Below, one piece after another: positions 1 to 64,000 of a DNA stretch of 64,000 nt (its first letter is position 1; each line of letters opens with the position of its first letter). This stretch comes from a virus: positions 1 through 64,000 of IMG/VR virus record IMGVR_UViG_3300044648_000098. One strand, given 5' to 3'. The notes beneath the pieces are model-generated. The model saw only the letters and a program-made list of their open reading frames with translations. It was not told the DNA's origin and ran no database searches. A program made the translations under genes and the position numbers.

Positions 1-890
1 CGAGCACACAGAGCCGGGTTCTCGGTCCACTGCGTCGCGCCGGTGCGCGGGTCGTACACCTTGGCGCCACGGACCACCGCGGTTACGCTCGGCACGCCGG
101 CCGGGAACACGTCCTGGCTATAGGTGAACTCGACCGCCACACATGCAATGCCGGCGAATCGATCGTCGTTCCCGGCTGTGTTGACCAAGCCAGGGAACCG
201 GCTCGCCAGGAAGCTGTTGCCAATGTCCTGCCCGGGATCGCCAAGGAACGTGCGGACCTTCGCGTGGCTCGTGCGGACCAGCACCTGGTAGACGAACTGC
301 ACCGAGTTGCCGCTGACGAAGCCGCCGGCCGAGGCGACCGTCCCGACGAGGGTCGCGGGGACCGGCGTCATGCCGTCATGGTTCTCGTACAGCATGACCA
401 TGACCTGGCCGACCGGCACCTCGCCCAGATCGACCGTTGCGACGCCATCCGGCCCCGCCTCGACGTGCACCCGGCGCGTCACGTTCGACTCGACCATGTA
501 GGGAGCCTCTTGCACCCACCCATCGGCGTCCAGCGTGCACGCGACGTCGTTCAGGTAGACCTGCTCGATCGCGTCCACCTCATGGCCGGCAATGCCCACG
601 ACGAGGGTGTAGAACTCGCTCTTCGCGCCATGGGTGGCTTTGAACAGCACACCGTCCACGTTGCGGGCTCGGCCATAGATGCGCGAGCGAGGTCCGTCAG
701 CCGTGATGGTCATCACGAGGCGGTCCTCGAGCGTCGCGTTGTAGGCGTCGCGCGCTTTGCGGGCGGCCTTCCGCCCTTGGTAGGACGAGACGACAGCCGC
801 CGCCGCCATCGCCACGATGGCAACGATGACGGCATTGGCGCCGATGTAGGCTCCGATGGCCTGGACAATGAGGGGGATTGCTTGGGGCAC
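1..890 (-). CDS. Tail tip / host-specificity protein J, N-terminal part (runs off the window)
   Basis: The reading frame starts with GTG at 890, 10 bases after the upstream gene, with AAGGCGA as a ribosome site, and stays open to the window edge (297 codons). The first 40 residues contain a hydrophobic, Ala/Val-rich segment. The rest resembles the N-terminal domain of lambda J-type central tail-tip proteins, which close the tail tube and bind the host receptor; the phrase GAKVYDPRTG near the edge is typical of that family. The remainder of the gene is very probably the open frame at 61526-64000 on the same strand, because that part looks like the C-terminal half of the same family and neither half has a partner. 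It follows the minor tail genes in the usual late order. Confidence 0.85.
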   Translation of the reverse strand, partial: MPQAIPLIVQAIGAYIGANAVIVAIVAMAAAAVVSSYQGRKAARKARDAYNATLEDRLVMTITADGPRSRIYGRARNVDGVLFKATHGAKSEFYTLVVGIAGHEVDAIEQVYLNDVACTLDADGWVQEAPYMVESNVTRRVHVEAGPDGVATVDLGEVPVGQVMVMLYENHDGMTPVPATLVGTVASAGGFVSGNSVQFVYQVLVRTSHAKVRTFLGDPGQDIGNSFLASRFPGLVNTAGNDDRFAGIACVAVEFTYSQDVFPAGVPSVTAVVRGAKVYDPRTGATQWTENPALCA

Positions 891-899
891 GATTCGCCT

Positions 900-1310
900 T
901 TACTTTTCGACTCGCCAGACGCGGAGAGCGCACTCGGGTGGGAAAGGGGTCAGACCGGCCTCGGCCGGCGCGTGCCAAGCAGCGCCGGTCCACACCGCGA
1001 AGCACTCGACTCCGGCGCTGCGCACGATCCCTACGTCGCCCGGCTGGGCCATGAGCGGCGGCACTTCAGGGCCGAGGTGCTCGATGGCGAGCGCCTCCAT
1101 GCCCCCTGCCCGCTTGAGCACCCGAGCCGCACCGATGGGGGTGCCGTAGGTGCCGCGCATGCCTGCGGCCGGATCCACGCCGGTGCATGCCTCGACGCAG
1201 TCAGCGGCGAACAGCACGCAGTCATGGGAGCCCCAGGTGAACGGGCGGTCCATGCGCTCCGCCAGGCAGGCAGCCAAGCGGCTCTGCCAATCACGAACTC
1301 GGAGGGCCAT
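900..1310 (-). CDS. DUF6950-like tail assembly protein
   Basis: 136-residue protein of a small phage family (DUF6950) that sits between minor tail genes and J, in the place of lambda K/I. The sequence has a WGSHDCVLFAADC motif near residue 30, resembling the Cys-containing block of NlpC/P60-type peptidases, so a role as a tail-associated peptidase or its degenerate relative is possible. The ATG at 1310 comes two bases after the TAG of the upstream gene, indicating translational coupling; an earlier in-frame start at 1343 would overlap that gene. The family match is recognised by eye and the enzymatic activity is inference. Confidence 0.7.
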   Translation of the reverse strand: MALRVRDWQSRLAACLAERMDRPFTWGSHDCVLFAADCVEACTGVDPAAGMRGTYGTPIGAARVLKRAGGMEALAIEHLGPEVPPLMAQPGDVGIVRSAGVECFAVWTGAAWHAPAEAGLTPFPPECALRVWRVEK

Positions 1311-1312
1311 AA

Positions 1313-1897
1313 CTACTGTCGGAAGAACACTGCGGCCGGCCACACGTCCTGGTGGTTGGCCTGGCTCACGACGAAACGCAGCGACGTGTCCCCGGGGAAG
1401 GCCCTTCGCTGGTCACCGTCGGTGTAGCGAAATGGCTTGGGTCGGCTGAACGTCGAACCGCGATGCTCGGCCGTCACTGAGACGGTGCAGGTCGACCCGC
1501 CGGAGTCGTCGCTCTGGTGCGAGATCGGCATCTGGTCCAGCGTGCCGGTCCAGACGAGAGGCGCATCCAGCACGGCATGCGTCACGATGTCCAGCACGGC
1601 GAGCCGCAGCGAGCACGCCTTGTTGCGGATCGGCTCGGCCAGCGCAATGGCGAGCACCTCGGTAGGGATGCCGCTCAGCATGAAGCGCAGGCCGCCGCCG
1701 TTCGCGCCGGGGCCATCGGTCACGCGCTCCACGCCGCCCAGGATGCCGGTCCCGATGTACGAGTTGCCACCATAGGTGATGTCCACACCGGAAGACGCAA
1801 ACCGCAGCGGCGCTGTGAGCTGCATCTCGAGCAGGAGCACAAGCGAGGCCGCCGGGTCATTCAAGGCCGCAAGCGCGGCCGGGGAAACGGTCCTCAT
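1313..1897 (-). CDS. Minor tail protein (DUF2163/DUF1833-like)
   Basis: 194 residues. The start ATG overlaps the stop of the upstream gene (ATGA). Sequence features (an N-terminal LLLEMQLTAPLRFASS segment, then an ITYGGNSYIGTG beta-rich stretch) resemble the phage minor tail proteins that sit between the tape measure and J in lambda-like tails, corresponding in position to lambda L/M. Probably part of the distal tail hub that connects tube and tip. No enzymatic motif is seen. The exact family is uncertain. Confidence 0.7.
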   Translation of the reverse strand: MRTVSPAALAALNDPAASLVLLLEMQLTAPLRFASSGVDITYGGNSYIGTGILGGVERVTDGPGANGGGLRFMLSGIPTEVLAIALAEPIRNKACSLRLAVLDIVTHAVLDAPLVWTGTLDQMPISHQSDDSGGSTCTVSVTAEHRGSTFSRPKPFRYTDGDQRRAFPGDTSLRFVVSQANHQDVWPAAVFFRQ

Positions 1898-2490
1898 GAC
1901 CAGTCCTCCTCGAAGTCGAGCGGAATGCCTTCCATGTAGCCAGGCATGTGCGTAGAAGCGTTGACCATCGAGCGGCAGACGAACGTGGTCTTCGGTCGAT
2001 CCCAGACCACCGCCGTGCCGGCCGCGATGACGCCGCGGATGCGGTTCACTAGCGGCACGACCAGCACGCCCGAGCCGTTCGCGGTGCAGTCCTGCGCCAC
2101 TTGCAAGAGGTGCCCGCCGCACCCGATGAAGTCCCCCATGTAGAGCGTGGCGCCCGCCGTGGTCAGCACGGACAGCGTCGCGTTGCCGCGCGCCGTCGTG
2201 GTCTGCACGGTCGGCGAGCCGCGCATGCTGCCGGTCGGGACAAGCCGCGTCGGATGACCGGCGCGCACCTTGTTGACCGCGCCGGCCATCAGGTTTGCGA
2301 AGGCGTCCATCTGGCCTGCCGCGTAGCTGATCTGCGGTGACAGCGTGCAGCTGAAGATCCACCGCTCGGCGACGTACTCGATGGCCTGCGTGCGGCCATT
2401 GAACGGGCTCTTGAACTGGGCTCCAGCTTTCTGAAGCCCCCACGAGGCAGCCACCGGCTTGAAGGAAGCCGGAAGATCGTACGTAGCCAT
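1894..2490 (-). CDS. Minor tail / distal tail protein
   Basis: 198 residues, beta-rich, beginning one base after the tape-measure stop codon and overlapping the next gene by ATGA. Its position immediately after the tape measure is where distal tail (Dit/M-like) proteins are encoded in siphophages. No domain was recognised; two short Gly/Ala-rich loops and scattered aromatic residues are compatible with a tail-hub structural protein. Function is inferred from position. Confidence 0.65.
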   Translation of the reverse strand: MATYDLPASFKPVAASWGLQKAGAQFKSPFNGRTQAIEYVAERWIFSCTLSPQISYAAGQMDAFANLMAGAVNKVRAGHPTRLVPTGSMRGSPTVQTTTARGNATLSVLTTAGATLYMGDFIGCGGHLLQVAQDCTANGSGVLVVPLVNRIRGVIAAGTAVVWDRPKTTFVCRSMVNASTHMPGYMEGIPLDFEEDWS

Positions 2491-2491
2491 G

Positions 2492-5077
2492 TCAGACCCC
2501 CACCTTGGCGAGCTTGCGGTCGGTGCGTGCCTCGGAGGCCTGCACTGCCATCTGGATAGCGGTCAGCACTTCGTTGCGAGACGGGCCCGCCGCGACGTTG
2601 ATGTGGTTGACCGTAGAGGGGCCGGAGGCCATCGGCGAGACGCTGCCGCCCTGGCCGCCCGTCATGAGGTACTGCTTGGATCCGACGTTCAGGAGCTCGG
2701 GGCCTCGCTCGTTCACCTGGTACATGGCGCCGGCTGAGACCGGGCCGCCGATTGCGCGACCACCGGAGACGCCCATGTCAGCGAGCAGAGCGGCGTCGCC
2801 GCCGGCCGCTCCGCCGTCGCCGGTACTGGCGCCGTTTCCGATCATCCTGAGAATCCCCGAGATGGCGGCCCGCGCCTGGATGCGGATCAGGTCGGCAATG
2901 ATCGAATTCGCCAGGTCCTTGAAGTTCATCTTCCCGGTCATCGCGAAGCTGACCAGCGCGTCCTCCATGGTCTTGAAACCCTTGGTGAACACGCCCTCCA
3001 TCTGCTCCGCGACGTTTGAGCTCTGGTCCAGGTAGTTCTGGATCGCCGTTGCAGCGCCGTTCGACCAGTCGGCCTCCTCCTGCGAGATGGCCTCGTAGTG
3101 TTCGGTCCACAGAGCAAGCTCCTTCGCCTGCGTGGTGGTGATGAGCGCCAGCCGCTCGCGCAGCTGCGCCTCGGTGATCTCATTGCGGCGACGCTCTCCC
3201 TGCGCCTCGTCGCGCTGACCTTGGTAGCGGTCCTCGATCTCGCTGCGCTGGCGGGCCAGTGCCTTGTCCCGGTCGCCCCGGCCGAACACCTCGCGTTCGC
3301 GCTGGAACTGCTTGGCGACCGTGTCGATGTAGGCCTGCGCGGCGATGCGCGCCTCGACGTAGCCCAGGGCCGTGCGCTTTGCTGCCGCCTCCTGCTCGAT
3401 CGACATCACCTTCGCAGACGTTGCTGCCTGCTTCTGGAGGATGTCGATGCGTGCCAGGTTGTCGGCGACCTTGTCATCGTCGTCGGCACCCTTCTGGCCG
3501 CGCCGTGCTCGCGCCGCGATCGTCTCGTTCTCGGCCTGAAGCGCCTTCACCTGCGCTGCCGTGTTGAGCTCCAGGAAGATCAGCTTCTCGGCGTAGTAGG
3601 CGCGCTCGTTGATGAGCCCCGCGCTGCGCGTCGCCTCCAGCACCCGCTCTGCGTCGGCGTAGCTGTTCGTGAGCATGTCCAGCTGCCGCTGGATCGGGCC
3701 AAGGTCGTTCTTGGCCGGGTCGACGATCGACGCCTTGTCGGCCTTCGTCTTCTTCAGGAACTTCTCGCGCAGGCGCTCCTCGTCGGCGGCCGTGAAGAGA
3801 TCGCCCTGGAGTTCCTTCTGCTTCTTGAGTTCGGCGGTGAACTTCTCCTCCGCCGTGGCGTAGTCCTTGAGGAACTCCTTGCGGGCGGCGAGAGCTTGCT
3901 GCTCGCGTGCGAGCGCTGCCGACACCGATGCGACGGTGCGCCCGCTGATGTCGCGCTGCCGGCCGCCGGACGGCGTCGCGCCTTCCTTCGCTGACACGTC
4001 GATGCCGCGAATGCGCTTGATCTCGGCCTCGTACTTCCGGGCCGCGTCGGTGAGTTCCTGGAACTCCCGCAACGTGTTCTTGGCGAAGATGCTGTCCGGC
4101 TGCGATGCGAGAACGGTCTGAGCGCGCTTCACCGCGCCGGCCATGCGGTCGAGCTCTTCGCGCGTGGCTTGGAGGCGAGCCGTGGCCCATCCCTCGCCCA
4201 GCGAGTCGAAGTAGCCCTGCAACAGGCCGCCGCTCTTCTGCACCCGGCTGTTGACGCCGTCGAGCCCGACCGACAACTGGCTGGCCCAGCCGGCCATCGC
4301 CGACGAGGTGCCGGTGAGCTTGTCCAGCGTGCCGATCAGCTGGATGATGGAGTTGCTGACCCGCGTAACCGACCCGCCGACCGTTGCCGGCATCTTCTCG
4401 AACTCGGCCGTCAGCGATGCGCCGGAAGCTTGAAGCGCCCGAAAGAGCTTCTCCGCCGTGATCTCGCCGGCAGTGCCGAGTTCGCGCAGTTTCCCCACCG
4501 GCACGCCCATGCCGTCGGCGATGGCTTGCGCCAGGCGCGGCGCCTGTCCAAGGATGGAGATCAGCTCGTCGCCGCGCAGGGCTCCCTCGCCGAACGCCTG
4601 TCCGAGCTGCATGAGTGCGGCTTGCGCGCTTGTCGCGCTCGTGCCGCTGATGACCAGCGCCTTGTTGATCGACTCGGTGACGCCGATGAGGTCGCGCTGG
4701 GAAACGCCAAGTGTCTCCGTCGAGCGAGCGAGTGCCGTGTAGAGGCCGGTCGTCTGCTCAAGGTCTGCCCGGGTGTTCTGTGAAACATCGAACAGCGCGC
4801 GCTGCACTTCTGCTAGCTGGCGCGAGCCTTTCGTCACAAGCGACAGCCGCGACGTCATGTTCGTGTAGGCGTCGGCCGTCTGGATCGCTTGCTTGGCAAG
4901 CGCCGCCACGGCGCCCACGCTGACGACAGCGCCCAAGCCCTTCACCGCGGAGGAAAGGTTGACGGCAGAGACTTGCGCCTCCCTCCCCTTCACCGCGAAC
5001 CCGTCCAGGTCCTTGCCCGCGCGCTTCACGGCGCTGCTGTCCACGCCGAGTACCAGCGTGGTCACATCTTGGGTCAT
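2492..5077 (-). CDS. Tail tape measure protein
   Basis: 861-residue protein that fixes tail length and is ejected ahead of the DNA. The N-terminal quarter (about residues 60-210) matches the tape_meas_nterm family, with repeated Ala/Leu heptads and the phrase LRGDELISILGQAPRLAQAI. The middle is long charged coiled coil. The C-terminal part (about 690-760) matches the lambda H C-terminal domain, with GKMNFKDLANSIIADL. The ATG at 5077 overlaps the stop of the frameshifted chaperone (ATGA), as in lambda T-H. An upstream extension is excluded because it would run through the chaperone coding region. It is the longest complete gene in the window, as usual for siphophages. Confidence 0.95.
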   Translation of the reverse strand: MTQDVTTLVLGVDSSAVKRAGKDLDGFAVKGREAQVSAVNLSSAVKGLGAVVSVGAVAALAKQAIQTADAYTNMTSRLSLVTKGSRQLAEVQRALFDVSQNTRADLEQTTGLYTALARSTETLGVSQRDLIGVTESINKALVISGTSATSAQAALMQLGQAFGEGALRGDELISILGQAPRLAQAIADGMGVPVGKLRELGTAGEITAEKLFRALQASGASLTAEFEKMPATVGGSVTRVSNSIIQLIGTLDKLTGTSSAMAGWASQLSVGLDGVNSRVQKSGGLLQGYFDSLGEGWATARLQATREELDRMAGAVKRAQTVLASQPDSIFAKNTLREFQELTDAARKYEAEIKRIRGIDVSAKEGATPSGGRQRDISGRTVASVSAALAREQQALAARKEFLKDYATAEEKFTAELKKQKELQGDLFTAADEERLREKFLKKTKADKASIVDPAKNDLGPIQRQLDMLTNSYADAERVLEATRSAGLINERAYYAEKLIFLELNTAAQVKALQAENETIAARARRGQKGADDDDKVADNLARIDILQKQAATSAKVMSIEQEAAAKRTALGYVEARIAAQAYIDTVAKQFQREREVFGRGDRDKALARQRSEIEDRYQGQRDEAQGERRRNEITEAQLRERLALITTTQAKELALWTEHYEAISQEEADWSNGAATAIQNYLDQSSNVAEQMEGVFTKGFKTMEDALVSFAMTGKMNFKDLANSIIADLIRIQARAAISGILRMIGNGASTGDGGAAGGDAALLADMGVSGGRAIGGPVSAGAMYQVNERGPELLNVGSKQYLMTGGQGGSVSPMASGPSTVNHINVAAGPSRNEVLTAIQMAVQASEARTDRKLAKVGV

Positions 5078-5711
5078 GTGGGTTTCCTCATCAGGGAGAG
5101 CGCTTCGCCCTCCATCACCCGAATGCAGGTGAGCACCTCGGCCCACTCGCTGCGGGCAATGCCCAACATGCGGAGAACCTCGGTCAGGGCCGTGTAGTCG
5201 AGCCCGTAGGGGCCCGCCGGGCCGACGCGCCACTGCGTCTGCATGGCTGCAAACACCGCCGTGGGCGTCACGTTGTCAGCCCACGGAACGATCGGGGGGC
5301 CGCTCGCCTCCTCCATCGTCAGACCCCAGAAGTCGCACTCCTCTTGCGTGGGTGCTTTCCTGGGGTCGTAGAAGTGGCGAGCGACCTCGATCAGTTTTTT
5401 CGCTTGGCTTCCGCGTAGGCGTTGAGGTAGCCGTCCAGCACCGACCTGGCCGCGAGCGGGTAGTTCTCGCAAAGCAGGACAACCGCCTCGCGCGAGAACT
5501 CCTGGTCGGGGCCGGACCACCCGACGAGGAGGTCCATCAGCAGGTCCTCGTCGGGCTTTTCGCCCTTGGCGAGTTCCTCGACGTAGGCCGCCAGTTCGGA
5601 GCGCGTGCGGTGCCGGAATTCGCAGACCACCGGCGCCGGCTCGCCTCCCGTGACCGGGATCAGCACGGTGTGCTTGAACGTCGGTCCCGGGGTGAGGGTC
5701 AGCGCGGCCAT
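5074..5711 (-). CDS. Frameshifted tail assembly chaperone GT-like (-1 frameshift product)
   Basis: Translation of the G-like gene that slips one base back at A AAA AAC (5400-5394) replaces the final KN* by KKLIEVARHF and continues for about 106 more residues, giving a protein of about 212 residues. The extension (PRKAPTQEECDFWGL ... YGLDYTALTEVLRMLG) resembles the DUF1799 family of gpT-type extensions that contact the tail tube protein. It has no start codon or ribosome site of its own. Its stop overlaps the tape-measure ATG. Lambda G/GT is the model; the slip itself is inferred from the sequence. Confidence 0.9.
5391..5711 (-). CDS. Tail assembly chaperone G-like
   Basis: 106-residue product that ends ...AKRKN followed by TGA. 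Its place between the major tail protein and the tape measure, and its Glu/Asp-rich helical character, mark it as the lambda gpG counterpart, which coats the tape measure during tail assembly. The last codons form the slippery heptamer A AAA AAC directly before the stop, so a fraction of ribosomes should continue in the -1 frame into a T-like extension (see 5074-5711). Confidence 0.9.
   Translation of the reverse strand: MAALTLTPGPTFKHTVLIPVTGGEPAPVVCEFRHRTRSELAAYVEELAKGEKPDEDLLMDLLVGWSGPDQEFSREAVVLLCENYPLAARSVLDGYLNAYAEAKRKN
5394..5400 (-). promoter_or_regulatory. Programmed -1 ribosomal frameshift site A AAA AAC
   Basis: The minus strand reads CGA AAA AAC TGA: an A AAA AAC heptamer of the X XXY YYZ class, in phase with the chaperone frame and one codon before its stop. 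The -1 frame remains open for about 106 codons up to the tape-measure start. Confidence 0.9.
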
Positions 5712-6361
5712 CAGGAGGCGTACCGCACAGGTTCGGCCAGCAGCGACAGGGTCAGCTCACAGGCCATGATCTCGTTCACCGTCAGCGTCGGCGTCTTGTT
5801 GAGCGAGATGTAGGCGTTGTAAAGCAGGATCGAGCCGCTCGGCAGCGTGATCCGCACGGCGCGCGGCAGGCGGTCATCGTTGGCCGTGGAGGCCAGGATG
5901 TAGCCGGGCAGCGTCGGATCGTCCGCGATGCTGAAGGTCAGGCCGGAGGGGCTCTTGCTGGTCGGGATCCGCTTCTGCGCGTCGGCCTCCAGGAACTGGT
6001 AGTCGACGAACTGCTGCTCGCCACCCGAGGACGAGGAAGACAGGATCTGCGACAGCTGGGTCCAGCCGGTGATGGCGCGGACCGTGCCGACGCCGCCACC
6101 CGACGGGTAGATGGTTGTCAGCGTGGTGTCGATGCCTTCGAGCGGGACCGAGTTGGTCGCCACGGTGCCGGCGCGCACGACCTTGTTGGTGAGGCGCGAC
6201 CAGCCGGAGGTCACTTCGATGAAGGAGCCAGAGGTCACGCCGTGCGAGGCCTCCAGGGTGGCGACGCCGGGGTTGGCGTTGGTGATGGCGGACATGGCCT
6301 TCGCAGTGGCATAGCCGGAAGCGATGGCGACGAGGGAGCCGTTGGGGACGGAAACGCTCAT
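5711..6361 (-). CDS. Major tail tube protein
   Basis: 216-residue beta-rich protein with the order and length of lambda V-like tube proteins, encoded just before the chaperones and after the tail terminator. It forms the stacked rings of the tail tube. Features seen include a Gly/Ser-rich loop (SSSSSGGEQQ near residue 110) and a C-terminal beta region. A strong GC hairpin lies 30 bases upstream of the ATG (6391-6413), separating this highly expressed gene from the one before. One base overlaps the G-like gene. Confidence 0.85.
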   Translation of the reverse strand: MSVSVPNGSLVAIASGYATAKAMSAITNANPGVATLEASHGVTSGSFIEVTSGWSRLTNKVVRAGTVATNSVPLEGIDTTLTTIYPSGGGVGTVRAITGWTQLSQILSSSSSGGEQQFVDYQFLEADAQKRIPTSKSPSGLTFSIADDPTLPGYILASTANDDRLPRAVRITLPSGSILLYNAYISLNKTPTLTVNEIMACELTLSLLAEPVRYAS

Positions 6362-6390
6362 TGGGAGGGCCTTTCGGGGTTTCGGAAACG

Positions 6391-6413
6391 AAAAAGCCGC
6401 CCGGAGGCGGCTT
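6391..6413 (-). terminator. Terminator-like hairpin before the tail tube gene
   Basis: On the minus strand AAGCCGCC-TCCG-GGCGGCTT followed by TTTCG: an 8-bp GC stem with a short T run. It lies only 30 bases before the tail tube start codon, leaving no room for a promoter behind it. It may be an attenuator or an mRNA-stabilising/processing hairpin rather than a simple terminator. Near-identical hairpins occur at 16920, 17834, 17872 and 60896. Confidence 0.7.
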
Positions 6414-6445
6414 GGTGGAGATGCCCCGGAGGGCGAGAGGTGGGA

Positions 6446-6862
6446 TCAGGTGAGGACGGTGTCGCACCGGTAGGTGCAGCTCACGGGGACGTAGTAGCTG
6501 TCCGCCTCGTTGCGGCCGGTGCCGGCGCTGAAGGGGGACGTGAGCACGACACGCGCGCCGCCTTGCACCAGGTGCGCGGTGAGCGGGAAGGCAGCGTCCA
6601 GGGAAGCGGCGATCGCCTCGGCCTTGGCCGCGCCGGTGTTCGGCGGCAGCACCAGGGACACCTGGCACACGCCGGTGCGGCCACGGTGGCGGCCGTCCAT
6701 GAACTGGTTTTCGGTGTCGGCCTTGAGGATCGTCACGCGGGCGTAGGGGATGGCCTGGGCTGTGGTGATGTTCTCGAAGACCAGCGGGAGGGGTGGCGAC
6801 TGGATGGCCGCCCATGCGTTGAGCCGCGTCTCGAAGGCGGCCCGGATCAGTGCGTCGCTCAT
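6446..6862 (-). CDS. Tail terminator-like protein (DUF4128)
   Basis: 138 residues. The N-terminal pattern (IRAAFETRLNAWAAI), the central QFMDGRHRGRTGVCQVSLVL and the C-terminal aromatic strand match the DUF4128 family, which is placed like lambda gpU and thought to cap the tail tube at the head-proximal end. It overlaps the upstream gp10-like gene by ATGA. Role is by family and position. Confidence 0.75.
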   Translation of the reverse strand: MSDALIRAAFETRLNAWAAIQSPPLPLVFENITTAQAIPYARVTILKADTENQFMDGRHRGRTGVCQVSLVLPPNTGAAKAEAIAASLDAAFPLTAHLVQGGARVVLTSPFSAGTGRNEADSYYVPVSCTYRCDTVLT

Positions 6863-7245
6863 GCTGTTGCCTTTCTCACGGCGCTGGCGAGTTCGGAGGC
6901 GGCCAGCTTGACCATCCCGTACGGCGCCTGTTTGCTCCAGCCGTTCTCGAGCTTGCCCGCATAAGCGAGCCCGTTCGATAGGTACACGATGCCGCCGACA
7001 GGCTGCTGCATGGCTTGGTTGGCCTGCTGCATGCCGCGTGTCTGCGACGCAAGCTGCGTCACCGTGATGTCGGGCGAGCCGTAGGAGATATTCCAGTTGG
7101 AACGGAAGCGTCCGGTGTCCACGGGCGAGCGGCGAACCACACTCACGAACAGCTGGAGGGTTACCGCACGCACGACCGTTTCGAGCTTGGCCGATGACTT
7201 GGCGGCCAGCCGGTCCAGCGGGATGGTCCAGCGGTTCTGGCTCAT
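6859..7245 (-). CDS. HK97 gp10-like tail completion protein
   Basis: 128 residues with the RRSPVDTGRFRSNW motif and the Gly/Ala-rich C-terminal half (YAGKLENGWSKQAP) characteristic of the HK97 gp10/lambda Z-type minor tail (tail completion) family. It works at the head-tail interface. It overlaps both neighbours by ATGA-type junctions inside the connector cassette. Confidence 0.8.
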   Translation of the reverse strand: MSQNRWTIPLDRLAAKSSAKLETVVRAVTLQLFVSVVRRSPVDTGRFRSNWNISYGSPDITVTQLASQTRGMQQANQAMQQPVGGIVYLSNGLAYAGKLENGWSKQAPYGMVKLAASELASAVRKATA

Positions 7246-7595
7246 CCGCGCACCTGGAGCTCGGTCATCACGTTCGTTCCGGCTGGCGAGAGCTGCTTCG
7301 CTGCAACCACGCGGAGCGCCTTGCCCATCCAGGTGAACACGTCGTCGGGCTTCGGCACGGCGCCGGCGGCCATGTAGACCCGCTTGTCGCCAGCCTGGAT
7401 CCGCGTGCCGTCGATCACCTCGTCGTCGTAGTCGATGACCACGCAGGTGACGGGCACGGTGACCTCGGACACTGGGGCCGTGCCGGTGGTGGGGTCGTAG
7501 GCGCCGGTCGTCACCATGGTGAGCCGCCCTTCCCCGCCCATCTCACGGAACACCTCGGCGACTTCGGTTGCGAGTTCTGCGTAGTCGAAGCTCAT
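7242..7595 (-). CDS. Head closure / head-tail connector protein
   Basis: 117-residue beta-rich protein between the adaptor gene and the gp10-like gene, where lambda FII/HK97 gp7-type head-closure (stopper) proteins are encoded. No diagnostic motif, but length, composition and position agree. Stop and start codons overlap with both neighbours, indicating one translation unit. Confidence 0.6.
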   Translation of the reverse strand: MSFDYAELATEVAEVFREMGGEGRLTMVTTGAYDPTTGTAPVSEVTVPVTCVVIDYDDEVIDGTRIQAGDKRVYMAAGAVPKPDDVFTWMGKALRVVAAKQLSPAGTNVMTELQVRG

Positions 7596-7735
7596 TGCGG
7601 GTCGTCCTCTTCGTCGAAGGTCATGGCATCGGGGTGCGGCACGTCGTCATGGACGACAAGCTGCGAGCCGTCATCAAGCTGCTGGGCCGGCAGCCACCGG
7701 CCGCACACGACACAGTGGTAGCCGAGCCCGCTCAC
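7592..7735 (-). CDS. Small Cys-containing protein in the connector cassette
   Basis: A 47-residue frame starting with GTG at 7735, overlapping the upstream stop (GTGA), and ending with TGA that overlaps the next start (ATGA). The perfect double overlap argues that it is translated. It has a CVVCGRW knuckle near residue 8 and an acidic C-terminus (DEEDDPQ), suggesting a single zinc-knuckle-like fold. Function unknown. Confidence 0.65.
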   Translation of the reverse strand: MSGLGYHCVVCGRWLPAQQLDDGSQLVVHDDVPHPDAMTFDEEDDPQ

Positions 7736-8238
7736 GACCGGACCACCATGGCCGAGTTGCCCGAGCCGCCCGCCTTCAGGAAGGGCCCGAGCAGGCTGTC
7801 CACCGCAGGGAACCGCCGGCCGGGCCGGCTACCCTCCGCGTACTTGATTTCGATCGGCCCCACCTTCACGCCGACCTTCTGCGGCCCGGCGTCCGGGTTG
7901 AGTTCGCCAGTGAGCACGCGCAGGGCGAGCTCAGCGCACGCTTCGGCCACCTCGAGCGGCACCGTGGTGCTCGGCAGGCTGTAGCCGTCCACGCACACGT
8001 CGTAGCGCGGCCAGTCCAGGCGCTGCGTCGAGGACACCCGCTGACCCTTCCAGGCCTGCCGGTAGACCCGGGTCATGTAGTCGGTCGCCTTGCGCAGCGC
8101 CCGCTCTTTGGCCTCCACGGTCGTGAGGTGCAGCCAGTCGACGTTGCCTCGCGCCGTGTGGTACGTGAGCGCATCCTGCACGCTCATGTAGCTGTCTGCC
8201 GCCGGCAAGCCGGCCCCGGTTTCGACGATCAGTGCCAT
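7732..8238 (-). CDS. Head-tail adaptor (annotated elsewhere as DnaT-like)
   Basis: 168 residues. The pattern ADSYMSVQDALTYHTARG ... ALRKATDYM belongs to the phage family often labelled 'DnaT-like ssDNA-binding protein', which in practice sits in the slot of the HK97 gp6-type adaptor that docks on the portal. Here it opens the connector block, supporting that structural role rather than DNA binding. Starts at the ATG at 8238, ten bases downstream of the preceding stop. Confidence 0.75.
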   Translation of the reverse strand: MALIVETGAGLPAADSYMSVQDALTYHTARGNVDWLHLTTVEAKERALRKATDYMTRVYRQAWKGQRVSSTQRLDWPRYDVCVDGYSLPSTTVPLEVAEACAELALRVLTGELNPDAGPQKVGVKVGPIEIKYAEGSRPGRRFPAVDSLLGPFLKAGGSGNSAMVVRS

Positions 8239-8247
8239 GGCGATCCT

Positions 8248-9984
8248 TTAGACAGGGAAGCAGTCGGACGGGAGCCCGACCATGAACTGGTTAAACGGGC
8301 CGGTGGCCGCCCGGAAGTCCGAGCCGAACATGATTCGGGTCAGGTCGCGGTTCGGCGCGGCAAGCGGGCTGCTGAAGTAGCCGCCGCCGCCACTTCCAGC
8401 GTCGGCGATCGACTGGTGGTGCGCGACGCGGTACACGCGCGGCGAGGTGGAGGTCAGTTCCACGATCAGGATCGACCCGTCACGCCAGTAGGTGTTTCCG
8501 GTGCCAGACTCGTACGTGATGACCGCCCAGCCAGGGCGATTGAAGTTCGTGCAGCTGAAGTGCATGCCGTTGGTCGAGCCGGCATAGGCATTCAGGTTCG
8601 GGGAGGTGAAGACGTGCGTCGTGCCATCGCTGAGGCGCTTCATGTAGGTCGGCCCGTCGCCGACATCCATGAATGGCGAGTAGCTCGAACTGATGTAGAC
8701 CTCATTGCCGGCCTTGTCGTAGCCGAGGTCCCCGTGCTGGTTGGAGTTGTCCAGCTGCGTGAAGGATCCGGTGAGCACGCCCCCGTGGTAGGCGCGCGTT
8801 CCGTCCGCCGTGCTCAGCGGCCTGGCCGCTGCCGCAGAGATCGTCAGGCCTGAGCTGTAGTTGTTCCACCCGACGATCGCGAACTGGCCGCTCTGGCTCA
8901 TGCCAGTCCAGTTCGGCTTGTTCGTCGTCGCGACCGAGGAGGTGATCGTGTCCGCCACGCGGTCATACGTCATCAGCCCGACCATCGACCCGCCGGCCGT
9001 CGTCGCCAGGAAGCACCAGTAGCGGCCATCGTTGGACGGCCTGCCCTCGCCGCTCATGAGGAACGCCGCCGCGGTGCTGATGTTGCTCGGCACGCGGCCG
9101 GCGAACGTGAACAGCGGCGAACTCTCGCCCGTCGTGATGTCCAGTTCGTAGTAGGTCAGGCCGCCGAAGTCGGCCGTGTACCAGAGCTTGTTCGCGTCGG
9201 TCGGGTGCCAGATCGGGTCGCAGTCGGACCCCCGAATTCCAGGCATGCGTCCGCTGGTGTGGCCCGGCACGTTGATGTGCTCGAACGTGTCGGCGTTGTA
9301 GAGGTGCCAGTGGCTGTTGGACGCCAAGGCGATGAACCGCGACTCGTCGGCGTTCCACATTTGGCGCTTCGAGTAGTCATTGCGCACATGACCCTGCGGA
9401 CCGTCCGGGTCGGTGAAGTCGTTCACGTTGGTGGCGAGGTACACCTTCGTGCCGAACACCTGGTCGGTGTACTTGAAGTCCGAAAGCCCGGTGGACTTCA
9501 CCGTCGGCTTGGCTTGAGTGGGCCGAGCGTAGAGGGTCGTCGAGTTGTCGAGCGTGAAGCCCTCGGCATAGAACGCATCGAAGTCGGTGCTGAACGCGCC
9601 CGCCGGTGCGACGTTGTTCGTCACGGCCTGGGCGCTCAGCGGCGCGGCCGAGTTGCCCGCGGCGTCCTTCACGCAGCCACTCGGTACGGTCACCGTGATC
9701 GTGTCGGTGCTGGCATAGGCGGCATTCACCACCACCTCGACGGTCGATCCGACCACGGTCTGGGTGGACACGGTGCGCGTCGCTCCGCCGACCGTGATGG
9801 AGCCGGTGAGCGTGGCCGACAGCGCCTCGCTGTAGGTCAGCACGATCTTGGTCGGCGCGGCGTTCGCCACTGCTGCCGACACGAAGGCCGGCTCCGTCAC
9901 GTCGCCGGCGCCAGGCACCGGCACGCTGGGCCCGCGCCGGCCGCCGCTGCGGGCGCTGGCAGTGATGGAGATCATGCGGCTCAT
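8248..9984 (-). CDS. Beta-propeller tail/virion protein with N-terminal Ig-like domain
   Basis: 578 residues; the ATG at 9984 overlaps the preceding stop by ATGA (a second ATG lies three codons later). Residues about 30-125 form a bacterial Ig-like (SwmB/SbsA-type) domain: AFVSAAVANAAPTKIVLTYS, ending with VKDAAGNSAAPLSAQAVTNN. The rest has repeated Trp/His/Asp-containing blades (for example DCDPIWHPTDANKLWYTADF) similar to PD40/oligogalacturonate-lyase-like seven-bladed propellers. This combination suggests a virion adhesin or surface-polysaccharide enzyme. No catalytic set can be assigned with certainty. Located in an adhesin block between capsid and connector genes. Confidence 0.6.
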   Translation of the reverse strand: MSRMISITASARSGGRRGPSVPVPGAGDVTEPAFVSAAVANAAPTKIVLTYSEALSATLTGSITVGGATRTVSTQTVVGSTVEVVVNAAYASTDTITVTVPSGCVKDAAGNSAAPLSAQAVTNNVAPAGAFSTDFDAFYAEGFTLDNSTTLYARPTQAKPTVKSTGLSDFKYTDQVFGTKVYLATNVNDFTDPDGPQGHVRNDYSKRQMWNADESRFIALASNSHWHLYNADTFEHINVPGHTSGRMPGIRGSDCDPIWHPTDANKLWYTADFGGLTYYELDITTGESSPLFTFAGRVPSNISTAAAFLMSGEGRPSNDGRYWCFLATTAGGSMVGLMTYDRVADTITSSVATTNKPNWTGMSQSGQFAIVGWNNYSSGLTISAAAARPLSTADGTRAYHGGVLTGSFTQLDNSNQHGDLGYDKAGNEVYISSSYSPFMDVGDGPTYMKRLSDGTTHVFTSPNLNAYAGSTNGMHFSCTNFNRPGWAVITYESGTGNTYWRDGSILIVELTSTSPRVYRVAHHQSIADAGSGGGGYFSSPLAAPNRDLTRIMFGSDFRAATGPFNQFMVGLPSDCFPV

Positions 9985-10739
9985 ACGTTGACCCCCTTCA
10001 CCACGTACCCGATGAACGAATACTGGGTATTCACGCCGTCCCGCCCGATGATCGGGTCGTAGTCCCCGATGGCGGTCACGGCCTTGCCTACCACCGCCAT
10101 GCGGTTCGTGCTGGCGTCGCCGACCTGGAAGAGGATCGGCCAGCCGGCGTCCGCGACGAAGTTCGGCGCGCTCTCGTAGTGAGTGATGCACGCGATGACG
10201 TAGTCGTGGCTGTAGGTCGTCGTCGCGTTGTCCACGATCGGCGCCAGGCTGGACGTGTACTCGGTGGTTGCCTTGCGCGTGCCTCCGTCGTCCCACAGGC
10301 CGGCGTCGTGCACCTGCCCCATGTTCACGGCGATGATCCCGCGGTAGGAGCCGGCCGGCACCCCGATGGTCAGGGTTGCCGCCGAACCAGCCGCGAGCGT
10401 GTGCCACCCCTGGCAGACCATGTACGTCGACCCGGCGGCGCCGATGTTGTGCGCGGTCGTCAGGTGCGGCGTGTAGGTGTTCACCGAGGTGGTCGTGTCC
10501 GCGAAGGACCCGGTCGTGCTGTCCTGCACCGTGGGCACCACCGGCGTGCCGACCCCGTCGTACCCCGAGCCCCAAACCAGGATCAGGTCGCCCGCCACCA
10601 CGCCGGTGAGCGTGGTGGTGGTTCGGGTCGCATCGCTGTTGGATGCGCCGTTCGCCTGGAGTACGGACGGGGCCGTGGCCGAGCCGGAGGGCGGCGGGGC
10701 AACGTAGACAGACGCCAGGGCGCCAAGGAATCCGCTCAT
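9981..10739 (-). CDS. Virion structural protein, beta-sandwich type (unknown)
   Basis: 252 residues, Thr/Ser/Gly-rich with alternating hydrophobic strands, typical of jelly-roll decoration or fibre-tip proteins. A short hydrophobic/Pro segment starts the protein (SGFLGALASVYVAPPP). Not recognised beyond this. It lies between a fibre gene and the propeller gene and shares an ATGA junction with the latter, so it probably belongs to the same virion structure. Confidence 0.6.
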   Translation of the reverse strand: MSGFLGALASVYVAPPPSGSATAPSVLQANGASNSDATRTTTTLTGVVAGDLILVWGSGYDGVGTPVVPTVQDSTTGSFADTTTSVNTYTPHLTTAHNIGAAGSTYMVCQGWHTLAAGSAATLTIGVPAGSYRGIIAVNMGQVHDAGLWDDGGTRKATTEYTSSLAPIVDNATTTYSHDYVIACITHYESAPNFVADAGWPILFQVGDASTNRMAVVGKAVTAIGDYDPIIGRDGVNTQYSFIGYVVKGVNV

Positions 10740-10749
10740 GACGCTACCT

Positions 10750-12498
10750 TCAGGACAGGCCGGTGCCGTTGATGAGCCATTCCGTCGTCGACACCTTCAC
10801 CGCCGTGGCGATTCCGTTGGCGGCGAGGGTGCGCGAGCCCGTGGTCCCCGCGCCGGCCAGGCGCATGGTGTCCGTGGTGATCGCAATGGTGATGACGCCG
10901 CCGCCGTTCTGGTTGATGAACGTCAGGGCTGTGCCCACAGGGAACGCCACCGAGGCGTTGGCAGGGATGGTGAAGACCCGGGCGGTGGTGTCAGCGCTCG
11001 GGTGGAGGATGTGCTTGCCGCTGTCGGCCAGGACGCAGGTGTACGCCGCGCTCTGCGAGTTCTGTGGCATGCCGCGGAAGCCGCAGTCGGTGGCCGCCGC
11101 GCCCGTGCCTTGCAGGGTCGTGGCGAAGGACGCCGCGGTGGTCTGGCCCGTGCCGCCGTTGGCAACCGGCAGGGCCGTGCCAGAGTACGACAGCGCCAGG
11201 GTGCCGGAGGCGGTCACCGGCGAGCCGGCCACGGACAGGAAGGCGGGCGCCGTGAGGCCGACGCTGGTCACCGTGCCGGAGCCACCGCCACCTCCTGCGA
11301 CCGCGTTCCACACCGCAGCGCCAGCGGCGTTGCTCTCGCACCAGTACAGCGCATTGCCGGTGGCGTCGCCCCACAGCGAGCCAGGCCCGTAGCCGTCGGC
11401 CACGTCGTCGCCCACGCCGGGTGCGGCCGTCGCGGTGAAGTTGTTCAGGAAGGGCCCGTCGCCGAACACCTCGTAGCCGGTCCCGGTGTAGCGGAAGACC
11501 ATGTTCAGCCGACCGCTCGCGGCGATCGGGCAGCTGGTCCGCGCGCCTTGGGTCACCTGGCTGAAGGCGCTCGGGAAGGTCAGGATGTGCGGCGCCGTGT
11601 CGGTGTTCGTCACTGCCACCTGGAACCAGGTGTTGGCCGCGGGCGTCGCGCTGAAGGTGAAGGTCGAATCGGCGGCGATGCTCTTGGTGTTCAGCGCGGC
11701 CGTCACGTCGATGGCGAGCGCGGCCATGGCGCTGGCCGTGGTGATGTTCGCGCCGGCGAAGGTGGACACGCCGGTGAAGCTCGGGCTGGCCGCGTTGGCC
11801 TTGGTGGCGACCGCTGCCGCCACGAATGCCGTGGTGGCGATCTGCGTCGTGCTGGTGCCAGCCGTGGCGGTTGGGGCGGTCGGCGTGCCGGAGAACGAAG
11901 GGCTCGCCAGGTCGGCCTTGCCGCCCAGGGCCGAGTTCACCGCCGTGGCGGACGGCGCGACGGTCGCGCTGGCCGAAAGCGAGTTTTGCACCTTCGCGTC
12001 GATGGCGGCCTGCGCCGCGTTCGCGCTCGGCGCCACCGTGGTGCTCGCCGACATGCTGTTCTGCACCTTCGCGTTGATCGCGCCGCTCAGCGAGGCGATC
12101 TGGCTGTCGATGCCGGCCACGGCCGAGGCCTGGGCGGCAGTCATGACGCCAGCCGCCGAACCAGTCGCCGCTGGCAGGACCGCGTCCGCGCCGCTGCTGC
12201 TCGCCACCGTCACCGTGGTGCTCGATGCGGTCACGCTCAGGTCGGTCGAGCCGCTGCCACCGGCGTCAACGGCGACGTTCCCGGCCCCATCCGGCGCCAC
12301 GCCGTTCACTGTGCGCACGTACTGCGGGTGCGGGTTCGCTGCGCCGTTGTGAGCCGCCACGGCCGCCGAGGCCGCCGAGCTCGCCGCGGCGTTCGCCTCG
12401 GTGACGGTGGGCACCGACAGATCAGCGCGGATTTGAGCCAGCTCGGTCGGGCTCGCGGCTGCCGGCGTGCCGCCAGAGGTTTGCAGTTGAATCGTCAT
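10750..12498 (-). CDS. Tail fibre protein A
   Basis: 582 residues. Residues 1-40 (with LAQIRADLSVPTVTE) match the N-terminus of the second fibre at 13323-15050, so this is probably the virion-anchoring domain. Next comes HNGAANPHPQY, a hallmark of phage fibres, then imperfect repeats (KVQNS(L/M)SAS(T/A)TVAPSA twice; ASPSF(S/T)G(T/V) twice) typical of trimeric fibre shafts. The C-terminal 120 residues form a Gly/Thr-rich beta domain ending GIATAVKVSTTEWLINGTGL. Acts in host recognition. Confidence 0.8.
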   Translation of the reverse strand: MTIQLQTSGGTPAAASPTELAQIRADLSVPTVTEANAAASSAASAAVAAHNGAANPHPQYVRTVNGVAPDGAGNVAVDAGGSGSTDLSVTASSTTVTVASSSGADAVLPAATGSAAGVMTAAQASAVAGIDSQIASLSGAINAKVQNSMSASTTVAPSANAAQAAIDAKVQNSLSASATVAPSATAVNSALGGKADLASPSFSGTPTAPTATAGTSTTQIATTAFVAAAVATKANAASPSFTGVSTFAGANITTASAMAALAIDVTAALNTKSIAADSTFTFSATPAANTWFQVAVTNTDTAPHILTFPSAFSQVTQGARTSCPIAASGRLNMVFRYTGTGYEVFGDGPFLNNFTATAAPGVGDDVADGYGPGSLWGDATGNALYWCESNAAGAAVWNAVAGGGGGSGTVTSVGLTAPAFLSVAGSPVTASGTLALSYSGTALPVANGGTGQTTAASFATTLQGTGAAATDCGFRGMPQNSQSAAYTCVLADSGKHILHPSADTTARVFTIPANASVAFPVGTALTFINQNGGGVITIAITTDTMRLAGAGTTGSRTLAANGIATAVKVSTTEWLINGTGLS

Positions 12499-12597
12499 GA
12501 TGTCGGGGCCCGCTCAAGGGGATGCAGGAACGCTCCCGCCCGCCCGGGGTGCCGGGGCGCGGTGCAGTGGGGTGGGTTGGCGCCTTGGGCGCCGGGT

Positions 12598-13326
12598 TCA
12601 GCGGATGCGCTGGTAGGCCGCGGCAGCAGCCGTCGCCATGACCTCGTAGCCGGCGTCGCCCAGGTGGGTCCAGTCGTCGGCTGAGTTGTGCATGTCGTAC
12701 ATGCCGGAGGCGGAGAACGCCGCCGGGGTCCAGTCGCCCGCCTGGTACATGGCTGCGAACGGCGGATAGGCCGCGACGTCGCACAGCGCGTCGGCGTAGT
12801 CCCGGAAGTCGCGCCGCATCATGTCGTTGCACTGCACGATCGCGGCCATTCGGCTGTCGACCCAGGACTGGCCCTCCCCTGCCGGCGCGGCGCCTGCGGG
12901 GGTGGTCGTCATGGTGATGATGAACAGCCGGGCGCCAGCCGCCTCGGCCGCAGCGCGTCGCGCGGCGCAGTAGTTGCGCCAGGCGGTGATCGCTGCCGTG
13001 GCGTTGAACCCGTTGCCCTTGAGCTCGTTGATGAACTCGTGGATGACCAGGACGTTCAGCTTGGCCGGGTCGAACAGCGGATCCACTGAGGTCGGCGCCG
13101 TCACCGTCATGGTGCTGGCGCCGCTGTTGGTGACGATCCCCATGCCGGGGACCGAGCGGTTCGTGGTCGTGATGCCAAGCCCGGCCAGCGGCGCTTTCGT
13201 GTTCGCCACCGCCGGCCACCACTTGGAAGGCGCCGAAGCACCCACGCCAGCCCCGACGCTGTTGGCGTGGACGATGATCTGCACGTCAGCCGCCGCCAGC
13301 TTGAATCGAGGGTAGCGCGGGATCAT
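12598..13326 (-). CDS. SGNH/GDSL-type hydrolase, virion-associated
   Basis: 242 residues. Block I appears as ANSVGAG (residues about 21-27) in place of GDS; an NEL block lies near residue 100 (VIHEFINELKGNG); block V is DWTHLGDAGY near the end, giving the Asp/His pair. These are the conserved blocks of SGNH esterases, which deacetylate polysaccharides or cut esters. Placed between two fibre genes and coupled by ATGA to the upstream one, it probably removes acetyl groups from the host surface polysaccharide during adsorption. Substrate is inference. Confidence 0.75.
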   Translation of the reverse strand: MIPRYPRFKLAAADVQIIVHANSVGAGVGASAPSKWWPAVANTKAPLAGLGITTTNRSVPGMGIVTNSGASTMTVTAPTSVDPLFDPAKLNVLVIHEFINELKGNGFNATAAITAWRNYCAARRAAAEAAGARLFIITMTTTPAGAAPAGEGQSWVDSRMAAIVQCNDMMRRDFRDYADALCDVAAYPPFAAMYQAGDWTPAAFSASGMYDMHNSADDWTHLGDAGYEVMATAAAAAYQRIR

Positions 13327-15050
13327 GCGAGCCCCATGTGGCGCGGTTGGCAGATGCGCCGCGCCGTCGTCGAGAACACCGTGAACCAATGCGCCGACAG
13401 CGCCCCGGTGGACGAAGCGGCGAACGTGTGCCGAAGCGTGTAGGTCGCCCAGTCGTCCGTCGTGGTCTCGAGGTAGACCGCCGTGCCCTCCCGGCGAATG
13501 CGCACCCGGGTCGACGGACTCGGGCTCAGCGTCGTCAGCGTGGCACTGAAGGTGGCCGAGTTGCTGGCGTGGGTCACCGTGCCGCCGCTGCCGACCTGGG
13601 TGCAGAAGTCCATCTGCGAGAACGGCGTGCCCGTCGCCCCGCCAGAGTTGAACCCCATCATCGTGCTGGTCGACGTGGCCGCTGGGAACTGGCACTCAAT
13701 CCAGCCGTCGCCGGCCAGGGTCGTCCCCGCCCATCCGCGCGCCGGGTACTGCCCCGTGCCGTCGGTCGTCGCCTCGTAGATCTCATTGCCGAGCGAGGCC
13801 AGGAAGTCGGTGCCGGCGAAGGTCACCGCGTTCGCCGTCACCGCGCCGCCGCTCGATGACGTCGTGATGTTGAGGACCGAGGCATAGGTGCCGGTCCCGG
13901 TCGCGTTGACAGCGGCCACCCGGAAGTCGTAGGCCGTCGCCTCCGCGAGCCCCGTCACCGTTGCTGCCGTCGACGTGCTCGTGCCATCGGCGAAGGTCGT
14001 CGGGCTGGCGAAGGACGTGCCGGCCGCGGCGTACTGGATGACGTAGTCGGTGATCGAGCCGCCGCCGGCCACCGGAGCAGACCAGGACAACGGCACGGAG
14101 GTGGCAGAAGGCGTTCCGGCCGCCAGGCTCACCACGTTGCCCGGCAGGGCCAGCGTGGCGGAGGTGGACTGGTTCAGGAGCGTGGCCGCCGTGCCGGTTC
14201 CGGTCGTGTTCGTCGCCGTGATCTGGTAGTCGTAGGCCGTGCTCGAGGTCAAGCCCGTGACCGTGGTGGTCAGGCCAGTGAGCCCGGTCAGCTGCGGCGA
14301 CGGGAACGAGCCGGAGCCGTTCACTCGGTACGCGATGCTGTAGGTGTAGACCGCGGGCGAGCCCGTCGTCGGCGCGGTCCAGTTCAGGGTCTGGGTCGTG
14401 GTGCCCACGGCGCCGGCGGTGAAGGACGCAGGCGCGCCAGGCAGGACCGGGGTCACCGGAGCGGCGGCCACGATGGCCTGCGACCACTGGAAGCGCGCAC
14501 CGTCGCCGTCGTGCCACGCGTCGAAGCGGTTGCGCACGCCGGCGGTGTTCTTGTAGCCGAAGCTGGTGGCCCACTCGTCCGCACCGATCACCGTCGGCAC
14601 GTTCGAGCCGTTGGCGATGAGCGTGATGGTGGCAGCGGCCCCGAGCGTGGAGCCGCTGACGGTCAGCGTCGTGGCGCCAGACACCGTGAGCGGCTGGTAC
14701 TGCCGCAGTGTCGAGTCCAGCACCAGGCTGGTCCCGGCCGGAGACGTGGCCGGGACCCCGCCGGAGCCTCCGCCAGCGGGGGCGAGCGCGGCGATGGCCG
14801 CAGCGACCTTGGCCGGCGTCATCAGCTTCGTGTCGTCGGTGCCGGCGGCAGCCTCCTGCGTGGAGGCAACGGCAGGCACCACGGCAGCGGCGAGGTTCGG
14901 CACCTGCGCCAGCACGGCGGCGGCCGACGCGTCCACCACGGCGGACACTTCGGCGGCCGTCGGCACGCCGAGGTCAGCGCGCACGGTCGCCAGTTGCTGC
15001 GTCGACGCGGGGGCGGTCGTGCCGTCAGGAAGTTGGACGTTGAGGGTCAT
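13323..15050 (-). CDS. Tail fibre protein B with fibronectin type III domains
   Basis: 575 residues. The N-terminal 40 residues (LATVRADLGVPTAAE) are shared with fibre A. An Ala-rich coiled segment follows (about 40-95), then two fibronectin type III repeats (about 212-304 and 306-398) with the typical Trp (NWTAP, SWSAP) and YDYQITA/YDFRVAA strands, and a C-terminal lectin-like beta-sandwich (about 405-575). It ends in an ATGA overlap with the SGNH hydrolase. Host-binding fibre or head/tail appendage. Confidence 0.8.
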   Translation of the reverse strand: MTLNVQLPDGTTAPASTQQLATVRADLGVPTAAEVSAVVDASAAAVLAQVPNLAAAVVPAVASTQEAAAGTDDTKLMTPAKVAAAIAALAPAGGGSGGVPATSPAGTSLVLDSTLRQYQPLTVSGATTLTVSGSTLGAAATITLIANGSNVPTVIGADEWATSFGYKNTAGVRNRFDAWHDGDGARFQWSQAIVAAAPVTPVLPGAPASFTAGAVGTTTQTLNWTAPTTGSPAVYTYSIAYRVNGSGSFPSPQLTGLTGLTTTVTGLTSSTAYDYQITATNTTGTGTAATLLNQSTSATLALPGNVVSLAAGTPSATSVPLSWSAPVAGGGSITDYVIQYAAAGTSFASPTTFADGTSTSTAATVTGLAEATAYDFRVAAVNATGTGTYASVLNITTSSSGGAVTANAVTFAGTDFLASLGNEIYEATTDGTGQYPARGWAGTTLAGDGWIECQFPAATSTSTMMGFNSGGATGTPFSQMDFCTQVGSGGTVTHASNSATFSATLTTLSPSPSTRVRIRREGTAVYLETTTDDWATYTLRHTFAASSTGALSAHWFTVFSTTARRICQPRHMGLA

Positions 15051-15505
15051 GCGAGCACCACGTGCTGGTTGTTGAAGAGGAATGCGCGGGTGTTGAACAG
15101 CACCGAGCTCGTGGGGAAGGTGGTCGGCTCCGGCTCCTCGACGACCAGGTAGCTGGCGTCGAGCAGGAGCGCGTCCGGGCCCAGCAGCAGGCCGCCGGGC
15201 GGGAAGTTCGGGAGCGTCGGCTCGATCGTCTCGATGTCGTCCAGCGCCGGGCCGAACACCTCGATGCGGACCCGCTGCTCTTTCTGAAGCCCGCCGGTGC
15301 GGATCGCACGCGCGCCGAGCTCGAAGTGCCAGTCAGGCTCACCGCCACCCACCCACAGCGTGAGGACGCCCGCAAGCAGGGTCGCCTTCACGAGCGTCAG
15401 GCCGGATTGCGAGGCGCTGATGGCGACCTGGTTGATGGTCCCGAAGGTGGAGAAGTCGAAGCGGTGCTCGACGATCTCCGCGGGGGATTTGGTGATGGTG
15501 TCCAT
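15047..15505 (-). CDS. Hypothetical virion protein (fibre base?)
   Basis: 152 residues. The first 70 residues are beta-rich with an IVEHRFDFSTFG segment; the last part is Leu/Pro-rich and ends FNNQHVVLA. Not recognised. It overlaps the following fibre gene by ATGA and sits between the capsid genes and the fibres, so a small fibre-linked structural role is plausible. Confidence 0.5.
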   Translation of the reverse strand: MDTITKSPAEIVEHRFDFSTFGTINQVAISASQSGLTLVKATLLAGVLTLWVGGGEPDWHFELGARAIRTGGLQKEQRVRIEVFGPALDDIETIEPTLPNFPPGGLLLGPDALLLDASYLVVEEPEPTTFPTSSVLFNTRAFLFNNQHVVLA

Positions 15506-15518
15506 GCGCTTGCCGCCC

Positions 15519-15713
15519 TCAGCCCGCCAGGGTCCAACCCAGGCGGAAGTGGTCGTGCACGCAGCTCGGGTGCACGTCGAGCGTCTCGCCGTCCTTGGTC
15601 ATGCTGACCAGGGCGGGCGCGTCGGCGTGGGCCTCGGGCGTGGAGTCGGAAGCGGTAGAGGCGGCCATGGCGGCAGCCTTCGCGGCGCGTTGTTCTTTGG
15701 TGAGTCCGGCCAT
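15519..15713 (-). CDS. Small conserved head-region protein
   Basis: 64 residues: a Lys/Ala-rich N-terminal helix, then VSMTKDGETLDVHPSCVHDH and GW near the end. Short proteins with the (KDGE)-(VHPSCV)-(GW) pattern are common next to head genes in phages of Proteobacteria; function unknown. It lies just downstream of the coat protein, after a stable hairpin (15730-15753), and has a strong AGGAG ribosome site. Confidence 0.6.
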   Translation of the reverse strand: MAGLTKEQRAAKAAAMAASTASDSTPEAHADAPALVSMTKDGETLDVHPSCVHDHFRLGWTLAG

Positions 15714-15729
15714 GTGACCTCCAGGAGAA

Positions 15730-15753
15730 AGCCGGAGCCCGAAGGCCCCGGCT
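15730..15753 (-). terminator. UUCG-loop hairpin directly after the coat gene
   Basis: The minus strand reads AGCCGGGGCC-TTCG-GGCTCCGGCT then TTTC: a 10-bp stem (one G-U pair) closed by the very stable UUCG tetraloop, 17 bases after the coat stop codon. A short T run follows. It could terminate or, as in other phages, stabilise the 3' end of the abundant coat mRNA. Together with 16920-16942 it brackets the coat gene. Confidence 0.65.
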
Positions 15754-15769
15754 ATTCAGTGCTCGACGA

Positions 15770-16900
15770 TCAGCCGAGGACGAGGGCGACGTGCTCTTCC
15801 TGCACGACCTTGAAGCCCCAGGCGAGGTGCAGTTCCCAGGTGACCTGACCGTACTGCGCGATCTGGATCAGCAGGTAGGTCATGCCCGTGCTGTCGCTGA
15901 TGAGCTCGCGGGTGATGGTCGGGTTTTCCGGGAACAGCGGGGGACGCATGATCCCGACGACAGCCGAGCGCTCGAACGCGAGGTTCGGCGTGTAGCTGTT
16001 GCCCACGGTCAGCGCGTTGGCGGTCGGGATGACCATGCGCGCGCCCGGGCGGTTCAGGACGATGGTGCCGGGGGCAGCCACGCCAGTGCCGACCACGTAC
16101 TTGTTGGCCGAGTCGGCCGCGAAGGTCACGACGTCGCCCGACAGCACGGTGCCGGTGCCAGTCACGAGCGCCACATTGCGGCCACCGGCGGCGGTCGAGC
16201 CCGAGGTCACGTAGCTGGCGCCCGTGCCCTTGACGTGCTGGACGATGCCGGCGCTCTCCGTGATGGAGAAGCCGAACTGGCGCATCAGGTTGCCGCTGCG
16301 GCGCTCTTCATCGCTGCCGGCCTGGTAGGCCTGCTGGATGATGCCGAGCTTGCGGGCGGCCAGGCCTGCCGACGTGTCGATGCAGAACTGGAGGTCGGAC
16401 GCCGGAGCGCCGTTGTCCACCAGCACCTTGCGGGCCTCGGCGATGATGTCGATGTTGCTGGCGAACGGGTTCGTGCCGGCGGTGCCGACAGCGCGCGAGG
16501 CGCCCTGCTTGATCGCGGCGCAGGCGTCGGCCTCGGCCAGGTTGCGGAGGGTCCGCATGCCTTGCTGGACCAGCTGGCGGGTCCACTCGGCCGCATCGGC
16601 GCCGTTCTCGAGCGAGCGGATCTGCTCGCCGGTCAGGTGCCAGTCGACCTTCTTCGACGCGGTGATCTGCACGCTCACGCCGTCGGCGTTGGCATCCGAA
16701 CCGGTCGCGGCCACGTTGCCGGGGGTGAAGTCCGACGCGGCGCGCACCGGGGCCACCGGCACCTTGACGGTGTCGCCCTTGGCGACGCCCTTGTCATCGA
16801 AGCTGGTGTTGATGGCGCGGATGACGCCGAAGGGCTCGTTGGAGACTTCCTGCGCGGCGCTGAACAGCGTCGGCAGCAGCGGGGTGAAGACGTTTGCCAT
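15770..16900 (-). CDS. Major capsid protein, P22 coat-protein family
   Basis: 376 residues. The start MANVFTPLLPTLF is the signature of P22 gp5-type coat proteins; the body has the HK97 fold's long helix region (about 95-135) and a Gly/Thr-rich beta insertion (about 230-300). It builds the icosahedral head on a scaffold core. It is flanked by hairpins on both sides, and 25 bases separate the upstream hairpin from the ATG, in keeping with very high expression. No capsid maturation protease gene is evident, consistent with a P22-like scaffold system. Confidence 0.9.
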   Translation of the reverse strand: MANVFTPLLPTLFSAAQEVSNEPFGVIRAINTSFDDKGVAKGDTVKVPVAPVRAASDFTPGNVAATGSDANADGVSVQITASKKVDWHLTGEQIRSLENGADAAEWTRQLVQQGMRTLRNLAEADACAAIKQGASRAVGTAGTNPFASNIDIIAEARKVLVDNGAPASDLQFCIDTSAGLAARKLGIIQQAYQAGSDEERRSGNLMRQFGFSITESAGIVQHVKGTGASYVTSGSTAAGGRNVALVTGTGTVLSGDVVTFAADSANKYVVGTGVAAPGTIVLNRPGARMVIPTANALTVGNSYTPNLAFERSAVVGIMRPPLFPENPTITRELISDSTGMTYLLIQIAQYGQVTWELHLAWGFKVVQEEHVALVLG

Positions 16901-16919
16901 GATTGGGCTTTCTGAAATG

Positions 16920-16942
16920 AAAAAGCCCGCTCAAGGCGGGCT
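16920..16942 (-). terminator. Terminator-like hairpin before the coat gene
   Basis: Minus strand: AGCCCGC-CTTGA-GCGGGCT followed by TTTTCATTTC. A 7-bp GC stem and T run between the scaffold stop and the coat start, with only about 20 bases to the ATG. Same architecture as the hairpin before the tail tube gene. Confidence 0.7.
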
Positions 16943-16967
16943 CTGGGGTGGGGGAAAAGGGAAGGGA

Positions 16968-17747
16968 TCAGTCGACGACCTGAACCTTCTTCGCCATGGC
17001 GGCGGCGCGGTCGGCCGGCTTCATGGCGGAGAACTGTTCGCGGGTCATGGAGTTGCCACCAGCGGCACCGCCGCCGTTCGCCCCGCCGCCGGACGCACCA
17101 GAGCCCTTGAGGATGTGTTCCTTGTGGGGGTACTGGGACACCAGGACGTCGAGCGCCTCGTCGAAGTCGGCAAGCTCGCCGGCACGGGAGGGGCTGTAGA
17201 TCTTGTTGCCGGACGAGTCGTAGGCCACGATGCGGCCTTCCTCGACCTTGAACGCCGATCCGAACTTCGCTTGCACGAGGTCCGCGGGCACGGCGAAACG
17301 CTCCTGGATGAGCTTGGACCGGGTGAAGCTGCCGCCGATCTTCTCGGTGAAAAGCTCGTTCTTCAGCTTGTCGCGCTCACCGGTCAGCTCTTGCAGCTGG
17401 GTGGTGTGCGCACGGCTGGCGGCCTGCAGCTTGTCTTCATAGGCTTGCACCGCGGCGGCGCGCACCTCTTCGACCTTGCCGGCGTCGACCAGCTTCTTGT
17501 CGTCGATGTTCTTGACCGTCTGCAGCGCCTTGCGGGCCACTTCCGGATCCAGATCCTCGAACGACTTCAGCTTCGTCTCGGCTTCCTCGAACTTGCGGCG
17601 GAACGTGGTGTTTTCGCCGGTCAGTTGACCGATCTTCTCGAAGGCTTTCGCCCCGTCGAATTCGATCTCGCGGCCGTCGTCCTTCACGTACACCGGGGCG
17701 CCATTGCGCACGACCACGGCGCCTTTGTCATCAAACAGGAGTTTCAT
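16968..17747 (-). CDS. Scaffolding-type protein (DUF6651)
   Basis: 259 residues. The beginning (MKLLFDDKGAVVVRNGAPVY) matches DUF6651 phage proteins found immediately upstream of P22-like coat genes. A long charged helical middle (about 40-140) and a flexible Gly-rich linker (about 215-230) precede a short basic C-terminal helix, which is the usual coat-binding design of scaffolds. Directs coat assembly and leaves before DNA packaging. Assignment rests on position plus architecture. Confidence 0.75.
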   Translation of the reverse strand: MKLLFDDKGAVVVRNGAPVYVKDDGREIEFDGAKAFEKIGQLTGENTTFRRKFEEAETKLKSFEDLDPEVARKALQTVKNIDDKKLVDAGKVEEVRAAAVQAYEDKLQAASRAHTTQLQELTGERDKLKNELFTEKIGGSFTRSKLIQERFAVPADLVQAKFGSAFKVEEGRIVAYDSSGNKIYSPSRAGELADFDEALDVLVSQYPHKEHILKGSGASGGGANGGGAAGGNSMTREQFSAMKPADRAAAMAKKVQVVD

Positions 17748-17833
17748 AGCTGGTTGCGAGCTTTCTGCTCAAGAGGTTGTGGGCTTCCTGCCCAGATCCC
17801 TGCGCGCGGCTTGCTGCTTGTGCGTCAGGAACG

Positions 17834-17863
17834 AAAAAGCCGCCCGTGTTGCCAGGGGCGGCT
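17834..17863 (-). terminator. Terminator-like hairpin 1 before the scaffold gene
   Basis: Minus strand AGCCGCCC-loop-GGGCGGCT followed by TTTTTCGTTCC, an 8-bp stem. Lies in the 166-base gap between genes, 86 bases before the scaffold start and in tandem with the hairpin at 17872-17896. Confidence 0.7.
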
Positions 17864-17871
17864 CGGAAACG

Positions 17872-17896
17872 AAAAAGCCGCCTCAGTGGGCGGCTT
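17872..17896 (-). terminator. Terminator-like hairpin 2 before the scaffold gene
   Basis: Minus strand AGCCGCC-CACTGA-GGCGGCT followed by TTTTTCGTTTCC; same stem and tail sequence as its neighbour, pointing to duplication. It is the first structure after the stop of the small gene ending at 17914. Confidence 0.7.
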
Positions 17897-17913
17897 CTGT
17901 GTGTTGGTGGGGC

Positions 17914-18234
17914 TTACCCAGCGTCGCTCTGATCGAGCTCTCCAGGGTCCGGCACATCGATGTGGCGGGCTGGGAGCTCGCTCACGACGACCTTGCCGCG
18001 ACCCTCGTAGAAGAAGCGAGGCACTTCGTTTACGGGCGAAAACGACGCGACCTGCTTCAACACTGGCACATCGATCGGATCGAGAGCTTCGACCTGCAGC
18101 GCGCCGTCGATCAAGCTAACGTTTTGCACCCTGAAGCGCGGCGCGTCCGGGTCGCTGTTGTCAGAAACCCAGTAGTCGCACACGGCGAGCCCGCTGCTGA
18201 ACTGGGTCCGCTGTACCTCAAGGAGAACACTCAC
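17914..18234 (-). CDS. Hypothetical protein in the head region
   Basis: 106 residues, starting with GTG at 18234 that overlaps the previous stop (GTGA). Beta-rich with two Val-Pro turns; no domain recognised. Proteins of this size between the Mu F-like head protein and the scaffold are common but uncharacterised. The frame is supported by coupling with its upstream neighbour and by the terminators that follow its stop. Confidence 0.6.
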   Translation of the reverse strand: MSVLLEVQRTQFSSGLAVCDYWVSDNSDPDAPRFRVQNVSLIDGALQVEALDPIDVPVLKQVASFSPVNEVPRFFYEGRGKVVVSELPARHIDVPDPGELDQSDAG

Positions 18235-18482
18235 AGCACCACCACCCTTTCGCCCCGCAGGAGGCAGTTCACGCACAGCCATGCCCTCGAGCCGCCGGTG
18301 GCGCGCCCGTTCTTGAACAGCACGCCCTGCCGGGCCTCGATGAGCTCGCGGCTGCCGCAGCGGCACTGGAGCATGCTGGCCGGCTTCGGCGCCTCGCGCA
18401 CCCGCTGCCGCACCGCCTCCTTGGCGGAGGGTGCAGCCTTGGGAACGAGCTTCAGGGGCGGAGCCATCCGGCGATCATACAA
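18231..18482 (-). CDS. Small zinc-ribbon-like protein
   Basis: Up to 83 residues; the start at 18482 or an internal ATG at 18467 (MAPPLKL) are both possible, neither with a clear ribosome site. A basic N-terminal half precedes a CRCGS ... CVNC pair (about 41-45 and 70-73) that would bind one zinc ion. Possibly nucleic-acid binding. Function unknown; it ends in a GTGA overlap with the next gene. Confidence 0.6.
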   Translation of the reverse strand: MYDRRMAPPLKLVPKAAPSAKEAVRQRVREAPKPASMLQCRCGSRELIEARQGVLFKNGRATGGSRAWLCVNCLLRGERVVVL

Positions 18483-18492
18483 ATCCGGGCGT

Positions 18493-19605
18493 TCAGGCGG
18501 CCACCGCCTCGCGCCGCCGGGCGTCTTGGGCGCGCATCTCGTCGAGGGTGAGGAGCGAGCCCTTGTCGTTGAAGAAGCGATCGAACGGCTTGCCGGCCCG
18601 GAACTCCTTGGCCCGGGTGGGCCCCAGCACCTCGTTCTGGCGCGCGGCCGACTGCTTCTTCAGCCACTCGGGGAAGTTCACGTCGGCGGGCACCTGGCCG
18701 TCCATGCTTGAGCGCGTGCCCGGGTCCAGGTCGTCCATCGGGATGCCAAGCTCGCGGAGCGACTTCAGCACCAGGTTCGACGTCGACCGACAGCCCCAGT
18801 GCGCCATGCCCGGGCCGCCCAGCCATGCGTTCTTGTGCCCGATCGGGCGATGCGTGTCGGCGGTGTACTGCTTGCCGTCTCGAATCTGGCAGGTGGGGCT
18901 CGTGCGGCCATCCAGCGTGCTGCACCAGGTGATCGCCTTCACCATGTCCAGGTTGGCGTCCACCAGGGCCTGCCGCGTCGTGGCGGCCGTGTGGCTCACC
19001 GCGGTGCGGACGACGGCTTCGGCGTTGCGTCGGTCAATCTGGATCAGGCCGTCCTCGTAGCCCTTGGCGCGCGTGCCGCGGATGCGCTGCACGATCTGCG
19101 CGGTGGTCTGGTTCTCGGTGTAGCCAATGCGGATGGCGTCGCGGATGCGGACCATGCGGTCGGCTTCCATGCTCTGGGCCCACTCGCTCAGCAGCCGCCC
19201 CTGGAAGGGCCGGCTCATGGCCGCGGCGTAGACCTGGGTCACGCTGATGGCGTTCAACGGCACCACGGCGACCACCTGCGGCGGGATCGTGCTGCGGAAC
19301 AGGTCCAGCTGGAAGCCCGCCTCGTACTCGGTGAACTCGCGCAGCACCGTCGTGAGCTCGCGCTCGACCGACTGGTACGCCTGCACGTTCAAGGCACGCA
19401 CGGACGCCAGCAGCTGGTCCAGGCGCTGAACCGTGAAGGACTCAGCCGGCAGCCGCTCGAGCGCGGCATTGAGCTGCGCGAACAGGTCCGGGTCCGTCCG
19501 GTTCAGGAGCGCCATGATGCGCCGCACCACCCCGTTGCTGTACTTCTGCAAGTCCAGCTGGTGGCCGATCTGGCCGTCGAGGAGGCGTTCGTTGACCGTT
19601 GGCAT
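18493..19605 (-). CDS. Head morphogenesis protein, Mu gpF-like
   Basis: 370 residues. The C-terminal third contains the signature of the Mu F/SPP1 gp7 family: WCSTLDGRTSPTCQIRDG, then HWGCRST. This minor head protein binds the portal and is needed for correct head formation and perhaps DNA ejection. The N-terminal 200 residues are helical. Follows the portal and a small protein, the usual order. Confidence 0.9.
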   Translation of the reverse strand: MPTVNERLLDGQIGHQLDLQKYSNGVVRRIMALLNRTDPDLFAQLNAALERLPAESFTVQRLDQLLASVRALNVQAYQSVERELTTVLREFTEYEAGFQLDLFRSTIPPQVVAVVPLNAISVTQVYAAAMSRPFQGRLLSEWAQSMEADRMVRIRDAIRIGYTENQTTAQIVQRIRGTRAKGYEDGLIQIDRRNAEAVVRTAVSHTAATTRQALVDANLDMVKAITWCSTLDGRTSPTCQIRDGKQYTADTHRPIGHKNAWLGGPGMAHWGCRSTSNLVLKSLRELGIPMDDLDPGTRSSMDGQVPADVNFPEWLKKQSAARQNEVLGPTRAKEFRAGKPFDRFFNDKGSLLTLDEMRAQDARRREAVAA

Positions 19606-19889
19606 CAGGATGCTTTCTTGCTGACGCGCACCTCGCCGCGCAGCTCGTACACCGCAAGCTCACCATCCGAGCCGAGCCGGTAGGGCTGCTCGAGCGCGAG
19701 CACCACGCCGGCCACCTCGTCAGCCATGGTGCAGTGAGGGACCAGCCGTCCGTCCACGCGCACTTCAAGCATGCGGCCCGCCGCCATCCAGTTGGCATAG
19801 CCAGGGTCGGCCGGGTCACAGGCGTATCGCTTGAGCCCCAACCGTTCCGCCCTGGCTTCGGCCTCCAGGGCCCGCATGATCTTGCTCAT
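19605..19889 (-). CDS. Hypothetical protein between portal and head protein
   Basis: 94 residues beginning MSKIMRALEAEARAERLGLK; its ATG overlaps the portal stop (ATGA) and its stop meets the next start by one base. Helical N-terminus and beta C-terminus ending VRVSKKAS. Not recognised. Tight coupling supports it as a genuine head-operon gene. Confidence 0.6.
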   Translation of the reverse strand: MSKIMRALEAEARAERLGLKRYACDPADPGYANWMAAGRMLEVRVDGRLVPHCTMADEVAGVVLALEQPYRLGSDGELAVYELRGEVRVSKKAS

Positions 19890-21334
19890 TCGGCACCTCC
19901 GGCAGCCGGCGGGAAGCCTTCGCCCCCTCCGCCCATGGCGCCCAGCTTCGGCCCCTCCGCCTCGATGTCGGCCATCTCCTTGTCGGCGTCGACCCCCTGC
20001 CGGGCAATCTCGCCCCGTTGCAGGTTGTCGAGCAGCGTCAGGTGGCTGATCGCTCCGGCCTGCCATGCACCCACCAGCGCGGTGAGTTCCTGGGCGGCCA
20101 TGCCGGACGGCAGGTAGTCGGTATTCAGCGCCACGCGCGCCTCGGGCGCAACCCCGGCCCACATGGCGCAGTAGTTCAGCGCCCGCGTCAGCAGCGCGCT
20201 CACGGCGTTGGCAAGGCTGCTCAGCACGCTGTTCTCGCCTGCACGGTGAATGGCCGCCGTCTCGGCCGCCTCCACCTGGCGCTTGTCGCCGGCCAGCATG
20301 CGAGCGCCGAGCGCGGCCATCATCTCTTCCTTCTCGACCAGGCGGGCGGCCAGTTGCTTCAGGCCCTCGCCCTTGAACTCGAGGAACTCGGCCTTGGCGT
20401 CAGGATTGGCGAAGCCCTTCACCACCGTGGAGCCCAGAGCGAACTTCTCCGTGGCCTGGAACTCGTGCCCGAAGACCAACGGGGTCGGCAGGCCGGTGAA
20501 GTGCAGCCCGTGCTCGTAGTCGGCCGTCGTGCGGTAGTGCGACAGGTTCACGTCGGCAAGGTCCTTGATCGGCGGCTTCGCCACGCCCGGCTCCAGGCCC
20601 ATCGGGCCGCAGATCTCGAACGGGATGAAGTTCATGGGCTTGCCGCCCATCATCGGGCTGACCTGGCTCGTGAGAACCCATGCGTCCTGATCGGCGCCCG
20701 TGGCGGCCTTTACCTTCTCCCAGGTCTCGACGGTGTAGGTGCCGCCAACGAGGCGCAGCACGCGCCACACCGGCACCACCTTCGTCTCGAAGCCGTCGAC
20801 GTCCTCCTCGCGGGCCTCCTTGAGCACCACGAGGCTCAGCTGGTTGCGGTTGTTGATCCGCTCCACCCGCCAGTTGATGATCGCCTCGGCCTTGTAGATC
20901 CGCACGTAGGGGCGCCCGCCCGCGGCCTTTTCCTCGGCCTGGGTGCGAATCCCATCCATGGGCGGGTAGTCGGCCAGCAGGCCCACGCGCCCGACTTGCA
21001 GCACCTCCTCCACCACGCGCTCGGCGAAGGTCAGGAGGGGCGTGCCAGAGGTGTCCACGTCCTCGAGCAGGTACTCGACCGCCGCCAGCACCTCCACAGC
21101 GGGCGGGCGGCGGAAGACGAGGCCGCTCAGGCCGTCCACCGTCCGGCCGGTGGCGCCGTAGAACAGCGCCCGGCCCTTGAATGCCTGGTACTCGGCCTCC
21201 GTCTGCTCGCTCAGCTTGGGCAGGTAGCGCGCGCCCTTGGCGTGCACGGCATCCTGGCCCTCGGCCGCGTCGCGGCACTTCTCCCACATGGGAAGCGCTG
21301 CAAGGTATTCCGGGTGGCAAGTGTCAACGCCCAT
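19886..21334 (-). CDS. Portal protein (DUF4055)
   Basis: 482 residues. The family is recognised from MGVDTCHPEYLAALPMWEKC, KGARYLPKLSEQT and GATGRTVDGLSGLVFRRPP in the first 110 residues, all typical of DUF4055 phage portals, which are paired with P22-like coats and Mu F-like head proteins. Forms the dodecameric ring through which DNA is packaged and ejected. Located directly after the large terminase subunit. Confidence 0.9.
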   Translation of the reverse strand: MGVDTCHPEYLAALPMWEKCRDAAEGQDAVHAKGARYLPKLSEQTEAEYQAFKGRALFYGATGRTVDGLSGLVFRRPPAVEVLAAVEYLLEDVDTSGTPLLTFAERVVEEVLQVGRVGLLADYPPMDGIRTQAEEKAAGGRPYVRIYKAEAIINWRVERINNRNQLSLVVLKEAREEDVDGFETKVVPVWRVLRLVGGTYTVETWEKVKAATGADQDAWVLTSQVSPMMGGKPMNFIPFEICGPMGLEPGVAKPPIKDLADVNLSHYRTTADYEHGLHFTGLPTPLVFGHEFQATEKFALGSTVVKGFANPDAKAEFLEFKGEGLKQLAARLVEKEEMMAALGARMLAGDKRQVEAAETAAIHRAGENSVLSSLANAVSALLTRALNYCAMWAGVAPEARVALNTDYLPSGMAAQELTALVGAWQAGAISHLTLLDNLQRGEIARQGVDADKEMADIEAEGPKLGAMGGGGEGFPPAAGGAE

Positions 21335-21335
21335 C

Positions 21336-22658
21336 TCAGTGTCCTGTCATTTGCGCCGAGGTCATGCCCTGCCTGCTGGGCCACTCGACATCCACGCAAT
21401 AGCCGATGGCCGTTGTGATGTGCTGGTACTTGTTCGACTGGTCCTCTTGGAACGTCGACCCCTCTTTGAGCTGCACCGTGGACAGCCCCTTGTCGCACCA
21501 CCGCGCCGTTACCGGATTCACGAATAGCGAACGTGTCTGGTCAGCCGTGCAGATCTTGGCCCGCACCGCGTTCTGGCGGTCCTTAATCGCGGGCGCCGCC
21601 GGCTTCACCTTTCGGGTGTACGTCCACCCGTTGGCGCGCAGCACGCCCTCGATGTCGGTGTAGTCCGATGCGTGGCCGTGCTTCTCGCCGGCGCGCCCGG
21701 CCGGGTCGCCGTAGATCAGCACATGCCGGTTCTGGTGAGCCTTGAATTTCTCGACGAACTCCACCGCCGACTGCTTGGACACCGCGCTGGTCAGCACGAT
21801 CTCATCCAGCAGCAGAAGGTCGTTCTGGTTTCGCCGCACCCCCACCGCTGAAGACAGCGGCGTGAAGTTCTGGTCGTGCATCCACAGCAGCTGCTCGTGC
21901 GGTTCGATTCGCGCGCTGGTGTGGTTGGCCGTGCCGTAGTCCTCGTAAATCCGCCCCGTGGCGCCCTCGAAGCCGGCCTCGTACTCCTGGCGGTACTGCT
22001 TGGCCGACATCTGCCGCTTGGCCGCCGCGATGGTGGCCGCAGGCAAGATCTCCGCGCTCTTCCAGTGGTACAGGCCCCACTCTGGGTCGTTCGCCGTCTC
22101 GGCGTACTTCGCCATGTCGTAGTAGTGATTCAGGCCATCGGGCACCCCGATGAGCCAGCACCACGCGCGGTAGTTCGGCCGCGTCGGGTTGAACGTGTCC
22201 AGCGCAGGCCGGATGTTCGCCTCCCAGGCCTCGCCCTTCACGTCGGCGATCTCGTCGATCACGCCGCCCGTCCACAGCACACCCTCGATCCGCTCCGGCC
22301 GGTCCAGGCCGATCAGGTGAATCTCCGTCCCGTTGTTCAGGAAGATGATGAGGTCCGTCTCGGACGGTGCCTTGACTTGCAGGCTGGCGAAGCACAGTTG
22401 CTTCATGTCCGCCCAATAGATCTTCTTCACCTGGTCGCGCGTCGGCGCCGCGATGAAGTAGCGCTCGCCCGGGTTCTTCATCGCCTGCTTGGCGACGAAC
22501 CGCTTGGCCCGCTCCGTCTTGCCCGACCGGCGCCCGGACGGCACCACCGGGAAGCGTACCCCATTGCCCACCGCCTCGATCAGCGCACGCTGCACCGGGT
22601 GCTCGATGAGCGGGTACCAGCGCGCCGCCTCTCGCTTGGTGATGAGGGAAAGCGCCAT
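21336..22658 (-). CDS. terL: Terminase large subunit
   Basis: 440 residues: ATPase plus nuclease that drives DNA packaging. Walker A is SGRRSGKT (residues 41-48); Walker B is GGVIDE (131-136) with the catalytic Glu. The nuclease half has acidic residues at IYGDPAGR (about 317) and a C-terminal QHITTAIGYCVDVEW region. The gene starts one base after the small subunit stop. Size is within the usual 420-550 range. Confidence 0.95.
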   Translation of the reverse strand: MALSLITKREAARWYPLIEHPVQRALIEAVGNGVRFPVVPSGRRSGKTERAKRFVAKQAMKNPGERYFIAAPTRDQVKKIYWADMKQLCFASLQVKAPSETDLIIFLNNGTEIHLIGLDRPERIEGVLWTGGVIDEIADVKGEAWEANIRPALDTFNPTRPNYRAWCWLIGVPDGLNHYYDMAKYAETANDPEWGLYHWKSAEILPAATIAAAKRQMSAKQYRQEYEAGFEGATGRIYEDYGTANHTSARIEPHEQLLWMHDQNFTPLSSAVGVRRNQNDLLLLDEIVLTSAVSKQSAVEFVEKFKAHQNRHVLIYGDPAGRAGEKHGHASDYTDIEGVLRANGWTYTRKVKPAAPAIKDRQNAVRAKICTADQTRSLFVNPVTARWCDKGLSTVQLKEGSTFQEDQSNKYQHITTAIGYCVDVEWPSRQGMTSAQMTGH

Positions 22659-22659
22659 A

Positions 22660-23292
22660 TCAGTCCGGGAGGTTGGCGGCGATCTCCGCGAGTACGTCAG
22701 CCGCCGACACCGAGGTGTTCGCGCCCGCCGTGGTTTCGAGTCCGTACGCCTCGCGCTCCAGACCCACCAGCACCTTGATGCTGTCGGCCAGCGCCTTCAT
22801 CGTCTTGGTCCGCTCCGGCAGGCTGATGACCGCCCGGTACACGTCATTCAGCTTGTCCACGCCCTTGTCGTTCTCGGAGCGCAGCAGTTCGCCGAGGCCC
22901 TCGAGCCCCGGCACGTTCGCCGTCTGCTCTTCCAGCTCAGCCAGCAGCGTCATGCACAGCCGGCGGGCCCTGGCGATGTCGACGCGGTGGTTGCTGCGCA
23001 CCTCGGCAATCACCTGGGCGTTCGCCTCGATGATGACCCGCTCGGTCACTGCGGTTGCCGCGGCAACTGACTTGGCAACTTCACGCTTGGCAACCAGGGC
23101 GTCCGCCCTCGCCTGCACCTTCGCTTTCAGGTCGCGTTCCCAGCCTTCTGCCTTGGCGCGCTTCTGGATCGCGGTATGGGAGATGCCAGCCGTGGCGGCG
23201 ATCTCTCGCACCGAGAGAACCCCTGCCCTGTAGTCGCGCTCGATGCGCTCCCAATCCGCGGCGGTGCGCGCTGGCTTCGTGTCCTTGGTCAT
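22660..23292 (-). CDS. terS: Terminase small subunit
   Basis: 210 residues. An N-terminal helix-turn-helix (VREIAATAGISHTAIQKRAK, about 28-47) fits DNA recognition at pac; the rest is a long helical oligomerisation region. It recognises phage DNA and feeds it to TerL. First structural gene of the late operon, which supports the start at 23292. Confidence 0.9.
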   Translation of the reverse strand: MTKDTKPARTAADWERIERDYRAGVLSVREIAATAGISHTAIQKRAKAEGWERDLKAKVQARADALVAKREVAKSVAAATAVTERVIIEANAQVIAEVRSNHRVDIARARRLCMTLLAELEEQTANVPGLEGLGELLRSENDKGVDKLNDVYRAVISLPERTKTMKALADSIKVLVGLEREAYGLETTAGANTSVSAADVLAEIAANLPD

Positions 23293-23378
23293 GGTGTCCC
23301 GCCTCCCGCGGTGGGGTTGCTCCCCTTACAGGCTCACGCCTTGCGGCGCAGGGGAGCCGCTGGAGCGCCCTTGCCCGA

Positions 23379-23648
23379 TCAGCACGAACGGGGCGCGTCT
23401 TGTCGTCGTGAGGAATACCCGCCGCTTACCCCCGGCGGGGCCGCTTCGGACTGCGGGGCATGAGGGGAATCGCTCTGGAGCGGCGCGAGGGAATCGAACC
23501 CTTCTCTGCTCAGCTTGGAAGGCTGGCGGGTGAGCCCGTCACCTGCACCGCGTGTTCTTCGGATCTCGATGTAGCCTGCGAGCAGCAGGTACGCCACCAG
23601 CAGGACTGCGCCCACCAGGGCGTTGAGGACTGCTTCTGCCAGGCTCAT
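23379..23648 (-). CDS. Small membrane protein, frame running through the tRNA (uncertain)
   Basis: 89 codons from an ATG with a good AAGGGG ribosome site. The first 30 residues (LNALVGAVLLVAYLLLAGYI) form a clear membrane segment; the rest is low-complexity and overlaps the tRNA-Gly gene in full. Either only the N-terminal part matters, or the frame is chance. It sits upstream of the terminase genes in the late region. Treat as tentative. Confidence 0.4.
   Translation of the reverse strand: MSLAEAVLNALVGAVLLVAYLLLAGYIEIRRTRGAGDGLTRQPSKLSREGFDSLAPLQSDSPHAPQSEAAPPGVSGGYSSRRQDAPRSC
23476..23551 (-). tRNA. tRNA-Gly(TCC), phage-encoded
   Basis: A 76-base cloverleaf on the minus strand. Acceptor stem GCGGTGC/GCGCCGC pairs fully with one G-U; the D-arm is GGTG...CACC; the anticodon loop CTTCCAA carries TCC (reads GGA); the T-loop is TTCGATT. 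Discriminator T and an encoded CCA fit bacterial tRNA-Gly, and the anticodon arm core matches that of E. coli tRNA-Gly(TCC). Oddities: one mismatch at the base of the anticodon stem and one in the T-stem, and A at position 8. GGA is a rare glycine codon in GC-rich genomes. Confidence 0.8.
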
Positions 23649-24044
23649 CGAGCCCCTTTCGTTTGGTACTGGTTACGCCATCCAGTGGTATTTCACCCGC
23701 TGCCGGATTCGCCCATCCCGGGCGGTACGGCCAAATTGTCTGTCGCCGCCACCGCCGTCGAGCCGAGGGGCGGTGTCACGGGCTGGGCCCTAGAACGGCG
23801 ACGATGGTGGCCGGGCGCTGATCTCCGGCTTGCGTGGGGATTACCGGGTTATTGCTCCACGCTACATAGGACGCCATAGCGATTGCTCGCCGCACCGCTC
23901 CATTCGCGCAGTCAGCACCTGCGCATTCACCATCACGGCTGCGGGACGGGCGCACCGGCCGGGAACTCCCAACCGACCGACCCGCATGCGTGATGGCCCG
24001 GGCCTTTCAGCCCAGCTGCCCCTCTACGCTCGGGGTGGCGTTTC
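23649..24044. other. Non-coding stretch in the late control region
   Basis: About 400 bases without a convincing gene on either strand. Frames present lack ribosome sites and coding character. Lambda-like phages have non-coding control sequences in this interval between Q and the packaging genes, but no clear promoter, terminator or cos-like site could be pointed to here. Confidence 0.4.
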
Positions 24045-24221
24045 CTATCGCGGCTGGGGCTCCTGCCGCTCGTACCCCGGCTGGATGGCCTCGGCCTCCT
24101 CACGGGTGTGGAACTGCATCGTGCCCTTGGTGACAGCGCCTGACTGCCACTCGGTCTGCACCTCGACCTTGAACAAGCCGAAGCGCTCGTAGACCGGGCT
24201 GAGCACCGCGATGATCTTCAT
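24045..24221 (-). CDS. Small hypothetical protein
   Basis: 58 residues starting MKIIAVLSPVYERFGLFKVEV with a GAGGCTG ribosome site. Beta-hairpin-like N-terminus, then a QFHTREEAEA helix. Short proteins ending in a '..TREEAEA..' helix are frequent in phages; no known function. Coupled to the following small gene with a short spacer. Confidence 0.55.
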   Translation of the reverse strand: MKIIAVLSPVYERFGLFKVEVQTEWQSGAVTKGTMQFHTREEAEAIQPGYERQEPQPR

Positions 24222-24228
24222 GGCAGCC

Positions 24229-24375
24229 TCAGCGGCGCGGCTGGGCCGGCGCGCCGTTCGCGCGCTTGGCGTTGTCCAGCGCCTCGACCTCTCGGCCGTG
24301 CAGCGCAACGTGCTTCATCGTCATGGAGTCGTACGTGACCCAGACGCCATTGATCCATCGGGCGAGGTAGCGCAT
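24229..24375 (-). CDS. Small hypothetical protein
   Basis: 48 residues (MRYLARWINGVWVTYDSMTM...), aromatic-rich N-terminus and basic C-terminus. Its stop is seven bases before the next start. Supported only by position and reasonable amino-acid composition; function unknown. Confidence 0.45.
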   Translation of the reverse strand: MRYLARWINGVWVTYDSMTMKHVALHGREVEALDNAKRANGAPAQPRR

Positions 24376-24589
24376 GGGGCAGAACTCCGAATGGGTGGCC
24401 GGCAAAGCCCTTCGACTGCGGACAAGCCGCTTGCGTTGTGCGAGAAGGTGCCGGCCATTGAACTGGTGGTCGCCCGTGCCGCGGAGGCACCTATGCCCTG
24501 AAGGGCTCAGCGTCTGGCGCTGTTGACCGGTGGGACCGGTGGGCAAATTCCTTCGGCGGAACGCATCAATACCGAAGGTCGTCTATCAC

Positions 24590-24606
24590 AGACTCCGCGC
24601 GAGTCT
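24590..24606. promoter_or_regulatory. Inverted repeat after the Q-like gene
   Basis: AGACTC-CGCGC-GAGTCT is a perfect 6-bp inverted repeat nine bases past the stop of the zinc-finger protein. In lambda, the late promoter and the Q-utilisation site follow Q. The 240 bases from 24376 to 24614 hold no gene that can be supported and are the best candidate for that control region. Confidence 0.35.
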
Positions 24607-24614
24607 ACTACAGA

Positions 24615-25223
24615 TTACTCGTGGTTCCGAAGTTTTTTCGCCATGTTCGCCTCGGCTGTGGTAGTGGCTCGCTCCATGAGGGCGAGGATGAGGCGGGCGA
24701 AGCCGCGCTCGGCGTCGTCGCGGCCGATCTCGGCGCCACGGTGCCCGGTCCCCTTGCAGCGCTTGCACAGCACCTTCGGGCCCTCGTGGCCGCGCCCGCC
24801 GCCGCCATTGAAGCCGCGGCCGTCGCACGGGCGGCAGTTCGGGTCAAGGTACACCTCAAGGCACCTGCCGGCGATCTTCGCCACGTCGTCGGGGCTCGCG
24901 TTCAGGCCCTGCGCGGTCGCCTGCTTGGCGGCCAGGTTGCCCACCATCGCCTTGGCGAGGCGCAGGGAGTTGCCGAGGTGGGACAGGATGAGCACTCGGG
25001 CCGTGCCGTCGTCGGCCGCGGCGCGGTGGTGGTCGGCCGCGATGCTGTCGTACTCGGCGCTCAGGCGGCGCAGGGTCGCGCCCAGGGTGTCCCCGCACCA
25101 GCCGGCGGCGATGATGATGTCGACCGCGCCGCTCGTGAGCGTGGACACCTTCAGGTTCGTGGCGTCGATGGCGGAGGCGTACCGCTCGCCGGTGGTGGGC
25201 TTCTCGTCGTAGGTCGTGCTCAT
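24615..25223 (-). CDS. DnaJ-type zinc-finger protein, possible late antiterminator (Q-like)
   Basis: 202 residues. The N-terminal two thirds are helical; residues about 132-163 carry two CxxCxGxG-like knuckles (CRPCDGRGF and CKRCKGTGH) as in DnaJ and in phage antitermination Q proteins of the phage 82 type. It is the last gene of the early leftward operon, just before the late genes on the same strand, which is the position of Q. An RNA-polymerase-modifying role in late transcription is inferred from motif plus position. Start ATG chosen at 25223 because it overlaps the preceding stop (ATGA). Confidence 0.55.
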   Translation of the reverse strand: MSTTYDEKPTTGERYASAIDATNLKVSTLTSGAVDIIIAAGWCGDTLGATLRRLSAEYDSIAADHHRAAADDGTARVLILSHLGNSLRLAKAMVGNLAAKQATAQGLNASPDDVAKIAGRCLEVYLDPNCRPCDGRGFNGGGGRGHEGPKVLCKRCKGTGHRGAEIGRDDAERGFARLILALMERATTTAEANMAKKLRNHE

Positions 25224-25429
25224 TGCGTTGCTCCCTGACGACCGAGCGCGCGGCGGCGCCGTCCGATGACGTTGGCTTCTGCGGTGGCAAACCGGCCGCA
25301 CTCGCGCGGGTACATGGCCGGGTATGTCTTGGCCTTGTTCTTCTCGAAGGGGCACAGGCCGCACTCGATCTCGCGGAGGTGGCTATCCTTGAGGTTCCAG
25401 TGCTTGCAGTCGATGCAGAGGACGCTCAT
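25220..25429 (-). CDS. Small Cys-rich protein
   Basis: 69 residues starting MSVLCIDCKHW. Cysteines at CIDC, then ...CGLC... and ...RECGRF, enough for a zinc site. The pattern (CxxCxHW ... CxxF ... P.eC..F) is seen in many short phage proteins of unknown function. Overlaps both neighbours by ATGA. Confidence 0.65.
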   Translation of the reverse strand: MSVLCIDCKHWNLKDSHLREIECGLCPFEKNKAKTYPAMYPRECGRFATAEANVIGRRRRALGRQGATQ

Positions 25430-25572
25430 GCGTCGTCCCCCGAGAAGCCAAGCGCGACGGCGAGGCCGTCACCGATGTGGATGAGAGCCAAAACGGCCGC
25501 CGCGGCCAGGAGGTAGGGCGCCCCGTAGAACGCCCCTGTCAGTGCCAGCCCGAAAGATGCCCACTTCGTCAT
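25426..25572 (-). CDS. Small membrane protein
   Basis: 48 residues: MTKWASFGLALTGAFYGAPY followed by a Leu/Ala-rich stretch, consistent with one or two membrane segments and an acidic tail (FSGDDA). Overlaps the downstream Cys-rich gene. Function unknown. Confidence 0.5.
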   Translation of the reverse strand: MTKWASFGLALTGAFYGAPYLLAAAAVLALIHIGDGLAVALGFSGDDA

Positions 25573-25610
25573 CACGACCCCCGAGGTGCGCGCCGTTGCA
25601 GCGCGATACC

Positions 25611-25883
25611 TCAATTCTTCACAGTGGGCGTTTTCAGGTGTTCGGCCGCTGAAACTAACGCATCCGTGGCCTGCCGGAGGCGCGCGTTGAAGTAGCGGCG
25701 CAGCAGGTACTGGCGCACGAAACTGACCAGCGTGAAGCAAAGCCCGATGCGGATGTCGGCGCTAAGGGGGATGTGCACCCCTTCCATCGGGAAGATCACG
25801 ATCTGCGCGCCGAGGGCGACGAAGTAGCCGATGAGGATGTTGACGGAGGCCTCGATGATGGAGCCCATGCGGGTCTGGCTCAT
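25611..25883 (-). CDS. DUF7220-like membrane protein
   Basis: 90 residues: MSQTRMGSIIEASVNILIGY, second hydrophobic segment near 45-65, then VRQYLLRRYFNARL. This two-segment layout with an R-R-(Y/W)-FN motif matches the widespread phage family DUF7220, whose role is unknown. Its start overlaps the dNTPase stop (ATGA), making it part of the early operon. Confidence 0.75.
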   Translation of the reverse strand: MSQTRMGSIIEASVNILIGYFVALGAQIVIFPMEGVHIPLSADIRIGLCFTLVSFVRQYLLRRYFNARLRQATDALVSAAEHLKTPTVKN

Positions 25884-26503
25884 GCGGCCTCCACCCGGTA
25901 CTCCACAACGCTGCTCCACTGCATCCATCCGGCGGGGCCACGCATCTCGCTTCCATCGATCCGCTTGGCCGTCACGAGACGCTCGGGCTCGACAGCTGGA
26001 CGACCATAGCCACCCCACCTGATCCAGCCGTCGTCATTGGCCGCCGCGTCCTCGGCCGCCTGGGCGGGCGTGTCGGCGATGGTGTAGTGGTGCGGATTCT
26101 TGTCGGCGTAGCGGGCGCGGATCTGAGGCATGAGCGCCTCGAAGGAGGCTCGCAGCTTCGCCAGCTCGGGCGATCGGCTCGGCGGCCGGTCGTCGATCAG
26201 CCCGCCGGAATGCTTGGCCTCGATGAGGATGTTCAGGCAGCACAGCGCGTTCGCCAGGTGGGGCGTCCCGTCGACCGGGTCGATCTCCTCCCCTTCCCAC
26301 CACGCATCGACATGGCGGTCGAGCGCTGACCGGTAGATCGACGCCCGGGCTCCAGCCGCCCGGTAGTTCCAGGCCCCGTACTTCACATTGCCCAGGAAGT
26401 GCGCGATCGCCTGGTATGCCTTCACGATTGGCGACACCAGATGCAACGGCAGCTTGTTGGTCGCGATCGCGTCCTTTGGGTTCGTGTCCTTGGTTTCGCT
26501 CAT
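25880..26503 (-). CDS. dATP/dGTP diphosphohydrolase-type protein (PF18909-like)
   Basis: 207 residues. The N-terminal 120 residues include DTNPKDAIATNKLPLHLVSP, YGAWNYR and PHLANALCCLNILIEA, diagnostic of the phage dATP/dGTP diphosphohydrolase N-terminal family, in which the NPKDAI and HxxxA helices make an all-alpha NTP pyrophosphatase-like domain. It may shift the nucleotide pool during replication. The C-terminal 80 residues contain Trp-rich repeats (WIRWGGYGRP, WMQWSS) and may be a separate domain. Confidence 0.8.
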   Translation of the reverse strand: MSETKDTNPKDAIATNKLPLHLVSPIVKAYQAIAHFLGNVKYGAWNYRAAGARASIYRSALDRHVDAWWEGEEIDPVDGTPHLANALCCLNILIEAKHSGGLIDDRPPSRSPELAKLRASFEALMPQIRARYADKNPHHYTIADTPAQAAEDAAANDDGWIRWGGYGRPAVEPERLVTAKRIDGSEMRGPAGWMQWSSVVEYRVEAA

Positions 26504-26961
26504 GGCAGCACCCGGTAGGCGACGATGTCGTATGGAAGTGGAAACGCTCCGGTAGCCCAGGCGATCACCTCCGGCTTGTTGAATCTGAAGGCCTCGCCGT
26601 TCCGACACCGAACCTCAACTCGCGTCCCGGCCGCCACAGGTTGAATGCCTCCATCGAATTCGATCCACTCCCGCTCGGGCGGGGATGGTTCCTGAGCGGC
26701 GCACGATTCTGCGGCCGCCTCGATGGCCTCCCGATAGACATTCGTTCCTGCGTTGACCTCGGTCGTGATGGTCTGCGTCACCGGCGCGCTCACCGCCTTC
26801 GCGGCAGGGTGCGCCATGTCGCGTGCGTCGAAGCACTCGCCCTTGAACTCGGTTGCGGGCCGGCGCATCAGCGCGGGCGGCTTGGCCTTCGCCGCGGCGG
26901 GCATGCCGTCGGCGATCATCTGGGCGTTGGGCAGCCAGCCCATGCGGCAGTTGTGGGTCAT
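26500..26961 (-). CDS. Hypothetical protein with C-terminal SH3-like segment
   Basis: 153 residues. The N-terminal half is low complexity; the C-terminal 60 residues (EWIEFDGGIQPVAAGTRVEVRC ... YDIVAYRVL) look like a small beta-barrel found in many phage early proteins. The same type of C-terminal segment recurs in phages of Enterobacteria and Burkholderiales. No function known. Joined to the dNTPase gene by ATGA. Confidence 0.6.
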   Translation of the reverse strand: MTHNCRMGWLPNAQMIADGMPAAAKAKPPALMRRPATEFKGECFDARDMAHPAAKAVSAPVTQTITTEVNAGTNVYREAIEAAAESCAAQEPSPPEREWIEFDGGIQPVAAGTRVEVRCRNGEAFRFNKPEVIAWATGAFPLPYDIVAYRVLP

Positions 26962-26980
26962 CGTTTTGTCCTTCCGTGGT

Positions 26981-27271
26981 TCAGGTGGTGAGGGGTTGAG
27001 CGGGAGAGGTCCGGCGCGGCAGGCCGGCCCACATCAGCGTTTCGTCGGCGCCTTCCTGGCCGCGTAGCGGGCGCAGGTTGCGGTCCTCGATGCAGCCGCC
27101 GCGGCACTGGACGATGGCGCCGGATTCATCCCGCCCATAGAGTGGCGAGCCGGCCGACAGCACAAGCCAGACGCCGGGCGACACGGCCTCCTCCACGTGC
27201 ACGATGCGGTCGCGGTTCTGTTCGTGCTGGCTCCAGACGATTCGGGCGATGTCGCCCACGACGCAGTTCAT
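26981..27271 (-). CDS. Hypothetical early protein
   Basis: 96 residues starting MNCVVGDIARIVWSQHEQNR; beta-rich with an EDRNLRPLRGQEGADETL segment. Similar short proteins next to rusA are frequent in phages, where the VGDIAR...IRDENLRPIR pattern is recognisable, but no role is known. Overlaps the RusA stop region by ATGA. Confidence 0.6.
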   Translation of the reverse strand: MNCVVGDIARIVWSQHEQNRDRIVHVEEAVSPGVWLVLSAGSPLYGRDESGAIVQCRGGCIEDRNLRPLRGQEGADETLMWAGLPRRTSPAQPLTT

Positions 27272-27660
27272 ACGGTTGCCTCCGTTCGGGTTGCGGGTTG
27301 GTGTGCTTCGTGCACTTCGATTTCGACGAAGAGCGAGCCACCCGGCAGGACGTGGCTTCGCTCGAAGGTGAACCGGTCGACCTGGCTGTCGTCGTGCCAG
27401 ACGCCGGCCTTGGTCAGCGCGTCCTCCATCGCCTTCACGAGGTTGGAGAGGTCGCGCCGGCGGTTGTCGGGGTGGAACACCGTGACGTGGTACGCGATGC
27501 GGGCGCGGCCGAAGCCATCGCCTTCCATGTGCCGGGCTACGATGCGCGCCACCTCGGCGTGGTACTGGCGGCCCTTGCTGCTCAGCACGCGGCGGCCGTT
27601 GACCGTCGCATAGAGGTTGTTCGTCGATGGCGGGTGCGGGAGGGTGAGGGTCAGACGCAT
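27268..27660 (-). CDS. rusA: RusA-family Holliday-junction resolvase
   Basis: 130 residues. HPPSTNNLY near the start and SSKGRQYHAEV follow the RusA pattern; the metal-binding Asp cluster is at D65/D70 (HPDNRRRDLSN) and D90-D91 (WHDDSQV). E. coli RusA has Asp where Ser72 stands here, a change also common in other phage members. It cuts four-way junctions formed during replication and recombination. In the nin-like region, as in lambdoid phages. Confidence 0.9.
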   Translation of the reverse strand: MRLTLTLPHPPSTNNLYATVNGRRVLSSKGRQYHAEVARIVARHMEGDGFGRARIAYHVTVFHPDNRRRDLSNLVKAMEDALTKAGVWHDDSQVDRFTFERSHVLPGGSLFVEIEVHEAHQPATRTEATV

Positions 27661-28124
27661 GCGACCTCCTCGCCGGCCGGCATCCTCTTCGCCTCGCTGT
27701 GCATGCGTAGCTGCGTGGCGACCACAGCGTCGGCCATCTCCCGAGCGGTGAAGCCGAGCAGGCACGCCTCGTAGATTTCCATGACGGCGCGCACCGCGGT
27801 GAGGCCCGGCGCGTCGAGCCGCATGCCCTGCCCTGCCTCGTACCGGAGATTCGCGCGGACGAGCGCCTGCTGGGCACCCTTGAGCACCGGCAGCACCTCG
27901 GACGGGACCAGCTTGCCGCCGACCACCATGGTGTCGACGATGTTCACGGCGCAGGACAGGTCGCTCCACTCATCCGGGCCGGGCAAGCTGCCGAACTGCA
28001 TGGCGTTGATCGCCGAGTAGCAGCGGCCGAGCATCAGCTCGCGGCCTGCCGCCTCGACCTTGGTCAAGCGCATCAGGGGGTTGGCGTGCACCGGCCTTGG
28101 CCGGTAGGTTGATCGCTTTCTCAC
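27651..28124 (-). CDS. Hypothetical nin-region protein (KRSTYRPRPV type)
   Basis: 157 residues from a GTG at 28124 preceded by AGGATGAGG; an upstream start at 28145 would enlarge the overlap with the preceding gene. The basic start RKRSTYRPRPV and the following helical body form a common, uncharacterised phage family. Overlaps RusA by 10 bases. Possibly a small helical regulator; function unknown. Confidence 0.6.
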   Translation of the reverse strand: MRKRSTYRPRPVHANPLMRLTKVEAAGRELMLGRCYSAINAMQFGSLPGPDEWSDLSCAVNIVDTMVVGGKLVPSEVLPVLKGAQQALVRANLRYEAGQGMRLDAPGLTAVRAVMEIYEACLLGFTAREMADAVVATQLRMHSEAKRMPAGEEVACV

Positions 28125-28128
28125 TTCC

Positions 28129-28608
28129 TCATCCTTTCGCAACAAGTGCCAGCGTGGCCGCCAGCAGCTCTTCCTCGGTTCCGTACTTCGCCTCGAACCG
28201 GGCCTTCCACGGATGGCGGCTGACCTTGCCGAACTGCGCGCCGTTCTGGTGGTGGCCCGGGTCGCAGAGGCAGATCGTGTGCATGTGGCCGATCCGCTGG
28301 CCGCCGCGCAGAAGGTGGTGGACCGCTCCTGGCGTGCCTGGGTGTCCGTCGATCAGGCAGGCGATGCACCCGATGGCGGTGATTGCGTCCATCCATTCGC
28401 GCTCGGCGGCGTTGGGGGTCCGCTTCCCAGGCTTGCATGCCTCCGGCTTCGGCACCGGCACGCTCAGCCGGGCCCGGCCGTCATCAATGCGCAGGATCTG
28501 GCCGCGCTGCTCGCGCTTCGGCGCTGTGAAGTCGTGCACCTGCTTTGGCGGGCGGGGCGGCGCGGCGCGCTGGAAGCCCTTGCCTGGTTTCATCGGCGAG
28601 CGCTTCAT
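28129..28608 (-). CDS. Ref-like (RecA-dependent) HNH nuclease
   Basis: 159 residues. A Cys pair (CIACLIDG), then VHHLLRGG and LCDPGHHQNGAQFGK, is the zinc/HNH layout of the P1 Ref/RecA_dep_nuc family, recombination-enhancing nucleases that cut D-loops made by RecA. The N-terminal 60 residues are basic and disordered, as in Ref. Lies between RusA and NinB with other recombination genes. Confidence 0.75.
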   Translation of the reverse strand: MKRSPMKPGKGFQRAAPPRPPKQVHDFTAPKREQRGQILRIDDGRARLSVPVPKPEACKPGKRTPNAAEREWMDAITAIGCIACLIDGHPGTPGAVHHLLRGGQRIGHMHTICLCDPGHHQNGAQFGKVSRHPWKARFEAKYGTEEELLAATLALVAKG

Positions 28609-29108
28609 GCTTCGCTCCAGTCCAGCGTGGCGCCGTTGCGCCAGTTGCGGTGCCGCGGCTCGCCTTCGTACGGGCTCGCGCCGAGCAGCGTGCACAGAGC
28701 CGCGTAGTTCTCCCAGGTCAATCCTTCGTGCCCGCTCGTCTTGACGAAGCGCGGCATCTGGGCGGGCAGCATGTCAGCGTCGTCGTCAACGATCGCGTAG
28801 CACTCGACGTCAGGGTGACGGTCCAGCCAGTGCTGGATCTCCCCGCCGCGCGGGCCGCAGATGTACGGCGTGCGGTCGATGATCGGCAGGCCCAGTGCGT
28901 CGCCAGCGGCCTTCGCTTCATTGCTCAGGCGCCACGCCGAGGACAGCACCACCTGGACGCCCGCCGAGTCGCACAGCCTTTGCAGCAGGCGGATGGCCAC
29001 CTGGTCGAAGGCGCCGATCTGCGAAAACTCGTGGGGAAAGCCTCCGAACGCAACGCAGGTGCGTGTGCTGTTCAGCACCCCGTCGATGTCGAGAAACAGG
29101 ATCTTCAT
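28605..29108 (-). CDS. HAD-fold phosphatase/nucleotidase (SAK HAD-like)
   Basis: 167 residues. FLDIDGVLNS (residues 5-14) gives the catalytic Asp7/Asp9 of HAD enzymes; motif II VVLSSAW (about 54-60) and the motif III/IV region YAIVDDDADML (about 105-115) follow. This matches the 'HAD domain in Swiss Army Knife RNA repair proteins' family, common in phages. Substrate unknown: nucleotide or RNA/DNA 5' or 3' phosphates are plausible. ATGA junction with the next gene. Confidence 0.8.
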   Translation of the reverse strand: MKILFLDIDGVLNSTRTCVAFGGFPHEFSQIGAFDQVAIRLLQRLCDSAGVQVVLSSAWRLSNEAKAAGDALGLPIIDRTPYICGPRGGEIQHWLDRHPDVECYAIVDDDADMLPAQMPRFVKTSGHEGLTWENYAALCTLLGASPYEGEPRHRNWRNGATLDWSEA

Positions 29109-29314
29109 GCGGCAACTCCCCAGAGGTCTTGCTGCCGCGGGTCCGTCTCGCGTTCCGACGCCGCGGCCGATCGCCGCGACAGGATGCGGTGAACCTTCGG
29201 CAACTCGATGCCGGCGAGCTTGGCGCAGCGCGGCCCGAAGAAGAACGACGCCCTGCCCTTGTGGATCGTGACCGCCGAAACGCTGAGGGGCCTGTTGCAC
29301 CGGACGCACTTCAT
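29105..29314 (-). CDS. Small zinc-knuckle protein
   Basis: 69 residues: MKCVRCNRPL ... FFFGPRCAKL. The CxxC plus later Cys, preceding a basic helix, is a short zinc finger found in many phage early operons. Ends LWGVAA. Joined to both neighbours by ATGA. Confidence 0.65.
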   Translation of the reverse strand: MKCVRCNRPLSVSAVTIHKGRASFFFGPRCAKLAGIELPKVHRILSRRSAAASERETDPRQQDLWGVAA

Positions 29315-29769
29315 GCCGCCTCCCCCTCGCGCGCCTTGAACTTGACGCCGTGCTCGACCGCAAAGGCGCCCAGCCAGTCGATGAATGCGGCGGCCAGCTT
29401 CACGCTGAAGTCCCTGGACTGCGTGCCCAGCAGGACCACCTCGCCGCGCAGGCCGCGCCCCATTCGGATCTCGCCGAACTTCGCCCACTCGTCGCGGAGG
29501 TCGACGTCGTCGCGTGTGTCGATCTTGAAAGCGCTGATGAGAATCCGCTTGGCGTCCTCGGGGTCCGTGAGTTCGCCGCCGAGCTGCTCGGCGATCTGGC
29601 CGATCAGGCTGTGGAAGTGGGCGTTCTGTGCCGTGCGGCGCGTCTCGGGCTTCAGGCTCAGGACGAGGCGCCTGCCATCGGTCAGCAGCGGCTTGGCGAA
29701 CTCCCACACGCGCAGCACCTCGGCGTGCGCTTGGCGGAGGTTGTAGAGCGGGATGCGCAGGCTGTCCAC
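29311..29769 (-). CDS. ninB: NinB-like recombination protein
   Basis: 152 residues from a GTG at 29769, three bases after the preceding stop. The segment LKPETRRTAQNAHFHSLIGQ is the core of the NinB (Orf) family, which helps RecF/O/R-type recombination by binding single-stranded DNA with SSB. A Trp/Phe-rich beta region follows. It lies in the nin-like gene group as in lambda. Confidence 0.85.
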   Translation of the reverse strand: MDSLRIPLYNLRQAHAEVLRVWEFAKPLLTDGRRLVLSLKPETRRTAQNAHFHSLIGQIAEQLGGELTDPEDAKRILISAFKIDTRDDVDLRDEWAKFGEIRMGRGLRGEVVLLGTQSRDFSVKLAAAFIDWLGAFAVEHGVKFKAREGEAA

Positions 29770-29771
29770 GG

Positions 29772-30152
29772 TCAGGCCTCTTGCGGCTCGCGCTTGAACA
29801 CTTCGGCCATCCGGCCCACCCACTTGGTGCGAAGGTTCGGCCGAGTGGCGATAAGGGTGGCGGTCTTGACCTCGCGCGGCTTCTTGGGGCTGCTCTCGGC
29901 CTTCTCCCAATGCCGGCACGGCGCATCGGGCATGGGCTCGTCAAGCGGCTGAATGGCCCACACCGGCTGCGGCTTGCCGCCGGCCGTGATCCACGACGAA
30001 ACGTAGATCACGCCCTCGCGGTGAAGCATCTGCGTGTGTCGCGGGACCACCTCGCGCGTGCAGCTGATCGCCTTGGAAATTGCGCCGTCGGTGGCCGGAC
30101 CCTTCCGCAGGAGCGCCACCGTGCGGGCCATGAGTTCAATTGCTGAGGCCAT
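29772..30152 (-). CDS. Winged-helix DNA-binding protein
   Basis: 126 residues; start chosen at 30152, preceded by GGAGGGGCGG. Residues about 10-60 (TDGAISKAISCTREVVPRHTQML...GVIYVSSW) form a helix-turn-helix with a beta wing, as in small phage transcription factors. The C-terminal half is basic and Pro-rich. Probably regulatory. The first 17 bases overlap the stop of the preceding gene. Confidence 0.65.
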   Translation of the reverse strand: MASAIELMARTVALLRKGPATDGAISKAISCTREVVPRHTQMLHREGVIYVSSWITAGGKPQPVWAIQPLDEPMPDAPCRHWEKAESSPKKPREVKTATLIATRPNLRTKWVGRMAEVFKREPQEA

Positions 30153-30381
30153 CCGCCCCTCCATCGTGTTCGGCCGCGGAACCGTCCGCGCGCCACTTGC
30201 AGCCATAGCAACCCGCATCACCCTGCCCCAGCTCGGTGTGCGTGTAGTTGCAGTCCTTGGTCATCGGGTCGGGAATGCGGGTGAACCGCTTCTTGCCGAG
30301 GTTCGCGTCGATGAGAAACCAGCCGTCCGCCACGACACGCGAGGCGCGGAGCGGTGCGCGGTTGTGGCATCCGTAGCTCAT
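30136..30381 (-). CDS. Small Cys-containing hypothetical protein
   Basis: 81 residues. CNYTHTELGQGDAGCYGCKWR near the C-terminus has three Cys and one His that could form a zinc site; the rest is beta-rich. Related short proteins with DC.YT...D..C.GCKW are common in phage nin regions. Function unknown. Confidence 0.6.
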   Translation of the reverse strand: MSYGCHNRAPLRASRVVADGWFLIDANLGKKRFTRIPDPMTKDCNYTHTELGQGDAGCYGCKWRADGSAAEHDGGADGLSN

Positions 30382-30581
30382 GCCGCTTCCTTCTCCGCCT
30401 GGCGCGCCGCGCGCTTCGCCACACAGCCGGCGCAACGCCACCGGATCGGGTCCGGTCCACCGGCGCCGCCGGTCATCGATTTGCCGAGGTTGCAGCCCAT
30501 GCACATGCGGGTGATGGCGTGGCCGACACCGGCGAAGCGGAACTCTGGCTTGGCCGGCTGGTTCTTGGGGTCATCGATCAC
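30378..30581 (-). CDS. Small zinc-ribbon protein
   Basis: 67 residues with RMCMGCNLGK ... WRCAGCVAKR, i.e. two CxxC pairs (about 26-29 and 50-53), and a basic C-terminal helix. A four-Cys zinc ribbon of the kind often seen in phage recombination or regulatory genes. ATGA overlap with both neighbours. Confidence 0.65.
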   Translation of the reverse strand: MIDDPKNQPAKPEFRFAGVGHAITRMCMGCNLGKSMTGGAGGPDPIRWRCAGCVAKRAARQAEKEAA

Positions 30582-30958
30582 GATGCGGCCCCCTTATTGC
30601 CAGTGGTGGCCGCTGCGACGAGGTCACGGGCGAATGCGCGCAGACCTTCGGGGTCAAAGCCGTGGGTTGTCAGTCCGCGGTCATCCACCACACCGAATCC
30701 AAATGACTCGTGCTCGACGGCCAACCGCTCGATCACCTCATCCGTCAGCACCTTGGCTGCTGGCTCGAGAGGCGCCGCGATGGCCGCGAGGAACGGCTCC
30801 ACATCAAGCCAGTCTTGCCCCTTGAGTGCGAGGCTCAGGAAGAATCGCAGGCGTTCCAGCGGCTCTTCGTTCAACGGCTCGAGTTCGTCGAATCGCTCCT
30901 TCGCTGTTGGCGTTTGGCCCGCGCGCTGCGCCGGGAACCACATGGGCATGTCAGCCAT
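30578..30958 (-). CDS. Hypothetical early protein
   Basis: 126 residues starting MADMPMWFPAQRAGQ, largely helical and acidic. No motif recognised. Its start lies inside the end of the preceding gene (8-base overlap), showing it is part of the same transcription unit. Confidence 0.5.
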   Translation of the reverse strand: MADMPMWFPAQRAGQTPTAKERFDELEPLNEEPLERLRFFLSLALKGQDWLDVEPFLAAIAAPLEPAAKVLTDEVIERLAVEHESFGFGVVDDRGLTTHGFDPEGLRAFARDLVAAATTGNKGAAS

Positions 30959-32018
30959 TGGTTGCCTCCGACTTCCGGCGAGCCAGGATGAGCACGTCGA
31001 CTGATGCATCGAACTCGCGCGCCGTCCGTTCGGCGGCGATGCTCTGAACCAGCATCTGCTCGATGGCATTGCCGGTGGCGTAGCGTCTGAGAGTGCGATA
31101 CCGCTCCGCGTCCTTCGCATCCGCCAGCGCGGCACGGGCGCTGTCCATCTCGGCCTTGTATTGCGGGTCGGCGACCTCACGCTCTGCCTGCACGACACGG
31201 CGAGGCCGTTTGCCGCAACCGCCAGCCGCTGCAAGGACGGCGCGAGCGAACTCCACTCGACCGAAGTGCGGGTCTTTCGGGTCTCCCTTCCAAGGGACCA
31301 GTGCCTCGATCTGCTCATCCGTCAGCACCTGACCGGAGCCCGTCGCCTGTTCCTTGGCGTACGCATAGACATCGCCGCACTGAGCGAGACAGTCGCATCC
31401 GTTCCCGCACCACTTCTCGTCGGAGACCGTCGCCTGAATCTCTGCAAGGAATGGCGCGGCACGCTCAATCTCTGCCGCGCGTTCCGCCTTGCCTTCGGGT
31501 GTCTGAGCCCGCTCGTAGGCTCGCTGGGCGGCCTCGATCACATGACGCTCGGCAACACCTACATGGAACGTCCCATTGCCCACCTTGGCCGGCTTGGTCA
31601 GCTTGACTGTCGCCTGTTGCGCAGAAGGCGGGGCGGTGTAGAGCTTGGTGCCCGCCGGAAGCGCGTAGCCTGCGGCTGTGCGCGTGATGCAAGTTCCTTT
31701 GCCATAGCACGGGAGCAGTTCGCCGATCGTCGCCATCACCACCGGCTCACCGCTGCCCTGCGGTGTGTTCAGCCAAGCCCCATGCTTGACGCCGTCCTTC
31801 CAGGCGCGCACGACCTCTGGCGGCGCGTCGGCCGGGATGGTGGATGGCTGCGGCTGTTGGGCGATGGCTTCGTGGAGTGCTCGAACGGGCCCGAAAAGCG
31901 ACCGCGCACGAACCGCATCGTCCTTCTCATCACACGGATGAACCTCGACCGAATCAAGCGCTTCGCGAACTACCGCGCGGGCTGCGACGATGATCTCGTG
32001 CATGGATGCGCCGCTCAT
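30951..32018 (-). CDS. Mosaic early protein (Ea22-like modules)
   Basis: 355 residues. Recognisable modules: SGEPVV near 90, ALPAGTKLYTAPPSAQQAT near 125-140, a Cys-rich GNGCDCLAQCGDVYAYA near 215, then ATGSGQVLTDEQIEAL. These are the shared building blocks of Ea22-like phage early proteins of unknown function. Two DNA stretches (31316-31351 and 31609-31634) recur, in opposite orientation, in the plus-strand gene at 48830, showing exchange between the two early operons. Confidence 0.6.
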   Translation of the reverse strand: MSGASMHEIIVAARAVVREALDSVEVHPCDEKDDAVRARSLFGPVRALHEAIAQQPQPSTIPADAPPEVVRAWKDGVKHGAWLNTPQGSGEPVVMATIGELLPCYGKGTCITRTAAGYALPAGTKLYTAPPSAQQATVKLTKPAKVGNGTFHVGVAERHVIEAAQRAYERAQTPEGKAERAAEIERAAPFLAEIQATVSDEKWCGNGCDCLAQCGDVYAYAKEQATGSGQVLTDEQIEALVPWKGDPKDPHFGRVEFARAVLAAAGGCGKRPRRVVQAEREVADPQYKAEMDSARAALADAKDAERYRTLRRYATGNAIEQMLVQSIAAERTAREFDASVDVLILARRKSEATNG

Positions 32019-32413
32019 TTCACCAACCCCGCGATTTCCTTCAGCAGCCAGACCTTCGGCGAGACCCAGACCAGCAAGTCGAAGTTCAGCACGCCGATGA
32101 GCGCGGCCAGGAAGCCACCGCCGATGCCAAGAAACATCACAAGGACGTTGCTGTCGGACCGCTTGCGGTTCCGCTCGTGGTCCCAGCAGCTCGTGTTCCA
32201 CGGCTTCACGTAGGCGAAGCGCGCCAGCGCCAGCGCGGCCACGGAAGCGACAAGCCACGCGATCGTGACGTACACCGTCTGAGCCCGCCCATACGCCACA
32301 TAGCTCTGCGCGATGTCTGGCAGTTGCGCCATGGCGAAGTCGCCACCGGCGCGGGCCGCCTCTTGGATTGCGGTCAGGATCTCGACCAGCTTGGATTGCA
32401 GTTGTTCGTTCAT
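32015..32413 (-). CDS. Two-helix membrane protein
   Basis: 132 residues starting MNEQLQSKLVEILTAIQEAA. Membrane segments at about 48-66 and 89-112; a Lys/Arg loop lies between. Phage proteins with this MNE.L...L...I..A layout are common but of unknown role. Overlaps the following gene by ATGA. Confidence 0.6.
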   Translation of the reverse strand: MNEQLQSKLVEILTAIQEAARAGGDFAMAQLPDIAQSYVAYGRAQTVYVTIAWLVASVAALALARFAYVKPWNTSCWDHERNRKRSDSNVLVMFLGIGGGFLAALIGVLNFDLLVWVSPKVWLLKEIAGLVK

Positions 32414-32415
32414 GC

Positions 32416-32616
32416 TCAGTTCCCGTGATTGATGACCAGAAGGCAGATGACCGCGATGAGTGCTGCGTCGGAGACGGACGGCGTGCCAACGACAAGCACG
32501 GCCCACGCGGCGGTGATGAAGGCGTCCGCACTCACAGCCAGAACACCAGCGAAGATGAGGACCGCGGCGGCGCACGCGGCGACCCCCACGGTGGCGATTG
32601 CTGTTCCGACGTTCAT
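32416..32616 (-). CDS. Small hydrophobic membrane protein
   Basis: 66 residues made almost wholly of two hydrophobic segments (VGVAACAAAVLIFAGVLAV and AALIAVICLLVI). Starts two bases before the next gene's region, with no recognisable family. Possibly an exclusion or accessory membrane protein. Confidence 0.5.
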   Translation of the reverse strand: MNVGTAIATVGVAACAAAVLIFAGVLAVSADAFITAAWAVLVVGTPSVSDAALIAVICLLVINHGN

Positions 32617-32626
32617 GGTTCGTTCC

Positions 32627-32947
32627 TCAAAATGCCGCGCCTTGCGCGTAGTGCCAAACCGACTGGGAGCGCCGCGCGTCGCGACCGACCGATGCGAATG
32701 AACTGGGCCGGGCCGGCGCGTGCCGCTTGCCAGATGACCGGAACACGCGGTTCTGCCGCATGCCCTCGCTCACGAACCAACCGCGCTTGGTCCACTCGCA
32801 CATCCAGGCCGCCACCGTCAGCTTCGAGCCCGGCACCCGGCCGAACATGAACTGGATGGATTCGGCGGTCATGCCGCTGTCTGCCCGCTCGAGGACGGCA
32901 AGCACCGCCTCGCGGTAGTCCTTCGGGGTGAGGTAGTCGTGCCTCAT
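32627..32947 (-). CDS. Winged-helix-like protein
   Basis: 106 residues. MRHDYLTPKDYREAVLAVLERAD...KLTVAAWMCEWTKRGWFVSE forms a winged helix-turn-helix (about 10-62). The C-terminus is basic. Similar short proteins follow the replication genes in many phages and may regulate or bind DNA. Overlaps the upstream gene by ATGA. Confidence 0.6.
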   Translation of the reverse strand: MRHDYLTPKDYREAVLAVLERADSGMTAESIQFMFGRVPGSKLTVAAWMCEWTKRGWFVSEGMRQNRVFRSSGKRHAPARPSSFASVGRDARRSQSVWHYAQGAAF

Positions 32948-33123
32948 GCTGCTTCCAGTTCCTTGGTGGGTTGAAGAGGGAGAAAGAACATCACCGTCTC
33001 GGCGCCAGGCGTGCACAGGCGCTCGGCCGGCCGCACGCGGTCCGTCGGGTCAACGTGGTGCGCGCACTTTTCGCGGCGAGCGCAGAAGCCGCCCAGGCAG
33101 GGCTTGATGGGCTGCGGGCTCAT
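32944..33123 (-). CDS. Small Cys/His-rich protein
   Basis: 59 residues from the ATG at 33123 that overlaps the DnaC-like stop. CLGGFCARREKCAHHVD gives three Cys and two His in 17 residues, a compact metal-binding knuckle. Function unknown. It follows the helicase loader in the replication operon. Confidence 0.65.
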   Translation of the reverse strand: MSPQPIKPCLGGFCARREKCAHHVDPTDRVRPAERLCTPGAETVMFFLPLQPTKELEAA

Positions 33124-33908
33124 GTCGCCGCCCTCCGGGCTGTCGGCCGGTACGTCGGCCACTGGAAGTCGACCCAGCGGCATGTCTCGCCAAGGCGGTC
33201 ATAGGTCCGCTCGCCGACGTACTTCTTGAACCCCTCGAGGTCTTGGTTCGTCAGCAGCAGCACAGGGCGCACTTCCCGATACCGGCGGTCCAGCACGTCG
33301 AAGATGACGTTCTGCTCGCCGTCGGTGCCGTACTGCGCGCCCACCTCGTCGATCGCCAAGAGGTCCAGGCGCTCGAAGTAGGCGAGCACCTCCGACTCAC
33401 TGCGTGGCGAATCCTTGCGCCAGGTCTCGCGCACCGCGCGGATCAGGTCCATGCAAGTGAGGTAGCGCACGTCCGGCGACAGCACGGCCTGGAGAATCGC
33501 GGTGGCGAGGTGGCTCTTGCCCGTGCCAGGCTGGCCGGACAGGATCAGCCCCTGGCCCTTGCGGCGGTAGTGGTCGAACCGCTCGGCATAGTCCCGCGCG
33601 ATGGTCACCGCGCGCCGCTGCATGTCGGTGGTGGACTCGAAGTTGTCGAAGGACCGCCCGATGAACCTGGCGGGGATGCGCGCGCTTGAGAGCATCGCCC
33701 GGTGGCGGCGCTCGGCGCGCTCCTCGTCAGCCTTGCGTGCCGCAGTCTCTTCCGCCTCGCGCTGCTCCGCCACACAGGCCGGGCACTTGGACCAGACTTT
33801 GATGCTGAGCTGCCGGCTCGAGAAGCGGCCATGCTCCGGGCAAGTCGCCTCGCGCTCGGCGAACGAGAACGCGGCGCGCGGGATCACGCTATCAGTTGAA
33901 GAAGCCAT
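33120..33908 (-). CDS. DnaC-like helicase loader (AAA+)
   Basis: 262 residues. An N-terminal zinc-type region (CPEH at 23-26, CPAC at 42-45) precedes an AAA+ ATPase: Walker A GQPGTGKS (125-132), Walker B LLAIDE (183-188), sensor region VLLLTNQDLEG. This is the DnaC/lambda P functional class, which recruits host DnaB to the origin. It follows directly after the O-like initiator gene (17-base overlap), as in lambdoid O-P pairs. Confidence 0.9.
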   Translation of the reverse strand: MASSTDSVIPRAAFSFAEREATCPEHGRFSSRQLSIKVWSKCPACVAEQREAEETAARKADEERAERRHRAMLSSARIPARFIGRSFDNFESTTDMQRRAVTIARDYAERFDHYRRKGQGLILSGQPGTGKSHLATAILQAVLSPDVRYLTCMDLIRAVRETWRKDSPRSESEVLAYFERLDLLAIDEVGAQYGTDGEQNVIFDVLDRRYREVRPVLLLTNQDLEGFKKYVGERTYDRLGETCRWVDFQWPTYRPTARRAAT

Positions 33909-34689
33909 CTTCGTTCACTCCTTTGCGGTAGTCCTTCTTGGCGAATCCCGTGTGCCCGCCGTTGGACCGTGGCGCCGCCTTAGGGGCGAACAGCCCCTGG
34001 TAGCCGTTGGCGATCGAGTTGTCGATGACGTCCTTGGGCAGGTGACCGTCGGCCATGAAGGCGACGAGCTTGGCGAGTTGCAGCTTTGCCGCCTCTGGCG
34101 TCACCGGCTTGCGGCGCTTCGAGCGATCCGCGCACCAGCGCGCCCAGTCTTCGGCCGACACGCATTCAGGCAACTCGACAGAGGAAGGGTCGAAGGGGGC
34201 AGCGCGCTTCGGCGCGTCATCTCCTGAGCGAAGCGAAGGAGATATCTCTTCTCTTCTCTTCTCTTCTCTAGGTACGGTTTCGGTAACGGTCTGGGTAACG
34301 GTCTGAGCGTTAGCGTCAGCGTTACCTTTGCCCTTGCTCTTGCTCTTGGCGACCCTTTTGGCCGTCTGCGCACGCTCCTTGGCGCTCTCCGAGGTGTGGG
34401 AATCGAACTTCACCACTCGGATGCCGCACTCGGATTCGATGAGCCAGCCGACCGATACCACCGCTGCAACGAAGCCGGCGTTACCACCCGCCCCGAAAAG
34501 GCACTCTTCGAGCGTTAGCGAAGTAACGCCGAGAGCGTTACCGTCCGTCGTGTGGTTGTCGAACCAGCGCCAGAGCACAAAGAGGCGGCCGACGACCTCG
34601 AGGCGGTTTGCCCCGGTCTTACCCGCAATGGCAAGGACCTCCGGCTTCTCTGGAAGCGCGTGGGTCATCTTGAGCCAGTCGCCAGCCAT
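33892..34689 (-). CDS. O-like replication initiator
   Basis: 265 residues; ATG at 34689 overlaps the methyltransferase stop (TGATG). The N-terminal ~95 residues (MAGDWLKMTHALPEKPEVLAI ... WRWFDNH) are of the phage replication-initiator/DnaD-like winged-helix type. Residues 105-150 are a low-complexity linker encoded by repeats that may be the origin, and the C-terminal part probably binds the DnaC-like partner. Order and layout equal lambda O, where the origin lies inside the gene. Confidence 0.8.
   Translation of the reverse strand: MAGDWLKMTHALPEKPEVLAIAGKTGANRLEVVGRLFVLWRWFDNHTTDGNALGVTSLTLEECLFGAGGNAGFVAAVVSVGWLIESECGIRVVKFDSHTSESAKERAQTAKRVAKSKSKGKGNADANAQTVTQTVTETVPREEKRREEISPSLRSGDDAPKRAAPFDPSSVELPECVSAEDWARWCADRSKRRKPVTPEAAKLQLAKLVAFMADGHLPKDVIDNSIANGYQGLFAPKAAPRSNGGHTGFAKKDYRKGVNEDGFFN
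34246..34324. other. Candidate replication origin inside the O-like gene
   Basis: Starts with a pure pyrimidine run made of CTCTT repeats (34246-34269), followed by GGTAACGGTCTG twice (34282-34293 and 34294-34305), a related GGTACGGTTTC copy and GCGTTA units. More GCGTTA units occur at 34512-34541. Repeats next to a strand-asymmetric tract inside an initiator gene are the hallmark of lambdoid origins. No experimental proof; low-complexity coding is the alternative. Confidence 0.5.
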
Positions 34690-36140
34690 CACGCCACCTC
34701 CAGCGAGCGCAGGCGGCGATCAATGCGCCCGCCTATCCATCCCGCACACGGCACCGCCCAAGAGTTGCCGAGGGCCTTGTAGCGCGGGCCGTCCGGGCAC
34801 TCATCGGCGGGCCGGCCGCGCCATTCGATGCGGGTGTAGCCCTGCTTGAACCCCTGGAGGAGTTCGCATTCCTCGGGCATGAGCCGGCGCACGGCCGAGC
34901 CGACAAGCGCAGCTTGGTGCCCGCCGCCGTTCGTGTGGCTGTTGGCATGCCCCATTGCTCGCTGCGTACCTGCGATCTCGCCAACCCCGAACCCGTTCTG
35001 GCCGCTTGCCTTGCAGTCAAAGGCGATGGCGGGCGCATGCGCCCCGGCCGCGAGCGGGTGGCAAGGGTCACCGGGCTTCGGCTGGCTGCGATTTGTCTTG
35101 CTGGTGACCTGGGTGGTGTCGAATGCGATGAGCTCACTGTCAGCTTGGTGACCCGGGCTGTTGGTCTGCCCCCCGCCACGACTTGAGCGCGCAACCATCG
35201 TCGCCGCGACTTCTGGGACGTAGGCGTGCTGGGTGATGAACGTCTCGCTCTCGAAGTCCATGCGCCCACAGGCGCCGCCATGAGCCGACAGAGCCGAAGC
35301 GATGTCACGCGGGCCGCTCGTTTGGTTTCCGCCGAAGGCAACGAGCTTCGACTCCTGGCCGGCGTTGTCTCCCTTGGCGTGCGAGGTCAGCGTCCCGGCG
35401 AGAGGGATGTCGTCGCTGCTGTAGCCGCCGCGCTTTCGAGCGCCTCCCGCAACTGTGCCGGCAACGCTTTGCTTCGAGCTGCGGCTCGGCGGAGAATCCC
35501 GGCGCACGCCTTCCCACTCAAAAAGTACCTCTGCGGGATCGAACCCGTCTCGAGCACTTGCGACAACGAACACACGGCGGCGGCGTTGGGCCAGGCCGAA
35601 ATATTGGGCGTCCAGGGTCCGCCATGCGATTGCTCGCCGGGGGCCATACACACAACCAGCGTCCTCCCACCTTTTCCCTGGCGGGACGAGCGGCTCATCT
35701 TCTCCGGCAAGCCCTGCCAGAAAGCACCCGAATGCGTTGTCTTTCGTGGAGAGGACGCCGGGGACGTTCTCCCAGAGGATGATGGCGGCGGGCTTTCCAG
35801 CTCGCGCTCGAACATGGTCAATTGCATCGGCGAGTTCCACGAACTTGAGGGTGAGGTTTCCCCGGGCGTCGCTCAGCGACTCACGAAGGCCAGCAACGCT
35901 GAAGGCTTGGCAAGGTGTGCCGCCGCACAGCACATCGGGCGCGGCCACTTCACCGGTCAGCACACGGCGAGCGATGGTCGTCATGTCGCCGAGGTTCGGC
36001 ACGTCGGGGTAGTGGTGGGCGAGCACGGCGCAGGGAAAGGGCTCGATCTCCGCTAGCCAAGCAGCGCGCCAGCCGAGCGGCTTGAACGCGACCGAAGCGG
36101 CCTCGATGCCGGAGCAGACCGAACCGAAGGTGATACTCAC
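34689..36140 (-). CDS. C5-cytosine DNA methyltransferase (Dcm type)
   Basis: 483 residues from GTG at 36140 (GTGA overlap with the upstream gene). Motifs in order: FGSVCSGIEAAS (SAM binding, 5-16), GGTPCQAFS with the catalytic Cys77, ENV (124-126), QRRRRVF (185-191), and a C-terminal ALGNSWAVP (motif X). A long, variable, Gly/Ser/His-rich region (about 200-430) is the target-recognition domain. It probably marks phage DNA against host restriction enzymes. It lies unusually inside the early replication operon. Confidence 0.9.
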   Translation of the reverse strand: MSITFGSVCSGIEAASVAFKPLGWRAAWLAEIEPFPCAVLAHHYPDVPNLGDMTTIARRVLTGEVAAPDVLCGGTPCQAFSVAGLRESLSDARGNLTLKFVELADAIDHVRARAGKPAAIILWENVPGVLSTKDNAFGCFLAGLAGEDEPLVPPGKRWEDAGCVYGPRRAIAWRTLDAQYFGLAQRRRRVFVVASARDGFDPAEVLFEWEGVRRDSPPSRSSKQSVAGTVAGGARKRGGYSSDDIPLAGTLTSHAKGDNAGQESKLVAFGGNQTSGPRDIASALSAHGGACGRMDFESETFITQHAYVPEVAATMVARSSRGGGQTNSPGHQADSELIAFDTTQVTSKTNRSQPKPGDPCHPLAAGAHAPAIAFDCKASGQNGFGVGEIAGTQRAMGHANSHTNGGGHQAALVGSAVRRLMPEECELLQGFKQGYTRIEWRGRPADECPDGPRYKALGNSWAVPCAGWIGGRIDRRLRSLEVA

Positions 36141-36646
36141 GCTGCAACCTCCGCCCGCACCGGCACGAACGCCGACAGGTTCTTGTCGATCCACGCGACG
36201 TGCGCGAGCGCCTCCTCGCGGCTCAGGATGGCAATCGCCCGACCGAAGCGCTCGAGCACAATGCGGCCGTCGCTCGTGATTGCTGAACTGAATGGGGCGG
36301 CCTCGTTGTGCTGGCCCAAGGCGAACACGCTCGAGCACATGGAGGCGGCCACCACGGACTGGCGCACGGGGATATCGCTGTCGTCCTCTCGCTCCTCGGG
36401 CCGGAGGTCGATGTGCACGCCGAGCGAGTAGGTGACGATGTGCTTGCCGTGGCGATTGCCCTTGCCCTTCACCAGGAGCCCGGCTTCAAGGGCGCGGCCG
36501 AGGACCGAGGCGAAGATGCGCGGGCTGACGTCGATGGCCTGTCCGAGATCCTGTGCCGGCACCGCGGCGCCAGCGGCAAGGCTCTGGAGGTACTGGATGG
36601 CCTTGTAGCCAGCCGTGCCAGGGATGGGGGAGTAGTCGCTGCTCAT
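36137..36646 (-). CDS. Hypothetical DNA-binding-like regulator
   Basis: 169 residues. The N-terminal 65 residues (GYKAIQYLQSLAAGAAVPAQDLGQAIDVSPRIFASVL..ALEAGLL) form a winged-helix-like unit; the C-terminal part has GRIVLERFGRAIAILSREEALAHVAWID. Similar proteins precede methyltransferase or initiator genes in phages. Probably binds DNA; target unknown. Confidence 0.6.
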   Translation of the reverse strand: MSSDYSPIPGTAGYKAIQYLQSLAAGAAVPAQDLGQAIDVSPRIFASVLGRALEAGLLVKGKGNRHGKHIVTYSLGVHIDLRPEEREDDSDIPVRQSVVAASMCSSVFALGQHNEAAPFSSAITSDGRIVLERFGRAIAILSREEALAHVAWIDKNLSAFVPVRAEVAA

Positions 36647-36650
36647 AGCT

Positions 36651-37520
36651 TCACTCCCCGCAGTAGCACGGGACGGCTTCTTGATTGGGATCGAACATGT
36701 CGCGCTGTTCAGCGGCAAAGGCCTCGATCTGTGCGTAGCTCGGGCCGTCCTTGGTGAAGCGCGCGCCACGGCCGGTAGCGCCAGGGACCATTGACCCGTC
36801 CTCGGCCCTGACCCACCACGCGATCGAATACTTGCCCTCACGCGCGATGGACAGACGCTGAGCCGGCGGCTTGTTGAAGCAATAGACGCAATTGCCTTCG
36901 GTGGTCCGGCCGGCAGCGTTCGTCGACAGGCCGAGAGTGAACGGCTGCTGCTTCCAGAACGCATTCACCTCCTGCACGCCCACACCAGCATCAGCGAGCG
37001 GCATGCACATCGTCTCGTCTTTGGACTCGGTGCTGTGCCCGCGCGCGCGGATCTTCGCGACGCGGCGATGTTCGTCGGCTCGGATGCCGATGAACTGGTC
37101 CCACTCGGCCCAGCCGAGCGTCCGCAGGTAGCGGTGCATCGGGCGGATCTTCAGCTCGGACGTGCAGAAGCGCGTCACCGGATTGGGCAGGTACGACCGC
37201 TTGCGAATGATCGCCTCGAAGGGCTCGCCGGATCGTGAGGCACCTGCAAAGTCGACGAGCTTGTAGCCGAGATCGTCGTTGCGGTACTCGACCCAGGTGA
37301 TTGGAACCGCCCAGTGAGCAGCACACTCGGCCACGAACAGCAGCGTCTCCTCGGCCTCCAGCCCTGTGTTTGCGAAGCAGACGGCGGTGTCGGCCGGCAA
37401 GCCGCTGTTGGCTTGCAGGACGCGCCAGAGCATGTAGGCGCTGGTCCGTCCACCACTGAAGCTGATTGCCGTCGGGCCGTCGATCTTGAATGGATCTCGG
37501 CCAGTGGCCGTCGCCCTCAT
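36651..37520 (-). CDS. PP-loop ATPase, PAPS-reductase/DndC-like
   Basis: 289 residues. ATP pyrophosphatase P-loop SGGRTSA at 22-28 (AISFSGGRTSAYML), then FANTGLEAEETLLF, RFCTSELKI and, later, NCVYCFNK and a C-terminal CYC. This is the phosphoadenosine-phosphosulfate reductase fold as found in many phages; the Cys set could hold an iron-sulfur cluster as in DndC. Role unknown: sulfur chemistry, nucleic-acid modification or signalling. Located beside a DNA methyltransferase gene. Confidence 0.8.
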   Translation of the reverse strand: MRATATGRDPFKIDGPTAISFSGGRTSAYMLWRVLQANSGLPADTAVCFANTGLEAEETLLFVAECAAHWAVPITWVEYRNDDLGYKLVDFAGASRSGEPFEAIIRKRSYLPNPVTRFCTSELKIRPMHRYLRTLGWAEWDQFIGIRADEHRRVAKIRARGHSTESKDETMCMPLADAGVGVQEVNAFWKQQPFTLGLSTNAAGRTTEGNCVYCFNKPPAQRLSIAREGKYSIAWWVRAEDGSMVPGATGRGARFTKDGPSYAQIEAFAAEQRDMFDPNQEAVPCYCGE

Positions 37521-37813
37521 GCCGGCACCTCTTCACCCATCGGCACGGTGTCGGCCCACTCAGCAACCTGATTGGAATGGACGCTCTGTGGCCAGATCCT
37601 CGCCTCAGCGAACTCGCCCATCTTGTCGGCGTCTGGGTAGTGCTTCCTCGCCAATTCGGCGACGCGGGCCTCGAACTCCGCAAGCATCAAAGGTTGCTGC
37701 TCGGGAGGGAACTCCGTGACATCCAGGCCGATGATGGTCGGTTGGAAGTCCAGCGGCTTGAGCTCGTCCAGGCGGCGGCGGAGTTTGTAGAGGTGGGTGC
37801 TGAGGGTGGACAT
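37517..37813 (-). CDS. Hypothetical early protein
   Basis: 98 residues; ATG at 37813 preceded by GAAGGA, chosen over a GTG at 37837 that overlaps the upstream stop. Acidic helical protein (STHLYKLRRRLDELKPLD...). No domain recognised. Ends in an ATGA overlap with the PP-loop gene. Confidence 0.55.
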   Translation of the reverse strand: MSTLSTHLYKLRRRLDELKPLDFQPTIIGLDVTEFPPEQQPLMLAEFEARVAELARKHYPDADKMGEFAEARIWPQSVHSNQVAEWADTVPMGEEVPA

Positions 37814-37833
37814 GGCGGTTCCTTCGAGGTGGG

Positions 37834-38220
37834 TCACTCGCCGGCCTTGGAGGTGGCGGCGATCAGCCGCTCCATCCGCTGGGATGAGGCGAGGAGTTGG
37901 GAGCGGAGTTCGTTGGACTGGCGGAGCAGTTCGGCAAGCTCGTCGCGCGGGTCAGTCGGGGTCGGGTCGGAGTAGCCGATGTCCGTGGCCAGGAACTCCA
38001 TGACGCCGTGGAAGCCCTTGCCGTGGCCCATGCGCATGAGGAGGACCAATTGCTCAGGGCTCAGGCGCTCGGGCTTGTCCTCGTTCAGGCAGGCGAGGAG
38101 GTGGCGCTGTGCGGCCTCCATCGTCTTTTCCGGCCAGAGCTTGTGGCCCACTTGCTTGCTCCCGCCGCAGGCCTTCACGCAGGCGATCAGCGCCTCGTTG
38201 ATGGACTCGAACTTATCCAT
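37834..38220 (-). CDS. CII-like regulator (phage CP76 family)
   Basis: 128 residues. Helix-turn-helix region CGGSKQVGHKLWPEKTMEAAQRHLLACLNEDKPERLSPEQLVLLMRMG (about 18-65; only the start and end are needed to see the pattern) fits the phage regulatory CII (CP76) group, which acts in the lysis-lysogeny choice. The C-terminal part is a Gln/Arg-rich coiled coil. It is the second gene downstream of the cro-like gene, the lambda cII position. Confidence 0.65.
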   Translation of the reverse strand: MDKFESINEALIACVKACGGSKQVGHKLWPEKTMEAAQRHLLACLNEDKPERLSPEQLVLLMRMGHGKGFHGVMEFLATDIGYSDPTPTDPRDELAELLRQSNELRSQLLASSQRMERLIAATSKAGE

Positions 38221-38254
38221 GGCGACCCCCCTTCAGGCCGGGGCGTTCCTCACG

Positions 38255-38292
38255 GTTCCCAAAACCAAACTGCGTTTGGGAAGCGTTGGGAA
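38255..38292. repeat. TTCCCAAA/TTTGGGAA inverted repeat plus extra copy
   Basis: Upstream of the CII-like gene there is a TTCCCAAA ... TTTGGGAA inverted pair and, just after, another TTGGGAA. Spaced copies suggest a protein-binding site or a transcript structure between cro and the cII-like gene. It also precedes the small plus-strand gene at 38352. Confidence 0.4.
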
Positions 38293-38351
38293 TGACAGCG
38301 ACCGGGCAAAAAAAACACACTTGAGCCATCGCAACTTCACGAGGAATCAAG

Positions 38352-38507
38352 GTGGACAAGAAGCAGCAGCCCGACGAATCAACGAAGGCCTGGGCACAGC
38401 GCCAAGTGCGCGAGATGCTCGAGCGCTGCATGCGCGGTGAGGAGCAGCGGGTGAAGGCCGACGCCGCAGCGGTGGCAGCGGCAAAACGCCGGCTGGGGCT
38501 GAAGTGA
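38352..38507 (+). CDS. Small plus-strand protein opposite the cro-cII interval
   Basis: 51 residues from GTG with GAGGA seven bases upstream: a charged helical protein (KAWAQRQVREMLERCMRGEE ... AAKRRLGLK). It runs against the leftward early transcript between the cro-like and CII-like genes. Codon use is normal for the genome. If real, it (or its antisense RNA) could tune the lysogeny switch; otherwise it is a chance frame. Confidence 0.45.
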   Translation: MDKKQQPDESTKAWAQRQVREMLERCMRGEEQRVKADAAAVAAAKRRLGLK

Positions 38508-38521
38508 TCGGCTCGCATGGC

Positions 38522-38794
38522 TCAGCCCTCGTGCGTGGCCGGCACCTTGGGGGCACCGTCTTGGCCGATGAGGTCGGGCCAGATTTCAAACCAGTCGTCG
38601 GGGCGCAGATCCCAGCGCATCACGGCGCCGCCGGTGGCCTCTTCGATCGCATACGCGAACTTCGGGGAGGGCTTGCGGTTGGCGTACCGGTGACGCCACT
38701 GGCGGATCTGGATGTCGCTCTTGACGCCGATCTTTTCTCGGAGTTGCGACACCGTCAGCGCACCCGGCGAAGTGAGGTAGTTGTGCAGGTCCAT
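38522..38794 (-). CDS. Cro-like repressor (YdaS family)
   Basis: 90 residues from ATG at 38794. LTVSQLREKIGVKSDIQIRQW followed by a GGAVMRWDLRPDDW segment is the YdaS/Cro-type family, which occupies the cro place next to phage repressors. First gene of the leftward early operon; expected to shut off cI transcription. No ribosome site precedes the ATG and a perfect operator lies 10 bases upstream, so a leaderless or near-leaderless message is possible. Confidence 0.8.
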   Translation of the reverse strand: MDLHNYLTSPGALTVSQLREKIGVKSDIQIRQWRHRYANRKPSPKFAYAIEEATGGAVMRWDLRPDDWFEIWPDLIGQDGAPKVPATHEG

Positions 38795-38803
38795 GGGCAC
38801 AAC

Positions 38804-38819
38804 TGTAGCACCCGCTACA
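38804..38819. promoter_or_regulatory. Repressor operator 1 (perfect palindrome)
   Basis: TGTAGC-ACCC-GCTACA, a perfect 6-bp dyad with 4-bp spacer, located between the divergent cI-like and cro-like genes. The same dyad (TGTAGC-GCCC-GCTACA) recurs over the rightward early promoter at 40571. Confidence 0.8.
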
Positions 38820-38848
38820 GGCAAGGTGCGATTGCAACTTCCTATGGC

Positions 38849-38864
38849 TGTAGCTTTAGCAATA
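38849..38864. promoter_or_regulatory. Repressor operator 2 (imperfect)
   Basis: TGTAGC-TTTA-GCAATA: one perfect half and a 4-of-6 half with the same spacing as operator 1. It lies close to the probable cI promoter (TTGCAA at 38833-38838 with a TTTAGC-type -10). Confidence 0.55.
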
Positions 38865-38879
38865 GGAGCGGGCGCTACT
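38864..38879. promoter_or_regulatory. Repressor operator 3 (imperfect)
   Basis: AGGAGC-GGGC-GCTACT, 4-of-6 and 5-of-6 matching halves with the 4-bp spacer, just before the cI start. Together with operators 1 and 2 it gives three sites in the switch region, as in lambda OR. Confidence 0.5.
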
Positions 38880-38887
38880 CTACGAGC

Positions 38888-39763
38888 ATGAACATGGAAG
38901 CACTTCAGAAATATCGGCGCGAGCGCTTGGCAGAGGCGGCCAAGAAGGCCGGCTCGAACACGGCGCTGGGTAAGCTGCTCGGGTACTTCGACGGCGCCTA
39001 CATCGGCCAGATGCTGCGGGGCGACCGGCCCATCACTGAAGACACGGTCTTCAAGCTAGAGGCCAAGACCGGGTTCCGCGGGTGGTTCACCCTTATGGGG
39101 GAGTCCGCAGGGTACGCCCCTACAGGCTCAGAGGATGAGCCAGTAAAAAGTGCAGCAGATTTAACCCCGGGAGGTGTCGAGCTGACGTACTCTGGACGGC
39201 CACAATATCTAGGGGTGGCTCCAGTGAACGGCATTGCACGAGTGAACGAAGAGGGGTTCTTCCAGGCGGAACACTTCCAGGCGAGGCAAGGGGGCTGGGT
39301 GCCGAGCTTCAGCGCGAATCCGGGGACGTATGCGCTGCTGGTCAAAGGGGACGGGCTCGCGCCTGTCTATGAAAGCGGGCAGTACCTGCTCATCGAGCCA
39401 GGTGCCGCGGTTCATCCTGGCGAGCGCGTGCTGCTCACCTTCAAAGACGGCCGCCAGGCGATCCGCCGGCTCCTCTTTCAGCGCCCTGACGAGGTATCCG
39501 TCACGAGCGTGACGAAGGTGGAGCCGCAGACCATTGAGGTTCGGGACATCGCAGCAATGGACCCCATCTTTGGCGTTATCGAGGCGAGCCGGTGGATGGC
39601 CGAGCTTCCTGGGGTCAAGCGTGGCGACGAAGCAGCCACGGGACAGCATGACGCCTCGGAGCTGCCGCCGGCCGCAGCGCCCCGCCCGAGCCGCTACGTC
39701 AAGAGCCAGAACATGGGTGCAGCTGCGAGGGCCAAGCCTGTCAGCAAGAAGAGGTCTGCATGA
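38888..39763 (+). CDS. CI-like repressor with inactive S24 domain
   Basis: 291 residues. Helix-turn-helix in the first 50 residues (NTALGKLLGYFDGAYIGQML). A LexA/S24-like C-terminal domain starts near 145, but the serine motif reads VKGDGLAPV: Gly156 replaces the catalytic Ser, and the Lys position is RQAIRRL. Self-cleavage should therefore be impossible. A basic low-complexity tail (about 255-291) follows. The ATG at 38888 is chosen; another is two codons downstream. First gene of the lysogenic operon that includes the next two genes. Binds the TGTAGC operators by inference. Confidence 0.85.
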   Translation: MNMEALQKYRRERLAEAAKKAGSNTALGKLLGYFDGAYIGQMLRGDRPITEDTVFKLEAKTGFRGWFTLMGESAGYAPTGSEDEPVKSAADLTPGGVELTYSGRPQYLGVAPVNGIARVNEEGFFQAEHFQARQGGWVPSFSANPGTYALLVKGDGLAPVYESGQYLLIEPGAAVHPGERVLLTFKDGRQAIRRLLFQRPDEVSVTSVTKVEPQTIEVRDIAAMDPIFGVIEASRWMAELPGVKRGDEAATGQHDASELPPAAAPRPSRYVKSQNMGAAARAKPVSKKRSA

Positions 39764-40017
39764 GGCATCTGCAGCTCGTCACCCAGTCCGTCTCGCGCGA
39801 TGCAGAGGAGTGCGCCGCCACGCTCTTGGACCGCATCCGCCGTGGCGACATCCAGGGTCTCGCCTTCGTGGCCTTGATGCCGAGGCGGCGCTACTTCACC
39901 GGCGTGTGCGGCGAGTGCACCGAGGACCCGACCGGCGTGCGCGGGGCAATCCTCGCGCTCGATGATGAGATGCGCGAGCTGGTGCACGGTGCCGGCTTTG
40001 ACGACACGACTTTTTAA
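39760..40017 (+). CDS. Hypothetical protein of the lysogenic operon
   Basis: 85 residues. Its ATG overlaps the repressor stop (ATGA). The pattern SRDAEECAATLLDRIRRGDIQGLAFVAL ... RRYFTGVCGEC is a common phage family found next to repressors; role unknown. Expressed with cI in the prophage state. Confidence 0.65.
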   Translation: MRHLQLVTQSVSRDAEECAATLLDRIRRGDIQGLAFVALMPRRRYFTGVCGECTEDPTGVRGAILALDDEMRELVHGAGFDDTTF

Positions 40018-40028
40018 CGAGAGGACCC

Positions 40029-40427
40029 ATGCGAGCCATCACCCTGACCCTTGCCGTCGCTGCGATCGTCGCCGGCTGCGCCACGCAACCTCCTCCGCCC
40101 CCGCCGGCCCAGATCACCACGCTGCCACCGACGTGCATCACACCGCGGCACTGCGAGGCCATGTGGTTGAAGGCACAGGACGCGGCCGGGCGCGTGACCG
40201 GCATGCGGCTGCGGCTGTCCGGGCCCGATCGGCTCGAGACGTTCGCTCCCACCACGCAGGGGCGACTGGGTGCAGTGGTGACGAAGGCCCCGCAGGCTGA
40301 CGGCGCTTACCAAGTGCGCGCCGAGTTCAGGTGCTATCACGACAACGGCCGCGGCTGCGCGAACCAGATCATCACGGCAACGAACCTGTTCAACACCATC
40401 GTCGGGCCAAGCGAGCCGCGCCAGTAG
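40029..40427 (+). CDS. Lipoprotein of the lysogenic operon
   Basis: 132 residues. Signal peptide with lipobox VAGC, cleavage before Cys17, then a Pro-rich linker (QPPPPPPA) and a beta-rich domain with three more Cys. It follows the repressor operon by 11 bases with a GAGAGGA ribosome site and precedes a strong terminator, so it should be made in lysogens. Envelope location and lysogenic expression suggest a superinfection-exclusion or host-surface role; inference. Confidence 0.75.
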   Translation: MRAITLTLAVAAIVAGCATQPPPPPPAQITTLPPTCITPRHCEAMWLKAQDAAGRVTGMRLRLSGPDRLETFAPTTQGRLGAVVTKAPQADGAYQVRAEFRCYHDNGRGCANQIITATNLFNTIVGPSEPRQ

Positions 40428-40445
40428 CCTACTGTGCGCTCAGCC

Positions 40446-40471
40446 AAGCCCGCCACGTGCGGGCTTTTTTT
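40446..40471 (+). terminator. Terminator of the cI operon
   Basis: AAGCCCGC-CACGT-GCGGGCTT followed by TTTTT: an 8-bp GC stem with T tract, 19 bases after the lipoprotein stop. Confidence 0.9.
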
Positions 40472-40482
40472 ATGCACCAACC

Positions 40483-40498
40483 TGTAGCATCTGCTCCT
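40483..40498. promoter_or_regulatory. Possible auxiliary repressor operator
   Basis: TGTAGC-ATCT-GCTCCT has one perfect half and the standard 4-bp spacing. Lies 88 bases upstream of the perfect operator at 40571, so DNA looping between them is possible. Confidence 0.4.
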
Positions 40499-40559
40499 TA
40501 AATCTATCGCGTCCCGACGCGCGATAGAAAAAACTCTGTTTGCCTGTTGCGGTTGCCAC

Positions 40560-40588
40560 TTGCACAAGGCTGTAGCGCCCGCTACATT
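40560..40588 (+). promoter_or_regulatory. Rightward early promoter with embedded operator
   Basis: TTGCAC (40560-40565), 17-bp spacer, TACATT (40583-40588). A perfect repressor dyad TGTAGC-GCCC-GCTACA (40571-40586) covers the spacer and the first part of the -10. This is the analogue of lambda pL and drives the plus-strand operon beginning at 40625. Confidence 0.8.
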
Positions 40589-40624
40589 TCTCTCAACGCA
40601 TCAACGAATGCAAGGAGAGAGCAG

Positions 40625-41020
40625 ATGGACACCGCAACGCAAGTCGCCGACCTGGCGCGCATCGAGGCCTACCGCGCGACCCTCCGCGCAATCGACTGGT
40701 CCTACCAGTATTCCGATGACTACACCGAGCACCGCAAGCATGCGGCGCTGATCGAGCAGGCCAAGGCCGAGCAGAAGGTCATCGACTCGGATAAGGCGAT
40801 CTGGAATGAGGTGGCCGCCGCTCGCATTAAGCGCGCGATGGCCGAGCCGGCCGCAGAAGCGCCGGTCCTCCACGACGTGTGGGTCCGCGGCGTCGGCGGT
40901 GTCTACGCCAAGTTCCAGATCACGGCCCCGCCGTCCCAAGCGCTCACCGAAGGCATCCACGCCGCACGAATCAAGTTCCCCGGTCAGTCGGTGAACGTCA
41001 GCGTGAAGGAAGTGCGGTGA
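40625..41020 (+). CDS. First gene of the rightward early operon (unknown)
   Basis: 131 residues, preceded by AAGGAGAG. A helical N-terminal half (about 1-75) and a small beta domain. Its place right after the early promoter is where lambda has N, but it lacks the short Arg-rich motif of N and no function can be assigned. Confidence 0.6.
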   Translation: MDTATQVADLARIEAYRATLRAIDWSYQYSDDYTEHRKHAALIEQAKAEQKVIDSDKAIWNEVAAARIKRAMAEPAAEAPVLHDVWVRGVGGVYAKFQITAPPSQALTEGIHAARIKFPGQSVNVSVKEVR

Positions 41021-41241
41021 GCGCCGGGAAGCACACGCCGGTGCGGCGTCACGTAGAGCGCGTGAAGATCGGTAGCAACACGTATGCGGTTGTCTTCTGT
41101 GCTGACGGCTCTGTGTCTCGCGTCACGTACACGAACGCCGTGCTCGGCCGCAAGCCGCTGCGTCAAGACCTGCCACTTGCGCAACAAGCCATCGCGCTCG
41201 CCCGCGCCGCTATCGCCAAAGCCACTGGGAGCGCGACATGA
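41017..41241 (+). CDS. Small basic hypothetical protein
   Basis: 74 residues from GTG in a GTGA overlap with the previous stop. Basic N-terminus (VRRHVERVKIGSNTY) and a C-terminal Ala-rich helix. Coupled to both neighbours. Unknown. Confidence 0.55.
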   Translation: MSAGKHTPVRRHVERVKIGSNTYAVVFCADGSVSRVTYTNAVLGRKPLRQDLPLAQQAIALARAAIAKATGSAT

Positions 41242-41462
41242 GCGCCGTCTGGTGGTCCGTGGAGTCCGCCACCGGCTACCTCGGCGAGGCCCCGCGCGAC
41301 GGCCTGGAGTGGACCCGGCACGGATACCTCAACCGCCCCGGCCTGTGGCGTGTCGCCATCACCGGATGGGGCGACGCCAACGGCCACCCGGCCGTCATCG
41401 ACGACTTCGGCAACTTGGTGCAGGTGGAAGCCCCGGCACCGCAACTCGGGAGCATGTCATGA
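41238..41462 (+). CDS. Small hypothetical protein
   Basis: 74 residues, Trp/Gly-rich (MSAVWWSVESATGYL ... WRVAITGWGDANG). No recognised domain. ATGA-type overlaps with both neighbouring genes. Confidence 0.55.
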   Translation: MSAVWWSVESATGYLGEAPRDGLEWTRHGYLNRPGLWRVAITGWGDANGHPAVIDDFGNLVQVEAPAPQLGSMS

Positions 41463-42181
41463 ACCTCTTCCAACGCAGCGGCTCGGGCGTCGACCTGGAG
41501 CCACTCATCAACGACGACATGGGTCTGCCGCTCGTGCAGATGCGGCATGCCACCGACAAGCCGCGCATGAAGCCGGTCACGTTGCGCGAGCCGAAGGCAT
41601 GGCAGTGCGGCCAAGGCCGCGGCCCCTTCGTGACCTACAGCGAGGAGCCGACGATGTCCCCGGTCTACCGCCGCTTCATCACCTGCCTCGTGGTCATCCT
41701 GCTGGTGGTGTTCGCCATCAACATCTTCGCCACGGCGCAGGCCCAGACGGTCGGCCTGCACGTCGCCAGCGTGCATGTGCCCAGCCGCGACGGCTACGAC
41801 AACGCCAACGTCGGCGCCTTCTACCGCCACGACAACGGCCTGATGGCGGGCGTGTACCGCAACTCGCTGGGCCGCACCTCGGTTTATGGCGCCTACCAGT
41901 TCCCGGTCGGGCCGATCGACGTGGCTGTCGGGGTGGTCAGTGGCTACAAGCAGCGGTGCTGGACAGAGCAACGCTCAAAGACCGAAGTCTTCAAGGGCGG
42001 CGCGGTCGTCACGAAGACATGGGACGAGCAGCAGTGCAAGGGCACCGGCCGGCACGAGTGGATGCCGATGGTTGTGCCCTCTTACCGCTTCGGCAGCGTC
42101 CTCGGTGTCCACCCGCGCGTGTCCCTCGCCCTTGGCGAGCGCAGCACCGCCATTCACCTCAGCATCGAAAGGGATCTGTGA
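41459..42181 (+). CDS. Membrane-anchored or outer-membrane-like protein
   Basis: 240 codons; a hydrophobic segment YRRFITCLVVILLVVFAINI begins near residue 70 and is followed by ATAQAQT, resembling a signal-peptide cleavage site. The part after it (VGLHVASVHVPSRDGYDN...) alternates like a small beta-barrel of the Opa/PagP size. An internal ATG at 41654 has a good GGAG ribosome site, so the functional product may start there (175 residues) with the first 65 codons belonging to a separate or longer form. Function unknown. Confidence 0.55.
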   Translation: MNLFQRSGSGVDLEPLINDDMGLPLVQMRHATDKPRMKPVTLREPKAWQCGQGRGPFVTYSEEPTMSPVYRRFITCLVVILLVVFAINIFATAQAQTVGLHVASVHVPSRDGYDNANVGAFYRHDNGLMAGVYRNSLGRTSVYGAYQFPVGPIDVAVGVVSGYKQRCWTEQRSKTEVFKGGAVVTKTWDEQQCKGTGRHEWMPMVVPSYRFGSVLGVHPRVSLALGERSTAIHLSIERDL

Positions 42182-42312
42182 TGGAACTCGAACACGAACC
42201 GTCCTACGTGGACCACGGCCTGCGCCGCGTCTTCTGGTGGTCCTACATCGCAGTGGTCACCGTGGCCGCCGCCTCGTTCGCCGCCTACGTTAAGTGGGGG
42301 AGCGCGCTGTGA
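42181..42312 (+). CDS. Small single-span membrane protein
   Basis: 43 residues: MELEHEPSYVDHGLRRVFWW then a hydrophobic segment and KWGSAL. Starts on the last base of the preceding stop and ends in a GTGA overlap with the next gene. Unknown. Confidence 0.6.
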   Translation: MELEHEPSYVDHGLRRVFWWSYIAVVTVAAASFAAYVKWGSAL

Positions 42313-42494
42313 TCGTCCACCTGCTGCGCCTGATCCGCGCATGGCTCATCGACTGGACCGTGCGACAGGACAACGAAGAACTGATGGACCGCTCGCTGGA
42401 TGGCACCGCCTCCGACGCCTGGGCGTGCCACCTCATGAACGACATCAACCGCCGCCGCGATCGGGCTGACGGCCTGCGCACCTCGGCGCGCTGA
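42309..42494 (+). CDS. Small hypothetical protein
   Basis: 61 residues from GTG at 42309 (GTGA overlap). Amphipathic start (IVHLLRLIRAWLIDWTV) and a basic end. No family recognised. Confidence 0.55.
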   Translation: MIVHLLRLIRAWLIDWTVRQDNEELMDRSLDGTASDAWACHLMNDINRRRDRADGLRTSAR

Positions 42495-42517
42495 ACCACA
42501 ACACGGAACGAGAGAGC

Positions 42518-43336
42518 ATGAACGCAACCACCTCCCACGAGACTCTGGAACTGGTCGACGCCAGCCCGGCGCCGAACCGGCCGCCAGCGCTGCAACAGCC
42601 CGGCGCGGTCATCGCACAGCAGACGCCACGTGACCTTCTCGCGCTGGCCGTGCACCAAGGCGCAGCCGTCGAGACGCTCGAGCGGCTCTGGGCCCTTCAG
42701 GTGCAGTTCGAGGAGCGCGAGGCGAAGAAGGCATGCGTCGCCGCGATGGCTGCGTTCAAGACCGAGCCGCTGACCATCTTCAAGCGCAAGGAGGTCGGCT
42801 ACAAGACAAAGGACGGCGACTTCGTCGGCTACAAGCACGCCGAACTCAGCGACGTGACCGACGCAGTCGTGCCAGCCATGGCGAAGCACGGGCTCAGCCA
42901 CCGATGGGACGTGGTGCAGGAACCGAATCGCATCGTCGTGACGTGCATCGTGACGCACAAGGCGGGGCACTCCATGCAGGTGACGATGGACGCGGCGCCG
43001 GACAACTCCGGCAAGAAGAACGCGATCCAGCAGATCGCATCTGCCGTCACCTACCTCCAGCGCTACACGCTTCTCGCTGTCACTGGCATGTCGACCAGCG
43101 GGAACGACGACGACGGCAACAGCGCCGGCAATGGTGAAGGCGCCGGCAACCCGCCGCCCCCGCCTTCTCCTGACACACCGGCCGCATACCCGCAGGAACG
43201 CTTCGAGAAGAACCTGCCGACCTGGCGCAAGACCATCGCCGATGGCGTCAAGACTGCCGACCAAATCATCGCCTTCGTCGAGAGCAAGTCGCCGCTCACC
43301 GACGCCCAGAAGGCCGCCATTCGCAAACCGGAGTAA
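42518..43336 (+). CDS. ERF-family single-strand annealing protein
   Basis: 272 residues. KTEPLTIFKRKEVGYKTKDG, YKHAELSDVTDAVVPAMAKHGLS and AVTYLQRYTLLAVTGM are the conserved core of ERF recombinases (about 78-195). An acidic, Pro-rich linker and a C-terminal helical domain follow. It pairs complementary strands in phage recombination and works with the neighbouring exonuclease. Confidence 0.9.
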   Translation: MNATTSHETLELVDASPAPNRPPALQQPGAVIAQQTPRDLLALAVHQGAAVETLERLWALQVQFEEREAKKACVAAMAAFKTEPLTIFKRKEVGYKTKDGDFVGYKHAELSDVTDAVVPAMAKHGLSHRWDVVQEPNRIVVTCIVTHKAGHSMQVTMDAAPDNSGKKNAIQQIASAVTYLQRYTLLAVTGMSTSGNDDDGNSAGNGEGAGNPPPPPSPDTPAAYPQERFEKNLPTWRKTIADGVKTADQIIAFVESKSPLTDAQKAAIRKPE

Positions 43337-43338
43337 GC

Positions 43339-45093
43339 ATGCAGACCCACCAACTCGTTCAAGGCTCGGCCCCGTGGCACGCGCACCGTCGCAACCACTT
43401 CAACGCGAGCGACGCGCCGGCCATGATGGGCGTGTCGCCCTACAAGACCCGCAGCGAGCTCATCCGCGAACTCGCCACCGGCGTCGGCGCTGAGGTCAGC
43501 CCGGCAACGCAGCGAATCTTCGATGACGGCCACCGCTATGAGGCGCTCGCCCGCCCGCTGGCAGAGGCGATCGTCGGCGAAGACCTCTACCCCGTGGTCG
43601 GGACGAAGGGCAAGCTGTCCGCCTCGTTCGACGGAATCACCATGCTGGAGGACAGCGCCTTCGAGCACAAGAGCTTGAACGACGAGCTCCGCACCGCGAT
43701 GGTCGACGGCTGCACCGGCGCGGACCTCCCGATGGTCTACCAGGTGCAGATGGAACAGCAGTGCATGGTGTCGGGCGCCGACCGCGTTCTGTTCATGGCG
43801 TCGAAGTGGGACGGCGACACGCTGGTGGAAGAGCGTCACTGCTGGTACTCGCCGAACCCCGAGCTGGCCGCCCGCATCGATCTGGGCTGGGAACAACTGG
43901 AGGCCGACGTCGCCGCCTACGTGCCCGAGGCGTTCGCAGAGCGCGTGACGGCCGCAACGCAGGACCACCTGCCCTCGCCCTCGGTGCAACTCACCGGCGC
44001 CCTGGCGGTGGTGTCCAACCTCGCCCCGTTCGGCACCGCGCTGCGCGCCTTCGTGGACAAAATCCCGAAGAAGCCCAGCACCGACCAGGAGTTCGCCGAC
44101 ACCGAGGCGGCGTGCAAGCGGCTGAAGGATGCCGAGGAGCGACTCCAGGCGGCCGAGGACACCGCGCTGGCCGGCATGGCAGACGTCGAGACAATGCGCC
44201 GCACCGTGGCCGAGCTGCGCGACCTCGCGCGCACCACCCGCCTTGCATCGGAGAAGTTGGTCAAGGCACGCAAGGAACAGATCCGGGTCGAGGAGGTGCA
44301 GCGCGGGCACGCCGCGGTGGCCGAGCACCTCGCCGGCCTGCACAAGCGCCTGGGCGGCGCCTACATCAACGGGATGCAGCGGGGCGACTTCGCTGCCGCC
44401 ATCAAGGGCCTGAAGTCACTGGACAGCCTGCGCAACGCGATCGACACCGAGATTGCCGCCGCGAAGATCGAGGCCAACCAGGCCGCAGACCGGATCGACG
44501 CGAACCTCAAGGCCATCGCCGCAGCCGGCGCGGCCCACCTGTTCAACGACCAGCGCACCCTGGTGCTCAAGGCACCGGACGACCTGGCGGCGGTGATCGC
44601 CCAGCGGCTGGCCGCCGAGCAGCAGCGCGTCGAGGCTGAGCGCGAGCGCATCCGGCAACAGGAAGCCGCCCGTCTGGAGCGCGAGGCCAAGATCAAGGCC
44701 GAGGCCGAAGAGCGCGCAGCGGCCGAGGCTGCGCGCCTTGCGGAGCGCAAGCGCCTGGACGAGGAATCCACCGCTCAGCGCGCCGCAGCAGCCGAAGCCG
44801 AAGCACAGCGCGCACCCGAGCCCGCGATGGCGCTCGCCATGCCGCCGGCCGCCGCCTCCACCTCCGTGCCGGTGCGCAGCGAGCCGCCCGCGGAACCCGG
44901 CCGAGTCATCACCACCGGCCAGGTCTGCAAGTGGCTCGGCTTCGACATCACCGGCGCCGTCGGCTTCTTCAAGAGCCTGGGCATTGAGCCCCAGGCCGAA
45001 GGCGGCAAGGGCACGTTCTGGCACGAGTCAGACCTCTCTGCAATCCGCGACGCGCTGATCGTGCGCCTCGCCAACCTGAAAGCACCGCAATGA
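43339..45093 (+). CDS. YqaJ-type exonuclease fused to a coiled-coil and C-terminal domain
   Basis: 584 residues. Residues 1-200 are a lambda-exonuclease/YqaJ nuclease: GSAPWHAHRRNHFNASDAPAM, SASFDGI (Asp98) and FEHKSL (Glu109, Lys111). Residues about 235-470 are Ala/Glu/Arg-rich coiled coil, similar to DUF1351-type phage proteins. The C-terminal 65 residues form a small helical, excisionase-like domain (TGQVCKWLGFDITGAVGFFKSLG). YqaJ proteins are usually 200-330 residues, so this is an extended fusion. Works with the ERF protein next to it. Confidence 0.85.
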   Translation: MQTHQLVQGSAPWHAHRRNHFNASDAPAMMGVSPYKTRSELIRELATGVGAEVSPATQRIFDDGHRYEALARPLAEAIVGEDLYPVVGTKGKLSASFDGITMLEDSAFEHKSLNDELRTAMVDGCTGADLPMVYQVQMEQQCMVSGADRVLFMASKWDGDTLVEERHCWYSPNPELAARIDLGWEQLEADVAAYVPEAFAERVTAATQDHLPSPSVQLTGALAVVSNLAPFGTALRAFVDKIPKKPSTDQEFADTEAACKRLKDAEERLQAAEDTALAGMADVETMRRTVAELRDLARTTRLASEKLVKARKEQIRVEEVQRGHAAVAEHLAGLHKRLGGAYINGMQRGDFAAAIKGLKSLDSLRNAIDTEIAAAKIEANQAADRIDANLKAIAAAGAAHLFNDQRTLVLKAPDDLAAVIAQRLAAEQQRVEAERERIRQQEAARLEREAKIKAEAEERAAAEAARLAERKRLDEESTAQRAAAAEAEAQRAPEPAMALAMPPAAASTSVPVRSEPPAEPGRVITTGQVCKWLGFDITGAVGFFKSLGIEPQAEGGKGTFWHESDLSAIRDALIVRLANLKAPQ

Positions 45094-45239
45094 GCGACCT
45101 GTTCAGCGACCACGGCCTGTTCGACGGCTGGCCGATTGCAACCGCATGCACCGGATGGCTTGCCGCGTTCGTCATCACCTTCGGCCGGGTTATCGGCATC
45201 CCCTTCGCCCACCTGGGCGTGACCATCGGCTTCTTCTGA
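45090..45239 (+). CDS. Small membrane protein
   Basis: 49 residues: MSDLFSDHGLFDGWPIATAC, then a hydrophobic stretch (WLAAFVITFGRVIGIPFA) to the end. ATGA overlap with the exonuclease gene. Unknown. Confidence 0.55.
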   Translation: MSDLFSDHGLFDGWPIATACTGWLAAFVITFGRVIGIPFAHLGVTIGFF

Positions 45240-45704
45240 ATGGACGCGCACATGTTCACTGCTGCACAGAGTCGTGGCTTCGCCGCCGTCGGCCTTCACC
45301 AGCCGAAGTTTGACAGCAACGTCGGCAGCGTGCTCAGGGCGGCGCACTGCTACGGGGCCGCCATCGTCGCGCAGACAGGGCGGCGCTACAGCGGCGCCTC
45401 GACCGACACCACCCGGGCCTATCGGCACCTGCCGCTGCTCAACGTCGACGACCTGTTCGCCGTGGTCCCGCACGACTGCGTGCCGGTGGCCGTTGATCTT
45501 CTGCCGGACGCGCGGGACATCACCACCTACACGCACCCGGAGCGGGCGTTCTACATCTTTGGCCCGGAGGACGGGACGCTTGGCCCCGCCATCACGAGCC
45601 GCTGCCGTGACCGCATCTTCATCCCGACGGCCTTCTGCATGAACCTCGCCACCGCCGTGAGCGTCGTGCTCTACGACCGGCACCTCAAGCAATCACGCGG
45701 CTGA
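45240..45704 (+). CDS. SPOUT (TrmH/SpoU-like) RNA 2'-O-methyltransferase
   Basis: 154 residues, the length of the minimal TrmL type. Motif 1 [17 protein letters not shown] (24-40, with Asn27, Gly29, Arg33), motif 2 FGPEDGTLG (107-115), motif 3 [19 protein letters not shown] (128-146) form the knotted SAM-binding site. TrmL methylates the wobble base of tRNA-Leu; the phage enzyme's RNA target is not known. Starts directly after the previous stop, within the recombination genes. Confidence 0.85.
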
Positions 45705-45724
45705 CCGCGCACACGAGAAACACC

Positions 45725-46264
45725 ATGGCAAGCATCAACAAAGTCATCCTGATCGGCAACCTCGGCCGCGAGCCGGAGGTGCGCTACACCGCCAACGGCG
45801 CGGCCATCTGCAACGTCACGATCGCCACCTCGCGCAACTGGAAGGACAAGACCTCCGGCGAGAAGATGGAAGAAACCGAGTGGCACCGCGTCGTCTTTTA
45901 CGACCGCCTGGCCGAGATCGCCGGCGAGTACATGAAGAAGGGCAAGCCGGTGTACGTCGAGGGCCGCCTCAAGACCCGCAAGTGGACCGACAAGGACGGC
46001 GCCGAGAAGTACACGACGGAAATCATCGCCGACAACATGCAGCTGCTCGGCGGGCGCGATGACGGCGGCGACCGCCAGGAGCGCGCGCCGGCCGCCCGGC
46101 GCACCGCAGCGCCCGCGCCTCGCGCGCAGGGCGGTGGCGGAGGCTCGTCCAGCAAGTCGAGCACCGGCTTCGACGACATGGACGACGACATCCCCTTCGC
46201 CTCGGCCCACGTCGACGACGAGCCGAACCGCACGAGCGCCCGCCGCATGCGCCGCTACGGCTGA
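45725..46264 (+). CDS. ssb: Single-stranded DNA-binding protein
   Basis: 179 residues. OB fold in the first 110 ([39 protein letters not shown]), then a Gly/Ser-rich linker. The acidic tip DDDIPF, normally the very C-terminus that binds partner proteins, lies at 153-158 and is followed by 21 further residues ending in RRMRRYG. Protects single strands in replication and recombination. Confidence 0.9.
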
Positions 46265-46390
46265 ACCAGTTTCGGGCAGCAATCGGACGACATCCCGCGG
46301 GGGCTCTCTCCCTCCTCTCCCCTTCTCCGCGATCGACATTCCGGCCGGCCCTTCGGGGTGCCCCTTTTCCATAACCCACAGGAGATTCAC

Positions 46391-46930
46391 ATGCTGAACA
46401 TCAACGAAGACGACCTGAAGCGGGACATCGTGCACCGCGCTGCCGACCAACTCGTGGACGACGAACACCTGTCGACGCTGGTCGCGAAAGAGGTCAAGTC
46501 CCGGGTCGACAAGCTCTTCATCGACCGCGCCGAGGCGCAGATCTCCGCCGCGATCGACGAGGCGATCAAAGGCGGCTTCGAGCGTGAGTACCAACGCGTC
46601 AACTCCTGGGGCGAGGCCGAGGGCGAGAAGACGAGCATCAAGAAGAGGCTCGACGAGTTGGTCAACGGCTACTGGAACGTCAGTGTCGACAAGTACGGCA
46701 AGCCGGCCACCGGCGGGTACGACCGCGCGATGACCCGGGCCGAATGGCTCATGACTCAGATCTGCGCCAAGGACTTCAGCGACGCCATGAAGCAGAGCGC
46801 GACGGACATGACCGGCGCTCTGAAGGACGGCATGCGCAACCAGATGGCGAAGTTCATGGACGACCTTCTGGGCAGCCTCTTCCACGTGAAGAGCTTGCAG
46901 GACCAGGGCAAGGTCGAGAAGCCCTACTGA
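46391..46930 (+). CDS. Hypothetical helical protein
   Basis: 179 residues with an AGGAG ribosome site. Charged, mostly helical (LNINEDDLKRDIVHRAADQLVD...), with a Lys/Gln-rich C-terminus. Similar proteins are known in phage recombination clusters but no function is recognised. The 126 bases upstream hold only leader sequence. Confidence 0.55.
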   Translation: MLNINEDDLKRDIVHRAADQLVDDEHLSTLVAKEVKSRVDKLFIDRAEAQISAAIDEAIKGGFEREYQRVNSWGEAEGEKTSIKKRLDELVNGYWNVSVDKYGKPATGGYDRAMTRAEWLMTQICAKDFSDAMKQSATDMTGALKDGMRNQMAKFMDDLLGSLFHVKSLQDQGKVEKPY

Positions 46931-46957
46931 GCCACCTTCCAACCAACGGAGTCCCGC

Positions 46958-47086
46958 ATGGACCGCAAAGACGTTGCCCTCGCCGCTGTTGTCGTCGTGC
47001 TCATGTTCTTGTTCCTGGGCGACCCGGACTTGTTCGACGTGCTGCGTGACGCCGCCATGCGGGCCTTCTCCCAACCTGGCGCTTGA
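46958..47086 (+). CDS. Small membrane protein
   Basis: 42 residues: MDRKDVALAAVVVVLMFLFL then an acidic and amphipathic end. One membrane helix. Weak ribosome site (CGGAG). Unknown. Confidence 0.5.
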   Translation: MDRKDVALAAVVVVLMFLFLGDPDLFDVLRDAAMRAFSQPGA

Positions 47087-47111
47087 TCGCCGACACCCAG
47101 GAATCTTCATC

Positions 47112-47369
47112 ATGACCACGCAAGCCCTCTCCGACCTCACCGCCCGCGCCACGCGCGTGATCGCCATCCAGCTGTGCATGGAGCCTGGCGACGTGAAGCC
47201 CGAGTCGAACCTCGAGGCCGATCTGCACATGGACTCGCTCGACGCGGTCGAGGTGGTGATGGCGCTCGAAGACGAGTTCGCTGTCGAGCTGCCCGACGCC
47301 GAGTGCGAGCAACTGGCGACGGTGGCGGATCTGTTCGCGCTGCTGGCGAAGCACGGCGCGACGGCCTGA
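47112..47369 (+). CDS. Acyl carrier protein
   Basis: 85 residues, the standard ACP length. The phosphopantetheine site is DSL (Asp41-Ser42-Leu43) in DLHMDSLDAVEVVMALEDEF, followed by the helix III pattern VELPDAE. Needs a host phosphopantetheinyl transferase. ACPs are rare in phages: possibly it captures host acyl chains, modulates host fatty-acid synthesis or serves an acylation step. No fatty-acid enzyme gene is nearby. Confidence 0.85.
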   Translation: MTTQALSDLTARATRVIAIQLCMEPGDVKPESNLEADLHMDSLDAVEVVMALEDEFAVELPDAECEQLATVADLFALLAKHGATA

Positions 47370-47393
47370 CGCCACCACTACGGAGAGAACCTG

Positions 47394-47708
47394 ATGAGCA
47401 CCCTGAAGCCCTTCTACGTGACGCTGACCTACTCGGCTGTCGTCATGGCGGCAAGCGAGCGCGATGCCGAGCGCGCGGCCGAACGCGACGCATTCGAGAT
47501 CGTGTCGGACCAGGGCGATCCCGCGCTTGACTCGGTGGTGGAGGTAAAGAGCCTCGCGCACCTCAAGCGGCTCGACTCCGCATGGGAGCCTGACTGCTGC
47601 GCGAACGGCGGAGACAAGCCACGCCTGCGCGACGTGTTGCCCGAGGAAGACCCGGCCGAGCGGGACACCAAGACGGTGGACATGTTCGCTGCTGGAGGTG
47701 CCGCATGA
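47394..47708 (+). CDS. Hypothetical early protein
   Basis: 104 residues, preceded by GGAGAG. Start MSTLKPFYVTLTYSAVVMAASERDAER, then a helical acidic end (EEDPAERDTKTVDMF). Overlaps the next gene by ATGA. Not recognised. Confidence 0.55.
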   Translation: MSTLKPFYVTLTYSAVVMAASERDAERAAERDAFEIVSDQGDPALDSVVEVKSLAHLKRLDSAWEPDCCANGGDKPRLRDVLPEEDPAERDTKTVDMFAAGGAA

Positions 47709-47971
47709 CCCCCGACAAGCAGGCCGCCCCCAGCGAGTGGGTGGAGCGGGCGATGGAGGTGGCAGACGATCTGGCGGTTGTAGCTCGCGCAGACGAAGAC
47801 CAGCGCCCAGCAATGGAGGTCCTCCGCGCCCACCTCGAGTCCCGACAGGCCCTGGTGAAGCAGTTGGCCGAGGCTTGCAAGGTGGCGTTCGACCAGACGT
47901 GCTCTGTTGGGCGGCCCAAGGATTGGGAACAGCTTCGCGCCGCCCTGGCGGCCTATCAGGAGAAGACATGA
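47705..47971 (+). CDS. Hypothetical early protein, paralogue A
   Basis: 88 residues. SEWVERAMEVADDL ... LRAHLESR ... LVKQLAEACKVAF is repeated in the C-terminal part of the next gene, as is the junction sequence CAGGAGAAGACATGA. A tandem duplication of one helical module. Function unknown. Confidence 0.55.
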   Translation: MTPDKQAAPSEWVERAMEVADDLAVVARADEDQRPAMEVLRAHLESRQALVKQLAEACKVAFDQTCSVGRPKDWEQLRAALAAYQEKT

Positions 47972-48504
47972 AAACCTACCCTGACATTGACCCTGAAACG
48001 CTCGGGACGCACTACGAAAAGCACATCGTGGCGATGACCGTTGAACGCCTGGAGAGCAAGGCCGATATCGCCACGCAACTTGCCTTGCGGGATCAGGAGA
48101 TTGAACGTCTGCGCGACACCATCGCACTCATCGGTACCGAGCCGGTGGCGGACGGGGACTACTACAGCGAAGAGGCTGCCGACATCGAGCAGTCGCGCGC
48201 CCGTGCCGCCGACGCCGCGACCGGCGAGTGGGTGGAGCGGGCGGTTTTCCTCGCTGATGAGTATGTCGACGCTGCGCTCGGCCATCACCTGGGCCACCGC
48301 CAGCAAACAGCTCGCCGCGCCCTCCGCTCCCACCTCGAAGCCAAGGAACGGGAGCACCTTGCGACCAAGGCCCTGTTGAAGCAGTTGGCCGAGGCATTGA
48401 AGTACGCACGCCGAATGGTCAAGCCTTCCGAGTGTGACTCTGCCTACATCGACGCCGCCCTGGCGGCCCAGCAACGGTACGTTGCGCTTCAGGAGAAGAC
48501 ATGA
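47968..48504 (+). CDS. Hypothetical early protein, paralogue B
   Basis: 178 residues. Residues about 1-70 are a helical unit with TEPVA; residues 87-178 repeat paralogue A (GEWVERAVFLADEY ... KALLKQLAEALKYAR). DNA of 20 bases around the WVERA codons is identical to paralogue A. Member of the mosaic early-protein group; unknown role. Confidence 0.55.
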   Translation: MKTYPDIDPETLGTHYEKHIVAMTVERLESKADIATQLALRDQEIERLRDTIALIGTEPVADGDYYSEEAADIEQSRARAADAATGEWVERAVFLADEYVDAALGHHLGHRQQTARRALRSHLEAKEREHLATKALLKQLAEALKYARRMVKPSECDSAYIDAALAAQQRYVALQEKT

Positions 48505-48833
48505 GCATGACCGCCGAACGCGCTGCGTATTTTCTGCGCCGCTTTAAGCACGACGAGAAGATGCTGGGCCCGAATGAGCAGGCTGCGCTTGACTTCGCTA
48601 TTGCCGCCCTCGCCACGCAACGGCAAGCCGAGCCGGTGGCCTCTGCCGCCGACGAGGTGACGGATGCGCAGCGAATGTCTTGGTGTAGCGAGCATTTGGT
48701 TGGTGTCTTTCAAGATGTCAGCGAAATGTTCTGCATCACATACCTCAGTTCAGATGGCATTGAGCAAACAACAGAGCGCTTCAACACGCTGCGCCAAGCC
48801 ATCGACGCAGCCATGCAAAAGGACACCAAATGA
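48501..48833 (+). CDS. Hypothetical early protein
   Basis: 110 residues, helical N-terminus with an AEPVA linker, then a SDAQRMSW/CITYLSSDGIE beta-rich part. The AEPVA motif links it to the mosaic early-protein group. Overlaps both neighbours. Confidence 0.5.
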   Translation: MSMTAERAAYFLRRFKHDEKMLGPNEQAALDFAIAALATQRQAEPVASAADEVTDAQRMSWCSEHLVGVFQDVSEMFCITYLSSDGIEQTTERFNTLRQAIDAAMQKDTK

Positions 48834-49915
48834 CCACACCGAAAGAACTGGCGGACAAGGCGAAGCGGCAGGCCGACGACTGCGCTCGCGGCCCCGAGTG
48901 GCCCCTTTGCTCGCCTCAGAACCTGCACGCCACCATCGACCAACTGCAAGCGATGGCCGAGGCGCGGCAGGGCGAGCCGGTGGCGGACGACCTCGCCGCG
49001 AAGCTCTACAAAGCCGAGGGCCAGGTGGCCCGGCTCGCTAACGATCTGGCCGCGTCGCGCAAATGCGTCAGCCGGTGGATCGAATACGGCGTCCGGATCA
49101 CCGAAGCCCTGGGCCACAAGGTGATGTACCCGGACCACCATGTGCGCGAAATCACCGAACTCGTCGCCGCTCGCACCGCTCCGCAGCAACATGCGACTGG
49201 AAGCGGGGAGCCGGTGGCGTCAGTGCTCGGGTTGACTCGCGACGTGAGCGGCATGTGCGTCGTCACCGTCAACGGCCGTGAAGCGATCCGCGATAACGGC
49301 GACATCATCAACCACTACACAGCGATCAGAGAGTTCGCCCCGCCCTCTGCGCAACAGGCGACGGAAGCTGTTGATCCCGAGAATGATCCCCCGGCATGCG
49401 AGCCGTCCGACTGGTCACCTCCTGCCGGGTGGGGTGGTGACGGGTCAGTGGCCGCAATGGCTCGCCGGGCCGCACAACAGGCGACGGGCTCCGGTCAGGT
49501 GCTGACGGATGTGCAGATCATGGGGATCGCGTTCGACGAGCGGTTTCTTGACGGCCCGGACTACATCATTTCCGTGGTGCGCAAAGCCCTCGCAGCGGCC
49601 ACCCAGGCGCAGACCTTCGCCGGGTTCAAGGTGGTTGTGGACCCGAGCATGGAAGCCGACACCATCAAGCTGGTTCCTTTGGAGCCACACCGCATCAAAG
49701 TGTGGGGGCCTTGCTCCGTATGCCGCCACGACCGCATCCCAGGGGAGGGGTGCGCGCGACCCGAGTGCCCAGACGCCGCCCCCACTACGGGCAAGCGCGA
49801 GCCGCTGACGCAACAAGACATCGACGGCATCCTGCACGCGAGCCGGGAAGCTGATGAAGGACCGACAGCGTTGATCCGCCGTGTCGAGCGTGCAATCACC
49901 GGGGAGCAGCGATGA
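48830..49915 (+). CDS. Mosaic early protein (Ea22-like modules)
   Basis: 361 residues built of modules: GEPVADDL near 45, a helical segment, GEPVASVLG, APPSAQQAT near 170, an ATGSGQVLTDVQIMGI block, and a C-terminal part with CSVCRHDRIPGEGCARPECP (possible zinc site) and GKREPLTQQDID. Two DNA stretches are inverted copies of sequence in the minus-strand gene at 30951. Unknown function; gene of the early accessory group. Confidence 0.6.
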   Translation: MTTPKELADKAKRQADDCARGPEWPLCSPQNLHATIDQLQAMAEARQGEPVADDLAAKLYKAEGQVARLANDLAASRKCVSRWIEYGVRITEALGHKVMYPDHHVREITELVAARTAPQQHATGSGEPVASVLGLTRDVSGMCVVTVNGREAIRDNGDIINHYTAIREFAPPSAQQATEAVDPENDPPACEPSDWSPPAGWGGDGSVAAMARRAAQQATGSGQVLTDVQIMGIAFDERFLDGPDYIISVVRKALAAATQAQTFAGFKVVVDPSMEADTIKLVPLEPHRIKVWGPCSVCRHDRIPGEGCARPECPDAAPTTGKREPLTQQDIDGILHASREADEGPTALIRRVERAITGEQR

Positions 49916-50094
49916 GCCTTCAAGCAATGGTGCGTAGTAGCTGGGCGCAAGCTGCCCTCAAGCACGGTCTATGCAAGAACGGGGAAACACCGGAGGAGTA
50001 CGCCGACAGGCGTATCAACGAACTGACACCGGCCGAACTCTTGGAGCGCGTCAGCAACGCCCTGGAAGAGATCGAAGCTCAGAAAGGAACCTGA
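49912..50094 (+). CDS. Small hypothetical protein
   Basis: 60 residues, MSLQAMVRSSWAQAALKHGL then an acidic helix (PAELLERVSNALEEIEAQ). ATGA overlap with the preceding gene. Unknown. Confidence 0.5.
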   Translation: MSLQAMVRSSWAQAALKHGLCKNGETPEEYADRRINELTPAELLERVSNALEEIEAQKGT

Positions 50095-50095
50095 C

Positions 50096-50443
50096 ATGCA
50101 AACCAACCAAACTCCGGAAGCGCTGGCGCAGGCGATCAAAGACGCCGTAGGCGAGTACGCGAACCTGATCCGCATGGGCCACGTCGCTGACGCCATCCCG
50201 GTACTGAGCAAACTCATCGCTGACACCGACCGCCTGCGCGACATGGCGGCCAGCGGGGCGAAGGATGCGGAGCGGCTGGACTGGCTTGAGGCTCGCCGCC
50301 TGGAAGGCATCGCCAAGGGCTACAAGTGGGACAGCTGGAGTTACGACACCGACCGCCCGGTACGTGACCAACTGGAATCCGCCATCACGGCAACGAACCA
50401 ACTCGGCGCCGCCATCGCCGCAACGAAGCGAGGTGGGGCATGA
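50096..50443 (+). CDS. Hypothetical early protein
   Basis: 115 residues, AAAGGAA ribosome site. Two helical segments around a DAERLDWLEARRLEGIA motif of the kind repeated in phage early proteins. Ends in ATGA overlap with the next gene. Unknown. Confidence 0.5.
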   Translation: MQTNQTPEALAQAIKDAVGEYANLIRMGHVADAIPVLSKLIADTDRLRDMAASGAKDAERLDWLEARRLEGIAKGYKWDSWSYDTDRPVRDQLESAITATNQLGAAIAATKRGGA

Positions 50444-50619
50444 CCCCCGCCTTCGAGCAGTTCGCCCGCAGCAAGGGCTGGCCGACCTGGCGCAAGCCTG
50501 ACGGGAAGACGTACATCGACACGCGCGTGCAGTTCGCGTGGGCCGTCTGGGAGTACCTCGGCGAGAACGATGCGCCCGCCGCGCCGCAACAGCCGGCTTC
50601 CTTGGGTGGGGGGGTGTGA
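50440..50619 (+). CDS. Small hypothetical protein
   Basis: 59 residues: MTPAFEQFARSKGWPTWRKP ... YIDTRVQFAWAVWEYL, then a low-complexity end. The F..W..W pattern is frequent in phage early proteins. Overlaps the methyltransferase start by one base. Confidence 0.5.
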   Translation: MTPAFEQFARSKGWPTWRKPDGKTYIDTRVQFAWAVWEYLGENDAPAAPQQPASLGGGV

Positions 50620-51635
50620 TGACTGTGCGAATCCTTCAAGGCGACTGCCGCGAGGTCCTGGCATCCATGCCGGAGTCCTCCGTCCATTGCTGCGTCACCT
50701 CGCCTCCGTACTTCGGCCTGCGGGACTATGGCAACGCTGCCCAGATCGGCCTGGAGCAGACCCCGGCCGAGTACGTCGAGCAGATCGTCGCCGTGTTCCG
50801 CGAAGTGCGGCGCGTGTTGCGAGACGACGGCACGCTGTGGCTGAACCTGGGCGACAGCTACTGCAGCACCGACAAGTGGGGCGGCGGGGGCAACGTAGGG
50901 AAGAACACCGTTGCGCCAGACGGATCTGTCCCGGCCTGGGCGGTGCGGCAGAGGAGGGCGCACTTCGAGGGGATCAAGCCGAAAGACCTGATCGGCATCC
51001 CTTGGCGCGTCGCCTTCGCGCTTCAGGCCGACGGCTGGTATCTGCGCCAAGACATCATCTGGGCAAAACCGAACCCCATGCCGGAGAGCGTGACAGACCG
51101 GTGCACCAAGGCGCACGAGTACGTGTTCCTGCTGAGCAAGTCGGATCGGTACTTCTACGATCTACACGCCATGCAAGAGCCGGCAACCGATAGCACGGCT
51201 GCGCGCTTGGCTCAAGACTTGGAAGGACAGCGAGGAAGCAATCGCGTCCCCGGCAAAACCAACGGCGCGATGAAGGCCGTCAAGGGCCGATCGGTCCGTC
51301 CTGGCGTTGACACAAACGGCGGCGGCCAAGGTGGCGGGACCATGAGCTACCCAGCCCTCACGCGAAATAAGCGCAGTGTCTGGACTATCGCCACGCAACC
51401 ATTCAGCGAGGCGCACTTCGCCACGATGGCGCCGGACCTCGCGGCCACCTGCATCAAAGCTGGCTGCCCGTTCGGGGGCGTCGTGCTCGACCCATTCGGC
51501 GGGGCCGGAACCACCGGCCTGGTCGCCGATGGCCTGCAACGCGACGCGGTGCTGATTGAACTCAATCCCGAGTACATCGACATCGCTCAACGGCGAATCC
51601 GCAACGACGCGCCGCTGTTCGCCGAGGTCGCATGA
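50619..51635 (+). CDS. Beta-class DNA methyltransferase (N4-cytosine or N6-adenine)
   Basis: 338 residues. Catalytic motif IV TSPPYFGLRDY at 27-37 comes first and SAM-binding motif I DPFGGAGTTGLVA at about 291-303 last, the beta-class order. The middle includes WLNLGDSY and an IIWAKPNPMPESV segment; a Gly/Lys-rich stretch near 210-250 may be the target-recognition loop. SPPY is typical of N4-cytosine enzymes. Likely protects phage DNA from restriction. Confidence 0.9.
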   Translation: MTVRILQGDCREVLASMPESSVHCCVTSPPYFGLRDYGNAAQIGLEQTPAEYVEQIVAVFREVRRVLRDDGTLWLNLGDSYCSTDKWGGGGNVGKNTVAPDGSVPAWAVRQRRAHFEGIKPKDLIGIPWRVAFALQADGWYLRQDIIWAKPNPMPESVTDRCTKAHEYVFLLSKSDRYFYDLHAMQEPATDSTAARLAQDLEGQRGSNRVPGKTNGAMKAVKGRSVRPGVDTNGGGQGGGTMSYPALTRNKRSVWTIATQPFSEAHFATMAPDLAATCIKAGCPFGGVVLDPFGGAGTTGLVADGLQRDAVLIELNPEYIDIAQRRIRNDAPLFAEVA

Positions 51636-51769
51636 CCCGCCCCCGCCCGCAAGAGGAACAGGACTGGCGGTCCGAGCGAGATGAAGACGCCGCAGACCGC
51701 GACGTCCCAGTGGACGAATACCCCGGCAGCGATGAGCTGGCCTGGTTGAACAAGGGAGCAAGGAAATGA
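51632..51769 (+). CDS. Small acidic protein
   Basis: 45 residues (MTRPRPQEEQDWRSERDEDA...), overlapping the methyltransferase stop and the next start by ATGA. Highly charged, probably disordered. Unknown. Confidence 0.5.
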   Translation: MTRPRPQEEQDWRSERDEDAADRDVPVDEYPGSDELAWLNKGARK

Positions 51770-52140
51770 GCAAGAGCAACACGAACGACCGGGAACTGCT
51801 GGAGCTTGCGGCGCAGGCGGCGGGCATCAAGTGCGAGTGGCGCGATGGGTGCTTCTGTTACGCCTCAACGCCATATGACGTCGCTTGGAACCCGCTCACC
51901 TACTCGGCGCATGCGCTCGAGCTGGCGGTGAAACTGGGCATTGACATTTCGTTCGGATGCCGTGTCCGGCCGAAGCGAGATGAACCGTACGTCGCGGTCG
52001 ATGTCGACGCGGCCGGTGCGTGGATGGATCTACAGAACGAGCCATTCAACGGCGACCCGCTCGCCGCCACCCGCCGAGCCATCGTCCGAGCCGCCGCCGC
52101 CATCGGCCGCACCGCCCCTGCCGACAGGACTCAAGCATGA
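51766..52140 (+). CDS. Hypothetical early protein (DUF2591-neighbour type)
   Basis: 124 residues: MSKSNTNDRELLELAAQAAG...WNPLTYSAHALELAVKLGIDI. Phage proteins with AA.AAGI...W.P......A..LAV.L.I.I form a common uncharacterised family. Ends in ATGA overlap with the Lar-like gene. Confidence 0.6.
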   Translation: MSKSNTNDRELLELAAQAAGIKCEWRDGCFCYASTPYDVAWNPLTYSAHALELAVKLGIDISFGCRVRPKRDEPYVAVDVDAAGAWMDLQNEPFNGDPLAATRRAIVRAAAAIGRTAPADRTQA

Positions 52141-52367
52141 CCGACGAACTGAAGCCGTGCCCGTGGTGCGGCGCCGGCGATACCCAGCTGCACGAGAACG
52201 GGCGGATGTGGACCGGCCAGGGCAAGAGCGAGCCAACGAGCGTGTCCGTGCGGCACTGGTGCCAGCCGACGCCGGGCCAGCCGTCACGAATGATCGAGCG
52301 CATCGGCCGCGACCGCGAATCGGCAATTGAAGCCTGGAACTGCCGCACCGCCCCTGCCGGCGGCTGA
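52137..52367 (+). CDS. Lar-type restriction alleviation protein
   Basis: 76 residues. LKPCPWCGAGDTQLHEN at the start and ESAIEAWNCR at the end are the two conserved ends of Lar-family zinc proteins, which in Rac prophage reduce type I restriction and enhance modification. One Cys pair at the start and a further Cys each near 42 and 69. Located after the methyltransferase genes, consistent with an anti-restriction group. Confidence 0.85.
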   Translation: MTDELKPCPWCGAGDTQLHENGRMWTGQGKSEPTSVSVRHWCQPTPGQPSRMIERIGRDRESAIEAWNCRTAPAGG

Positions 52368-52383
52368 GAGACTGGAGAAACGA

Positions 52384-52995
52384 ATGAGCATCAAGGAACG
52401 ACCGATCCTGTTCGCCGGCAGCATGGTGCAAGCCCTGCTGGCCGGAGCGAAGACCCAGACGCGGCGGGTCGTGAAGCCGCAGCCGCATGACTCCGTCGAC
52501 GACCATATCGGGGCCATCGAGGTCGGCACCTATCACCCGACCGTCGTTCGCCGAGGGCAGGAGGAGCCTGGTCCGGCAGAGTTCGGCGCGTACTCGGTGG
52601 ACGGCCGGAACACATGGCGGTGCCCATACGGCCAGCCCGGCGACCGCCTATGGGTGCGGGAGACGTTCCGCGGGCCGCTGAACGATGGCAGCTTCGGCTA
52701 TCGCGCGACGCACGACGGCATGTTCACGTGGGAGTCCTACACCTGGAAGCCGAGCATCCACATGCCCCGGGCGGCCGGCCGCATCACCCTGGAGGTGACC
52801 GGCGTCCGCGTCGAGCGGTTGCAGGACATCAGCCGCGGCGACGCAATGGCCGAGGGCTGCCCGTTCCCGAACATGCGCGTCGGCGCCGATCCGCGCAAGT
52901 GGTACGAGGCCCTGTGGGGGGCGATCAACGGCGCGGACAGTTGGGACGCGAACCCGTGGGTGTGGGTCGTGGAGTTCAAGAGGATCACGCCATGA
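52384..52995 (+). CDS. ASCH/YqfB-like phage protein
   Basis: 203 residues. MSIKERPILFAGSMVQALLAGAKTQTRR, PYGQPGDRLWVRETF and a C-terminal NPWVWVVEFKR make the usual long form of the ASCH-like phage proteins ('KTQTRR' family), RNA- or nucleotide-binding by fold similarity. Role in phage biology unknown. AGGAA ribosome site region and separate leader from the Lar-like gene. Confidence 0.75.
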   Translation: MSIKERPILFAGSMVQALLAGAKTQTRRVVKPQPHDSVDDHIGAIEVGTYHPTVVRRGQEEPGPAEFGAYSVDGRNTWRCPYGQPGDRLWVRETFRGPLNDGSFGYRATHDGMFTWESYTWKPSIHMPRAAGRITLEVTGVRVERLQDISRGDAMAEGCPFPNMRVGADPRKWYEALWGAINGADSWDANPWVWVVEFKRITP

Positions 52996-53396
52996 AATAC
53001 AAGACCGCAGAACTTGAGGGCGCGCTGCTGGACCAAGCGGTGGCGCTGGCCGAGGGTTGGGAGCATGACCGACCGCAGGATCTCCAGATGAAGCATGCCG
53101 GCATCGTGCCTGGATGTTCGTACAGCCGAGGATTCAGCCGAGCGATCATCGCCCCCAAGCCGACCGGCCGCATGCAGTTCGGCGCGGCGCCCTACTGGTC
53201 GCCCTCGACTATGTGGCACATCGGCGGGCCGATCATCCAGCGCGAGCGGATCAGCGTCGAGTGCGAGCACCCTGACTGCTGGTACGCGGAGGAGCGCTAC
53301 ACGAAGGCGTCCGGTCGCGGCCCAACGCCCCTCATAGCCGCCATGCGCGCGTCCGTTGCTTCCAAGTTCGGAGAGGAGGTGGAACTGCCATGCTGA
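52992..53396 (+). CDS. NinX-like protein (DUF2591)
   Basis: 134 residues: KYKTAELEGALLDQAVALAEGW ... WSPSTMWHIGGPIIQRE ... LIAAMRASVASKFG is the DUF2591/NinX family. Unknown function, typical of lambdoid nin regions, here found in the rightward operon. ATGA overlap with the ASCH-like gene; it overlaps the excisionase by seven bases. Confidence 0.8.
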   Translation: MKYKTAELEGALLDQAVALAEGWEHDRPQDLQMKHAGIVPGCSYSRGFSRAIIAPKPTGRMQFGAAPYWSPSTMWHIGGPIIQRERISVECEHPDCWYAEERYTKASGRGPTPLIAAMRASVASKFGEEVELPC

Positions 53397-53659
53397 CCCC
53401 CGCCGAACTCGCCGCCGCGCTCCGCGTGAGCGAGCGCACGGTCGCCCGAATGGTCGCCGATGGGTGCCCCAGTATGCTGGTCGGCTCCCGAAGGCGCTTC
53501 GACCTGCCAACCGTCACCGCCTGGACCCAAGAACGAGCCGACTCATGCCCATCCGAAAAGACGCCGAAGGCCGCTACCACGCCGAGGTCTGCGTCAACAA
53601 CCGCCGCCTTCACCGACGCCTGCCGGAAGGTTCAACTGCGGGTGATGCCAAGCGCCTAG
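53390..53659 (+). CDS. xis: Excisionase / DNA-binding directionality factor
   Basis: 89 residues. MLTPAELAAALRVSERTVARMV ... RRRFDLPTVTAW is a winged MerR/excisionase-type helix-turn-helix (1-45). The last 38 residues overlap the integrase gene in another frame by 115 bases. Position just before int supports a role in steering excision. The long overlap may tune relative amounts. Confidence 0.75.
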   Translation: MLTPAELAAALRVSERTVARMVADGCPSMLVGSRRRFDLPTVTAWTQERADSCPSEKTPKAATTPRSASTTAAFTDACRKVQLRVMPSA

Positions 53660-54510
53660 AGGCAGAGCTGCGCCGCGCGCTGCACGCGGTCAAGGACCAG
53701 CCCAAGCGAGCCCCGGTCGTCCCTGGCGACCCGCTGCTCAGCGAACTCATGGCGGACTACACCGAGCGGCATTGCCTCACCCTGCGCAGCCCCGAGACGG
53801 CACAGTTTCACGGCTACCGCATCGGCCGGTGGCTCGAGGGGAAACGGGCGTCGGAGACGCGGCAGGTAGCCGGCGCCATCCGGGACGACCTGCTGAAGGC
53901 GTACGCGCCTGCGACGGTCAACCGAAGCCTTGGGGCGCTCAAGAAGGCGCTGTCGATGGCCTGGGAGCAGGACAAGACTTCGGTCGACTACAGCGGGCTC
54001 ATCAAGCGCATCCCGGAGAACAACCAGCGGACCACGTACCTGAGCCTGGCCGAGGTGCGCGCCCTGACCGACCACGCGAGCGATGCCGTCAAGGCGGCGG
54101 TGTGGATCGCCCTCTACACCGGGTGTAGGCGCGGGGAAGTCTGCAAGCTGCAAGCCGAGGACATTGGACGGGACACCATCCGCATCCAGGCCGGGAACAC
54201 CAAGACCCTGCGCTACCGCGAAGTGCCGATCGTCCCGCCCCTGCGGCCCTGGCTGGAGCAGGTCCCGCTGCCGATCAACTTCGAGGGCCTGAAGACCGGG
54301 TTCCGGCGTGCGCGCGAGGCAGCCGGCATGGAGCATGTCAACTTCCACGACCTGCGCCGCTCGTGCGCAACGATCCTCATCCAGTCCGGCGCCGAGCTCC
54401 ACGTCGTGAGCAAGATCCTCGGACACTCCAGCACGAAGGTGACAGAGTCGCGGTACGCGTTCCTCGATCAAGGTCAGATGGGGGACGCGATGAAGAAGGC
54501 GTTCGGGTGA
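53545..54510 (+). CDS. int: Tyrosine integrase
   Basis: 321 residues from the ATG at 53545. N-terminal arm-binding segment (1-60), SAM-like core-binding domain (about 65-150) and catalytic domain with Arg195 (TGCRRGEV), Lys220, His268-x-x-Arg271 (HDLRR), His294 (LGHSS) and nucleophile Tyr304 (ESRYAF). Recombines attP with a tRNA-Val gene of the host. attP core is 90 bases after the stop. Confidence 0.95.
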   Translation: MPIRKDAEGRYHAEVCVNNRRLHRRLPEGSTAGDAKRLEAELRRALHAVKDQPKRAPVVPGDPLLSELMADYTERHCLTLRSPETAQFHGYRIGRWLEGKRASETRQVAGAIRDDLLKAYAPATVNRSLGALKKALSMAWEQDKTSVDYSGLIKRIPENNQRTTYLSLAEVRALTDHASDAVKAAVWIALYTGCRRGEVCKLQAEDIGRDTIRIQAGNTKTLRYREVPIVPPLRPWLEQVPLPINFEGLKTGFRRAREAAGMEHVNFHDLRRSCATILIQSGAELHVVSKILGHSSTKVTESRYAFLDQGQMGDAMKKAFG

Positions 54511-54520
54511 ATTACACCGA
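54511..54520. repeat. Left arm-type site, ATTACACCGA
   Basis: ATTACACCGA starts in the integrase stop region and has an exact copy in the same orientation at 54729-54738, on the other side of the attP core. Flanking direct repeats of this size are typical integrase arm-binding sites. Confidence 0.55.
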
Positions 54521-54546
54521 GGCTTTACACCAGTGCGAAGCGGGAA

Positions 54547-54580
54547 TAAAAAAAGGACTTAGCGTTTCGGCTAAGTCCTT
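54547..54580 (-). terminator. Intrinsic terminator next to attP
   Basis: AAGGACTTAGC/GCTAAGTCCTT, an 11-bp perfect stem with a 6-base loop, followed on the minus strand by TTTTTATT. It lies 20 bases past the tRNA 3' end, in the tRNA's reading direction, so after integration it would terminate the reconstituted tRNA-Val transcript; on the plus strand it also follows int. Confidence 0.85.
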
Positions 54581-54599
54581 GATTTACAAGCTGAATGCT

Positions 54600-54644
54600 T
54601 GGTGGGTGGTACAGGGATTGAACCTGTGACCCCTGCCGTGTGAA
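54600..54644 (-). other. attP: attP core: 45-base 3' half of tRNA-Val(CAC)
   Basis: On the minus strand these bases read as the 3' part of a tRNA: anticodon loop TTCACAC (anticodon CAC), stem GGCAG, T-arm ACAGG-TTCAATC-CCTGT, acceptor strand ACCACCC, discriminator A and CCA. The 5' half of a tRNA is absent, so it is not a gene but an integration core that would restore the host gene after recombination. int is adjacent. Confidence 0.9.
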
Positions 54645-54655
54645 CGCAAGTGACA

Positions 54656-54699
54656 GCCATTGGCGATCACCGCTCCAGAGGGAAGCGAAGGCCATTGGC
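54656..54699. repeat. Paired GCCATTGGC palindromes near attP
   Basis: GCCATTGGC, itself a dyad around the central T, occurs at 54656-54664 and 54691-54699. Possible excisionase or accessory-factor sites in the P' arm. Confidence 0.4.
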
Positions 54700-54728
54700 A
54701 GCGGAAAACAGCCCCTGGCGGCCAGCGG

Positions 54729-54738
54729 ATTACACCGA
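54729..54738. repeat. Right arm-type site, ATTACACCGA
   Basis: Second exact copy of ATTACACCGA, 85 bases beyond the core (first at 54511-54520). A TTCACCGGTGAA palindrome follows within a few bases. Confidence 0.55.
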
Positions 54739-54774
54739 AATCTTCACCGGTGAAGCGCTGGATAGAATCCCAGC

Positions 54775-55116
54775 ATGCTCGTCGAAGTCGTCGAACTCCG
54801 CGCCACCGGGATGAAGCTCACGCCCGAGGAAGTCGCCGCCGCCACCCGCCACACCGGGAACCTGACCATCACCGCCGACGGCGTGGCCTACCTGCACGCC
54901 GGGGAGCACTACGCCCGCGACCACATCATCCAGCCCATGATCGAGGTGATGGTGGGTCCGATGAAGGGCGACGACTTCATGTTGCGCGGCCGGCAGTACG
55001 TGGCCTACGGGAAGACATCAGCGATGAACCCGCAGGCCTGGTGGTGCCGGAACCTGCGCGGCGACCACATCCCGGCGACCGTGCAGCATCTGCCGCGCCT
55101 CGGGCAAACTATTTAG
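54775..55116 (+). CDS. Hypothetical cargo protein
   Basis: 113 residues. Start MLVEVVELRATGMKLTPEEV; a second ATG is at 54811. The ATG at 54775 has no ribosome site but a TAGAAT -10-like element lies just upstream, so the message may be leaderless. Beta-rich centre, WWCRNLRGDHIP near the end. Not recognised. First gene after attP. Confidence 0.5.
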   Translation: MLVEVVELRATGMKLTPEEVAAATRHTGNLTITADGVAYLHAGEHYARDHIIQPMIEVMVGPMKGDDFMLRGRQYVAYGKTSAMNPQAWWCRNLRGDHIPATVQHLPRLGQTI

Positions 55117-55136
55117 CCCGTGTTACACAATAACTC

Positions 55137-55177
55137 TTGCGTCCATGTTTTCGCTGTATTACATTGAATACATGGAC
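55137..55177 (+). promoter_or_regulatory. Promoter framed by an inverted repeat
   Basis: TTGCGT (55137-55142), 17 bp, TACATT (55160-55165). GTCCATGT at 55141-55148 and ACATGGAC at 55170-55177 form an 8-bp inverted repeat spanning the promoter: a probable operator for the operon starting at 55213. Confidence 0.65.
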
Positions 55178-55212
55178 GGCACGGTGCCGGACAGCAAAGC
55201 GGAAGGTCCTCC

Positions 55213-55491
55213 ATGAACACCACTACCACCGTCGAATACCAGGGGCAGCACCTGACGCTCACCGACATCGACCCACCCAAGAACAATGGCGCCCCCTCGC
55301 CATCTAACGCCAGCCTCTACCTCGTGTTCGTCTCGCGGTACACCGACAACGGCGGCCGGGCGTCCCAACGGTACGTTGTCTGTGGCACATCAAGCGAGGA
55401 CGCCGCGGCCCGCCTGGACGACTCTCGCAAGCCCGATGGCGCCAGCGTAACGGTCGTCCCCATGGACACCTCGGTGCATCAACTCTATTGA
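55213..55491 (+). CDS. Hypothetical cargo protein
   Basis: 92 residues with an AAGGTCC leader. Beta-rich (TTTTVEYQGQHLTLTDID ... YLVFVSRYTDNGG) and VVPMDTSVHQLY at the end. Not recognised. Transcribed from the operator-framed promoter just upstream. Confidence 0.55.
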   Translation: MNTTTTVEYQGQHLTLTDIDPPKNNGAPSPSNASLYLVFVSRYTDNGGRASQRYVVCGTSSEDAAARLDDSRKPDGASVTVVPMDTSVHQLY

Positions 55492-55500
55492 AAGCCAGTC

Positions 55501-55662
55501 ATGCTCACCTGGATTGAACGTATCGTCGACGCCAACACGCGCGAAGAGCTTCAGGCTCTGTCGCTGGAACTGATCGGCCACGGCGACGTTGAGGACGATC
55601 TGGACGAGGCGCGCGAAACGCTCGCGGACTATGCGCGGCTCGCAGGGGTGCTCGATGAGTGA
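55501..55662 (+). CDS. Small acidic hypothetical protein
   Basis: 53 residues: MLTWIERIVDANTREELQAL ... DDLDEARETLADYARL. Strongly acidic helical protein. Overlaps the next gene by 8 bases. Unknown. Confidence 0.5.
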   Translation: MLTWIERIVDANTREELQALSLELIGHGDVEDDLDEARETLADYARLAGVLDE

Positions 55663-55876
55663 CGCCAGCGCACCGAAGCGCCCTCGCGGCCGGCCAAAGG
55701 GCTCAGGCACGGGCCCAATGCTGCCGCCAGAGGAGCGCACTAAGCCGCGCAGCGTGCGCCTCAACGACGCGCGCTGGGAGCGGCTGAAGGCGCTCGGTTC
55801 CGAATGGCTGGCCGAGGTGATCGACGCGGCGGAAATGCCTGCGTCGACTCACTCGGGCGGCGACTCGCAGGCGTAG
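55655..55876 (+). CDS. Small AT-hook / ribbon-helix-like DNA-binding protein
   Basis: 73 residues. KRPRGRPKGSG at the start is an AT-hook; SVRLNDARWERLKALGSEWLAEVID then resembles a ribbon-helix-helix half. A natural candidate to bind the inverted repeat at 55141-55177, but this is inference. Its 3' end overlaps the minus-strand gene at 55849. Confidence 0.6.
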   Translation: MSDASAPKRPRGRPKGSGTGPMLPPEERTKPRSVRLNDARWERLKALGSEWLAEVIDAAEMPASTHSGGDSQA

Positions 55877-56040
55877 ATCTCGGCCGCCTCCTCGGGCGAC
55901 AGGTCGCAAGCCTCTTCCCAGAGGTGCCCCGACACGATCTCGGCAATCTCCGCCGGGGACTTGCCCGGCATCAGCCGGCCGAGCGCCATGGTGGCGCGGT
56001 CCAGCCATTCGGCGCGGTCGCAGTGTGGCGTCAGCCCCAT
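55849..56040 (-). CDS. Small acidic hypothetical protein
   Basis: 63 residues from the ATG at 56040, which overlaps the end of the PEP-CTERM gene; an upstream start at 56064 is possible. MGLTPHCDRAEWLDRATMAL ... EEAAEIYACESPPE, helical and acidic. It seems co-transcribed with the PEP-CTERM gene and could be its partner. Unknown. Confidence 0.5.
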   Translation of the reverse strand: MGLTPHCDRAEWLDRATMALGRLMPGKSPAEIAEIVSGHLWEEACDLSPEEAAEIYACESPPE

Positions 56041-56882
56041 AGGCGCCTCCGGCGGCCGAGCCACACGACGACGCTTCCGAGCGCCAGAAGCGCGCCGGCG
56101 CCCGGCTCAGGGATAGGCGCGCTGACATCGATGTAGGTCCCGGCGTTCATCCAACCCGTCATGGCGTTCGCCGTGGTGTTGGTGATGGACAGGACGAACA
56201 GTCCACCATCGCCCAGCGTGTACCTGAACACGTCCGACAGGTTTCCGCCGAACGCGCTGGTCAGGGAGGCGAACAGGCTCGCGCTCACGCGGTTGCCCAC
56301 ATCGGCCATCGTCAGGCTGGCGAAGGATGCCGCCGTGTCGAGGGTGAAGCTCGTCACCGTGTCGAGCGCGAGCCCGTCGAGCACGCTCAGCGTGCAGAGC
56401 GTGGCGAACGACATCGTCTCGCCGGCGCCGAGCGAGAAGCCGCGGCGCCACTCGGTGGTCACCTTGACCTCCGACCCGTTGCGCGGCTTCGCCTTCGCGG
56501 TCGAGGTGATGCTGGAGTAGTAGACATTCCCCATCCCTGACCCCGCATAGTCCAGTTCAGGCACTCGCGCGATGATCTCGCCAAGCGTGGTGGGCACGCT
56601 CCCGTAGTTGTGCATGCTCGGGCCGCTGCGCCACTCATCCCAGGTGGCGGAGCCGGCGCCGTCCAGGCCCGCCTGATCTCGCGCCTGGACACCCGCCGCG
56701 CGCATGCTTGGAGTGGTCCAGTCACCGTTCAGGTTATGCGGGCCGTCCAAGGCCGGGGACCCGACTCGCAGCGGAGGAAGCCCCCCTTGAAGCACGAGCT
56801 GGGCGGTGTAGTCGGTGGCGTGAGCGAGGGCCGCCCAGCCGAACAGGAGCGCAGCAGCTGCGCCCTTTGCGATGCGTTTCAT
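56031..56882 (-). CDS. PEP-CTERM sorted secreted protein
   Basis: 283 residues. A signal peptide (1-22, cleavage after AHA) leads to a Gly/Ser/Thr-rich beta domain and a C-terminal PEP-CTERM tripartite anchor: PIPEPG (256-261), a hydrophobic helix to 276 and RRRR (277-280). Such tails are cut by exosortase in Gram-negatives that make biofilm polysaccharide. Phages have no exosortase, so the protein depends on the host system. The gene faces away from hicA, with its own leader; probably a lysogenic-conversion factor acting at the cell surface. Confidence 0.85.
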   Translation of the reverse strand: MKRIAKGAAAALLFGWAALAHATDYTAQLVLQGGLPPLRVGSPALDGPHNLNGDWTTPSMRAAGVQARDQAGLDGAGSATWDEWRSGPSMHNYGSVPTTLGEIIARVPELDYAGSGMGNVYYSSITSTAKAKPRNGSEVKVTTEWRRGFSLGAGETMSFATLCTLSVLDGLALDTVTSFTLDTAASFASLTMADVGNRVSASLFASLTSAFGGNLSDVFRYTLGDGGLFVLSITNTTANAMTGWMNAGTYIDVSAPIPEPGAGALLALGSVVVWLGRRRRLWG

Positions 56883-56992
56883 GCTCTCACCCTTGTGCCC
56901 CGGTCATGCGCCAGGGTCATTGAGGATGGTAAGCAGCACCCGACCGCAACGTGTCCCCCCATCTCGGGGGCTCAACGAATACACAAATTTGC

Positions 56993-57021
56993 TTGTACCG
57001 TTTCGCGTTTTTGTTTATGAT
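56993..57021 (+). promoter_or_regulatory. Promoter of hicAB
   Basis: TTGTAC (56993-56998), 17-bp spacer, TATGAT (57016-57021). Near-consensus; start of transcription about 23 bases before hicA. Confidence 0.8.
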
Positions 57022-57050
57022 GCATTCATCGCAACGACACGGAGGGCACG

Positions 57051-57224
57051 GTGAAGATAAGCGAGTTCAAGCGATGGCTTGAAGCGCAGGGGGTGACGTT
57101 CAAGGAGGGCTCAAGCCACTGGAAGCTGTACCACCAGGGCAGGCAGTCAGTCCTCCCGAGACACCCCAGCAAGGAGCTAAAGGAAGGCACCCGCCGCGCT
57201 GTCCTGAAGCAACTAGGTCTCTAA
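57051..57224 (+). CDS. hicA: HicA toxin
   Basis: 57 residues from GTG with GGAGG upstream. Double-stranded-RNA-binding fold of HicA: KISEFKRWLEAQGVTFKEGSSHWK, with the conserved catalytic His23 in GSSH, and LPRHPSKELKEGTRRAVLKQL. An mRNA interferase neutralised by HicB. Directly follows its own promoter. Confidence 0.9.
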   Translation: MKISEFKRWLEAQGVTFKEGSSHWKLYHQGRQSVLPRHPSKELKEGTRRAVLKQLGL

Positions 57225-57231
57225 CCAGAAC

Positions 57232-57252
57232 GGGCCCGGCGGGGGCCCTTTT
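57232..57252 (+). terminator. Hairpin between hicA and hicB
   Basis: GGGCCC-GGCGG-GGGCCC followed by TTTT. A 6-bp all-GC stem with a short T run, 8 bases after hicA. It may reduce read-through into hicB or protect the hicA end. Confidence 0.5.
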
Positions 57253-57296
57253 GGACATGAGGCCGGGCACCGTGCCCACACAGAAAGGAAACTGCA

Positions 57297-57716
57297 ATGC
57301 AACGCTATCCAGCCCGATTCGAGGCGGCCCCGGAGGGCGGCTTCACCGTGACCTTCCGGGATATCCCCGAAGCCATCACGCAAGGTGACGACATCGACGA
57401 GGCGCGCGCCGAGGCCGTCGACGCGCTTGTCACCGCCATGGACTTCTACTTCGAGGACCGCCGCCCGGTGCCCGCCCCTTCGGCGGCCAAGGACGGCGAA
57501 GAACTCGTCGCGCTTCCGGTGTCGGTGGCCGCGAAGGTCCTGCTCTTGAACGAGATGCTGGCGACGAAGACTCGCCCGATCGAACTCGCCAAGGCCATGG
57601 CCGTCCGCCCGCAGGAGGTCACCCGGCTGCTCGACCTTCATCACGCCACGAAGATCGACACGCTGGCGCAGGCGTTCGAGGCCATCGGCCGGCGGTTGGA
57701 AGTCACGGTTTCGTGA
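57297..57716 (+). CDS. hicB: HicB antitoxin
   Basis: 139 residues. N-terminal partial RNase-H fold (RYPARFEAAPEGGFTVTFRD), linker, then a C-terminal Xre-like helix-turn-helix (about 92-125, MAVRPQEVTRLLDL). It binds HicA and represses the operon. Preceded by AAAGGAAA. Ends 13 bases into the convergent late gene at 57703. Confidence 0.9.
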   Translation: MQRYPARFEAAPEGGFTVTFRDIPEAITQGDDIDEARAEAVDALVTAMDFYFEDRRPVPAPSAAKDGEELVALPVSVAAKVLLLNEMLATKTRPIELAKAMAVRPQEVTRLLDLHHATKIDTLAQAFEAIGRRLEVTVS

Positions 57717-57843
57717 CGCGCAGCACCTCGAGCAGCGCTCGCCACCAGAACCGGCTGAAGCAAGCGGCGGCGGCGAGCGCCACCAGGAACACGGCAGGCA
57801 CGAAGGCGACGGCCATGAGCGCGGCAACGATGGTGCGGCTCAT
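57703..57843 (-). CDS. Small late membrane protein
   Basis: 46 residues: MSRTIVAALMAVAFVPAVFL as a membrane segment and a basic end. ATGA overlap with the metallophosphoesterase gene; its last 14 bases overlap the hicB stop from the opposite strand. End of the late operon. Unknown. Confidence 0.55.
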   Translation of the reverse strand: MSRTIVAALMAVAFVPAVFLVALAAAACFSRFWWRALLEVLRVTKP

Positions 57844-59066
57844 ACCGCGTAGACCTCTTTCGCTGCGACCTTGCCTCCTCCGCCCTTGATGCGGTCGCGG
57901 ATCTCGTCGATCGACAGGACGCGCCGGCCGACGTCGCCATAGGTGCGACTGCGGAGCACGACGGTGATCGCCTTGCGGGCCCTGTAGCCAGCGTCGTGCG
58001 CCCACTTGTCGTTGGACGCCAGATGGTTCCATGACTCGATGGTCACGCTCGGGTGGTCCTTCGACACGAACCCGTGGTGGACGTGCCCGATGTCGATGTA
58101 GTGGAAGTCCGTCTCGCCGAAGTCCTTGCGGAAGTCGGAGGTCATCACGCCCACGAGGCGCGCCGGCGGGCACTTGTCGCTGTGGTGAACCATGACCAGC
58201 GTCTTGCCCATGCGGTACGGGATGAACACGCTGTCGTTGTCGAGCACGTGCACCCGCCCGGTGTGGCCGTAGGCCACGGTGAGCAGTTCACGCATCCAGA
58301 AGTCATTGATGCGGCTGTGGTTGCCCTGGTTGATGATGACGTCGACGTGGCGGGCCTTCTCCAGCGCTTTGTCTACGATCGAGCGCATGGTGCGGCTGTA
58401 GACGCGCAGCATCTTCGGGTGCCGGCCGTCGGCGTCAAGCGCATGCCCGCTTGCGGCCGTGGTGGCCGCGAGGTTGTCGTAGTGGGTGGCGTCGCCGAGG
58501 TCGTTGATGACGATCCGCTCACATGCTGGCATCTCGTCGATCAGCAGGCCGATGGCCCCGCACAGCTCGCGCTCGGCAATGCGGAGGTCGAAGTTCTCGC
58601 CCGTCTCGGCAGCGTGGGCCAGCATGCCGATGTGGGCGTCGCCGATCTGGATCCAGGGAATGATGTCGGTCTGGAAGTCCAGCGGCGCCGGCGGCGGCGT
58701 GATCGGCTGGACGTCACCGACGAACTCGGCGATGGCCTGCTGCATTGCCTCGAGCTGAGCCTCTGCTGCCAGATGCGCCTTCACCCACTGGCCGGTTGGC
58801 TTCCCGTCCTTGTTGTAGTAGGTGCTGACGCCCTTTGCGACGTGGGTCGGCGGCACCGGCCGCGTCCAGTCGTGGTCGGGGCTGTACCCACGCAGCGCAG
58901 CCTTCGCCTTCGCCGCCTCGACTCCCTTGCGCACTGAAGTGAAGTTGACGCCGAGCACACGCGCGGCGGCGCGCATCGACCCGTGCTTGATGACCGCGTC
59001 GATGTAGCGGCACTGGGTCTCGGAGGCGAACTGCTTCAGGTTCTCGTCCACGGTGGCAGGCGTCAT
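57840..59066 (-). CDS. Calcineurin-like metallophosphoesterase with N-terminal HTH
   Basis: 408 residues. N-terminal helix-turn-helix (GSMRAAARVLGVNFTSVRKGVE, about 29-50); metallophosphoesterase motifs GDAHIG (Asp143/His145), LGDATHYDN, NQGNHSR, VHHSD and GHVHHG. This HTH plus phosphoesterase form occurs in many phages, sometimes called oxidoreductase by mistake. Substrate unknown (phospho-ester or nucleic acid). Located after the lysis genes in the late operon. Confidence 0.85.
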   Translation of the reverse strand: MTPATVDENLKQFASETQCRYIDAVIKHGSMRAAARVLGVNFTSVRKGVEAAKAKAALRGYSPDHDWTRPVPPTHVAKGVSTYYNKDGKPTGQWVKAHLAAEAQLEAMQQAIAEFVGDVQPITPPPAPLDFQTDIIPWIQIGDAHIGMLAHAAETGENFDLRIAERELCGAIGLLIDEMPACERIVINDLGDATHYDNLAATTAASGHALDADGRHPKMLRVYSRTMRSIVDKALEKARHVDVIINQGNHSRINDFWMRELLTVAYGHTGRVHVLDNDSVFIPYRMGKTLVMVHHSDKCPPARLVGVMTSDFRKDFGETDFHYIDIGHVHHGFVSKDHPSVTIESWNHLASNDKWAHDAGYRARKAITVVLRSRTYGDVGRRVLSIDEIRDRIKGGGGKVAAKEVYAV

Positions 59067-59338
59067 GTGGGGTGTCCTTCGCGGATGAAAGCCGGCTGCA
59101 TGACCTTGAGCGGGCAGAGTTTCGTGACCATCGCCCGCGGGATCGCGGTGCGCGGGCCGATGAAGTCGGGATGCCAGGCGGCGGTGAGGATGAAGGCCTC
59201 GGGCGTCTCCGCGAGGATGTAGCCCACCTGGTGCACGATGACCGGCTGGTAGGTGTGGTCCGTGGTGTGGACCCAGCCGGTCTCGAGGTCGAGCTCGTGC
59301 GCGTCCTCCCACTCGATGTAGACCAGCGGGGGGATCAT
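59063..59338 (-). CDS. Conserved hypothetical late protein
   Basis: 91 residues: MIPPLVYIEWEDAHELDLETGW ... AWHPDFIGPRTAIPRAMV. A phage family typified by VxWxDA...GW followed by a Pro-rich end. It has ATGA overlaps with both neighbours. Unknown, between spanin and phosphoesterase genes. Confidence 0.6.
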   Translation of the reverse strand: MIPPLVYIEWEDAHELDLETGWVHTTDHTYQPVIVHQVGYILAETPEAFILTAAWHPDFIGPRTAIPRAMVTKLCPLKVMQPAFIREGHPT

Positions 59339-59880
59339 TCGGCGCCCCTGGTCAGCGCGTCATAGGACCGCTCGCAGGCGAGGCCGGCGATTCGGGCGGC
59401 GTCGGCGTGGGCAGCAAGCTGTCCAGCAGCCTCACCAATCCGGGCGAGCAGCGCGTCGGCTGGCAAATCGGCGGCGGGCTCGGCTGCCGGGCCGCCTTGG
59501 GGAGCGGCGGGATCGCCGGCGGCGGCACGACGGGCGGCGTCGGCGGCGACACGCTGGCGCAGCCGGCGCAGAGCATCAGCAGCAGCGCCGGCATCAGCGC
59601 GGGCGGCCTCGAGTTGGCGAGTGGCTTCATCTTCGGCTTCCTTCTGTGCTTGGATGCGGCGCTGTTCCTCGCGCCGGTAATTCTCGGAGGCGAGGCGCGC
59701 GGTGCGCTCGGCGTCGGCGCGGTGCTTGGCGAAGGCTGCGTCGAGCTTGGCGTGGGCGCTCTGGGCGCGGGCCAGGCGGACGGTCTGCACGGTGGCCGCG
59801 GCGGCGAAGGCCAGGGCCGCAGCGATGGCCGCGTAGGCGATCAGCTTCTGGGCGGTTGATGCGACGCTGAAGGGGTTCAT
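59335..59880 (-). CDS. i-spanin (Rz-like)
   Basis: 181 residues. An N-terminal membrane segment (ALAFAAAATVQTVRLARAQ, about 22-40) precedes a long Ala/Arg/Glu coiled coil and a C-terminal helical part with GLACERSYDAL. Inner-membrane spanin that joins with the lipoprotein encoded inside the same DNA in another frame to fuse the two membranes in lysis. Confidence 0.85.
   Translation of the reverse strand: MNPFSVASTAQKLIAYAAIAAALAFAAAATVQTVRLARAQSAHAKLDAAFAKHRADAERTARLASENYRREEQRRIQAQKEAEDEATRQLEAARADAGAAADALRRLRQRVAADAARRAAAGDPAAPQGGPAAEPAADLPADALLARIGEAAGQLAAHADAARIAGLACERSYDALTRGAE
59352..59630 (-). CDS. o-spanin (Rz1-like), nested in the i-spanin gene
   Basis: 92 residues in a different frame, wholly inside the Rz-like gene. 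Signal peptide with lipobox LCAGC then a Pro-rich chain (SVSPPTPPVVPPPAIPP): the pattern of Rz1 outer-membrane lipoproteins. The full nesting is the lambda arrangement. Confidence 0.85.
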   Translation of the reverse strand: MKPLANSRPPALMPALLLMLCAGCASVSPPTPPVVPPPAIPPLPKAARQPSPPPICQPTRCSPGLVRLLDSLLPTPTPPESPASPASGPMTR

Positions 59881-60047
59881 GGGGAGGGCCTCTCGGTGAA
59901 GGCTTGGGCCGCCAGGAAGGCGGCGATGGTCGCCACCATCACCGTCGAGTAGACGCCGTCGCCGATCTTCCCGAAGGCGACCAGCAGGGAGGCGGAGAGC
60001 ATCGACACCAGCGCGGCGATCGCCTTGAGTTCAATGAGCTTTTCCAT
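59877..60047 (-). CDS. Small membrane protein of the lysis cassette
   Basis: 56 residues starting MEKLIELKAIAALVSMLSAS, with two short hydrophobic segments. It overlaps the i-spanin start by ATGA. Candidate second holin, antiholin or accessory; exact role unknown. Confidence 0.6.
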   Translation of the reverse strand: MEKLIELKAIAALVSMLSASLLVAFGKIGDGVYSTVMVATIAAFLAAQAFTERPSP

Positions 60048-60102
60048 TCGGGCTCCATCTGTGGCGCGGGTATCGGTCGGATATCCGCGCCACGGGTTGC
60101 GA

Positions 60103-60612
60103 TCACTGAGCGGCCATGCACTTCTCGTAGCGGCTGAGCTGCCGCTGCCAGACGCCCCAACAGCGCTTGTTGCCGGGGGTCGAGCAGTCGTAGCCGGCCG
60201 CTCGCTTCCAGAGCAGGAGCGCACGGCACGCGCCGCGGTAGTCGGCCTCCATCAGCCGGGCGCGCATGCTGGACTTGCGCCAGTTGCCGACCCCGTACTG
60301 CCCGACGAAGTCCATGTAGAGGTCGAACTCCTCCTGATGGAGCTTCACGCCGGGGATGCTTGCGCGGAACTTGCGCTCGTCGGCGCTCATCAGGTTGCGG
60401 GCCAGGATGGCGCCACGCTCGCGCGTGATGGGCGGGTCGGTCATCCGGACCGGCGTGCCGGCCTCGTAGCGGGTGGAGCCGTGCCCGATCGTGGGCACGT
60501 CCCCTCGGGTGGGTATGACGGGCGCGGCCGTGAACCCCTCGTGCGCCTGCCAGGCCGCGAAGCCCACGGCGCTCAGCGACAGCAGGGCGGCGGCGATGCG
60601 GGCCTTACTCAT
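60103..60612 (-). CDS. Endolysin, GH24 lysozyme with SAR-like N-terminus
   Basis: 169 residues. The N-terminal segment IAAALLSLSAVGFAAWQAHE has the weakly hydrophobic composition of signal-arrest-release domains. Catalytic Glu25 (HEGF), then GDVPTIGHGST with Asp38 and Thr41. The Glu-to-Asp spacing (12) is longer than in T4 lysozyme (8). Cleaves peptidoglycan. Eight-base overlap with the holin upstream. Confidence 0.85.
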   Translation of the reverse strand: MSKARIAAALLSLSAVGFAAWQAHEGFTAAPVIPTRGDVPTIGHGSTRYEAGTPVRMTDPPITRERGAILARNLMSADERKFRASIPGVKLHQEEFDLYMDFVGQYGVGNWRKSSMRARLMEADYRGACRALLLWKRAAGYDCSTPGNKRCWGVWQRQLSRYEKCMAAQ

Positions 60613-60871
60613 CGCTGTACTCGCCTTCGTGAAGGTCCGACAGCCCTGCGTTGAGGCGGCGCAATCGCACCGCGTGCAGGTGCTCTGCGCGCCGATCTGC
60701 CTTGCGCTTGTAGTACCAATTCACCAGCAGGCCGACAGCGGCGACGACGATGCCGAAGACGACCGCGAACTCGTTGGAGAGGAACCAGCCGAGTGCGGCC
60801 GAGCCAGCCCCGGCATAGGTCGACTTGGATGCGACCGCCGCGACAGAGGCTTCAATGGCTTCGTTTTTCAT
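60605..60871 (-). CDS. Holin (HP1/Phage_holin_2_3-like)
   Basis: 88 residues: KSTYAGAGSAALGWFLSNEFAV is the conserved start of this class II holin family, with one or two membrane segments (about 22-50) and a basic/acidic C-terminal tail. It opens the membrane at lysis time. ATG at 60871 chosen; a start six codons upstream (MKAPFM) is possible. A terminator-like hairpin precedes it. Confidence 0.8.
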   Translation of the reverse strand: MKNEAIEASVAAVASKSTYAGAGSAALGWFLSNEFAVVFGIVVAAVGLLVNWYYKRKADRRAEHLHAVRLRRLNAGLSDLHEGEYSDE

Positions 60872-60895
60872 GAAAGGCGCTTTCATTTCGGGCAA

Positions 60896-60920
60896 GAAAA
60901 AGCCCGCACAGCGGCGGGCT
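60896..60920 (-). terminator. Terminator-like hairpin before the lysis genes
   Basis: Minus strand: AGCCCGC-CGCTGT-GCGGGCT then TTTTTCTTGCC, 7-bp stem. Separates the tail protein at 60945 from the holin. Same class as the hairpins at 6391, 16920, 17834 and 17872. Confidence 0.7.
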
Positions 60921-60944
60921 CGGTGGTTGGGTTGGTGACGCCTG

Positions 60945-61529
60945 TCAGGCCGGTGGCGCGATGGCGTCGAGTTGAGCGATAGCGGCCTCAGCCGCAGCGG
61001 TGATGGCGGCGGCGTCACCCGCCAGAGCAGCAGCCGAGACAGCGGCCTTGCCACCGATGCGCGCTGCCTCGATGGCAGGGCTGAGCACGGCGTTCCAGAG
61101 GTCCGCCCGGGCGATGACGGCCGCGGCCACGTCCACAGCGGTGCAGCCCGTGGCCGCCGCCTCGCTGTGGATGTGTGGGGCAGCAGCGCCAGGATCAGCC
61201 GCCAGTGCCCGAGCCTCGGCCAGCTTCATCATGTAGACGGCCTGTTGTCCCGGCACCTCGGTGATGAACCGTCGGCGTGCTACCCCAGCCGCTTCGTCCA
61301 CTTGCAATAGCGCCTGACAGAGAGCGACTTCCGTTGGCACCGGAGCATCGCCGATCACGTCTGGTTCCCACTCGTTTCCGGCCCAACGCAGAGCCCGCAC
61401 GTTGCGGTCGAACCACTTGGCGATGAGCACCTGTCCGTGGTTCACCTGCTGCTCAGCAATCCGCTGAGAGCACTCAATGCGCGTAACCACTGCGCCCGTC
61501 GACTCATCCACGATCGTGAATCGGTTCAT
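60945..61529 (-). CDS. Tail-tip-associated protein after J
   Basis: 194 residues: NRFTIVDESTGAVVTRIECSQ at the start, VARRRFITEVPGQQAVYMMK in the middle and a long Ala-rich helical end. This pattern belongs to a phage tail family encoded directly after J-like genes. ATGA overlap with J. Probably a tail-tip component or chaperone. Confidence 0.6.
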   Translation of the reverse strand: MNRFTIVDESTGAVVTRIECSQRIAEQQVNHGQVLIAKWFDRNVRALRWAGNEWEPDVIGDAPVPTEVALCQALLQVDEAAGVARRRFITEVPGQQAVYMMKLAEARALAADPGAAAPHIHSEAAATGCTAVDVAAAVIARADLWNAVLSPAIEAARIGGKAAVSAAALAGDAAAITAAAEAAIAQLDAIAPPA

Positions 61530-64000
61530 AGCTTGATGACCTCCACGAGCAGCAGCATGTCAGACCATGTCGTGCCATTGCTGCCGCTGTTGCTGTTGCC
61601 CTCCAACCCTATCGTGACCGTTTTAGGGGCCGTGACCGTGATGGAACCTCGCATGCTTGACGTAAGACTCGTGGTCGTTCCGAACCGCGACAGCGCGACG
61701 TCAAAACGAATGCCGTCAACCACCATGAACAGCGATGTAAGTCCAGAAGGGAAGGAACCAGGCACTGCCGGGCTCTGCGTTACCGTCGCGTGCAGAATGA
61801 TCCGACACGTGTGATCCACCGTGTAGTTCACAGTCGCGAGGACGTTGAACTTGCCCACGTAGAACTGATCTGGCGGATTCACTTGAATGATTTCCGTCGC
61901 TGCCTCGGGAATGATCTGACCGGTGTCGATGTCTGCGACCTTGGACAGCGGGCCGAAGCGGACGTTGCTCACTGACGTGCCAGGCGAGTAGAACGAGGCG
62001 TCGAAGTAGAGCGGCGCGGTGATCTTGGCTGCGACGGCGCGGAGCAAGCCGCCGTTCCTCGTGTAGCGGACGGTCGCACCGTCATAGCTGACGGTCAGGG
62101 TATCGCCGACAGCCCAGCTGCCCAGAACAGCGGAACCGACGCCGCCCTCGTACGCTTGCAGCACTCCATCGCTTCGCTTGTAGATTGCGAAATCGATGGA
62201 GGCATAGCTTCCGTCCGTCCATGGGTCGGTGTTCAGACCAAGCATCCAGTCGCCTGGAGCGCTCGTCACCACCCCCGATGCGTAGGCGCCGCCGATGTAG
62301 CCGTCAGCGCTGTAGCAGTCGGAGTCCCATGCGCTCGCACCGGTTGCAGCCTTGGTGAGCGTGTTTCCGCTGACCGAGCAGGTGCCGCGCGCCACGAGCC
62401 GCACGTCTACCGTCGCGTTCAGGTCGCCGGTGTACTTGTAGTCCGCCAGCGTGCGCGGCACGGCACCGGTGCCGCTCACGATGAGCTGGCTGCTTTGGAT
62501 CGAGAACGCGACCTCGCACCAGGCGTTGGTGTCGCTGTCGATCGACCCCGAGTAGGCCTCATACCCGTTGCCCTCGCCGCATCCGCCGATGCCGACCAGG
62601 ATGTAGGCGGAGCGGAACTTGAACTGCGGGCTGCCGAAGACGCCAGCGGATGCGCCGCAGCGCTTCATGGCTTCGTACAGAACAGGCGTCAGCCGGTTCG
62701 TCGCGGGCTCGTCGTTCGAATAGACCACGACGACACTGTCAGGCCCGCTTGCGTTGAGCGCCGTCGCCATGTCGAGCATGACCGCGGCGCCGCCGCTCAG
62801 CGTGTTGTACCAGCCGACAAACGTGATGGCAGCGTCAGACCGACGGATGCGCACCACCGTGTACATCGGATTCGGCCCATAGAACAAGCCGCCGGTCTCC
62901 CCGTTGTAAAGCCCCGCAACGCCCGGCGCTTGCGTGTCCGAATACCCCCGCGAGAGCACGCGGAACAACACCGGCCGCCCCACGATGCTCGACCAGTTCA
63001 CCGCGTCCGTGGCGGTGACTGTCACCGCCACGCTTGCAGGTGCCACCGACTGGTTCGCGCTTGTGTCGTAGTGCTTGGCCCACACCGTGTATGAACCGAC
63101 GGACGGGGAGAGCCAGGTGTACGACGTGGCCTTGCCGCTGAACAGCAAAGAGCTCGACACCCAGGTTGCACCGACGCGCAGCTCGGTCGTCGCGTAGTCC
63201 GCCTCCGTGTTTCCGTTCCAGGTGAGCCGCACGCCCGAGTTGACGACGGCGGCCGACAGCCCGGTCACGTTGGCAGGCGGCGCCGTTTTGCCGACCACCC
63301 GCGTGAACTGGTGCAAGCTCCACCGCCCGCGGACGTTGAGCAGGTTGCGGGCTCGCAGCCGGAACAGGTAGATGGAGCCGTCCTGCAAGCCGCTCAGGTA
63401 AACCTGGGTGGCATCGCCAGGCGCGTCCATGCTCTCCCACTCTTCCAGGTCGATCCGACGCCACTGCACCTCGACGTGTCCACCTTCGGCAACTGCGGCC
63501 TCTTGCAGTGGGTTCCATGACACCAGAACACGGGACAACACCGTGCCGTCGGACTGCACAAGGAGGTGCTCTGTCCCGCTGGCGAGCGTGACACCCGTCA
63601 CCTGCTCCACCACCCAGGGTTTCGTGAAGGTCGTGTTCGGCGCCGCGTCCAGCACGCTCAGGCCGCTGGCCGGGTCGTAGATGCTGGCGGCCGTTTCCTT
63701 CAAGGTCAGGATCACGCCACCCTGCAGGGAGAACTCCGTGCCGAGCACCTCGAATTCCTTGGCGTCGAAGCCGAAGGCCGGTAGCGTCACCCGCACGACG
63801 TCGAACGCCTCCAGCGGGTAGGCCATCATGTTGCACGGCAAGCGCAGGGTCAGGCCATCGCGTGCGTCCCGCATGAGGACGCTGCACACGTGCTGGGCGT
63901 GGATCACGTCGGTGACCGCGGCGAGCGAGATCTCGCGCACCAGCTCCTGGCCGTCGTCGGCGATGTAGGCGGCGCTCCGCACCTCGGGCGTCGGCGCGTA
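61526..64000 (-). CDS. Tail tip / host-specificity protein J, C-terminal part (runs off the window)
   Basis: Open frame from the window edge with 824 residues up to the stop. The start MRSAAYIADDGQEL continues an upstream reading frame, so the real start lies beyond the edge; the N-terminal part is at 1-890. Domains: a tail-hub segment (about 1-130), fibronectin type III-like repeats (for example APPANVTGLSAAV), a region with GRPVLFRVLSRGYSDTQAP, and beta-sandwich segments towards the end that resemble lectin/SPRY-like folds. Expected to bind the host receptor. Ends in ATGA overlap with the next gene. Confidence 0.85.
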   Translation of the reverse strand, partial: YAPTPEVRSAAYIADDGQELVREISLAAVTDVIHAQHVCSVLMRDARDGLTLRLPCNMMAYPLEAFDVVRVTLPAFGFDAKEFEVLGTEFSLQGGVILTLKETAASIYDPASGLSVLDAAPNTTFTKPWVVEQVTGVTLASGTEHLLVQSDGTVLSRVLVSWNPLQEAAVAEGGHVEVQWRRIDLEEWESMDAPGDATQVYLSGLQDGSIYLFRLRARNLLNVRGRWSLHQFTRVVGKTAPPANVTGLSAAVVNSGVRLTWNGNTEADYATTELRVGATWVSSSLLFSGKATSYTWLSPSVGSYTVWAKHYDTSANQSVAPASVAVTVTATDAVNWSSIVGRPVLFRVLSRGYSDTQAPGVAGLYNGETGGLFYGPNPMYTVVRIRRSDAAITFVGWYNTLSGGAAVMLDMATALNASGPDSVVVVYSNDEPATNRLTPVLYEAMKRCGASAGVFGSPQFKFRSAYILVGIGGCGEGNGYEAYSGSIDSDTNAWCEVAFSIQSSQLIVSGTGAVPRTLADYKYTGDLNATVDVRLVARGTCSVSGNTLTKAATGASAWDSDCYSADGYIGGAYASGVVTSAPGDWMLGLNTDPWTDGSYASIDFAIYKRSDGVLQAYEGGVGSAVLGSWAVGDTLTVSYDGATVRYTRNGGLLRAVAAKITAPLYFDASFYSPGTSVSNVRFGPLSKVADIDTGQIIPEAATEIIQVNPPDQFYVGKFNVLATVNYTVDHTCRIILHATVTQSPAVPGSFPSGLTSLFMVVDGIRFDVALSRFGTTTSLTSSMRGSITVTAPKTVTIGLEGNSNSGSNGTTWSDMLLLVEVIKL

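Follow-up and report, generated by a model that had tools for sequence, protein, structure and literature searches.

The circular phage genome in virus record IMGVR_UViG_3300044648_000098 carries a gene for an exported protein with a PEP-CTERM sorting signal. We consider it probable that this temperate phage of an exosortase-bearing bacterium uses the gene for lysogenic conversion, as a moron that alters the surface of the lysogen. The window analysed here comprises 64,000 nucleotides, positions 1 to 64,000 of the record, and all coordinates refer to it (Table 1).

Table 1. Features around the PEP-CTERM gene in the window
Feature	Position	Strand	Basis
Tyrosine integrase	53356..54510	+	PF00589 4e-22
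attP core, 3' half of tRNA-Val (CAC)	54600..54644	-	sequence match
Small ORF overlapping the 3' end of the PEP-CTERM gene	55849..56064	-	
PEP-CTERM protein gene, 283 aa	56031..56882	-	TIGR02595, PF07589, dN/dS vs G001
PEP-CTERM tail codons (PEP motif, hydrophobic stretch, RRRR)	56034..56117	-	PF07589 match 56043-56117
Signal peptide codons, residues 1-22, AHA/TD	56817..56882	-	sequence read directly
AT-rich intergenic control region, common to the PEP-CTERM gene and divergent hicAB	56883..57050	.	
hicA toxin gene	57051..57224	+	PF07927 8e-12, phrog_353
hicB-like antitoxin gene	57297..57716	+	PF15919 2e-6
DNA repair exonuclease-like gene	57840..59312	-	phrog_704 1.5e-93
Rz-like spanin	59335..59880	-	phrog_312 4e-25
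Endolysin (phage lysozyme)	60103..60612	-	PF00959 1e-14

The PEP-CTERM protein and its sister in a related phage

The open reading frame that the initial annotation had assigned to the PEP-CTERM protein is real and, read directly from the sequence, lies on the minus strand; the plus strand over the same interval, read in the given frame, is broken by stops. Coding score and GC3 (0.86) resemble those of the other genes of the phage, and an RBS-like sequence, AAGGGTGAG, directly precedes the start. The signal peptide and the anchor of PEP motif, hydrophobic helix and RRRR that had been described are both present in the ORF. Judged by eye, the N-terminus, MKRIAKGAAAALLFGWAALAHA followed by TDY, has a KR start, a hydrophobic core and an AxA cleavage site (AHA before T). 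The C-terminus, PIPEPGAGALLALGSVVVWLGRRRRLWG, holds IPEP, a hydrophobic stretch taken by eye to span the membrane, and RRRR. Recognition of this C-terminus by the PEP-CTERM profiles held for TIGR02595 (17.3 bits, cut-off 16) and for PF07589 in a six-frame search (22.6 bits, E 1.3e-5, cut-off 20.7), and failed for PF07589 on the whole protein (17.9 bits). Since PF07589 scored above the cut-off in one mode and below it in the other, the protein is, by its sequence, a genuine but not a strong member of the class. The same PF07589 search gave nothing above the cut-off in 48 phage records chosen for a common exonuclease or in 14 control genomes, which makes chance a poor explanation of the tail. 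Assignment to the MYXO-CTERM (myxosortase) class was rejected because the tail has no Cys before the transmembrane stretch; the TIGR03382 score was 15.8, just below the cut-off of 15.85.

The ectodomain matched no family, none of the described PEP-CTERM subfamilies reached the cut-off of its model, and no homolog of the protein was found in the named phages and plasmids searched. The predicted structure had a pLDDT of 32 and was unusable.

The same protein is encoded by a sister phage, G001. Over codons 1-260 the comparison gave dN 0.013 and dS 0.176 (dN/dS ~0.07), and by this measure the protein is under strong purifying selection. At about codon 236 the divergence of the DNA rises steeply (dS 1.6), and beyond codon 260 no more than 28 of 60 bases are identical. 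The G001 protein is nearly the same as that of the window ahead of the PEP motif, and its tail, though highly diverged, is still recognised as PEP-CTERM (24.5 bits in the six-frame search). As far as this alignment tells, the sorting signal was retained through replacement or divergence of its sequence, and the simplest reading is recombination with a putative divergent homolog. A stretch 84% identical to the small ORF at the 3' end of the gene sits 3.5 kb further away in G001.

The accessory locus and its phage

The virus record has 64,563 bases of which the first and last 127 are identical, so it represents a closed circle of ~64.4 kb, arbitrarily cut. It is a complete circular temperate phage, in which we found genes for portal, terminase, major head, tape measure, tail, lysozyme and spanin as well as a tyrosine integrase. 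The phage also has a tRNA-Gly(TCC) gene close to the terminase genes (23476-23551, minus strand), a DNA methyltransferase gene with 75% DNA identity to Bordetella phage PHB04 (50681-51160), and 102 bases with 86% identity to Myxococcus phage Mx8 (52755-52856). The tRNA-Val(CAC) stretch that forms the attP core recurs, whole or in part, in other phages, in one of which it is annotated as attP. With the phage integrated at tRNA-Val, the integrase would be near one end of the prophage and the PEP-CTERM gene ~1.4 kb from the other, a usual location of lysogenic-conversion genes.

With attP on one side and the lysis genes on the other, the gene is divergent from hicA-hicB over a 168-base AT-rich gap; the lysis and exonuclease genes are on the far side of hicAB. 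The exonuclease-like gene, whose true start is probably ~59084, is the last gene ahead of the hicAB-PEP cassette. In a relative with an 83% identical exonuclease (L007) this gene is followed by 275 unaligned bases and then a SRAP-like ORF, with no hicAB-PEP, whereas in G001 the interval after the exonuclease extends over 2.6 kb, in which hicAB, the PEP-CTERM gene and a 309-aa ORF are found. This makes the cassette accessory. Together with the integrase, attP and the divergent hicAB, its absence from L007 marks the gene as an accessory gene of a temperate phage standing apart from the neighbouring operons, as a moron does, and the cargo location proposed earlier is borne out. The SRAP-like (HMCES-type) ORF, recognised by eye, lies next to the exonuclease region in the two relatives L002 (5046-5780) and L007 (3425-4138) and is absent there in the window. 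hicB also occurs no more than a few kb away from the PEP-CTERM genes of unrelated phages (the window, L232, L179 and L165), a proximity that partly reflects the search route since some of the phages were found via hicB; hicA beside hicB was seen in the window and in G101.

An exosortase gene was found in none of the 17 records tested, so the host must supply the enzyme. Dependence on a host sorting enzyme, also put forward in the initial annotation, agrees with this, and from these gene contents we may fairly infer that the host is limited to exosortase bearers. Two scans of genome contigs, by alignment of the PEP protein and of the exonuclease, found no relative.

PEP-CTERM genes of other phages and their promoter

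PEP-CTERM tails were also sought in other phages, as the initial annotation had suggested. The survey covered phages sharing hicB, the exonuclease or a Q-like gene, plus relatives of the family A protein, and gave 11 further PEP-CTERM genes in nine other phage records (sister G001, G024, G040, G099 with two, G100, G101, G104 with two, G105 and G123). The name Q-like stands for position and zinc-finger-like cysteines, without a family match. Including the window, the ectodomains fall into four unrelated families: A (six genes), B (three), C (one) and that of the window and G001. Terminase, portal and major head genes were present in all four contigs checked (G024, G040, G099 and G100). One gene, of G102, was left out of the phage counts because a contig end is 2.7 kb away and the gene is possibly host DNA; several relatives are fragments. 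Families A-C cluster by a conserved Q-like gene, often near RusA, and several of their genes are opposite in strand to their neighbours. In G099 (L172) and G104 (L228), a family A and a family B gene flank one Q-like gene. No homolog was found for family A in named phages or for family B in named phages and plasmids, and PHROGs had no family for the three of these phage PEP-CTERM proteins scanned. A structure model of family A (pLDDT 62) gave no significant PDB match.

In proteobacteria, 99 of 167 PEP-CTERM genes are preceded by a TTTACA-containing motif, a spacer of ~63 nt and a sigma-54 site, and the distribution of this promoter is matched by that of PrsK, PrsR and PrsT; PEP-CTERM genes were also reported on a plasmid (Haft 2006, PMC1569441). 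Ten of the 11 further phage genes, that is all those of families A-C, have near-consensus TTTACA and sigma-54 -24/-12 elements. The motif (CTTACA in two cases) is followed after 51-52 nt (families B and C) or 62-64 nt (family A), spacer classes about one helical turn apart, by a TGGCAC-N5-TTGC-type site 24-40 nt before the start. Each of the paired genes in G099 and G104 has its own such region. Neither the window gene nor its G001 sister has such a pair upstream, and the G102 gene lacks it too. Against the background rate, the probability of a promoter in 10 of 13 genes (G102 counted) is near 1e-25, and that of its occurrence in three of five independent families is ~6e-8. A stricter scan of ~3 Mb of phage DNA (with redundancy) gave 12 distinct pairs, nine of them directly upstream of a PEP-CTERM gene and one more, by the Q-like gene, directed off the end of its contig. 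The last 110 bases of L185, minus strand, contain a perfect pair, 22 bases short of the contig end and next to the Q-like gene, and a PEP-CTERM gene is predicted just beyond that end. When the viral collection was scanned blind, starting from the promoter, 82 stretches were returned, mostly chance matches in AT-rich DNA; wherever a PEP-CTERM gene followed, the spacer measured 51-52 or 62-64 nt. The new PEP-CTERM genes obtained in this way were those of L275 and L298, in phage contexts, and those of L279 (host-like) and L266 (mixed, possibly host DNA), which were excluded as phage genes.

The general idea of phage-borne exosortase substrates is strengthened by the nine further records and by the promoter on 10 of the 11 genes. 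The chances seem about even that temperate phages of exosortase bacteria repeatedly acquired such substrates together with the PrsR/sigma-54 control region, so that the prophage protein is displayed at the cell surface or within the matrix just when the host turns on its exopolysaccharide programme. Alternatively, the gene may be a recently captured host gene riding as neutral cargo, with no phage function; PEP-CTERM genes are abundant in exosortase hosts and the promoter of the other phages looks host-derived. We think this unlikely, given the low dN/dS of the window protein, the recurrence of the genes in unrelated families, and family A, in which identity between phages has fallen to 32-61% yet the tail and mostly also the place by the same Q-like gene are kept.

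Proposed role and relation to known systems

Known cases of lysogenic conversion involve toxins, O-antigen enzymes and outer-membrane proteins. Exosortase sorting is a system of environmental biofilm and floc bacteria, and its chemistry and purpose are poorly known. From their sequences and contexts, phage PEP-CTERM genes are most likely lysogenic-conversion genes that change the surface or matrix of the lysogen. The window protein would be made by the lysogen and exported via Sec, after which the C-terminal helix and arginines would hold it in the inner membrane. The host exosortase would then recognise the PEP motif, cleave the protein and pass it to the cell surface or the exopolysaccharide matrix. 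The altered surface would most plausibly hinder adsorption of competing phages or bind matrix polysaccharide; put differently, the benefit may be that competing phages are excluded, or that cells aggregate and bind matrix. In the promoter-bearing relatives the protein is probably made as the host turns on its PEP-CTERM/exopolysaccharide regulon. The gene, its tail and export signal, its phage context, the purifying selection and the recurrence in unrelated phages are established here, as is the regulon promoter for the other families; we infer that the host exosortase sorts the protein, that it reaches the surface, and that lysogen and phage profit from it. Several observations count against this explanation for the window itself: its gene and that of the sister phage have no regulon promoter, which leaves expression in the lysogen unsupported, the PF07589 score of the whole protein is below the cut-off, the ectodomain has neither a family nor a usable model, and the two contig scans found no relative.

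The missing promoter and the weak Pfam score would suit a secreted or membrane protein of the lytic phase, such as an envelope factor or a released decoy, with a tail that is PEP-like and not an exosortase substrate. The position of the gene downstream of the lysis genes and on their strand also agrees with such a role, which we nevertheless regard as quite improbable: hicAB, on the opposite strand, intervenes between the gene and the lysis genes, TIGR02595 scores above its cut-off, the features of the tail are kept despite strong sequence divergence, and the other phages have strong PEP-CTERM tails under a host regulon promoter. A decoy substrate that keeps the host exosortase busy, so that fewer host PEP-CTERM proteins are displayed and cells are, for instance, freed from flocs, would fit all sequence data and would, with the promoter of the other phages, be co-expressed with host substrates, but it is very unlikely because a conserved ectodomain of ~230 residues under purifying selection would be unnecessary for it.

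If the phage genes do serve lysogenic conversion, phages would exploit the exosortase surface sorting of biofilm and floc bacteria, prophages could remodel the matrix around bacteria of activated sludge and soil, and the phage-borne substrates would be a natural collection from which to define exosortase recognition. The promoter finding ties this phage cargo to the host exopolysaccharide switch. Among open-access titles and abstracts we found none on phage-borne PEP-CTERM genes; an earlier report may exist elsewhere.

The window protein resembles the described PEP-CTERM proteins (TIGR02595/PF07589; PMC1569441) in its signal peptide, PEP motif, hydrophobic stretch and basic C-terminus, and most of the other phages share with them the TTTACA/sigma-54 upstream region. 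It differs in being phage-encoded, in the missing promoter of its gene and in an ectodomain outside the described subfamilies. PepA, a floc-associated PEP-CTERM protein of Aquincola, is expressed in an RpoN-dependent manner and its overexpression raises cell-bound exopolysaccharide (PMC9850573). The tails of other phage proteins align to that of PepA (NF033554), a match confined to the tail and far below the model cut-off; for the window protein no such match was reported. The lom and bor genes of lambda and the superinfection-exclusion genes of P22 are lysogenic-conversion surface genes. No sequence relation to them was found and the export route differs, with an exosortase tail here, but the gene described in this work is like them an accessory gene of a temperate phage with an envelope-directed product.
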